Shown here in pieces: positions 1 through 32,123 of a stretch of DNA of 32,123 bases. This DNA is from Ignavibacteriales bacterium (GTDB lineage Bacteria > Bacteroidota > Ignavibacteria > Ignavibacteriales > Ignavibacteriaceae). The position numbers and the translations under genes are program-made. The first letter of the stretch is position 1; every line of letters starts with the position of its first letter. Below the pieces are notes generated by a model. The model searched no databases, was not told the DNA's origin, and worked only from the letters and a program-made list of their open reading frames with translations. The stretch spans positions 1 through 32,123 of the forward strand of contig JAGUYG010000065.1 of assembly GCA_020061465.1 (NCBI GenBank). The letters run 5' to 3'.

Positions 1-56
1 TCGATGATTTTGTATTGGAACAGAGTGATCCGAATTCGTCAATTCGATTTATATGA
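1..56 (+). CDS. Possible 3' end of an upstream gene (partial, unidentified)
   Basis: The frame beginning at base 3 is open from the window edge to a TGA at 54-56 and reads DDFVLEQSDPNSSIRFI. It looks like a plausible protein C-terminus, and the non-coding repeat at 76 starts 20 bases after its stop, which is where such repeats usually sit. Only 17 residues are visible, so no family can be named. A competing frame (base 1 to 147) is also open but runs through the palindromic repeat, so I prefer this one. Low certainty. Confidence 0.35.
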   Translation, partial: DDFVLEQSDPNSSIRFI

Positions 57-75
57 AATATTTGAAATTACGAGC

Positions 76-104
76 GTAGAGACGGGGCATGCCCCGTCTT
101 TACA
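76..104. repeat. Dispersed palindromic repeat, copy 1
   Basis: A 28-base near-perfect palindrome (76-103) built around GACGGGGCATGCCCCGTC. The arms differ at one position, which would be a G-U pair in RNA. Twenty-nine bases (76-104) are identical to a second copy at 20637-20665, while the bases on both sides differ. Two identical intergenic copies 20.5 kb apart show a mobile or iterated short repeat of the REP/MITE kind. Similar GC-rich palindromes are common in Bacteroidota and cyanobacterial genomes (from memory). Confidence 0.85.
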
Positions 105-274
105 GCCGTATAACATGACAAATCTCATAGCTAGGAAACAGACTTAAACTATTTTTTTCAAAATTCTGTGTAATGTGAGTTACTAACTCAAGTTAAGCAA
201 CTAAACCTTTCCGAGGATCGTTTGACGAGGTCGCTGATTAAGTTCCGGTATAATCGGAATACTAAATTGCGCAT

Positions 275-290
275 CCCGAGTCGACTCGGG
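275..290. repeat. Perfect 16-base palindrome
   Basis: CCCGAGTCGACTCGGG reads the same on both strands. It is much more GC-rich than its surroundings and lies in a non-coding gap. It could be part of a dispersed repeat, a protein-binding site or a hairpin. No second copy is seen in this window. Confidence 0.6.
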
Positions 291-567
291 ACTGAAACCA
301 GTGACCTTTCCCGAAAACATTTCTATAGGAACCTTCGGTCGGGATCTTTATGACAAGGTTTTATAAATTTTTTGCGTAAGGTGATTTACTAAGATAATTT
401 TTAAGTCCAACATAAATAGGTTCATAAATTCTCCACGGTTATTTTTAACACTGCTTTAGAAATTATTGTGTAATTACCCTTACTTCGTATAGTTATAAAA
501 TTTCAAGTGTTGGGATTATTACCTTCCGCTTTCATAATCCGTTTTACCACCAACCATTCTTATTTAT

Positions 568-575
568 TATCTTTG
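568..575 (+). promoter_or_regulatory. Promoter -7 element (TAnnTTTG type) for the lipid A acyltransferase operon
   Basis: TATCTTTG matches the Bacteroidota primary-sigma -7 element TAnnTTTG exactly. A T-rich stretch (GTTTT, 541-545) lies near the expected -33 position, but the TTG of that box is not clear. If used, transcription would start near 582, which excludes the GTG at 575 and favours TTG 599 as the start of the first gene. The motif is short and the DNA is AT-rich, so chance is possible. Confidence 0.4.
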
Positions 576-598
576 TGCATATAATATTCGAGTGTAGT

Positions 599-1468
599 TT
601 GAAAAACAAGTTAGAATATTTTTTCTTCATTTGTTTTAGCAAAATTTTCGGTTTAATCGGATTAAGTGCCGCAAGGAAATTTGCATCTCTGCTGACTTTT
701 ATTACTTTTTACTTTATCCCAATTCGGAAGAGTACCGTTATAGAAAATTTAAAGCTGGCTTTTCCGAATTTTACTAAAAAAGAAATTCGAAGGATTGCTT
801 ACGGCAGCTATAAAAGTTTTGCCATAACGCTGATCGAAATTCTATACATGCCTTATTTATCAAGAGAGCAGCTTGAAGAGATGATTAAATGCGAAAACAT
901 CGGGCTTATCTTACAAAAGAAAGAAATGCAAAAGGGAGTAATTCTACTTTCAGGACATTTCGGTAACTGGGAATACAATGCCGCTTCCGTTAGTGCACAA
1001 TTAAAAACCTCCTTTTCTATTGTAGTAAAAAATCAGCGAAATCCTTTTGTCTCCGAATGGATGAATAAAATGCGAACACGCTGGGAAAATAAAATCGTAC
1101 CGTTAGGAGTTTCCATAAGGCAGATATTTAAAGAGCTAAAAGAGAAAAACGTAGTTGCAATGATTGCCGATCAAAGAGGACCTGCTGAAGGAATAAGAGT
1201 TGACTTCTTTGGCAGGAAGGCGGCTGTTTATACAGGTCCGGCAGTGCTTGCATTAAAAACCGGCGCTCCGATTTTAATAGGAATTTCGGTTCGGCTTCCC
1301 GATTATTCATACTACACAAAAATTGAAGAGATTCGGCTTGATAACCTTCCTGAAAAAGAAGAAGATAAAATAATTGAAATAAGTCAGCGGCATACTACCT
1401 TCCTTGAGAATGTCATTCGTAAGCACCCCGAGCAGTGGCTTTGGATGCATAAGCGGTGGAAGTATTAA
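599..1468 (+). CDS. Lysophospholipid/lipid A acyltransferase (LpxL/HtrB family)
   Basis: Transfers an acyl chain to a lipid A precursor at the inner face of the cytoplasmic membrane; this is the family role, and the exact acyl donor and position are unknown. The reading frame is open from a GTG at 575, but I place the start at TTG 599 (289 residues, MKNKLEYFFF), because family members begin at this point and a promoter-like element overlaps 575. No strong ribosome site is visible for either start. Numbered from the longer frame, it has a hydrophobic N-terminal anchor (about 10-50), the catalytic HX4E motif in GHFGNWE (H128, E133), the DQRGP block (199-203) and the typical C-terminal HPEQWLWMHKRWKY. 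It is followed after one base by a GT9 gene, which fits an LPS operon. LpxM or a related acyltransferase cannot be excluded. Confidence 0.88.
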   Translation: MKNKLEYFFFICFSKIFGLIGLSAARKFASLLTFITFYFIPIRKSTVIENLKLAFPNFTKKEIRRIAYGSYKSFAITLIEILYMPYLSREQLEEMIKCENIGLILQKKEMQKGVILLSGHFGNWEYNAASVSAQLKTSFSIVVKNQRNPFVSEWMNKMRTRWENKIVPLGVSIRQIFKELKEKNVVAMIADQRGPAEGIRVDFFGRKAAVYTGPAVLALKTGAPILIGISVRLPDYSYYTKIEEIRLDNLPEKEEDKIIEISQRHTTFLENVIRKHPEQWLWMHKRWKY

Positions 1469-1469
1469 A

Positions 1470-2510
1470 ATGCCGGCAGAAAAAATATTGGTGATACAGA
1501 CCGCCTTTTTAGGTGATGCAATACTTACGCTTCCAATGATTCAAAAGTTAAAAGAGTTTGAACCTAATTCTACTGTTGATGTTGTTACAATACCTTCAAC
1601 CGCAGAAATTTTCCATGCATCTCCGTTTGTTAACAATGTAATTATCTTTGATAAAAAAGGTAAACAAAAATCTGTTTTATCGTTGGTTCGATTTATTAAA
1701 GAACTTAGGAGATACCAATACACTAAAATATTTTGTCCGCACAGGTCACTTAGATCGGCATTCATTGTTTTTTTTTCCGGTGTTAAAGCCACTTATGGAT
1801 ATTCGACGAGCGGTTTTAAAAAGGCATATAAAGTTTTAATTCCGTACAGAACAGATGAACATGAAGTGCAAAGAAATTTTGATTTGATAGGATTTACTTA
1901 TGATAACCAAAACTGGAGGGTATTGCCTGAAGTGACAATTTCATCGCAGAATATCGAAAAGATTGAAAAATTTCTTAATACTAATCATGTTGCGAATCCA
2001 TTTGCTGCAATTGCACCCGGTTCTGTATGGAATACAAAAATCTATCCGAAAGAGTACTATGTAGAAATAATTAGATATTTAATCTTAAATTCATTCAGCG
2101 TAATTTTGATTGGCGGCAATGCTGATGTAAATTTGTGCAGAGAAATTGCCGCAGAGTTTGATCGGGATATAATTAATGCAGCGGGAAAATTTACGGTTGT
2201 TGAATCTATAACATTATTGAAAAAAGCAGAAATTTTGATTTCGAACGACAGCGCACCGGCACACATGGGAATGTGCGCTAACATTCCGGTTTTAACTTTA
2301 TATTGTTCAACCGTTCCAAATTTCGGATTTTTCCCCTACAGTGATAAAAGTTCATATCTAAGCTATGATGATTTAGATTGCAAACCCTGCGGTATTCACG
2401 GTTTAAAAAAATGCCCGATCGAAACTTTCGACTGCGGATACAAATTGTTTCCTAATCGGGTTATAGAAAAAATAAAGGATTTAGTATATGATAAAAACCT
2501 TAAAAGCTGA
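1470..2510 (+). CDS. Glycosyltransferase family 9, LPS heptosyltransferase-like (WaaF type)
   Basis: Predicted to add a heptose or related sugar from an ADP-sugar to the LPS inner core on the cytoplasmic side. The start ATG lies one base after the previous stop. A longer open frame from 1404 overlaps the acyltransferase and has no family-like N-terminus. The 346 residues show the GT9 N-terminal start ILVIQTAFLGDAILTLP, the central IAPGSVWNTKIYP block and the C-terminal sugar-nucleotide site ISNDSAPAHMGMCANIP. A cysteine-containing tail (CKPCGIHGLKKCP...DCGY) follows, as often seen in WaaF-like proteins. The last 23 bases overlap the next gene, so translation is probably coupled. The family is certain; the heptose acceptor is inferred. 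Confidence 0.9.
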   Translation: MPAEKILVIQTAFLGDAILTLPMIQKLKEFEPNSTVDVVTIPSTAEIFHASPFVNNVIIFDKKGKQKSVLSLVRFIKELRRYQYTKIFCPHRSLRSAFIVFFSGVKATYGYSTSGFKKAYKVLIPYRTDEHEVQRNFDLIGFTYDNQNWRVLPEVTISSQNIEKIEKFLNTNHVANPFAAIAPGSVWNTKIYPKEYYVEIIRYLILNSFSVILIGGNADVNLCREIAAEFDRDIINAAGKFTVVESITLLKKAEILISNDSAPAHMGMCANIPVLTLYCSTVPNFGFFPYSDKSSYLSYDDLDCKPCGIHGLKKCPIETFDCGYKLFPNRVIEKIKDLVYDKNLKS

Positions 2511-3123
2511 AATAATAAATATTGATGAAAATATCACGGCTGCTGTGCTTTATGCTAAAAAATTGTACCTCGAGGGAAAAGTATTTGTATATCCTACCGA
2601 CACTATCTTTGGTTTCGGCGCCAATCCGTTTAATGAGGAAGCTGTAAATAGAATTAACCACATCAAGGGAAGAGACGAACATAAAAGATATATTTATCTA
2701 ATCGGAAATCTTGAGACGCTGTTTCAGTATGTTGACTTAAGATCAGAAAAGCATTTTGATTTTTTATTGGCAATATGGCCAAATCCGGTTTCGGTGATTC
2801 TGCCGCTGAATACAAAAACAAAAAATATTCTTAAAAAAGAAACTGCAGCCTTCCGCATACCCAATCACCGGTTCTGTCTTAAACTTCTGGCAGAATTAAA
2901 AATGCCTTTGATTTCTACCTCAGTAAACCGAAGCGGTAAAGAACCTTTTCTTGAACAAAGTTTAATTGTTGATGAATTCTCCTCAGAAGTTGATGCTATT
3001 TTTTATTCGGATAAAAAATCGTTTAACGACGCTTCAACGCTTATTGATCTATGTAATTCTACACCTACTCTTATTAGGGAGGGTAAAATTAAGTTTAGTG
3101 ATTTGTTAGAAAAATTCAAATGA
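2488..3123 (+). CDS. tsaC: L-threonylcarbamoyladenylate synthase (YrdC/Sua5 domain, TsaC type)
   Basis: Makes threonylcarbamoyl-AMP from threonine, bicarbonate and ATP for t6A37 modification of ANN-decoding tRNAs in the cytoplasm. It is 211 residues, the length of the short single-domain TsaC form rather than the longer Sua5. Visible motifs are YPTDTIFG (35-42), the KxR pair K60/R62, FRIP (122-125) and STSVNRSG (143-150). An AAAGGA ribosome site lies 8 bases before the ATG. It overlaps the GT9 gene by 23 bases. The paralogue YciO has the same fold, so the enzyme function is likely but not proven; no tsaB, tsaD or tsaE is nearby. Confidence 0.85.
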   Translation: MIKTLKAEIINIDENITAAVLYAKKLYLEGKVFVYPTDTIFGFGANPFNEEAVNRINHIKGRDEHKRYIYLIGNLETLFQYVDLRSEKHFDFLLAIWPNPVSVILPLNTKTKNILKKETAAFRIPNHRFCLKLLAELKMPLISTSVNRSGKEPFLEQSLIVDEFSSEVDAIFYSDKKSFNDASTLIDLCNSTPTLIREGKIKFSDLLEKFK

Positions 3124-3143
3124 AAATAAATTTATAACTTAAA

Positions 3144-3980
3144 ATGCGCAGTAAACTTGATAAGCTGAAAAGAATTTCTCATATAAAAATTTTATTTATT
3201 CCCGAATCGTCAGGATTTGAATTCAGGACATTCACGTTAACCATTCAAAAAATTTTACTCGTTGCCATATCGTACTCAATATTAGCTGCATTCTTCGGGT
3301 TTTTGATTATAGGTGCATCACCAATCGGTGATTCATTATTCTATAAAGTATCCAGCTTAACTCACGATGAAAAACAACAAATTAAAGAGTTGAATGAAAA
3401 GATTATATTCTTAACCAAAGAGCTAGAGGGATTAAAATCTACTAATGAACGGTTAAGATACGCCATAATATTAGGAGACTCATCGCTAAAGGATTCGCTC
3501 GGTTTCCACAAGGATAGTGCCTATACGAAACAAAAAAATAAGATTGAAGGAAATCTGCTTGCGGTATTCCGAAAACTATTTTTCAGTAATGAATCCACAC
3601 AGTCAAGCAGTTATTATTTTATCAAGCCGGTTAACGGATTTATCAGCAGGGATTTTAATCCAGCAAAAGGTCATAACGGAATCGATTATGTAGTTAAAAC
3701 CGGCAGTCCTGTCTTTGCAGCAGCCAGCGGCTATGTAACCTTCTCGGGCTATTCGAATAAAGATGGTTATATGATCATGATAGCACATGCAGATAATTTT
3801 ATGTCTATCTATAAGCATTGCTCTGTGATTCTAAAAAAAGAAAGAGATGCCGTTCTGCAAGGTGAACTCATAGCTCTAAGCGGCAACACCGGAGAAATTA
3901 CAACCGGTCCGCACCTTCACTTTGAAATATGGAAAAACGGAAAACCGATTGATCCCAAATTATTAATTATCAACTTTTAG
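3144..3980 (+). CDS. M23-family metallopeptidase (LytM domain) with N-terminal membrane anchor
   Basis: Predicted zinc endopeptidase acting on peptidoglycan cross-links in the periplasm. The 278 residues comprise a short cytoplasmic start, one membrane segment (about 36-58), a coiled coil (about 74-106) and a C-terminal LytM domain (about 157-275). The zinc-site motifs are complete: HNGID (H177, D181), H225 in YKHC, and GPHLHFE (H257, H259). It should therefore be an active enzyme and not a degenerate EnvC/NlpD-type activator. The bactofilin gene starts 12 bases later. M23 peptidases paired with bactofilins are a recurring arrangement in which the bactofilin positions a wall hydrolase for cell-shape control. 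Confidence 0.9.
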   Translation: MRSKLDKLKRISHIKILFIPESSGFEFRTFTLTIQKILLVAISYSILAAFFGFLIIGASPIGDSLFYKVSSLTHDEKQQIKELNEKIIFLTKELEGLKSTNERLRYAIILGDSSLKDSLGFHKDSAYTKQKNKIEGNLLAVFRKLFFSNESTQSSSYYFIKPVNGFISRDFNPAKGHNGIDYVVKTGSPVFAAASGYVTFSGYSNKDGYMIMIAHADNFMSIYKHCSVILKKERDAVLQGELIALSGNTGEITTGPHLHFEIWKNGKPIDPKLLIINF

Positions 3981-3985
3981 AGGAG
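3981..3985 (+). promoter_or_regulatory. Ribosome binding site deciding a TTG start (bactofilin)
   Basis: AGGAG lies 7 bases upstream of TTG 3993, just after the M23 stop codon. No ATG is available at a comparable spacing, so the TTG is the likely start. Confidence 0.75.
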
Positions 3986-3992
3986 ATAAGAA

Positions 3993-4382
3993 TTGAAAAC
4001 TAAAATTAACAACAATATCGGAAAGGACGAAGTTACCATCGTAAGCACCGGAGTAATTTTAGAGGGCAAATTGAATAGCAACGGTAATGTAAGAATAGAC
4101 GGAACAGTAAACGGAGATATAAAAGCAATGGGGAATGTTACCGTAGGAGAAAGCGGTGAAATAAACGGGGAAATATCAGCCGAAAATATAATTATCGGTG
4201 GAAGAATTAACGGTACCGTTAATGCCCGGGAGAAGTTAACTATAGAATCAAAATCGGTTCTTACGGGCGATATTATAACGAAAATTTTAGAAATTGAAGC
4301 GGGTGCAAAGTTCGATGGAAAAAGCACTATGAATGCTCAAACCCCTTCATTCAGCCGGTCTCAGCCGGAAAATAATGGCTAA
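3993..4382 (+). CDS. Bactofilin (polymer-forming cytoskeletal protein)
   Basis: Bactofilins self-assemble into filaments, often membrane-bound, that place cell-wall enzymes. The 129 residues have a short disordered N-terminus, a right-handed beta-helix core (about 13-112) with the regular glycine-rich turns GNVRIDGTVNGDI and GEINGEISAENIIIGGRING, and a short polar tail. The TTG start is supported by AGGAG 7 bases upstream. It sits directly behind an M23 peptidase, and its last 8 bases overlap atpZ, linking envelope-shape genes to the ATP synthase transcript. The family call is strong; the wall-enzyme partnership is inferred from neighbours. Confidence 0.93.
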   Translation: MKTKINNNIGKDEVTIVSTGVILEGKLNSNGNVRIDGTVNGDIKAMGNVTVGESGEINGEISAENIIIGGRINGTVNAREKLTIESKSVLTGDIITKILEIEAGAKFDGKSTMNAQTPSFSRSQPENNG

Positions 4383-4608
4383 AGAAAACGATAAAAATGA
4401 TAATAAAAAAATAATTCCCCGTGAGCTTGCCGCATATTTAGGTTTGGGAATACAATTAGCCGCTACGGTTACGATTTTCGTTTTTATCGGTATTTGGCTT
4501 GATAAGAAATTAGATTCATCTCCGTGGGCAACCATAATTTGTTCATTTATTGGGGTCATTACAGGTATGTATCATTTCATCAAAACCGTTATTCAATCAG
4601 GGAAATGA
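4375..4608 (+). CDS. atpZ: AtpZ/AtpI-family small membrane protein of the ATP synthase operon
   Basis: A 77-residue protein with a charged, lysine- and asparagine-rich N-terminus and two membrane helices (about 17-38 and 47-70). This is the layout of AtpZ, a small protein found at the head of many atp operons and implicated in Mg2+/Ca2+ transport or assembly of the c-ring. I use ATG 4375, because a longer frame from 4333 is only the out-of-frame end of the bactofilin gene. It overlaps the bactofilin stop by 8 bases and the next gene by 4 (ATGA), consistent with coupled translation. Confidence 0.85.
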   Translation: MAKENDKNDNKKIIPRELAAYLGLGIQLAATVTIFVFIGIWLDKKLDSSPWATIICSFIGVITGMYHFIKTVIQSGK

Positions 4609-4982
4609 TCGACGCTTCAAAATTCATTAAGTATACCATCGTAATTAGCATTACCGCTTTAATTGTACTTTTATTTATACACCAATTTACAAATCATACC
4701 CAGCAGTATGTTTTTCCGATTCTATGGGGCTTGTTATTAGCATTTTTGAACTTCATAGCCGGTTTAACCTCGATAAAATTAGGAATTAATAAATCTCCTA
4801 ACTTATTCTTATTAAATACTTTAGGGGGAATGGTAGGGAGGATTTTCCTATTATTAGCGGCAGTATTTATTTCTGTTTCTTTTTTGGAAATCAGCCTTTT
4901 AACATTTATATTTTCAATCTTATTTTTTTACATTTTATACCTAATTGTTGAAATACTTTACCTAAATCTGAGAAAAAATTAA
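4605..4982 (+). CDS. atpI: ATP synthase subunit I-like membrane protein (AtpI)
   Basis: 125 residues with four predicted membrane helices (about 8-26, 36-58, 72-97 and 99-121 in MIDASKF... numbering), basic loops and no catalytic motif. AtpI-like proteins help assemble the c-ring. The start is the ATG of an ATGA overlap with atpZ, preceded by CAGGGAA; a longer frame from 4524 overlaps atpZ and is not family-like. Position between atpZ and atpB is the main support, since the sequence is poorly conserved. It ends 9 bases before atpB. Confidence 0.75.
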   Translation: MIDASKFIKYTIVISITALIVLLFIHQFTNHTQQYVFPILWGLLLAFLNFIAGLTSIKLGINKSPNLFLLNTLGGMVGRIFLLLAAVFISVSFLEISLLTFIFSILFFYILYLIVEILYLNLRKN

Positions 4983-4991
4983 GCATTACGG

Positions 4992-5837
4992 ATGACAACA
5001 GCGGCAGGTGCAGACAGCCTAACAGCAGCAGATTCGTTAAATCATGCTTCCGGTGGGGGAAGTGATTGGATCCTGCATCACATAATGGATGGAAATTACC
5101 TCGATTTTGAACCTTTCGGCAAAATTTATCTACCGCACCTTGAACTTTTTGGAATCGACATATCTATCACCCGTCATGTTGTGTTTTTGTGGTTTGTTGC
5201 ACTAATTCTTATAGTTACTCTCTTTTCAGTTTCCAAGAGATACAAAAAATCGCTTGTTCCTACGGGATTTGTAAATTTTATTGAAATTATAATAGTTTTC
5301 GTAAAGGACGAAATTGTTAAACCAACCGTCGGCAAGGGTTACGAAAAATTTTTACCTTACTTACTAACCGTATTCTTTTTCATTTTGTTCAGTAATTTTA
5401 TCGGGTTAGTACCGTTCTCAGCTACGGTTACAAGCAACATAGCTGTGACCGCCTCTTTAGCGGCATTGACATTTATTACAACACAAATAGGAGGTATCAG
5501 CACTCATGGTTTTGTGGGGTACTTTAAAGGATTGATTCCTCATGGAATGCCTGTTCCCTTATTGCCATTAATAATTGTAGTTGAAATTTTAGGCTTATTT
5601 ACAAAACCTTTTGCTCTCTGTATACGTCTTTTTGCAAATATGATTGCGGGGCATGTAGTGATTCTTTCTTTAATCGGATTAATCTTTATTATGGAAACGG
5701 TAGTGATAGCTCCTGTATCGGTTGCATTCGCTTTATTTATTTACTTGCTTGAAATTTTAATAGCTCTTATTCAAGCATATATTTTTACGATGTTATCAGG
5801 GTTATTCATAGGAATGGCTGTTCATCAAGAGCATTAA
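4992..5837 (+). CDS. atpB: F1Fo ATP synthase subunit a
   Basis: Forms the half-channels that carry ions to and from the c-ring in the inner membrane. 281 residues with five or six membrane helices. The essential arginine is present as R212 in ALCIRLFANMIAGH, and the C-terminal helix has the usual ALIQAYIFTMLSGLFIG. The N-terminus has a polar, Ala/Ser/Gly-rich extension of about 25 residues before the conserved region, with no strong ribosome site at the ATG. It stands between atpI and atpE in the normal order. Confidence 0.97.
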   Translation: MTTAAGADSLTAADSLNHASGGGSDWILHHIMDGNYLDFEPFGKIYLPHLELFGIDISITRHVVFLWFVALILIVTLFSVSKRYKKSLVPTGFVNFIEIIIVFVKDEIVKPTVGKGYEKFLPYLLTVFFFILFSNFIGLVPFSATVTSNIAVTASLAALTFITTQIGGISTHGFVGYFKGLIPHGMPVPLLPLIIVVEILGLFTKPFALCIRLFANMIAGHVVILSLIGLIFIMETVVIAPVSVAFALFIYLLEILIALIQAYIFTMLSGLFIGMAVHQEH

Positions 5838-5883
5838 TCTTTTTTAATAAAATTTATTCAAAATAAAAAATTAGGAGAAAAAA

Positions 5884-6105
5884 ATGGATTTAGCTTGGTT
5901 AGGCGCTGGTATAGGCGCTGCTATTTCAGTAATTGGCGCAGGGCTTGGAATCGGTAAGCTTGCAGCTTCGGCACTTGAAGCGATGGGCAGACAGCCGGAA
6001 GCTGCCGGACCGATCAGAACCTCGATGATTATTGCAGCGGCTCTCATTGAAGGTATCGCCTTTTTTGCACTCGTTATTTGTATCTTGTTAGCAATTAAGT
6101 CATAA
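5884..6105 (+). CDS. atpE: F1Fo ATP synthase subunit c
   Basis: The 73-residue hairpin that builds the rotating ring. Helix 1 carries the glycine-rich GAGIGAAISVIGAGLGIG, the polar loop is GRQPEA, and the ion-carrying carboxylate is E56 in AALIEGIAFF. The positions that would be Gln and Ser/Thr in Na+-binding rings (as in Ilyobacter) are Ile and Gly here, so I infer proton coupling. A good AGGAG lies 7 bases before the ATG. It is separated from atpB by 46 bases. Confidence 0.97.
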   Translation: MDLAWLGAGIGAAISVIGAGLGIGKLAASALEAMGRQPEAAGPIRTSMIIAAALIEGIAFFALVICILLAIKS

Positions 6106-6163
6106 ATTTAATAACAGACAGTATCTGCAATAAACTGTCTTTTAAATTTTGGGAATCGGAAGT

Positions 6164-6706
6164 ATGTTTTTAGCTTTTAATTTAGCAGTATTAGCCGTAG
6201 CCTCCGAAGGAGGGGGAAGCTTAATTGATGTAAATCCAGGACTGATATTTTGGACGGTAGTTACATTTCTCATTCTGTTTTTCATTCTGAAAAAAACTGC
6301 ATGGAAACCTATTCTCTCTGCATTAGAAGAAAGAGAAGCTGCAATCAGAGAATCTTTGGAAAAAGCAGAGAAAGCAAAAGAAGAGGCAAATTTGATTTTG
6401 CAGCAGAACAAAGCAAATCTTGCCGCGGCAGGAGAAGAAGCAAAAAAAATTGTCGACCAAAGCAGAGCTTATGCAGATAAAGTTAAAGAGCAAATTATTC
6501 AGGAAAGCAAAGAGCAGGCGCAAAAAATTATTACCGATGCTTCGGCAGAAATCGAAAGGAAAAAAGAAGCAGCTTTTGATGAATTAAAAGTTCATGTTGC
6601 CGAGATTGCCGTGAATGCCGCAGAAAAAATTCTAAAGGAAACCTTGGATAAAGAATCCAATAAAAAACTGGTTAATACTTACATAAACGAGATTGCAAAG
6701 AACTGA
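6164..6706 (+). CDS. atpF: F1Fo ATP synthase subunit b
   Basis: Peripheral stalk subunit. 180 residues from ATG 6164: a hydrophobic N-terminal stretch (1-14), a second hydrophobic helix (about 27-45) after [12 protein letters not shown], then a long charged Glu/Lys/Ala coiled coil (about 55-165) that reaches subunit delta. A frame-extending TTG at 6149 adds five residues; I prefer ATG 6164, which has GGAAG just upstream. It stops 2 bases before atpH. Confidence 0.95.
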
Positions 6707-6708
6707 AA

Positions 6709-7263
6709 ATGGGCAACAATACTATTTCATTGAGGTATGCAAATTCCTTGTTTTTCACGGCAAAGGAGAAAAACCTCACTGATAAAATTGCTTTTGATGT
6801 TGAAAGGCTCTATAAGATATTGAATGAAAATCCCGAGCTTAGACGTGCTCTCGAAAGCCCGATTATTAAACCAGCTTTAAAACAATCTATTTTAGAGAAA
6901 ATCTTTTTAGGTAAAATTCATGAAGAGCTTTACAAATTCCTCCGATTTATCGTTGAGAAAAAGAGAGAAAATTTATTAATAACGATACTGAAAAAATTTT
7001 TATGGCTGCGCGATGAACAGGTAGGTATTGTAAATATGAAAATTAAAACCGCATATGAGTTTTCCGAAGAACAAGCCAGTTTAATTAAATCTAAATTTGA
7101 AACTAAACTAAAGAAAAAAGTAAGATTGAATTTTGTTATTGATCCGGCGCTGATTGGTGGGTTCGTAGCACAAATTAACGACACCGTATACGATGCGTCT
7201 CTCAAACATCAATTGGAAATTCTTAAAAAAAAATTTTCTATCGGCGCCGCATTATCAAATTAG
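6709..7263 (+). CDS. atpH: F1Fo ATP synthase subunit delta (OSCP)
   Basis: Joins the b stalk to the top of the F1 head. 184 residues, the usual length. The N-terminal helical domain is recognisable (ISLRYANSLFFTAKEKN; RRALESPIIKP), as is the C-terminal LIGGFVAQINDTVYDASLKHQLEILKKKF, the most conserved part of the family. It lies between atpF and atpA, with two bases after the atpF stop. Confidence 0.95.
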   Translation: MGNNTISLRYANSLFFTAKEKNLTDKIAFDVERLYKILNENPELRRALESPIIKPALKQSILEKIFLGKIHEELYKFLRFIVEKKRENLLITILKKFLWLRDEQVGIVNMKIKTAYEFSEEQASLIKSKFETKLKKKVRLNFVIDPALIGGFVAQINDTVYDASLKHQLEILKKKFSIGAALSN

Positions 7264-7288
7264 TAATAGAATTTAAAGGAAGAATAAA

Positions 7289-8839
7289 ATGGCTGATATA
7301 AGACCGGATGAAATTTCGGCTATACTAAAAAAACAATTAACCGGATTTGAGAGTGAAGTAGACATTTATGATGTTGGAACAGTTTTACAGGTTGGCGATG
7401 GTATAGCGAGAGTATACGGCTTATCAAGAGTTATGGCAAGCGAATTAGTTGAATTCCCGAATAACGTCTTCGGCATGGTTTTAAATCTTGATGAAGACAG
7501 CGTTGGATGCGTATTATTTGGCGACTCAACCTTGGTTAAGGAAGGTGATGTTGTTAAACGTACTAACCGGGTAGCATCCACGCCCGTTGGTAAACAAATG
7601 CTTGGAAGGGTTATTACTCCCTTAGGCTTGCCGATTGACGGCAAAGGAGCAATTCATTCGGACAAGTATCTGCCTATTGAAAGAAAAGCCCTTGGCGTAA
7701 TTCAAAGACAACCGGTAAAAGAGCCACTGCAAACAGGTATCACAGCAGTTGATGCAATGATTCCGATCGGTCGGGGGCAGAGAGAATTAATTATCGGCGA
7801 CCGCCAAACAGGTAAAACGGCGCTTGCTGTTGATACAATCATCAATCAACGGTTAACCCATTCGGAAGAGGCAGCCAAGCTCGGAATAAAACCTGTTTAT
7901 TGTATATATGTAGCTATCGGGCAAAAAAGTTCAACAATTGCTCAGGTAGTTGCAAAGCTGAATGAGCATGATGCAATGAGCTATACTACCGTAATTTCTG
8001 CTTCTGCATCCGAACCATCACCGCTGCAATTTATTGCACCCTATTCCGGGGCAACATTAGGCGAATATTTTAGAGATAACGGCAAACATGCCCTGGTAAT
8101 TTATGACGATCTCTCAAAACAGGCTGCTGCTTATCGAGAGCTTTCCTTGCTCTTAAGAAGACCTCCCGGACGAGAGGCTTATCCCGGTGACGTTTTCTAC
8201 CTTCATTCAAGATTATTAGAGCGTGCTTCAAAATTGAGTGACGATTTGGGCGGAGGCAGCTTAACTGCTCTGCCTATTATTGAAACCCAACAAGGTGATG
8301 TTTCTGCTTATATTCCCACTAATGTTATCTCGATTACCGACGGGCAAATTTATCTTGAATCAAATTTATTCAATGCCGGTGTAAGACCTGCTATTAATGT
8401 TGGTATTTCTGTATCGCGGGTTGGAGGCAATGCTCAAATAAAAGCAATGAAAAAAGTTGCCGGAACTCTTAAGCTCGACCTCGCTCAATATAGAGAGCTA
8501 GAAGCTTTCGCTAAATTTGGGTCCGACCTCGACAAAGCAACTAAGAAAACTCTTGCCAAAGGTGCAAGATTGGTTGAGCTTTTAAAGCAAGGGCAGTATT
8601 CTCCAATTCCGGTTGAAAAGCAGGTTGTATCGATTTATCTCGGAACTAATGGCTATCTTGACGATATTCCTGTAGCGGATGTAAAAAGATTTGAAAAAGA
8701 AGCACTTGAATTTTTCGAACTTAAATACAACGATGTATTGGAGACTATAAAAAAAGAAAAAGATTTATCTGAAAATACAATTTCCATAATTAAAAAAGCA
8801 GGAAACGAGTTCCTGGGCATATTCAAAAAAAGTGTCTGA
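7289..8839 (+). CDS. atpA: F1Fo ATP synthase subunit alpha
   Basis: Non-catalytic nucleotide-binding subunit of the F1 head. 516 residues. The P-loop is GDRQTGKT (170-177), the Walker B strand is ALVIYDD (268-274), and the arginine finger that reaches the catalytic site is R377 in [21 protein letters not shown] precedes the ATG at good spacing. The catalytic beta subunit (atpD) is not next to it; atpG follows and then ffh, so beta must be encoded elsewhere. Confidence 0.98.
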
Positions 8840-8860
8840 TTTCATTTTCAATATTAGTTA

Positions 8861-9736
8861 ATGGCAACACTAAGAGACATAAAAAGAAGAATAAAAGGAG
8901 TTCAAAGCACACAGAAGATTACTAAAGCGATGAAAATGGTTGCCGCTGTAAAATTGCGACGCGCTCAGGGATCTGTTATAAATGCCAGACCGTATGCCCG
9001 GAATATAAACTTGATGTTTTCACGATTGGTCTCGGAAGAAGATAGACTTAGCCACAAGCTGATAGCCGAACGTGAAGAAAAAAATATTGCCGTAGTTGTT
9101 GTAACTGCAGATAGAGGTCTGTGCGGTTCGTTCAATACTAACATAATTAAAGAAGGTGTTAGATTTGTAGAAGAACTTAAACGCGATGGAATCAGTTCAT
9201 CTATTTATTGTGTGGGTAAAAAAGGATTCGATTACTTTAGTAAACGAGGTTACAACCTGTTTGGTAAAACAACCGGATTATTTTCAGCATTACACTTCAA
9301 TTATGCCGTAAACATTTATAACGAATTGACGCAACAATTTTTAAGCGGAAAATTCGACAAGATTGCAATCATTTATAATGAATTTAAATCTATCATTCAA
9401 CAGAAAATTATAATTGAGCAGTATTTGCCTATTCCTGTATCCGGCGGTGATAACTCCGAATTCTTAATCGGTGCAAATTACATCTTTGAACCAAGTCAAA
9501 AATATATTTTTGAGTATTTGGTTCCTAAGCATTTAGAAGCACAAATGTGGCGGGTGCTGCTGGAATCTAATGCAGCCGAGCTTGGTGCTCGAATGACCGC
9601 AATGGATAACGCCACAACAAATGCAAAGGAATTGATTAGAACTCTTCAGTTGAAATATAATAAAGAAAGACAAGCTGCTATAACAAAAGAAATTCTTGAA
9701 ATAGTATCGGGAGCTAATGCACTTAGTACAAAGTAA
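8861..9736 (+). CDS. atpG: F1Fo ATP synthase subunit gamma
   Basis: The central rotating shaft. 291 residues. The N-terminal coiled-coil helix begins MATLRDIKRRIKGVQ and continues TKAMKMVAAVKLRRAQ. The middle Rossmann-like part contains VVTADRGLCGSFNTN, and the C-terminal helix has the conserved GARMTAMDNATTNA. It is the last atp gene here; atpD and atpC do not follow. ffh starts 40 bases later, so atp and translation genes may share a transcript. Confidence 0.97.
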   Translation: MATLRDIKRRIKGVQSTQKITKAMKMVAAVKLRRAQGSVINARPYARNINLMFSRLVSEEDRLSHKLIAEREEKNIAVVVVTADRGLCGSFNTNIIKEGVRFVEELKRDGISSSIYCVGKKGFDYFSKRGYNLFGKTTGLFSALHFNYAVNIYNELTQQFLSGKFDKIAIIYNEFKSIIQQKIIIEQYLPIPVSGGDNSEFLIGANYIFEPSQKYIFEYLVPKHLEAQMWRVLLESNAAELGARMTAMDNATTNAKELIRTLQLKYNKERQAAITKEILEIVSGANALSTK

Positions 9737-9776
9737 TTTTTTCTTACTCAAAAAATTGAACCGGATTTGATAGCAA

Positions 9777-11102
9777 ATGTTTGAAGATTTATCGATAAAG
9801 TTAGAATCGGCATTAAAGAAAATCCGCGGGCAGGGAAAACTTACTGAGAAAAATATTTCTGATAGTTTACGGGAGATAAGACGCATTCTTCTTGATGCCG
9901 ACGTGAACTATAAGGTTGCAAAAGAGTTCATTGATAATGTGACAATTAAAGCCTTAGGCAAGGAAGTTATTGCATCAATAACACCCGGACAATTAATAAC
10001 TAGAATCATTTTCGATGAATTGGTATCGCTGTTAGGCGGCAGTTTTACCGAATTAAAATTAAGCGGTTCAGGTCTTACCACAATTCTTGTGGTCGGGCTG
10101 CAGGGTTCGGGTAAAACTACATTTAGCGGCAAGCTTGCAAAAAAATTAAAAACCGGCGGACGGAAAGTTTTGCTTGTTGCAGCAGATGTTTACAGACCGG
10201 CAGCTATTGAGCAATTAAATGTATTAGGCAGTCAGATAGATGTTCATGTTTTCTCGCTTGAAGAAAAAGATGCAATAAAAACTGTTACCGGAGCGCTTTC
10301 TTTTGCCAAAAATAACGGGTATAATACCATCATAATTGATACGGCAGGCAGGCTTCATATTGATGAACTGATGATGAATGAAGTATCGCGTATCAAAGAA
10401 ATTTCTTTGCCTACTGAAACTCTGTTTGTTGTTGATTCAATGACAGGACAGGATGCCGTAAATTCAGCAAAGGCATTTAACGAAGTAGTAAATTTTAACG
10501 GTATAGTACTTACTAAATTAGATGGAGACGCGAGAGGTGGTGCCGCACTCTCTATTCGCTCTGTTGTTGGTAAGCCTATAAAATTTATCTCAAACGGTGA
10601 GAAGCTCGATTCATTAGAACCCTTTTATCCGGATCGATTGGCTTCCAGAATTTTAGGCAAAGGCGATGTTGTATCGCTTGTTGAGAAGGCTCAGGCAAGC
10701 TTCGATGAGGCAGAAGCGGCAAGGTTGGAAGAAAAGTTACGAAAAAATAAATTTGATTTTGAAGATTTTCTTAAGCAAATTAAAGTCATTAAGAAAATGG
10801 GTTCTCTATCTTCCCTGCTCGGAATGATCCCCGGGCTTGGTTCTCAGCTAAAAAATGCTAATATTGACGATAGAGCACTCATAAAAGTTGAGGCTATTAT
10901 TAACTCAATGACAATTCAAGAGCGTACTTCTCCCAAAATTTTGAATGGCGGAAGGCGAAAAAGAATTGCGAGAGGCAGCGGAACATCTGTTCAGGATGTT
11001 AATAGGCTCATAAAACAATTTGAAGAAATGAAAAGAATGATGTCAAAACTAAGCAATAAAAGTTTTGGCAATTCAGTTTTAAATAAAATAAATATTAATT
11101 AG
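9777..11102 (+). CDS. ffh: Signal recognition particle protein Ffh (SRP54)
   Basis: Binds signal peptides of nascent membrane proteins together with 4.5S RNA and delivers ribosomes to FtsY. 441 residues. The N domain is about 1-90. The GTPase domain has G1 GLQGSGKTT (107-115), DVYRPAA (137-143), DTAGR (188-192) and TKLDGDARGG (246-255). The M domain is about 300-441, with the RNA-binding helix-turn-helix around RRKRIARGSG (393-402) and a methionine-rich EEMKRMM (416-422). The M domain ends soon after this helix, without the long methionine-rich tail of some homologues. No SRP RNA gene was recognised nearby. Confidence 0.97.
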   Translation: MFEDLSIKLESALKKIRGQGKLTEKNISDSLREIRRILLDADVNYKVAKEFIDNVTIKALGKEVIASITPGQLITRIIFDELVSLLGGSFTELKLSGSGLTTILVVGLQGSGKTTFSGKLAKKLKTGGRKVLLVAADVYRPAAIEQLNVLGSQIDVHVFSLEEKDAIKTVTGALSFAKNNGYNTIIIDTAGRLHIDELMMNEVSRIKEISLPTETLFVVDSMTGQDAVNSAKAFNEVVNFNGIVLTKLDGDARGGAALSIRSVVGKPIKFISNGEKLDSLEPFYPDRLASRILGKGDVVSLVEKAQASFDEAEAARLEEKLRKNKFDFEDFLKQIKVIKKMGSLSSLLGMIPGLGSQLKNANIDDRALIKVEAIINSMTIQERTSPKILNGGRRKRIARGSGTSVQDVNRLIKQFEEMKRMMSKLSNKSFGNSVLNKININ

Positions 11103-11120
11103 CACAATAGAATAATATTC

Positions 11121-11125
11121 GGAGG
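11121..11125 (+). promoter_or_regulatory. Ribosome binding site for the TTG start of rpsP
   Basis: GGAGG lies 10 bases before TTG 11136. The protein then begins [11 protein letters not shown], the exact family N-terminus, so the non-ATG start is well supported. Confidence 0.8.
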
Positions 11126-11135
11126 TTCAAATAAT

Positions 11136-11642
11136 TTGGCAGTTAAGTTAAGACTTAAAAGGATGGGAAAGAAAAAGCAGCCTATTTACAAGGTGGTTGC
11201 CGCGGATTCAAGGTCTCCTCGCGACGGAAAATTTTTAGAAGCGATTGGATTATATAATCCTTTAACAAATCCATCTACAATTGATATAAAAGAAGACAGA
11301 GCAGTGTACTGGCTAAATGTAGGTGCCCAACCGACAAACACAGTAAAAAGTTTGTTAAGCAAGAAGGGGATTCTGTTAAAACGGGATTTACAGAAGCGCG
11401 GATTACCTGAAGAAAAAATTCGTGAAGAATTAGAAAAATGGGAAAAGCTGAACGAAGGAAAAACTAAAAGCGCCGTTTCGAAGAAGAAAGCTGTTTCGCA
11501 GCCAACTGAAGAAACTGTGGATACCCTTGCAGTAGAAGAAGTTTCACAAGAAAAAGCCAGTGAAGAAATAGAAAATAAAGATGTAAGTACAACAGAAGTG
11601 AAGGGTGCTGCTTCTGATGAAAAACCTGCTGAAACCGAGTAG
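11136..11642 (+). CDS. rpsP: Ribosomal protein bS16 with long acidic C-terminal tail
   Basis: Small-subunit protein bS16. Residues 1 to about 85 are the normal domain ([41 protein letters not shown]). The other half, about 85-168, is an extension. It starts with a charged helix ([18 protein letters not shown]), then becomes a low-complexity, Glu/Ala/Lys/Ser-rich tail. bS16 is usually 80-100 residues; such tails occur in Bacteroidota relatives and their role is unknown. It starts with TTG. It heads the canonical rpsP-khpA-rimM-trmD-rplS cluster behind ffh. Confidence 0.96.
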
Positions 11643-11726
11643 CTGATTAAGCATCTGTTCAACGGGCAATTCTTCTGTACCTAATTTCTAAAAGCTCCCG
11701 TGCTCTAATATAGGAGGCTTCTTTCT

Positions 11727-11960
11727 ATGAAAGAATTCATTGAATATATCGCAAAGCATTTGGTAGACAATCCGGACAGCGTTGTGGTTGAGGAGAAAAA
11801 TCCCGAAGAAAAAAAAGTAGTTCTCTCCTTAAAAGTGCAGGCTGACGACGTCGGGAAGGTGATTGGCAAACAGGGTAAAACTGCCCAGGCTATGCGTACT
11901 CTTTTAACGGCAATTGCTGCTAAAGAGGGTAAACGGGCTATTTTAGAAATTTTGGATTAA
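11727..11960 (+). CDS. khpA: RNA-binding protein KhpA (KH domain)
   Basis: A 77-residue single KH-domain protein that binds RNA and is linked to ribosome biogenesis and, in Gram-positives, cell-size control with KhpB. The KH loop is VIGKQGKTA, with the GxxG at 47-50. A strong AGGAGG precedes the ATG by 9 bases. It sits between rpsP and rimM as in many bacteria. The 84-base gap from rpsP has no open frame of interest. Confidence 0.95.
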   Translation: MKEFIEYIAKHLVDNPDSVVVEEKNPEEKKVVLSLKVQADDVGKVIGKQGKTAQAMRTLLTAIAAKEGKRAILEILD

Positions 11961-11981
11961 CTACTGCTGACAACGCTTTAC

Positions 11982-12500
11982 GTGAGTGACTTCTTTTTAA
12001 TTGCTAAAATTGTTTCTGCTTACGGGAAAAAAGGTTTTCTTCGTATTACTTCATTTTCCGATTTTCCCGAACGATTTTTCAATCTTGAAAAAGTTTTTAT
12101 CGATTTTTTTGATCAAAAGAAAAAATTTATAGTCGAGGAAATTAAAAAACACAAAAACTTCTTTACTATTAAATTCAAAAATTTTGATAGCGACAGTGAT
12201 GTTAAAATACTAATTGACAAAGATATTTTTGTTTCCGCTGAAGACTCGGTTAAGATTCCTAATGGATATTTTTTTGTGCATGACTTAATTGGAAGCAAAG
12301 TAATCAGGAATGGATTATTAATCGGAAATATAAAGGATGTTTTATCTTTTCCTGCTAACGATGTATATGTAATTGTAGATTTAAAAGGAGATGAAATACT
12401 TCTGCCGGCTGTTAAGAGCTTAATTAAGTCGTTCGATCCTAGCGATAAAATTCTTGTTCTTAACTCTGGCGAAGCATTGTTCGAAGATGATGAGAATTGA
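11982..12500 (+). CDS. rimM: Ribosome maturation factor RimM
   Basis: Assists 30S head assembly by binding uS19. 172 residues from a GTG start (MSDFFLIAKIVSAYGKKGFLRI). The N-terminal RimM beta-barrel is about 1-85 and the C-terminal PRC-barrel about 90-170 (FVHDLIGSKV; DVYVIVDLKGDEILLPAVKS). No strong ribosome site is visible before the GTG, but no ATG sits nearby in frame. It overlaps trmD by 11 bases. Sequence is divergent, yet domain order and position make the call firm. Confidence 0.92.
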   Translation: MSDFFLIAKIVSAYGKKGFLRITSFSDFPERFFNLEKVFIDFFDQKKKFIVEEIKKHKNFFTIKFKNFDSDSDVKILIDKDIFVSAEDSVKIPNGYFFVHDLIGSKVIRNGLLIGNIKDVLSFPANDVYVIVDLKGDEILLPAVKSLIKSFDPSDKILVLNSGEALFEDDEN

Positions 12501-13191
12501 TATTATTACAGCGGTTCCGGAATTTTTTTCGAGTCCGCTCGGCTCAAGTATTTTAAAAAGAGCACAGGATAAAAAAAGAGTTGAGATATTTGTTCACAAT
12601 TTGAGAGACTATGCTTTCAACAAGCATAGACAGATAGACGATAAGCCGTTCGCCGGTGGTGCAGGCATGGTTCTCAAACCCGAACCGTTCTTTGAGTGTA
12701 TTGAAACGCTGTTGCAGCAAAGGAAGTACGAACATATAGTTTTTCTTACGCCAAAGGGAAAAATATTTAATCAGCAAATTGCAAACAGGCTTTCTCTGGC
12801 AAATAACATAATAATTATTGCAGGGCATTATAAAGATATTGATGACCGCGTAAGAGAAAAGTTTGCTACCGATGAATTATCAATCGGCAACTTTGTCCTT
12901 ACCGGCGGAGAAATTCCTGCATTGATGATTGTAGATGCAATCGTTCGGCTTATACCGGGCGTACTTAATGACAGCGAATCAGCATTAGATGATTCATTCC
13001 AGGACGGGGAAAAAATTGAAGCCCCCTGTTATACAAGACCTGCAGAATACAGAGGAATGAAAGTTCCGGATGTTCTTTTATCGGGGAACGAAAAAGAAGT
13101 AAAAAAATGGAAAGAAGAACAATCAAAAATTTTAACCAAGAAATGGAGAAATTATAATAAAAGTGGAGAAAATGATGGTGAACATAAATAA
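12490..13191 (+). CDS. trmD: tRNA (guanine-N1-)-methyltransferase TrmD
   Basis: SPOUT-family, AdoMet-dependent enzyme making m1G37, which prevents +1 frameshifting. I start at ATG 12490 ([10 protein letters not shown], 233 residues); ATG 12487 and an upstream extension from 12454 also read in frame but lie inside rimM. Diagnostic blocks are [30 protein letters not shown], the trefoil-knot AdoMet site [13 protein letters not shown] and the C-terminal [21 protein letters not shown]. The last 17 bases overlap rplS. Confidence 0.97.
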
Positions 13192-13522
13192 AATATTACC
13201 CGAACAACTGAAAGAAGATATTCCCGCCTTTGCACCGGGTGATCATATCAGAGTTCATGTTAGAGTTATTGAAGGTGATAAGGAAAGAATACAGCCTTTT
13301 GAAGGTGACGTAATAAGTATTAGAGGCGCAGGTATTAACCGCACCTTTACAGTACGGAAAATTTCCAGCGGCGTTGGCGTTGAAAGAATCTTCCCGCTGC
13401 ACTCACCTAAGATTGCAAAAATTGACCTCCTTAAGCAAGGAAACGTACGAAGAGCTAAACTGTATTATCTTCGTAAACTTTCCGGTAAAGCTGCAAGGAT
13501 CAAATCGAAAGTATCTTCTTAG
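13175..13522 (+). CDS. rplS: Ribosomal protein bL19
   Basis: Large-subunit protein at the 30S/50S interface. 115 residues from ATG 13175, the normal length, with [41 protein letters not shown] and [14 protein letters not shown] 13163 and ATG 13172 are in frame too, but GGAG at 13165-13168 gives the best spacing to 13175. It ends the translation cluster and an intrinsic terminator follows 12 bases after the stop. Confidence 0.97.
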
Positions 13523-13534
13523 AGCTTCAAATAG

Positions 13535-13565
13535 AGGCGCATCATGTATGCGCCTTAATTTTTTC
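13535..13565 (+). terminator. Rho-independent terminator after rplS
   Basis: AGGCGCAT (13535-13542) pairs perfectly with ATGCGCCT (13548-13555) across a 5-base loop, followed by TAATTTTTTC. This is the only textbook intrinsic terminator for the long plus-strand block. Confidence 0.9.
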
Positions 13566-13658
13566 ATTCTGAAATAAATTCTAATGGGCTTGGATATTAT
13601 TTATTATCGAACCGTTGGGTTTTCTGTCAACTTTAAATTTTGTATACAAGGAATATAG

Positions 13659-14417
13659 ATGGTTGTTATAGCATCCGATAATATTTTTATGCGCTTATTA
13701 AGAAGTACATTGGATGAAAACCCGAATTTTCAAATCCGCCATCGAGCTTCTGCGCTAATTACTAAGGACTTATTAGCCGATGAAAATGCAATAGGATTTA
13801 TACCCACGATGGATTTAATTAACTATAATAAATTATTTGTATCAAAATCTATCGGACTCTCCTTTGAAGGGAGCTTGTGCAATTCATATATTTATTTTAA
13901 GGAGAAAGAAAAGCAGATAGACAGCATTCATCTTTTGGGAGATGTATCTTCTGTTGAGGTTATATTAACGAAGCTGCTTTTTAAAGAAAATTATTATACC
14001 GATGTTGAAGTGAATTTGTCGGCTTCGAAACAAACTTCGGATGATATTAATTTTATTCTTACGGGAGATGAAAATTTCAAAGACGATAAATTTTTAAATG
14101 GGATTAGTTTCTCAGAGGAGATGATCGAGTCATTAAATCTTCCGTTCGTAAATTATGTTTTAGCTTCGCGCAGCAGCGAAGCACTTAAAGAAGCAAATGA
14201 AAAATTGAAAAGCCAGAACGAAAAAATTTATGAGAAAATTGCTTCAGGTAACTTTGGCGATGAATTAACCATGAATGCAAAAAAGTATATCGCGGAAAAC
14301 ATTTCATCTTTAGTGCTGGAGTTTGAAGAGCAAGATGTGGAAGGAATAAAACAACTGCTATACTTACCTTATTACCACGGACTTATTAATGATATTGTTG
14401 AAATTAAATTAGTCTGA
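13659..14417 (+). CDS. Divergent MqnA/VitK2-biosynthesis-like (periplasmic-binding fold) protein
   Basis: 252 residues, no signal peptide, AAGGA 6 bases before the ATG. I place it by pattern in the MqnA/MqnD superfamily. AIGFIPTMDLI (44-54) fits the MqnA 'LIPSIEY' strand, and the next 60 residues follow the same order of blocks (GLSFEGSLCNSYIYF, then HLLGDVSSVEVILTKLLF). INFILTGDENF matches 'LLIGDEAL', and SLNLPFVNYVLASRS matches the 'TGLPFVFAVWA' region. The N-terminal active-site block of MqnA (YLNA) is not recognisable, and the Pro-Ser pair reads Pro-Thr, so chorismate dehydratase activity is doubtful. It stands alone between a terminator and a convergent operon. A conserved binding protein of the same fold is the fair reading. 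Confidence 0.5.
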   Translation: MVVIASDNIFMRLLRSTLDENPNFQIRHRASALITKDLLADENAIGFIPTMDLINYNKLFVSKSIGLSFEGSLCNSYIYFKEKEKQIDSIHLLGDVSSVEVILTKLLFKENYYTDVEVNLSASKQTSDDINFILTGDENFKDDKFLNGISFSEEMIESLNLPFVNYVLASRSSEALKEANEKLKSQNEKIYEKIASGNFGDELTMNAKKYIAENISSLVLEFEEQDVEGIKQLLYLPYYHGLINDIVEIKLV

Positions 14418-14469
14418 TGAAGTCGCTGATTTTGACCGTGAAAGTGGTACGCAGGTAACTTAATAGTGT

Positions 14470-14504
14470 AACCTCCAACGTCCAAGGCAGCGACGTTGGA
14501 GGTT
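14470..14504. terminator. Hairpin between convergent genes (bidirectional terminator or dispersed repeat)
   Basis: AACCTCCAACGTC (14470-14482) and GACGTTGGAGGTT (14492-14504) form a perfect 13-bp stem with a 9-base loop. It lies between the ends of the MqnA-like gene and serA. No long T-run follows on either strand, so it may also be a dispersed palindrome that happens to insulate the two genes. Confidence 0.65.
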
Positions 14505-14524
14505 TATCGAAGGTCGAACAGATT

Positions 14525-15715
14525 TTATACTGCAACATGAGAAATACTTAACACATTTGGGTTTTCGCGCATCTTTTTCAACATTTCTGCTGTAGCTGCC
14601 GTTCTTAACTTCATTGTGCAGCATGCAACAACACCGCCTTCAAATATAATATTTTCTATCTCTTCTATGTTTATGTTTCCTTCTCTTATGATAGCTAAAA
14701 TAGCTGCCAGCACACCAGGTCTATCGTAGTGCTTAACAACTAACTGGTAATGCGCATCGGAAATTTTTGCGCGGTTTACCCAATGCGCAATTATTCCGCT
14801 GGTAACATAATCGCGGATTATTCTAACAGTTTCTTCGGCAACCGCATTTTGCGCCTGCTCGGTAGATGCACCTATATGATGCGTAACGTAAACGTTCGGA
14901 ATAGATTGAAGCGGCGATTTTACTTCACCGGCTTTTCCTTCAGGCTCATCTTTAAATACATCCAATGCTACTCTCAGGTTCTTTTCTTTAATAGCTTCAA
15001 TCAGTGCATTCTCATCTATTATTTCGGTTCTTGCTGTATTGATGAGCAGGGCATTTGGTTTCATAAAGCCAAACATTTCTTTATTGAAAAGCCCCCGGGT
15101 TTGAGGGGTAAGAGGTAAGTGAATTGTTACTATATCGCATATTGGAAGAATTTGATCCATCTCTGAAAAGTCTTTAATTGCTACTCCTTCAATTCTTGAG
15201 ATGTCCTTTCCGTAAACATTCATCTCAAAAGCTAAAGCTCGTTTAGCAACTTCTTTACCAATATTTCCTACACCAATTATGCCGAGGTTTTTTCCTTTTA
15301 ATCCCTCAGCCTTCGAATATTCGGCTTTATTCCATTTACCGCTTCTGAAATCGATTACGGTATCGGGAATTCTTCTATCAAGGCTTACCATCAAACCGAT
15401 TGCTAATTCGGCTACCGCTACCGAATTCATACCGGGACAATTTGCCACATAAACACCTTTTTGATTTGCTGCAGAAATATTTATGTTATTAACTCCGGCT
15501 CCTGCTCTAATTATTAAATTTAGGCTGCTGCTTGAATTAATTGTTTCTGCATTAACGATTGTAGATCTTACCACAAGTATATCGACTTCTTTTGCTGCTT
15601 CAGGCAGATCTTTTTCACCCAGCTTCGGGGAATAAATTACTTCCAGATCGAGATTCTTTAATTGCTCTATGTAAGCTTCAGGAAATTTATCGGCTATCAA
15701 CACTTTTACTTTCAT
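14525..15715 (-). CDS. serA: D-3-phosphoglycerate dehydrogenase
   Basis: First step of serine synthesis: oxidises 3-phosphoglycerate to 3-phosphohydroxypyruvate with NAD+. 396 residues, the short form. The 2-hydroxyacid dehydrogenase core has GVGNIG (148-153) for NAD, with catalytic R229 (NTART), E257 (KDEP) and H280 (HHIGAS). A C-terminal ACT domain (about 323-396; HYDRPGVLAAILAIIREGNINI) suggests feedback by serine. The intervening ASB domain of the long form is missing. A good AAGGGTG precedes the ATG. It is the last gene of a four-gene minus-strand operon; serB and serC are not nearby. Confidence 0.94.
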   Translation of the reverse strand: MKVKVLIADKFPEAYIEQLKNLDLEVIYSPKLGEKDLPEAAKEVDILVVRSTIVNAETINSSSSLNLIIRAGAGVNNINISAANQKGVYVANCPGMNSVAVAELAIGLMVSLDRRIPDTVIDFRSGKWNKAEYSKAEGLKGKNLGIIGVGNIGKEVAKRALAFEMNVYGKDISRIEGVAIKDFSEMDQILPICDIVTIHLPLTPQTRGLFNKEMFGFMKPNALLINTARTEIIDENALIEAIKEKNLRVALDVFKDEPEGKAGEVKSPLQSIPNVYVTHHIGASTEQAQNAVAEETVRIIRDYVTSGIIAHWVNRAKISDAHYQLVVKHYDRPGVLAAILAIIREGNINIEEIENIIFEGGVVACCTMKLRTAATAEMLKKMRENPNVLSISHVAV

Positions 15716-15732
15716 GATTTCACCCTTTTATT

Positions 15733-17397
15733 TTATTTAATCATCGGGATTTTAATTCCCGTTTTTTGTGCATTTAAAATCGCTTTTTCATATCCGGCAT
15801 CGGCGTGGCGAATTATTCCCAGACCCGGATCGTAGGTTAAAACGCGTTCGATTCTTTTTTCGGCTTCAGGCGAACCGTCGGCAACTACAACCATACCGGC
15901 ATGAATAGATTTTCCTATTCCAACGCCTCCTCCATGATGAACCGAAACCCAGCTTGCGCCACCAATCGCATTCAATAATGCATTCAGAATAGGCCAATCA
16001 GCCACGGCATCGCTGCCATCTTTCATGCCTTCGGTTTCACGATTCGGAGAAGCGACCGAGCCGCAATCTAAATGGTCCCTTCCGATAACAATCGGTGCAC
16101 TAACTTTTCCGCTTGCAACCAGCTCATTAAATATTTTTCCCATCTTTGCACGTTCTCCATAACCAAGCCAGCAGATGCGCGCAGGCAAACCCTGGAAATG
16201 AACTTTCTTTTGAGCCATGTCTATCCAATTACATAATGCTTTATTATCCGGAAAAGTTTTTTTAACCGCTTCATCCGTTACAAAAATATCATTTTCATCT
16301 CCAGATAATGCAACCCATCTAAACGGACCCTTGCCATCGCAGAAAAGAGGTCTTATAAATTCTGGAACGAACCCGGGAATATCGAAGGCATTTGATACAC
16401 CGTTGGCTTTTGCTTCACCGCGAATATTATTGCCGTAATCAAAAACAATCGAGCCTCTACGTTTAAATTCCAGCATTGCCTCAATATGCTTAACGATTGT
16501 TTGCTGAGCTAATTTAATATACTTATTTGGATCTGTTCTTCTTAGTATGAGTGCATCCTCGTAGCTTATTCCCATCGGTACGTAGCCATTAAGTGTATCA
16601 TGAGCAGAAGTTTGATCGGTAATCACATCAGGCAGTATACCTCTTTTCAAAATTTCAGGAAGGATCTCTCCTGCATTACCCAGCAGCCCAACCGATAATG
16701 CCTGGTTTTCTTCTTTTGCTTTAAGAGCTATTCTTAATGCTTCATCAAGATCATCGGTCATTGTATCAAGATATCCGGTATCGAGCCTTCTTTGTATACG
16801 GCTTAAATCAACTTCAATACCTAAAAAGGCGGCACCATTCATGGTGGCTGCAAGCGGCTGCGCCCCGCCCATTCCGCCCAAACCGGCGGTGAGTAAAAAT
16901 TTACCTCCAAGAGTTCCGTCAAAATACTTGCGGGCACATTCGGCAAAGGTTTCATAAGTACCTTGAAGAATTCCCTGTGTGCCGATGTAAATCCAACTGC
17001 CGGCTGTCATCTGTCCGTACATGGTTAACCCTAACTCTTCCAACCGGCGAAATTCATCCCATGTAGCCCAATCCGGTACGAGCATTGAATTGGATATGAT
17101 AACACGCGGTGCATCCGTGTGAGTTTTAAATATTCCAACCGGTTTGCCCGATTGAATGAGAAGCGTCTCATCATTTTCTAAACTTTTTAGAGATGAAATA
17201 ATCGCTTCGTAACAGGCCCAATTCCGTGCTGCTTTACCGCTGCCTCCGTAAACTATTAATTCATCAGGTTTTTCTGCTACCTCCGGATCCAGGTTATTCA
17301 TTAACATACGCATGGCGGCTTCCTGTATCCAGCCTTTGCAGCTTATTGTTGTTCCTCTTGGGGCTGTTATTACTTTCGTTTTATTGTTCGTGTACAT
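15733..17397 (-). CDS. hutU: Urocanate hydratase (urocanase)
   Basis: Second step of histidine breakdown: converts urocanate to imidazolonepropionate, with tightly bound NAD+ as electrophile. 554 residues, normal length. The PROSITE-type signature [10 protein letters not shown] (401-410), with the active-site cysteine C409, is exact. Also present are [14 protein letters not shown] near the N-terminus, [13 protein letters not shown], the NAD-site [10 protein letters not shown] and [16 protein letters not shown]. The other hut genes (hutH, hutI, hutG) are not in the window. The gene starts one base after the stop of the small unknown gene and ends 17 bases before serA. Confidence 0.97.
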
Positions 17398-17398
17398 G

Positions 17399-17731
17399 TT
17401 ATGAAAAATGTTTTGTTAAAATATTTTCATACTGTTTGAGCATAGAATTATAAAGCCATTTTTTTATAAATCCGCTTTTAGCAATTTCTTTTTTTAAGAA
17501 CTGAACATTTTGCTGAATCTGGAATTTTAATTTAGTTAATTCATCTTTAGTGAATTTAATAGTGCTCTCCCCGTTATTAAGCTTATTGAGAATAGAATTA
17601 AATGCTTTTGTCTCCGAATAAAATTTAGAATCTCCTTCTATTTGCTTTAGTGTTTGTGTGCAAAATGTTTTTAACAGTTTTCTTTCATTTTTATCAAATT
17701 GAAAATTATAATTTGTAAACAATTTTTTCAT
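17399..17731 (-). CDS. Small protein of unknown function between add and hutU
   Basis: 110 residues, lysine-rich, mostly helical by composition, no signal peptide or membrane segment. It ends with a Trp/Tyr-containing stretch ([23 protein letters not shown]). I do not recognise a family. It is likely real: it starts 26 bases inside the end of add, stops one base before hutU, and its composition fits the neighbours. That tight packing suggests co-translation with add and hutU. It has two cysteine-free helical halves separated by a polar NNGEST linker. A function in purine or histidine breakdown would be guesswork. Confidence 0.7.
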
Positions 17732-18830
17732 GAGAATCCGTATATGGTTTGAATGATAATAGTTTTTCCCGCATTTCCTGGTAGCCGGGTTTAATTACTT
17801 CATAAATATAATACAATCTTTCTTTGTAGGGGATGAATGCAGACTTCATTGCGTTTATAGTAAGTTTTTCAATAGTATCTAAATTTAAGTCGAATATTTC
17901 GATGGCTGTAAGAAATTCCTTTGTTAATGTAGTATCGCTCATCAGCCTGTCGTCGGTGTTCAATGTAACTCTGAATTTTTCTTTAAAGAAAGTTCCGAAC
18001 GGATGATTTTCTACTTTATCAACCGCACCGGTATGAACGTTGCTGAGCAGACAAATTTCAAGCGGAATTCTTTTATCTAATACATACTGAGCAAGGTCTC
18101 CAAAACCAACCACATTTCCTTCTCTATCAAAAGTAAAATCTTCTACAAGATGTGTTGCATGTCCGATTCTATGAGCACCACACCATTGAATTGCCTGCCA
18201 GATTGATTCTTTTCCGAATGCTTCGCCTGCATGGATTGTAATATTAAAATTTGCCTTCTGGATAAACTGAAAAGCATCGACGTGTTTTTTAGGTGGATAG
18301 CCGCCTTCTTCACCAGCCAGGTCAAACCCGACAACTCCTTGATTTCTGAAATTAACGGCAAGCTCTGCAATTTCGAGAGTATGCTTCATATTACGCATTC
18401 CGCATAAAATCAATCCGAATCCTACGCCAAAATCTCTTTTGCCTTTTTCGAGTCCGCTAAGCACGGCAGCTACAATATCTTCATGATACAATCCCTTAGC
18501 GGTATGAAAAACCGGGGCGAAACGGGTTTCGACATAACAGACTCCATCATCTTTCATATCTTCCATCATTTCGTAGGCTGCTCTTTCAAGCCCTTCGCGG
18601 GTTTGCATAACAGCCGTCGTGTGTTCAAAGCCTTGCAAATACTCAACCAGGTTGCCTTTGTTAGCTCCGCGATGAAACCATTCTGCCAGCTTATCTGCAT
18701 CATAAGCGGGAAGTTTTTTATAATTCACATCTTTAGCTAATTCAATAATTGTTGCAGGGCGAAGTCCTCCGTCAAGATGGTCATGCAGAAGCACTTTCGG
18801 AACTGATTTTACAATTTCTTCAGTAGTCAA
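17706..18830 (-). CDS. add: Adenosine deaminase family protein
   Basis: Deaminates adenosine (or a related purine nucleoside or modified base) to the inosine form, releasing ammonia. 374 residues. The metal-binding TIM barrel motifs are all present: LLHDHLDG (H16, H18), HAGE (H200, E203), HRIGHATHL (H224) and LNTDDR (D293, D294). The start is TTG at 18830, supported by GAGGT 4 bases upstream. It heads the operon add-unknown-hutU-serA and has a 237-base divergent region before it. Adenine or N6-modified adenine deaminase are near relatives; adenosine is the most likely substrate but is not proven by motifs alone. Confidence 0.9.
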   Translation of the reverse strand: MTTEEIVKSVPKVLLHDHLDGGLRPATIIELAKDVNYKKLPAYDADKLAEWFHRGANKGNLVEYLQGFEHTTAVMQTREGLERAAYEMMEDMKDDGVCYVETRFAPVFHTAKGLYHEDIVAAVLSGLEKGKRDFGVGFGLILCGMRNMKHTLEIAELAVNFRNQGVVGFDLAGEEGGYPPKKHVDAFQFIQKANFNITIHAGEAFGKESIWQAIQWCGAHRIGHATHLVEDFTFDREGNVVGFGDLAQYVLDKRIPLEICLLSNVHTGAVDKVENHPFGTFFKEKFRVTLNTDDRLMSDTTLTKEFLTAIEIFDLNLDTIEKLTINAMKSAFIPYKERLYYIYEVIKPGYQEMREKLLSFKPYTDSHEKIVYKL

Positions 18831-18834
18831 GAAT

Positions 18835-18839
18835 ACCTC
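18835..18839 (-). promoter_or_regulatory. Ribosome binding site for the TTG start of add
   Basis: Read on the minus strand, GAGGT lies 4 bases upstream of TTG 18830. The protein then starts MTTEEIVKSVPKVLLHDHLDG, the expected distance to the HxH motif. Confidence 0.65.
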
Positions 18840-18914
18840 AAATTTATGTTTAAAAATATCCTTTTAATTCTGTAAAATCAATTTTGAAAACCTTCGTGTA
18901 AATATTTAAGAATT

Positions 18915-18966
18915 AATTCAGCACACTCTAACTTGTGACTACATTTCAATTTGAACGTGCTGAATT
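18915..18966. promoter_or_regulatory. 10-bp inverted repeat in the divergent add / TPR promoter region
   Basis: AATTCAGCAC (18915-18924) and GTGCTGAATT (18957-18966) are perfect inverted copies separated by 32 bases. The arms are 4.8 DNA turns apart from centre to centre, so they could be two operator half-sites. The stem could also form in RNA, followed by TTTTC on the plus strand. It is the only obvious structure in the otherwise featureless 18831-19130 gap. Confidence 0.45.
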
Positions 18967-19120
18967 TTTCGAATTTGAGCGGTTCAAGTTTGTTAATATT
19001 TACCATACTTCAGCAATTTTTTAACAAAATGATTTACATTTATAGGGTTTAACCGGATGCCAATTTCTTGACTATCGAAGCCCAAAGTTTTAACTTTGAC
19101 CACAAAAAAAAGTATATAAA

Positions 19121-19125
19121 TGGAG
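19121..19125 (+). promoter_or_regulatory. Ribosome binding site deciding the start of the TPR gene
   Basis: TGGAG lies 5 bases before ATG 19131, which begins directly with a signal peptide. The longer open frame starting at 19068 has no such site and adds 21 polar residues before the signal peptide. Confidence 0.7.
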
Positions 19126-19130
19126 TACGA

Positions 19131-20270
19131 ATGCAACAATCAAAAATATTAATTGTCCTATTTTTATTTATCGGGCTTGCCATATCGGGCTTTCAGTGTT
19201 CTTCAACTGAATTGACCAGTGCAAAACTTTACCTTCAGCAAAAAAATTACGACAAAGCTTTAGAATCTTTGTTGAAAGAAGTTGAAAAGAATCCGAGCAG
19301 CGATGAAGGTTATTATTATTTGGGAGTAGTTTATGGTGAAAAAGAGAATTATGATAAAATGTTAGAGGCTTACGACAAATCTCTTGAAATCTCAAAAAAA
19401 TATGCTCAGAATATTTCCGATTCAAAAAAATATTATTGGGCAAATCTATTTAACAGAGGAGTCGCCTTTTATCAGCGCGGCATAAATGCCGATAACCAGG
19501 ATAGCAACAAAGTTTATTTCGATAAATCGATTAATTCTTTTCATTATGCAATAAAAATTCAACCCGATTCATCCGACACATATAAAAATCTTGCTTTTGT
19601 TTACATGAGCGACGAAAATTATGATGAAGCAATCGGTCCGTTGAAAGAAATAATTAAAAGAGAGCATGAACTTGACGGTTATAGATTCTTAGGCGAAATT
19701 TATTATAACAAAGGTATGATAGCGCAAGCCGAGGATAGCATAAAAGCAGTGGGTTATTTCAATCAGGCAATTGAAGTTCTTGAAGAAGGAAGAAAATACC
19801 ACCCTGGCGATTCCGAACTGCTCCTTGTTCTCTCAAACTCATATATCGGAGCTAACAAGATTGATATAGCCATTGATGCCTTCAAAGAGGGTGTTATACA
19901 GGAACCGGAAAATAAATATTACAGGTACAATTACGGCGTTCTTCTTTTAGGTTCGGAAGAATATGAAAAAGCAGAAGAACAATTTCTTAAAGCGATTGAA
20001 ATCGATCCTGAGTATCAGAACGCAATTTATAACATTGCCGTAACTTATGTAAGATGGGGAACGCATATCAACAAAGAAGCTGAAGAAAGGGGAGAGATGA
20101 GTTCTGAATATAAAGAAAAATATAAAGCGGCTTTGCCGTATCTCCAGAAAGTGATAGAAGCAAAAGAAGATGATGCAGCTATGTGGGAGCTTCTGGGAAG
20201 AGTTTATACCGTTTTAGATATGCAAAAAGAAGCTACCGAAGCCTTTAATAAAGCCGACCAGTTAAGGTAA
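19131..20270 (+). CDS. TPR-repeat lipoprotein or exported protein
   Basis: 379 residues. An N-terminal hydrophobic signal (1-20) runs into GFQCSS, so C23 could be lipidated, though Gly-Phe-Gln is a poor lipobox. Tetratricopeptide repeats fill the rest; clear ones are at about 28-57, 58-91, 149-179, 263-296 and 349-379, with the typical A...Y..A/G..Y pattern. Such proteins are scaffolds for complexes on the periplasmic face. No partner domain is visible. DUF3467 follows 25 bases later and may be cotranscribed. Function unknown beyond scaffolding. Confidence 0.85.
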   Translation: MQQSKILIVLFLFIGLAISGFQCSSTELTSAKLYLQQKNYDKALESLLKEVEKNPSSDEGYYYLGVVYGEKENYDKMLEAYDKSLEISKKYAQNISDSKKYYWANLFNRGVAFYQRGINADNQDSNKVYFDKSINSFHYAIKIQPDSSDTYKNLAFVYMSDENYDEAIGPLKEIIKREHELDGYRFLGEIYYNKGMIAQAEDSIKAVGYFNQAIEVLEEGRKYHPGDSELLLVLSNSYIGANKIDIAIDAFKEGVIQEPENKYYRYNYGVLLLGSEEYEKAEEQFLKAIEIDPEYQNAIYNIAVTYVRWGTHINKEAEERGEMSSEYKEKYKAALPYLQKVIEAKEDDAAMWELLGRVYTVLDMQKEATEAFNKADQLR

Positions 20271-20295
20271 TTTATTTAATTAGGAAAAAGATATT

Positions 20296-20622
20296 ATGAA
20301 TAATCCGAATCAACCTCCTCCGCAGCAGATAAACATAGAGCTTGGTGAAAAAGAAGCCGAAGGTATTTACTCAAACTTAGCAATTATCACTCATTCACCG
20401 GCTGAGTTCATTATAGATTTTACACGAATAGTTCCGGGAGTCCCGAAAGCTAGGGTACAGGCAAGAATTATTACAACACCGCAGCATGCGAAGATGTTCT
20501 TAAGGGCGCTTAAGGAAAATATAGAAAAGTATGAAGCGCGTTTTGGTGAGATCAGAACCGAACCGCCGCAAAATCAGCACTTCGGTTTTGTGCCGGTTAA
20601 AAAGGACGAAAAAGTAAACTGA
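20296..20622 (+). CDS. DUF3467 family protein
   Basis: 108 residues, cytoplasmic. The family block is IYSNLAIITHSPAEFIIDFTRIVPG, followed by KARVQARIITTPQHAKMFLRALKENIEKYEARFG. It is flanked by a proline/glutamine-rich start (NPNQPPPQQ) and a polar tail. DUF3467 proteins are widespread and uncharacterised. AGGAAAA lies upstream of the ATG. The end is close to a dispersed palindrome at 20637. Confidence 0.9.
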   Translation: MNNPNQPPPQQINIELGEKEAEGIYSNLAIITHSPAEFIIDFTRIVPGVPKARVQARIITTPQHAKMFLRALKENIEKYEARFGEIRTEPPQNQHFGFVPVKKDEKVN

Positions 20623-20636
20623 TTTTGGAATCAACT

Positions 20637-20665
20637 GTAGAGACGGGGCATGCCCCGTCTTTACA
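20637..20665. repeat. Dispersed palindromic repeat, copy 2
   Basis: Identical over 29 bases to the copy at 76-104, in the same orientation; flanks are unrelated. It lies between the convergent ends of the DUF3467 gene and lptG, 14 bases after the stop codon, and its hairpin could end transcription from both sides although no T-run follows. Confidence 0.88.
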
Positions 20666-20701
20666 ATTTATAATCGAGGTACCCTTCGAAAGATAATTCC
20701 T

Positions 20702-21784
20702 CTACTGCTTTACACGAATTAAATTAATAATTGCCGCCCCAAAAAAAATAAAATTAGCCATCCATGCGGTTAAAAAGGGATCGAGTGCACCGTTCTTTCC
20801 GAAGGCTTGACTGATCTTCATGAATACCAGATAGATAAATGTAACGAGGATATTTATTCCGATTTGTACGGCTAATCCTCCCCTGCGTCTTCCTGCGGCT
20901 ATCGGAAGACCAAACAACACCACAACAAAACTTGCCGCAGCAAAGGAATACCGCGAATAATATTCTATCAACGTTGAAGTGGGATCGTTCCCTGCATTTC
21001 GTTGGGACTCTACAAGTTCTTTAAGCTCTTCAAGGTTCATCTCCTCCGGTTTCTGCTGTTTTTTAATTAGATTTTGAGGTGTAAAGCTCACATTCTTTAT
21101 CGGAAGTTCTTTCTGATATTCAACGGTTTGATTGGTCTCATGAAAAATTCTCTTAATCGCATCGTAAGCTACCCAGCTATTACCGGTTGAATCATAAACT
21201 AATCTATTAGCATCGACTCTTGAAATCATTGCTGTCGGATCGCCTTCTTGAAATTCCTGAATGCTGACACGATTGGCAAAATTTTGACTTATGTCGAAAT
21301 ATGAAATATTTACGATGCGCGTTTTACTATCTTGAAAAAAAATATTGCTTCCGGCAAAATTGATTCCCTTTTTAAGATATGTTCTTTCAATATAAATTTT
21401 TGTTTCGTTTGCCATCGGCACTAAATAACCTCCGAAATAAATAGATAGCAAGCTGATAAAAAGTGCTGCAATTACAAACGGAGCCATAAATCTATATAGC
21501 CCCACTCCGCTTGCTTTTATTGCGGTCAACTCGCTGAGATTTGCTGCTTTACCGGCAGTAAATAACGCAGCAAATAATACTGCAACCGGCGTTATCAATC
21601 GTATTATTTCAGGAGTGAAGACGAAGTAGTAATGGAGGATTATATCGGCAGTTACGTTCATATCGATGAAGTCATCCAGATTTTCCATCATATCTATCAC
21701 CACAAAAATCATCGTAAAGGCAACCAATCCAAAACCTATTGTAAGAAGGAATTGCTTTAATAAATATCTGTCTAATATTTTCAT
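20702..21784 (-). CDS. lptG: LptF/LptG-family permease (LptG position)
   Basis: Inner-membrane half of the LptB2FG ABC exporter that pulls LPS from the membrane into the periplasmic bridge. 360 residues: three N-terminal helices (about 10-32, 54-76, 100-125), a large periplasmic jellyroll (about 130-265) and three C-terminal helices (about 280-355). The start MKILDRYLLKQFLLTIGFGL is typical, with the coupling-helix region SELTAIKASGVGLYRFM (83-99). It overlaps lptF by ATGA. The ATPase lptB is not in the window. F versus G assignment rests on gene order. Confidence 0.88.
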   Translation of the reverse strand: MKILDRYLLKQFLLTIGFGLVAFTMIFVVIDMMENLDDFIDMNVTADIILHYYFVFTPEIIRLITPVAVLFAALFTAGKAANLSELTAIKASGVGLYRFMAPFVIAALFISLLSIYFGGYLVPMANETKIYIERTYLKKGINFAGSNIFFQDSKTRIVNISYFDISQNFANRVSIQEFQEGDPTAMISRVDANRLVYDSTGNSWVAYDAIKRIFHETNQTVEYQKELPIKNVSFTPQNLIKKQQKPEEMNLEELKELVESQRNAGNDPTSTLIEYYSRYSFAAASFVVVLFGLPIAAGRRRGGLAVQIGINILVTFIYLVFMKISQAFGKNGALDPFLTAWMANFIFFGAAIINLIRVKQ

Positions 21785-23160
21785 AAATCTTGATTTCTTG
21801 TTTCAGTTTCCTGACGCCATCGTTTGGGGATTATCCTACTTAGGAAGGAAAAATCCAGTGTTACTGTTTCGCGAACTGTTTTAATCGTGAGTATTACGCC
21901 TGCAAATCCAATCAGAATATTTGCTGCCCACATAACTAAGAGAGGGGGGAGAAAATTTCTATCGGCTAATTTTTCACCGCCGATCAAAAAAGCCCAATAA
22001 ACGAGAAAGAAAAACAAACTAATGCTTGCCGCTACACCAAAGCCCCCTTTTTTTGTCATAGTACCTAAAGGTGCGCCAATTAAAACAAATATTAAACAAG
22101 CTGCAGGTAAGGCGTACTTTTTATGTATCTCTACCCAATATTTGTTCATCTCGTTCTGAATATACTCAACACGTTTATAATTAGAAACGATAACATTTTT
22201 TGCGGTTCTGATTTTATCCAAAGCTCGAACATATACTAATTCTTCATCCAAAATTTTTCTTCCCGAAGGAGCTTCGAGGCTAAAAGTTGTATCGATAAAA
22301 AAGTACTTCTTAGTTTCTTTATGGAGTGAAGAAGTATAATCGTTCTGAATCGCTTCAAGGCTGTCAACAATAGCCAACATGTCCTGCGTGCTTAACTCCC
22401 TATCTGATCTATAACCTCCCGGCGCAGTTTGCTGGAATAAAAACTGTTCGGCATCCATAGCAATCCGGTGTTTTTCAAATACAAGCTTGCGGTACAAATT
22501 TGTCTGTGCAATATCCGATTCATGAATCTCTCCTTCGGTAAGATCCATTATCAGCTTGGTTTGATCTTTCGAAAAAAACAACATTCCTTTTTTAGCAGTT
22601 ACAACATTTATCTTGCGTGGATTGGTGTAATCATAAATGGTTACGTCATAAATTTCATTTTTATTTTTATCGGTACCCCGTACCAAAATGGCATAATTAG
22701 CAACCTCCTGCGAAAAAACCCCCGGCTCAAGTGAAAGGGTTGGTTTCGTCCGGGAAATGTCGTGCATAAGCAGCTTAACTTGATGATTGGCATCCGGCAG
22801 AACATCGTTATTAAAAAGTATGAGCAAATAACATAGCACGCCGGCTGCTAAAAACGGCGGCAGCATCATCTTATACAAACTTACGCCGGAAGATTTCATG
22901 ATTGTAATTTCATTGTTCTGAGCCATTGCACCAAACGCCATTAATGAAGCTACCAACGTTGCCATCGGTATAACGAGCACAACCATCCAGGCAAGGCTGT
23001 AAACAATAAGCTGAACCACAACAAAGGTATCAAGTCCCTTTCCTACTAATCTATCTGCAAACTTCATTAAAAACTGAAGGAGGAAGATACAGAGCAGCGT
23101 TACGACCGAGAATAAAAAAGGAGCTGCGTGGTTCTTTAAAATGTATTTGAATAAAATCAT
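21781..23160 (-). CDS. lptF: LptF/LptG-family permease (LptF position)
   Basis: Partner permease of the LPS exporter. 459 residues from ATG 23160 (MILFKYILKNHAAPFLF); an in-frame ATG seven codons upstream (23181) adds an unlikely MLLYIYC. Six membrane helices with a long periplasmic domain, and the cytoplasmic EITIMKSSGVSLYKMMLPPFLAAG that docks on the ATPase. The C-terminus ends with a basic tail (RIIPKRWRQETETRNQDL). The insert between the third and fourth helices is larger than in lptG, about 230 residues. Transcribed divergently from the propeller-like lipoprotein gene. Confidence 0.88.
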   Translation of the reverse strand: MILFKYILKNHAAPFLFSVVTLLCIFLLQFLMKFADRLVGKGLDTFVVVQLIVYSLAWMVVLVIPMATLVASLMAFGAMAQNNEITIMKSSGVSLYKMMLPPFLAAGVLCYLLILFNNDVLPDANHQVKLLMHDISRTKPTLSLEPGVFSQEVANYAILVRGTDKNKNEIYDVTIYDYTNPRKINVVTAKKGMLFFSKDQTKLIMDLTEGEIHESDIAQTNLYRKLVFEKHRIAMDAEQFLFQQTAPGGYRSDRELSTQDMLAIVDSLEAIQNDYTSSLHKETKKYFFIDTTFSLEAPSGRKILDEELVYVRALDKIRTAKNVIVSNYKRVEYIQNEMNKYWVEIHKKYALPAACLIFVLIGAPLGTMTKKGGFGVAASISLFFFLVYWAFLIGGEKLADRNFLPPLLVMWAANILIGFAGVILTIKTVRETVTLDFSFLSRIIPKRWRQETETRNQDL

Positions 23161-23272
23161 GCAATAAATATATAAAAGCATGAAAATGATAACAAGGAAC
23201 GTCGATTGACCATAGCTTTATAGGATTATTTACTATATTTACCACCGTTAAATTCAAACTTCTTGCGTAACA

Positions 23273-24286
23273 ATGCTCAAAATAATTTCACTCATTCTAT
23301 TCACCTTCATATTCGGCAGCTGTGGTGTACAACTCCTTGATGAAAAATTAGAGATAAAGATTGACATAAATTATCCAAGGTGGCTTAAAAGCGGAGATTA
23401 TTTTACAGAGCAGACTTCCGGTATTACTTTTTTAGGCAGAGATGATATGGGGGCAGCCTTCTTTCTCTTAGCCGATGATGTAGGCAATATACATCAGCTT
23501 AAGATTGAATACGACACAATATTCTCATTTCAAAATGTAAACTTTTCTGAAGAAGTGCGGAATTTCTTAAACACCCTGCCAAAAAAAGATTTTGAAGAGA
23601 TTGTTTACGATAGGCACACCGGAACCGTTTATTTATCCATCGAAGGAAATTATCCCGATGCCAAAAATTCAATTGGCATTTTCGAATTGATATTTAAAGA
23701 CGGTAATATTTTCAGCAATGAACTAATTGAAATGAAGAAACTCGACATTAAACCGCTGAGTTTGTTTTTAGAACACATTGAAAATAATATCGGTTATGAA
23801 GGTTTGGCGGTAGATAGCAAATACTTATATCTTGGATTGGAAGGGATTCAGAATGAAGGAATATTTGCCGATAGCACCTTCATTTTAGTTGTGGATAAAC
23901 AAAATCTTCAAATTATAAAAAAAATTAGTACAGCAGGTTTAGAGATTACAACTATCTGCGGATTATTCTCGGATAAAGAAAGAACGTTATACGGAGTTGA
24001 CCGCAACAGCAAAAGATTATTCAATCTTACCTTCGATGAAAATCTGAATGTAACATCGAATAGGGTTACAAATTTTGAAACTCGAATACCCGGTTATCCA
24101 GCCTTCGATTATGTAAGCGCTCTTGAAGCGATAACGATGGATGACGAAAAGAACATTTATGTAGTTGACGATCCATGGAAAAAACATTTTGTGCCGAACA
24201 AGAAAATCCTTGAACAATTAGACCCGGGAACAATCGAAAATTATAAAGAATTTATTCCAATCATATTCAAGTATAAATTAAATTAA
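23273..24286 (+). CDS. Putative lipoprotein with esterase/phytase-like or SdiA-regulated beta-propeller
   Basis: 337 residues. A hydrophobic signal ends in IFGSCG, so C17 is the likely lipidated cysteine. The body has repeated blade-like units with a conserved acidic-glutamate pattern: SGITFLGRDD (49-58), DFEEIVYD (106-113) followed by GTVYLSIEG, NIGYEGLAVD (172-181) followed by YLYLGLEG, and LEAITMDDEKNIYVVDDPW near the end. This spacing fits the phytase-like or SdiA-regulated propeller families; residues for catalysis cannot be assigned. Probably on the outer or inner membrane facing the periplasm. The next gene, a dipeptidase, follows 17 bases later and may share the transcript. Confidence 0.55.
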   Translation: MLKIISLILFTFIFGSCGVQLLDEKLEIKIDINYPRWLKSGDYFTEQTSGITFLGRDDMGAAFFLLADDVGNIHQLKIEYDTIFSFQNVNFSEEVRNFLNTLPKKDFEEIVYDRHTGTVYLSIEGNYPDAKNSIGIFELIFKDGNIFSNELIEMKKLDIKPLSLFLEHIENNIGYEGLAVDSKYLYLGLEGIQNEGIFADSTFILVVDKQNLQIIKKISTAGLEITTICGLFSDKERTLYGVDRNSKRLFNLTFDENLNVTSNRVTNFETRIPGYPAFDYVSALEAITMDDEKNIYVVDDPWKKHFVPNKKILEQLDPGTIENYKEFIPIIFKYKLN

Positions 24287-24290
24287 AAAT

Positions 24291-24296
24291 AAGGAG
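24291..24296 (+). promoter_or_regulatory. Ribosome binding site for the TTG start of the M20 peptidase
   Basis: AAGGAG lies 7 bases before TTG 24304, which starts MQEVLKYIAENRDTYIEEL, the usual M20 N-terminus. Confidence 0.75.
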
Positions 24297-24303
24297 TATC
24301 ACA

Positions 24304-25668
24304 TTGCAGGAAGTATTAAAATATATTGCTGAAAACAGAGACACATATATTGAAGAGCTTAAAGATTTTTTAAGAATTCCAAGTATCAGTACGCTTGAAG
24401 AGAATAAAAAGGATATACACCAATGCGCAGAATTTGTTGCTGATAAACTGAAAAGTGCCGGACTAAACCGTGTAGAAATTTTTCAAACCGAAGGACATCC
24501 TATTGTGTACGGTGAGTGGCTTGGTGCACCCGGTAAACCCACTGTATTAATTTACGGTCATTATGATGTTCAGCCGGTTGATCCGATTAATTTGTGGGAT
24601 AACCCGCCGTTTGATCCAATTATTAAGGACAATAAAATTTATGCCCGCGGTGCCACCGATGATAAAGGACAATTGTATGTTCACATAAAAAGTGTTGAGG
24701 CTCTTATTAAAACATTTGGCAGCCTGCCAATTAATGTTAAATTTCTAATTGAAGGCGAAGAAGAAATTGGAAGCGATCATCTCGAGGATTTTATCAATAG
24801 TCATCTCGATCTGTTGAAATGCGATTCGGTTTTGGTTTCGGATACTTCTATGTATGACGAAGGAGTTCCGACAATTACCTACGGTCTAAGAGGATTGGCT
24901 TATATGGAAGTTGAAATAACCGGTCCTAACAAAGACCTTCACTCGGGGAGCTTCGGCGGAGCAGTTGCCAATCCTATTAATGTATTAGCAGGAATGATTG
25001 CAAAACTTCATGATAAAAATAACAGGGTAACTATTCCCGGATTCTATAACGATGTTCAAAAACTTACAAAGGAAGAGCGCGAAAATTTTAATAAGCTAAG
25101 ATTTTCCGATAAGAAAATTTCTAAGAGTCTGAACGTTGCAGAGCTAAACGGCGAAAAAGGTTTCACTACCCTCGAGAAATTGTGGGCAAGACCGACATTA
25201 GACTGCAACGGAATTTGGGGAGGATTTATTGGCAAAGGAGCTAAAACAGTTATCCCTTCGATTGCAACGGCAAAGATTAGTATGCGTTTAGTTCCCAATC
25301 AAAACCCTGAAAAAATCGCAAAGCAGTTCACAAAGTATATTAAGCTGTTAGCACCTAAAAGCGTAAAAGTTAAAGTAAGCGATTTGCACGGAGGATGGCC
25401 CTACATTACGCCTCTAAATAATCCGGCAACGGTAGCCGCAGCTTCAGCACTTCAAAAATCATTCGGGAAGAAAACGGTTTTCATTAGAGAAGGCGGCTCC
25501 ATTCCAATTGTAACAGTTTTCTCAAGAAAATTAAAAGCGCCGACCGTGCTGATGGGATTGGGTTTGAACTCCGAGAATGCTCATTCACCCAACGAACATT
25601 TTAATCTCGATCATTTCTCAACCGGAATTAAAGCATCGGCTTATTTTATGGAAGAGTATGTAAAGTGA
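24304..25668 (+). CDS. M20-family metallopeptidase (dipeptidase)
   Basis: Zinc-dependent exopeptidase or dipeptidase, cytoplasmic. 454 residues with both domains. Zinc and catalytic residues: LIYGHYDVQP (H86, catalytic D88), GATDDKGQ (D119), EGEEEIGS (E152 and E153) and VSDTSM (D180). The dimerisation lid contains DLHSGSFGG, and a C-terminal histidine lies in AHSPNEHF. This matches the CNDP/DapE-like dipeptidase subgroup; substrate is unknown. It starts with TTG behind a strong ribosome site. A weak 8-bp inverted repeat (CTAAAAGT/ACTTTTAG, 25696-25703 and 25749-25756) follows and may help end transcription. Confidence 0.92.
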   Translation: MQEVLKYIAENRDTYIEELKDFLRIPSISTLEENKKDIHQCAEFVADKLKSAGLNRVEIFQTEGHPIVYGEWLGAPGKPTVLIYGHYDVQPVDPINLWDNPPFDPIIKDNKIYARGATDDKGQLYVHIKSVEALIKTFGSLPINVKFLIEGEEEIGSDHLEDFINSHLDLLKCDSVLVSDTSMYDEGVPTITYGLRGLAYMEVEITGPNKDLHSGSFGGAVANPINVLAGMIAKLHDKNNRVTIPGFYNDVQKLTKEERENFNKLRFSDKKISKSLNVAELNGEKGFTTLEKLWARPTLDCNGIWGGFIGKGAKTVIPSIATAKISMRLVPNQNPEKIAKQFTKYIKLLAPKSVKVKVSDLHGGWPYITPLNNPATVAAASALQKSFGKKTVFIREGGSIPIVTVFSRKLKAPTVLMGLGLNSENAHSPNEHFNLDHFSTGIKASAYFMEEYVK

Positions 25669-25847
25669 ATGTTTAATTTTGATAAGTTGATTTGACTAAA
25701 AGTGAAAATTTATCTCAAAATATTTCAAAAAGAAAAATTTAGTGCCTTACTTTTAGATTATATTTCATTATATTGGCGGCATGATACTTGTCTTATTCAA
25801 GTGATTAAATCTTAATAGAATTTATGTTTTTAAAACGGATAACTAAA

Positions 25848-26705
25848 ATGAAAAAGTTTACTAAACACATTTTCATTGTAATATTTTCGTTGGTATTAAT
25901 TTCTTGCGGTACAAAGGAAGAAGAAACGCAAGATACATTCCGTGTCGGTGACGACGTTGCTTACTCACCTTCAAAAGATGAAGAGATCCAAAGATATAAT
26001 CTTGAAGTAAGAAAACAACAGACAGCATCCAGATATCCATGCGATACTATCGCTATTATGGAATACGTGCTGGATAACTATCCGCAAGGTACGTATTTAA
26101 TTGAATTCGATAAAACTTATACATTTAATATTCCGCAGCCTGCCGTGCTTTACCATACAAGGGAAGGGAATCATGTATTCGGCGTAATTGCCAGGTCAAA
26201 GCCGGGCGAGAGATTAATCGAAACAAAAAATATTGTGGGCTACGACCAAAGCTTTATAGATTTAGACAGCACAAAACTCGGCACAGCCTTTCCTTATCTC
26301 GTTTTGTTTGAATGCACAGGCGGAAGCTTCAGAGTTATTTGGGAAGCTCCGATCCCTTCGCATGGAGGATTTAATAAGATTACTCTTGAAAGGTGGCCGC
26401 ATAATAATACTTCTTATATTCGCGTAAACTTCCATTATGCCGAAGGAATAGGTCATATAGATTATAATTATTTTTTAGTTGACGGCTTAACTTCGCAGCC
26501 GCATTTGCTAATGACTTATGAAACCATAAATTCTAAAAGAACAATTGCTAATGTTAACAGTGATAAATTTCCCGATTATTACGAATATCTCTATTACGAT
26601 TTAGGCGATCGGGTTTTTCCCTCAGATTCGGTTGCATTTATTTGGCAGCCTAAGGACAGCGTGTACGTTAATACAAGAAACAGCGCTCAAACTCGTCCGT
26701 ATTAA
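25848..26705 (+). CDS. Lipoprotein of unknown function
   Basis: 285 residues from ATG 25848 (MKKFTKHIF); an in-frame ATG at 25824 adds eight residues. The signal ends LVLISCG, a good lipobox, so C20 is probably lipidated. The mature part starts with a disordered, Glu/Asp-rich linker, then is rich in aromatic and acidic residues with no repeats. Segments such as DKTYTFNIPQPAVLYHTREGN and GGFNKITLERWPHNN suggest a beta-rich fold. I do not recognise a family. It has its own upstream gap and a hairpin behind it, so it is probably a single-gene unit. Confidence 0.75.
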   Translation: MKKFTKHIFIVIFSLVLISCGTKEEETQDTFRVGDDVAYSPSKDEEIQRYNLEVRKQQTASRYPCDTIAIMEYVLDNYPQGTYLIEFDKTYTFNIPQPAVLYHTREGNHVFGVIARSKPGERLIETKNIVGYDQSFIDLDSTKLGTAFPYLVLFECTGGSFRVIWEAPIPSHGGFNKITLERWPHNNTSYIRVNFHYAEGIGHIDYNYFLVDGLTSQPHLLMTYETINSKRTIANVNSDKFPDYYEYLYYDLGDRVFPSDSVAFIWQPKDSVYVNTRNSAQTRPY

Positions 26706-26744
26706 AATTTTTTCTTATCTTTAACCAGTCTTTTTTATTCTTTT

Positions 26745-26778
26745 AAAATGAAGTAGCCTTTAAAGGTTACTTCATTTT
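26745..26778 (+). terminator. Terminator-like 17-bp hairpin after the lipoprotein gene
   Basis: AAAATGAAGTAGCCTTT (26745-26761) is followed with no loop by AAAGGTTACTTCATTTT (26762-26778); the two differ at one position, which would be a G-U pair. The 3' arm itself ends in TTTT. It lies 40 bases after the stop codon, in the gap before ygfZ. The rest of 26706-26873 shows nothing. Confidence 0.7.
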
Positions 26779-26873
26779 ATATTGAGGATGGCTCAGTTAT
26801 AAAAAATAAATCACCTCTTATTTTAACAAGTTAGAAATCATCTGATAAAAATTGAGAGCGTTGGAGTAAACTA

Positions 26874-27977
26874 ATGCAAGAAGTTCAGGAAAAAAATATT
26901 CCGTTGATTGAATACCTCGAATCCATAGGGTTCAAAGCGCATACAAACCACGGAAAAGTTTTCTATAAAAATTTTCATTCAGTCGAAAATGAAGTCAAGT
27001 GCCTCTACACGGGTGTAGGACTTAGATACATATCCGGTCATGCCGTAATCGAATTGAGGGGGGCTGATACGATCGATTTTCTCCATAGAATAACCACTAA
27101 TTCCCTTAAAGATTTAAACAAAGAAGAAATAAGAACTGCACTCTTTACGACCGAAAAGGGAAGAATCATTGATAGAACAACTCTTTTAAATTTTGGAGAT
27201 TACCAGCTATTGGTAGTAAGTCCTGAGAATAAGAAAAAAGTAGTAAGCTGGATAGATAAATACACTATAAACGATGACGTAAAAATTATTGATGATGCCG
27301 AAAAGTATACACTGCTCGAACTGATTGGTCCTCAAGCCGAATCTTTTTTGTCGATGATTTGCGGAAATGTAATAAACGAGATTGAACCAAATAAATTCAA
27401 AGTAATAAGCGCGGAAGATATGTTGTTTTTTACCGCAAGAATTGTAGATGAATTCGGTAATAAAAAATTTTGGCTGATTGCCGATATCCATAACGGACAA
27501 CGTCTGGTTCAATTCATGATAGAAAATAAAGGTGTATTTGATTTTAGTTTAGTAGGGGAGGATGCTTATCAAATTTATCGTGTTGAAAAAGGAATTCCGG
27601 CGGCACCTTTCGAAATAAATGATAAATATAATCCCCATGAAGTAGGGCTGATGAAGCTTGTTAACCAAACTAAAGGATGTTACATTGGACAGGAAGTAAT
27701 AGCCCGGCTGGAAACTTATGATAAAGTTCAAAGAATATTACGGGGGGTTACTCTAAGCGGCAGCCCTGCTGAAGGTGAAGAATATCAATTAATAGACGAA
27801 AAAGATTTGGATGCCGGAAATATTACTTCAATAGTTTATTCGCACAAATTAAAAAAGTATATCGGTTTGGCTTTGGTAAGAAGAGCTTATGCAGAAATCG
27901 GAACGGTACTAACGGCAAGATCCACCAATACTTCTCTTCAAGTAATTGTAGAAAATATTCCTTTAATAAATACATGA
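26874..27977 (+). CDS. ygfZ: Folate-binding protein YgfZ (GcvT-like, Fe-S cluster maintenance)
   Basis: Tetrahydrofolate-dependent helper for assembly or repair of certain Fe-S enzymes; resembles the T protein of glycine cleavage but does not transfer methylene groups in that system. 367 residues. The diagnostic YgfZ motif KGCYIGQE (267-274, with C269) is exact; upstream are LHRITTNSLKDL and TTEKGRIIDRTTL, the folate-site strands. It overlaps the next gene by ATGA. The N-terminus has about 35 residues before the conserved part, somewhat longer than in E. coli YgfZ. Confidence 0.9.
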   Translation: MQEVQEKNIPLIEYLESIGFKAHTNHGKVFYKNFHSVENEVKCLYTGVGLRYISGHAVIELRGADTIDFLHRITTNSLKDLNKEEIRTALFTTEKGRIIDRTTLLNFGDYQLLVVSPENKKKVVSWIDKYTINDDVKIIDDAEKYTLLELIGPQAESFLSMICGNVINEIEPNKFKVISAEDMLFFTARIVDEFGNKKFWLIADIHNGQRLVQFMIENKGVFDFSLVGEDAYQIYRVEKGIPAAPFEINDKYNPHEVGLMKLVNQTKGCYIGQEVIARLETYDKVQRILRGVTLSGSPAEGEEYQLIDEKDLDAGNITSIVYSHKLKKYIGLALVRRAYAEIGTVLTARSTNTSLQVIVENIPLINT

Positions 27978-28516
27978 AAATTTATACCAAAACGGGAGAT
28001 AAAGGGGAAACCGGATTGTTAGGAGGCGAAAGAGTTCCAAAAAACTCTTTAAGAATTAATGCCTACGGCACTGTGGATGAATTAAATTCTTTCATTGGCT
28101 TAGCGCTTAATGAAGTGAAGGAGGATTCGATAAAAGCTGTACTCTCAAAAATTCAGAATCAGCTATTTGTGCTCGGCACTGATCTTGCCGCACCGGAAAC
28201 TGAAAAAAAAATTAAGATAGATAGAGTTCCCCGGGAATTTTCTGAGGAGATAGAAAAGGTCATTGATAAGTATGAATCGGAATTGGTACAATTAAAAAAT
28301 TTTATACTTCCCGGCGGATCAAGAGGGGCTGCGATATTGCATGTTTGCAGAACAATCGCCCGTCGTGCCGAAAGAGAAGTTGTGGCATTAAATTTTACGG
28401 AGAAAATCGATCAGAATATTATTATTTTTCTCAACAGAATTTCAGATTTGTTCTTTGTATTAGCCCGTTTTGAAAATAAGGTCTCAAACATTCCCGATGC
28501 CCTTTGGGATAAATAA
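27974..28516 (+). CDS. Cob(I)yrinic acid a,c-diamide adenosyltransferase, PduO type
   Basis: Transfers the adenosyl group of ATP to cob(I)alamin, giving coenzyme B12. 180 residues, the single-domain PduO form. The ATP-binding N-terminus reads KIYTKTGDKGETGLLGG, the dimer interface RINAYGTVDELNSFIG, and the signature helix FILPGGSRGAAILHVCRTIARRAERE (in part) contains the conserved arginines. ATGA overlap with ygfZ suggests a shared operon. No cobalamin riboswitch or B12-dependent enzyme is seen in the window. Confidence 0.93.
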   Translation: MKIYTKTGDKGETGLLGGERVPKNSLRINAYGTVDELNSFIGLALNEVKEDSIKAVLSKIQNQLFVLGTDLAAPETEKKIKIDRVPREFSEEIEKVIDKYESELVQLKNFILPGGSRGAAILHVCRTIARRAEREVVALNFTEKIDQNIIIFLNRISDLFFVLARFENKVSNIPDALWDK

Positions 28517-28551
28517 GTGATAATTATTCATTTTTAATTATTAATTATTTT

Positions 28552-28948
28552 GGGGGTGACTTTGGTTTCGACGGGGTTAAAGAGGCTTAGAACCGCACAT
28601 CGTGTTCCCCGAGTACACGTTAAACAATTGGGATAAAACAATAACTGGCGAATATAATTACGCCCTCGCTGCTTAATTAAATAAGCAGCCGTTCTTCAAG
28701 TTCTCTCATACCGGGATTTGTCCGAAAGGACTCCTTTGGAGAAAGAACGTCGTTTAGGTATGATAGCTAATCCTATCGCCCTTATAGGTGAAGCGAAACT
28801 TTAATGGGCAAGCTTAAAGCGATCCTTGTCTGTCCCGTAGGGATGGCTTTTGCCATTTGGTAACTTTAAGCTAAACAAAAACAGACTAAGTGTGTAGAAG
28901 TTCTTCGAATCGTAACTTCGGACGCGGGTTCGACTCCCGCCACCTCCA
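28552..28948 (+). ncRNA. ssrA: Transfer-messenger RNA (tmRNA)
   Basis: Rescues stalled ribosomes with SmpB by acting first as tRNA-Ala, then as mRNA for a degradation tag. The 5' end GGGGGTG (28552-28558) pairs with CACCTCC (28941-28947), including one G-U, and A28948 is the discriminator. CCA is not encoded. The 5' part reads GGTTTCGACGGGG, the T arm is GCGGGTTCGACTCCCGC (28924-28940), and pseudoknot-rich sequence fills the middle. About 397 bases, the usual single-piece form. The DNA directly after the 3' end is repeat-like and followed by accessory genes, so this gene is a candidate integration site. Confidence 0.97.
28647..28676 (+). other. tmRNA tag reading frame (GEYNYALAA)
   Basis: From the resume codon GGC (28647) the frame encodes GEYNYALAA then TAA (28674-28676), preceded in the cell by the alanine on the tmRNA, giving AGEYNYALAA. 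The NYALAA ending is the ClpXP/ClpAP-type signal found in Bacteroidota and relatives, which supports the organism assignment. Confidence 0.93.
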
Positions 28949-28949
28949 C

Positions 28950-29038
28950 TGGGCTTCGTTTTCGCTTCGCTCAACTTCGCCCCAGCAGGCTTTTTTAAGC
29001 GAAAACGAAGCCCACATCGGCGAAGTTCCTTCAGGAAC
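28950..29038. repeat. Interleaved inverted repeats immediately downstream of tmRNA
   Basis: TGGGCTTCGTTTTCGCTT (28950-28967) is matched perfectly by its reverse complement at 28997-29014, an 18-bp stem. A second pair, AACTTCGCC (28973-28981) and GGCGAAGTT (29019-29027), is interleaved with the first, and a small hairpin GTTCCT-TC-AGGAAC (29025-29038) follows. It begins two bases after the tmRNA 3' end. Possible roles are a tmRNA terminator, a recombination site at an attachment site, or a dispersed structured repeat. Confidence 0.8.
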
Positions 29039-29134
29039 GAAGCCGTGCTGCCAAATAAAATAGATTTTGCTCAAAACTACGCCCTGGCAGGCCGGAGAAT
29101 AAAAAAAGAGCAAAGCGAAAAAGAAAAACCAATC

Positions 29135-29227
29135 ATGACAAAAGAATTTCAATACGAAGAAATACTAATTACAAAAGGACCTGTCACGGCGAAACTGTTG
29201 ATTCCGATTATCTATCCAGACAATTAA
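29135..29227 (+). CDS. Possible 30-residue small protein (doubtful)
   Basis: ATG 29135 opens a frame MTKEFQYEEILITKGPVTAK... of 30 residues ending at 29227. The frame is also open upstream to GTG 29045, for 60 residues. There is no strong ribosome site and no recognisable family. It could be a small real gene of the island, the end of a decayed gene, or chance. Listed because the 29039-29286 stretch has nothing else. Confidence 0.25.
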   Translation: MTKEFQYEEILITKGPVTAKLLIPIIYPDN

Positions 29228-29286
29228 TTTATTGCTGCTTTATTATTAACTAACCTAAGTGTACAACCTAACAAACAGGTATAAGA

Positions 29287-29529
29287 ATGTATTACTATGT
29301 ATATATTCTTCAAAGCATCGACCAACCCCAAAACCATTATACCGGATTCACTACAAACCTGAAAGAAAGATTAGTTAAACATAATAATGGAGAAGTACCA
29401 CACACTTCAAAATTTAAACCCTGGAAAATCAATACAGCGATTGCATTTACTGATAAAGATAAAGCATTAGCTTTTGAGAAATATTTAAAAAGTCACTCAG
29501 GCAGAGCATTTGCTAAAAAGCATTTCTAA
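29287..29529 (+). CDS. GIY-YIG nuclease domain protein (UPF0213/YhbQ-like)
   Basis: 80 residues, a bare GIY-YIG domain. The two strands are YVYILQS (4-10) and HYTGFTTN (17-24), the latter in the YIG position. R28 in LKERL and E64 in AFEKYLK are the catalytic arginine and metal-binding glutamate, and the C-terminal KSHSGRAFAKKHF is typical of the Bacteroidota version. Small stand-alone members are usually considered structure-specific endonucleases of unknown role and are often duplicated within a genome. It sits in the accessory segment behind tmRNA, alone. Confidence 0.9.
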   Translation: MYYYVYILQSIDQPQNHYTGFTTNLKERLVKHNNGEVPHTSKFKPWKINTAIAFTDKDKALAFEKYLKSHSGRAFAKKHF

Positions 29530-29899
29530 CTAAACTTACTTCGTTTTGAGCGATACGAAAAATGAAGCCTGCAACGGCGCGCGGCTAAATAATCTGAAAA
29601 CCACAGTAAGGCTTAGGTATAACCTCGATCCAGATTGTTAACAGTGCAAAGCCGGTCTGTCACTCCTCATAAATCCGAACTGATTTTTATCTCTCTCCCG
29701 CTTGATTTTAAAACAATAATTGAACAATTTTATAACGGCTTTTGTATTATAGACTTGCGGATAAGGGCAGGAAAAATCCTGAGTCACGAAAGCTGATTTT
29801 CCTACCAGGTTATTTATCGAGCAAAATTGAATAGGGTATAAGCGTGTTATTATAACTATACTTTCAATTATTTTATTTCAGTTAAACATTTACAAATAA
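29530..29899 (+). other. 370-base non-coding leader before tcmP
   Basis: No convincing open frame. The part nearest the GIY-YIG gene (29531-29580) reuses words such as CTTCGTTTTGAGCG that resemble the inverted repeats behind tmRNA. At 29760-29803 there is a compact fold candidate: GATAAGGGCA, a CAGGA/TCCTG hairpin, CACGAAAGC, and an outer near-perfect pair AGGAAAAATC/GATTTTCCT (29769-29778 and 29795-29803). The last 90 bases are very AT-rich and could hold the promoter of tcmP; no clear ribosome site precedes its ATG. Confidence 0.5.
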
Positions 29900-30985
29900 A
29901 TGGCTGTACCTAAAGAAACTATATGGGAAATTGACCCGCACACAAGTGCCAAGCATAAAATTCTTGAGGGCTATCTTAAAGCTTGGTTTCCAGTCATAAG
30001 TAGATTCAATCCTGTTATAAATTACATAGATGGATTTGCCGGTCCAGGAGTTTATTCAAAAGGAGAATTAGGTTCTCCTATTATTGCATTAAATGTTGCT
30101 AATCAACATACCTCCGACTTAAAGGGAAATATTAATTTTGTGTTTATAGATGAGAGAGAAGATAGAATAGCTAATTTGATTGAAGAACTTAAAAACATAT
30201 CCTTAAAATCTAATTTTACTGCTCACCCAATACGAGGAAAGTTTCACGAAGTGCTGGATGAAGCATTGGGTAATCTGGAAAAAGAGGAGAAAGTTTTAGC
30301 TCCTACCTTTGTTTTTATAGATCCCTTTGGATTTTCTGGAATTCCCTCCACTATTATTCAGAAACTGTTAACCATTCCTAAAGTAGAGGTCTTTATAAAT
30401 TTTTCTGTTGATTCTATTAATAGATTCATTGGAACAAAGGATGTTGAATTCCATATAGATGAATTATTTGGAGCCGAAAAAGTTTCAGAGTTATTTGCGG
30501 CTTCAAAAGACAGAGTAAGAGATCTCAGAGATTTATATCAAATAATGCTAAATTCACTTGCAAGGTTCGTTAGATATTTTGAAATGAGGGACGAAGATGA
30601 CAGACCAATTTATTATTTATTTTTTGCTTCAAATCATGAATTGGGGCATTTGAAGATGAAAGAGGCTATGTGGAGAGTTAAAAAAGAAGGAGATTTCAAG
30701 TTTTCAGATGCTACTGATCCAAACCAGATAGTCCTTTTTGAAAAGGAAGATTTCGGCGAAGAAGTTTTTAATTTAATTAAGGAAAAATTTATCACTGGTA
30801 AATATGATGTTGAAATTCTGAAAATATTTGTGGAAAATGAAACAGCTTTTTTAGATAAACATGTAACACAAGCTCTTATCTTTGCCGAAACTAATGATTT
30901 GATTGAAGTTGACCCGCTGAAAACTGACGGCAGTAAAAGAAGAAAAGGTACACTTCCTAACGGAGTAATAGTAAATCTTAAATAA
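29900..30985 (+). CDS. tcmP: Three-Cys-motif partner protein TcmP (methyltransferase fold)
   Basis: 361 residues. The first 200 form a Rossmann methyltransferase-like domain. [11 protein letters not shown] (40-50) is motif I, FIDERE (82-87) supplies the acidic residue after strand 2, and [14 protein letters not shown] (136-149) is the motif IV strand with DPFG in the place of the DPPY of adenine-N6 methyltransferases such as Rlm[16 protein letters not shown] (246-260) is a second conserved block, and the C-terminal 100 residues look like a helical or winged-helix domain. The family TcmP is defined by its gene partner, the three-Cys-motif protein, which starts here only four bases after the stop. 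The two genes are surely one unit. Substrate and reaction are unknown; nucleic acid methylation is my inference. Confidence 0.9.
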
Positions 30986-30989
30986 TCTT

Positions 30990-31712
30990 ATGGCAACTAA
31001 ATCATCTATAGAATGGACAGAATCTACCTGGAACCCGATTACAGGATGTACGAAAGTTAGTCCGGGCTGCAAGTTTTGTTATGCTGAGAGAATGTCTAAG
31101 AGATTAAAAGCAATGGGTTCTGCTAATTATGAAAATGGATTTAAATTAACTCTCCACGAACACGTTTTAGAACTTCCTCTAACATGGAAAAAACCCCAGA
31201 CAATCTTTGTAAATTCGATGAGCGATCTGTTTCATAAAAATGTCCCTCTGGAATTTATACAAAAAGTTTTTGATGTAATGAACAGAACTCCGTGGCACAC
31301 TTACCAGGTATTAACTAAACGCTCCGATAGGTTGAAAGAATTAAGCAAAGAACTAGAATGGGGAAGAAATATCTGGATGGGAGTAAGCGTAGAAAACCAG
31401 GATTATACTTACCGCATTGATGATTTAAGAGACACAGGTGCCCAAGTAAAATTTTTATCTGTAGAACCATTAATAGGTCCCGTAAGAAAATTAAAACTGA
31501 AAAACATACACTGGGTAATTGTCGGCGGCGAATCGGGTCCTAAAGCAAGACCGATGAAATCGGAATGGGCGCTTGATATTAAAGACCAGTGCAAGGAAGC
31601 CGGTGTCCCATTTTTCTTTAAACAATGGGGCGGAATAAATAAAAAGAAAACGGGTCGCCTCCTTGAAGGAAGAACCTGGGATGAAGTGCCGGTTTTGAGA
31701 AAATCTGCATAA
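30990..31712 (+). CDS. Three-Cys-motif protein, DUF5131 / phage Gp37-Gp68 family
   Basis: 240 residues. The N-terminus carries [22 protein letters not shown] with cysteines C20, C27 and C30 (CX6CX2C), similar to but not the same as the CX3CX2C of radical SAM enzymes. After it come barrel strands in order: [50 protein letters not shown] and PFFFKQWGG. This is a partial TIM-barrel like radical SAM enzymes, so a [4Fe-4S] cluster and AdoMet chemistry are plausible but unproven. The family is common in phages and mobile elements. Here it forms an operon with tcmP; ORF6N follows 23 bases later. Confidence 0.9.
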
Positions 31713-31735
31713 AACCATTTTTGGATTAGAACTTT

Positions 31736-32123
31736 ATGAACAATACTCAAATCATTCCTGTTGAAGCAGTAGAAAATAAAATATTGCTAATTCGCGGGCA
31801 AAAGGTATTACTGGATAAAGACCTTACAAATCTTTATGGAGTAGAAACATTTAATTTGAATAAAGCGGTAAAGCGGAATCTTAACCGCTTCCCGGAAGAT
31901 TTTATGTTCCGGTTAAGCAGGGAAGAATTTAAGAACTTGAAATTCCATTTTGGAATATCAAGTCTGTATGGTGGTAAAGGTTGGGGAGGAACACGCAAGT
32001 TACCTTATGTATTTACCGAACAGGGTGTTGCAATGCTATCTTCGGTGTTAAGAAGTGAAAGAGCGGTGCAGGTAAACATTTTAATAATGCGAACATTTGT
32101 GAAATTGCGTGAAATATTATCAA
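31736..32123 (+). CDS. ORF6N (KilA-N-like) domain protein, cut by the window end
   Basis: 129 codons are visible and the frame is open to the last base. The N-terminal ORF6N domain is complete: [26 protein letters not shown], then [21 protein letters not shown], the aromatic-glycine stretch [10 protein letters not shown], and [21 protein letters not shown]6N is a DNA-binding or antirepressor domain of phages and of many Bacteroidota chromosomes, where it often precedes a helical coiled C-terminal domain. Being 23 bases behind the three-Cys gene, it may be part of the same unit or the next cargo gene of the island. Confidence 0.93.

Follow-up and report, generated by a model that had tools for sequence, protein, structure and literature searches.

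The inverted repeats that directly follow the tmRNA gene in this Ignavibacteriales contig are probably (at roughly 60%) the folded leading part of a compact, integrase-free homing cassette that occupies the 3' ends of tRNA and tmRNA genes. The window, that is, the whole stretch of 32,123 nucleotides that was analyzed, carries such a cassette in the layout hairpin A (with stem P1), hairpin B, a C module and then a gene for an 80-amino-acid GIY-YIG nuclease. The features, all on the forward strand, are as follows.

28552..28949, +, tmRNA gene, the target of the cassette, which begins at the tmRNA 3' end (ARAGORN; Rfam RF00023)
28950..28967, +, 5' arm of hairpin A (P1), an 18-bp perfect pairing that covaries in relatives
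28966..28990, +, extra copy of the C module within the P1 loop (28973-28990 is 83% identical to 29075-29092)
28973..28981, +, 5' strand of P4, the second pair of a preliminary description of this DNA, a perfect 9 bp with 29019..29027
28997..29014, +, 3' arm of hairpin A (P1), the perfect 18-bp partner of 28950..28967 in the fold
29018..29045, +, hairpin B (P2), with a CGGC/GCCG base, a GAA/GAA internal loop and a GTTCCT/AGGAAC tip (from the fold)
29019..29027, +, 3' strand of P4, perfect over 9 bp and sharing bases with the 5' side of hairpin B
29065..29093, +, C module, made up of the 3' strand of P3 (GCTCAAAA), the core ACTACGCC and the end GGCAGGCC (from aligned relatives)
29287..29529, +, single-domain GIY-YIG nuclease gene, 80 amino acids (Pfam PF01541, E 9.6e-15)
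29533..29647, +, second, decayed A-B copy behind the nuclease gene (covariance model R1, E 4.7e-5)

The perfect 18-bp, 9-bp and 6-bp pairings were all found where the preliminary description had placed them, with the first two interleaved in the order 1-2-1'-2'. The 6-bp hairpin (29025-29030 with 29033-29038, closing a 2-nt loop) is the tip of the larger hairpin B (29018-29045), and because the 5' side of that hairpin contains the 3' strand of the 9-bp pair, the 9-bp pair and the base of hairpin B are mutually exclusive. The 18-bp pair is the longest perfect inverted repeat of the window at a gap of up to 60 nt, and the earlier view that it is unlikely to have arisen by chance was upheld: when 28940-29045 was shuffled 2000 times by single bases, no perfect inverted repeat exceeded 10 bp. 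The folding energy of 28940-29060 corresponded to z = -4.9, and none of 200 dinucleotide shuffles was equally low; the fold was also strong as DNA (z -4.6). The tmRNA end assigned by ARAGORN, 28949, is one base beyond the likely discriminator A (28948), and the P1 arm starts directly after this annotated end.

Relatives of the nuclease were compared at the best 80 of 104 loci, which were drawn from 13 phyla, with Pseudomonadota contributing 53 of the 80. Twelve of these had fewer than 600 nt of upstream sequence and were excluded. Among the 68 remaining from the best 80 of 104, a tRNA or tmRNA on the same strand was detected by ARAGORN within 500 nt upstream in 64: tRNA-Ala in 45, tmRNA in six, tRNA-Gly and tRNA-Leu in five each, tRNA-Thr in two and tRNA-Phe in one. 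The cassette core (CTTC or a close variant) is located at the third base past the tRNA end in 54 of these 64 and at the sixth in the other 10, and CTCCA stands directly before the cassette in 58. The other four of the 68 (L060, L064, L098 and L117) were judged by eye to lie behind short ends of the TCCACCA or GCTCCA type. Across the 80 loci, the common layout consists of the tRNA or tmRNA, hairpin A, hairpin B and the nuclease gene, with C following B in some and lying within the A loop in others. In many loci C and its P3 strand lie shortly upstream of the nuclease start, and in many elements behind an encoded CCA, P1 takes in the last two CCA bases. One relative from the same order (L242) had no tRNA or tRNA-like end in the 1500 nt upstream.

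Several details of the target sites were also observed. Only a short piece resembling a tRNA or tmRNA 3' end precedes the element at L060, L281 and L269, as if part of the target had been carried along or a chance site had been used. The junction reads CTCCACCA in some occupied tmRNAs and tRNAs (L051-L054, L225 and others), in contrast to L226, L227 and the window, and the genes of several unoccupied tmRNAs in the order lack a CCA; taken together, these junctions and CCA-less genes indicate that the cassette may bring the CCA with it. The second codon of the nuclease relative at the tmRNA of L225 (genome G001) is TAG.

Covariation was analyzed in an alignment, A1, of 19 elements, from which duplicate loci and L056 (because of a tandem insert) were left out and in which L055 was retained. 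Compensatory changes maintain P1 and P3: across P1, P3 and P2, two-sided changes were seen in 10 pairs (35 cells), four of them in P1 and six in P3. The covariation score was 0.264, as against 0.130 in shuffled alignments, and was reached in none of 500 shuffles, and 34 of 500 attained the count of pair types; given the relatedness of the sequences, these shuffle counts are not probabilities. P2 was paired in 98.7% of the A1 cells, yet showed no two-sided change. P3 joins the A loop to the C module and thereby forms a pseudoknot. In permutations in which the C cores were picked without favoring own pairs and duplicate loci were dropped, the P3 strands of the same element paired better than swapped strands (-14.0 versus -9.6 kcal/mol; 0 of 20000 permutations as good, 22 elements, L055 being omitted because of its altered C core). 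This result was retained in 18 elements after removal of four near kin and in 21 after removal of the window.

The pseudoknot put forward in the preliminary description was borne out in part: the helix that clearly covaries is P3, a different one; the second pair of that description, P4, which would join C to the 5' side of B, found weak support where C lies in the A loop, the layout of the window, and none in the other layout. With C in the A loop, 537 of 20000 permutations were as good (13 elements, with the same selection of cores), and among alphaproteobacterial elements (n=45) the figure was 111 of 20000. In this test no B arm was recognized in L117 and L072, and neither B arm nor core in L069 and L100. 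P4 was rejected as a general pseudoknot, since 3126 of 20000 permutations were as good in 19 elements with C after B and the column counts were reached in 458 of 500 shuffles. The ratio of G-T to A-C in the P1, P2 and P3 helices was 17 to 4, and this excess suggests that the sense strand is the folded one, as RNA or as DNA, a reading that is soft since the sequences are related. Searches against Rfam gave, besides the tmRNA families, only sub-threshold matches to unrelated families, and no group I or group II intron.

Covariance model R1, which was built from A1 and contains no more of the tRNA than its last 4 nt, was then the means by which further copies were detected. Apart from the element itself, a plain DNA search of the genome had returned only short matches (the best with E 0.0096); with R1, a second copy, followed by a tandem repeat, was found at a tRNA-Ala gene (contig C112, position 27695, E 7.5e-17). 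A nuclease remnant behind this copy was read by eye only, and tblastn found no nuclease there. In the order, R1 matched 28 of 142 genomes. Of 29 R1 loci inspected, 16 were seeds of the model and were not counted as evidence; among the 13 outside the seeds, ARAGORN placed an adjacent tRNA or tmRNA at 10, and by eye L277 ends in tmRNA sequence and L269 and L281 show only short pieces resembling tRNA or tmRNA ends. The fold also stands at tRNA ends with no detectable nuclease gene within 1.5 kb (for example L271, L276, L279, L282 and L283), and these copies may be decaying remnants. The possibility raised earlier of a dispersed mobile repeat is therefore supported, given the second genomic copy, the copies at tRNA and tmRNA ends in 13 phyla and the compensatory changes in P1; the outcome that the preliminary description named as refuting, a lack of both further copies and compensatory changes, did not occur.

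The cassette is apparently mobile. The nuclease is patchy in the order, being present in 19 of 146 genomes, and was found in 5 of 296 genomes in a sample of the phylum, the genome under study being included in both counts. Occupied (G033) and empty (G040) tmRNA loci from one genus are homologous until 2 nt past the tmRNA end. The occupied loci L226 and L243 diverge again 7 nt past the nuclease stop, and L226 and L234 are alike through to the contig end. No relative was found in phage, plasmid and viral collections.

Exchange was observed most closely in Bradyrhizobium, in which two cassette types alternate at one tRNA-Ala locus. The search for an empty site covered 70 of the 90 genomes with the right flank, and the tRNA end lay outside the stretch in two of the 70. 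The remaining 68 carried type I (33), type II (32) or something else (three, of which two are short remnants as judged by eye), with no fully empty tRNA-Ala site among them, so the right cassette boundary is approximate. The cassette starts at the tRNA end, in the orientation of the tRNA, and in Bradyrhizobium it mostly stops no more than about 30 nt past the nuclease gene: the conserved right flank begins at most 30 nt from the nuclease match in 53 of 61 copies and 32-125 nt after it in the other eight, a further A-B copy accounting for this in L186 and L201. Intact Bradyrhizobium cassettes measure about 320-435 bp.

In trees of the flanks of 30 Bradyrhizobium loci, cassette type required 10 changes (right) and 11 (left), values reached by 316 and 416 of 500 shuffles of the type labels, respectively; the well-supported branches alone force 7 (right) and 8 (left) changes of type. 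The Bradyrhizobium nuclease tree splits by type with 100/100 support, its bootstrap not being fully settled. Loci L168 and L177 illustrate the pattern, with 99.2% identity in the right flank, 91.8% in the left flank and a fully shared tRNA around cassettes that are 60% identical. At a fixed tRNA locus the cassette is thus exchanged independently of its flanks, and the linkage of fold to nuclease, combined with types that are random against the flanks, indicates that fold and nuclease move together and the flanks stay behind.

The nuclease domain PF01541 was found in 30 of 30 scanned members, in all of which Y18, G20, R28 and E64 are invariant. The structure model of the nuclease had a pLDDT of 95.7, and SLX1 and UPF0213 were nearest by both profile and fold. 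Characterized free-standing GIY-YIG homing endonucleases usually carry a separate DNA-binding region. The present protein has the catalytic domain and fold of that class, and its gene lies outside introns, is patchily distributed and has both occupied and empty sites; its 80 residues are almost entirely GIY-YIG domain, with no separate DNA-binding region, so it is classed here as working like a free-standing GIY-YIG homing endonuclease and not as a proven member. Phylum labels were strongly clustered in the nuclease tree (15 changes, with a minimum of 12), and deep transfer across phyla is therefore unsupported by this tree. Switching between target types is suggested by the same tree (14 changes, with a minimum of 6). 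Distant GIY-YIG paralogues in genomes G000, G043 and G044 lie within 200 nt of tRNA genes in 14 of 20 cases, and eight begin 1-47 nt past a tRNA, a distance that leaves no room for the fold, which suggests that the nuclease itself is tied to tRNA ends. Distant paralogues by tRNA genes were seen at L049, L137, L139-L150 and L152; some start 1-3 nt after the tRNA, and some overlap the next tRNA by about 20 nt.

The copy in the window looks like an older mosaic, in that the C module is duplicated inside P1, other DNA precedes the nuclease gene, a decayed second copy follows and the left P3 partner has been lost. About 190 nt of other DNA separate the C module from the nuclease gene, and the left copy has no P3 partner, its own strand pairing no better than those of strangers (rank 0.48). 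A C core within the A loop also occurs elsewhere, for example in L057, L062 and L067. A 30-codon open reading frame between the C module and the nuclease gene (29135-29224), with no second copy in the genome, is perhaps a remnant of other inserted DNA. Directly downstream, 29900-31712 holds a TcmP gene (TIGR04474) and a DUF5131 gene, which match the PADLOC candidate defense systems PDC-M30/PDC-M41.

Homing at tRNA 3' ends would account jointly for the location, orientation, patchiness and exchange of the cassette. The nuclease would cut or nick tRNA genes that are still unoccupied, close to their 3' ends, and repair off an occupied copy, with the tRNA as one homology arm, would copy the cassette in. 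The fold might act on the sense strand as a substrate recognized by the SLX1-like nuclease or, alternatively, as RNA that keeps the tRNA or tmRNA 3' end maturing and controls translation of the nuclease. The cutting, the repair and the role of the fold are inferred.

Other explanations were weighed against this one. The preliminary description had offered a terminator and a recombinase site, and both were set aside. For an intrinsic terminator, the P1 arm is followed by CATCGGCG and hairpin B by TGCTGCC, neither stem has a T-run behind it, and a terminator scan that sees only loops of 3-8 nt reported 0 sites. For a recombinase site or integrase island, no second copy of the tmRNA 3' end (19 nt, at most 3 mismatches) occurs within the window to 32123, its end 3 kb downstream. 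A passenger role, in which cassettes move solely by ordinary homologous recombination at conserved tRNA anchors, the nuclease is otherwise employed and the function of the fold is to keep the insert from disturbing tRNA maturation, is considered unlikely. The tRNA is a ready homology arm, the exchanged stretches begin at its end, and the inclusion of CCA bases in P1 also speaks for this role; however, exchange is frequent enough to randomize type against both flanks, flank sequence a few tens of nucleotides away is not co-exchanged, and the distant GIY-YIG paralogues also crowd tRNA genes.

A hairpin-dependent transposition of a single strand like that of IS200/IS605 or REP elements, for which the GIY-YIG protein would nick the P1 base at the tRNA end, is regarded as less probable still. 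It would draw on the hairpin, which covaries and keeps a constant distance to the insertion point, on a nuclease fold nearest to SLX1, a branched-DNA nuclease, on the strength of the fold as DNA and on a G-T bias that favors the sense strand. That bias suits RNA equally, most copies have no visible right-end hairpin, the cassette has no transposase gene, and we know of no GIY-YIG enzyme that joins strands. An IS200/IS605 or REP/RAYT element proper was rejected, as no open reading frame in 28950-29530 exceeds 88 amino acids and the gene there encodes a GIY-YIG protein and no HUH (Y1) transposase. Very little weight is given to an A-B-C fold whose sole reason for being carried along would be its work as a cis RNA element in tRNA/tmRNA 3' processing or in the control of nuclease translation. 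The position of C and the P3 strand before the nuclease start would fit such regulation, and T4 homing endonucleases, segB among them, are described as hairpin-regulated in the portion of the source consulted (PMC2988022), but the fold also stands at tRNA ends where the nuclease is undetectable, at what may be remnants.

No description of the cassette was found in the literature searched, which mostly excluded subscription papers and preprints. It is conceivable, at somewhat less than even odds, that an undescribed class is represented here, an integrase-free element of about 400 bp in which a conserved pseudoknotted nucleic-acid fold and a minimal SLX1-like GIY-YIG nuclease jointly insert at tRNA-Ala, tmRNA and other tRNA 3' (CCA) ends across bacteria. 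If so, it would be among the smallest known autonomous mobile elements. It would lie next to tRNA-Ala and tmRNA genes across many phyla, with exchange in Bradyrhizobium frequent enough to leave type unrelated to either flank. A covarying pseudoknot tied to a minimal nuclease would make homing by a protein that lacks a DNA-binding domain open to test and would help to account for small GIY-YIG genes beside tRNAs. The annotation of tRNA 3' ends is also affected, because the fold can take in the last CCA bases.

Several known systems share parts of this arrangement. tRNA-integrating islands with tyrosine recombinases target tRNA or tmRNA genes at the 3' end, as the cassette does, but the cassette is a few hundred bp long and has no integrase-length open reading frame, and the tmRNA end is not repeated in the window. 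In REP/RAYT and IS200/IS605 systems small hairpins are linked to a nicking enzyme; the cassette differs in being fixed at a tRNA end and in having a GIY-YIG nuclease instead of a HUH transposase. SLX1 and UPF0213, the closest sequences and folds of known structure, are likewise single-domain GIY-YIG proteins, and to our knowledge neither is known as a mobile cassette at tRNA ends. SegB of phages T4 and T6 is described, in the parts of the reports drawn on here, as a free-standing GIY-YIG homing endonuclease within a tRNA cluster that cuts inside tRNA genes (PMC13096335; PMC2988022), with the motif RAWTSGAAC at 23 of 83 sites (PMC13096335); in our reading the reverse complement of this motif would correspond to the tRNA T-arm. 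SegB is a phage gene, and those parts describe no conserved folded unit at tRNA ends, whereas the window protein is a GIY-YIG domain alone, found at tRNA 3' ends in many phyla. As a GIY-YIG nuclease gene beside tRNA genes, SegB, as far as those parts go, provides a precedent for homing of the kind proposed here.
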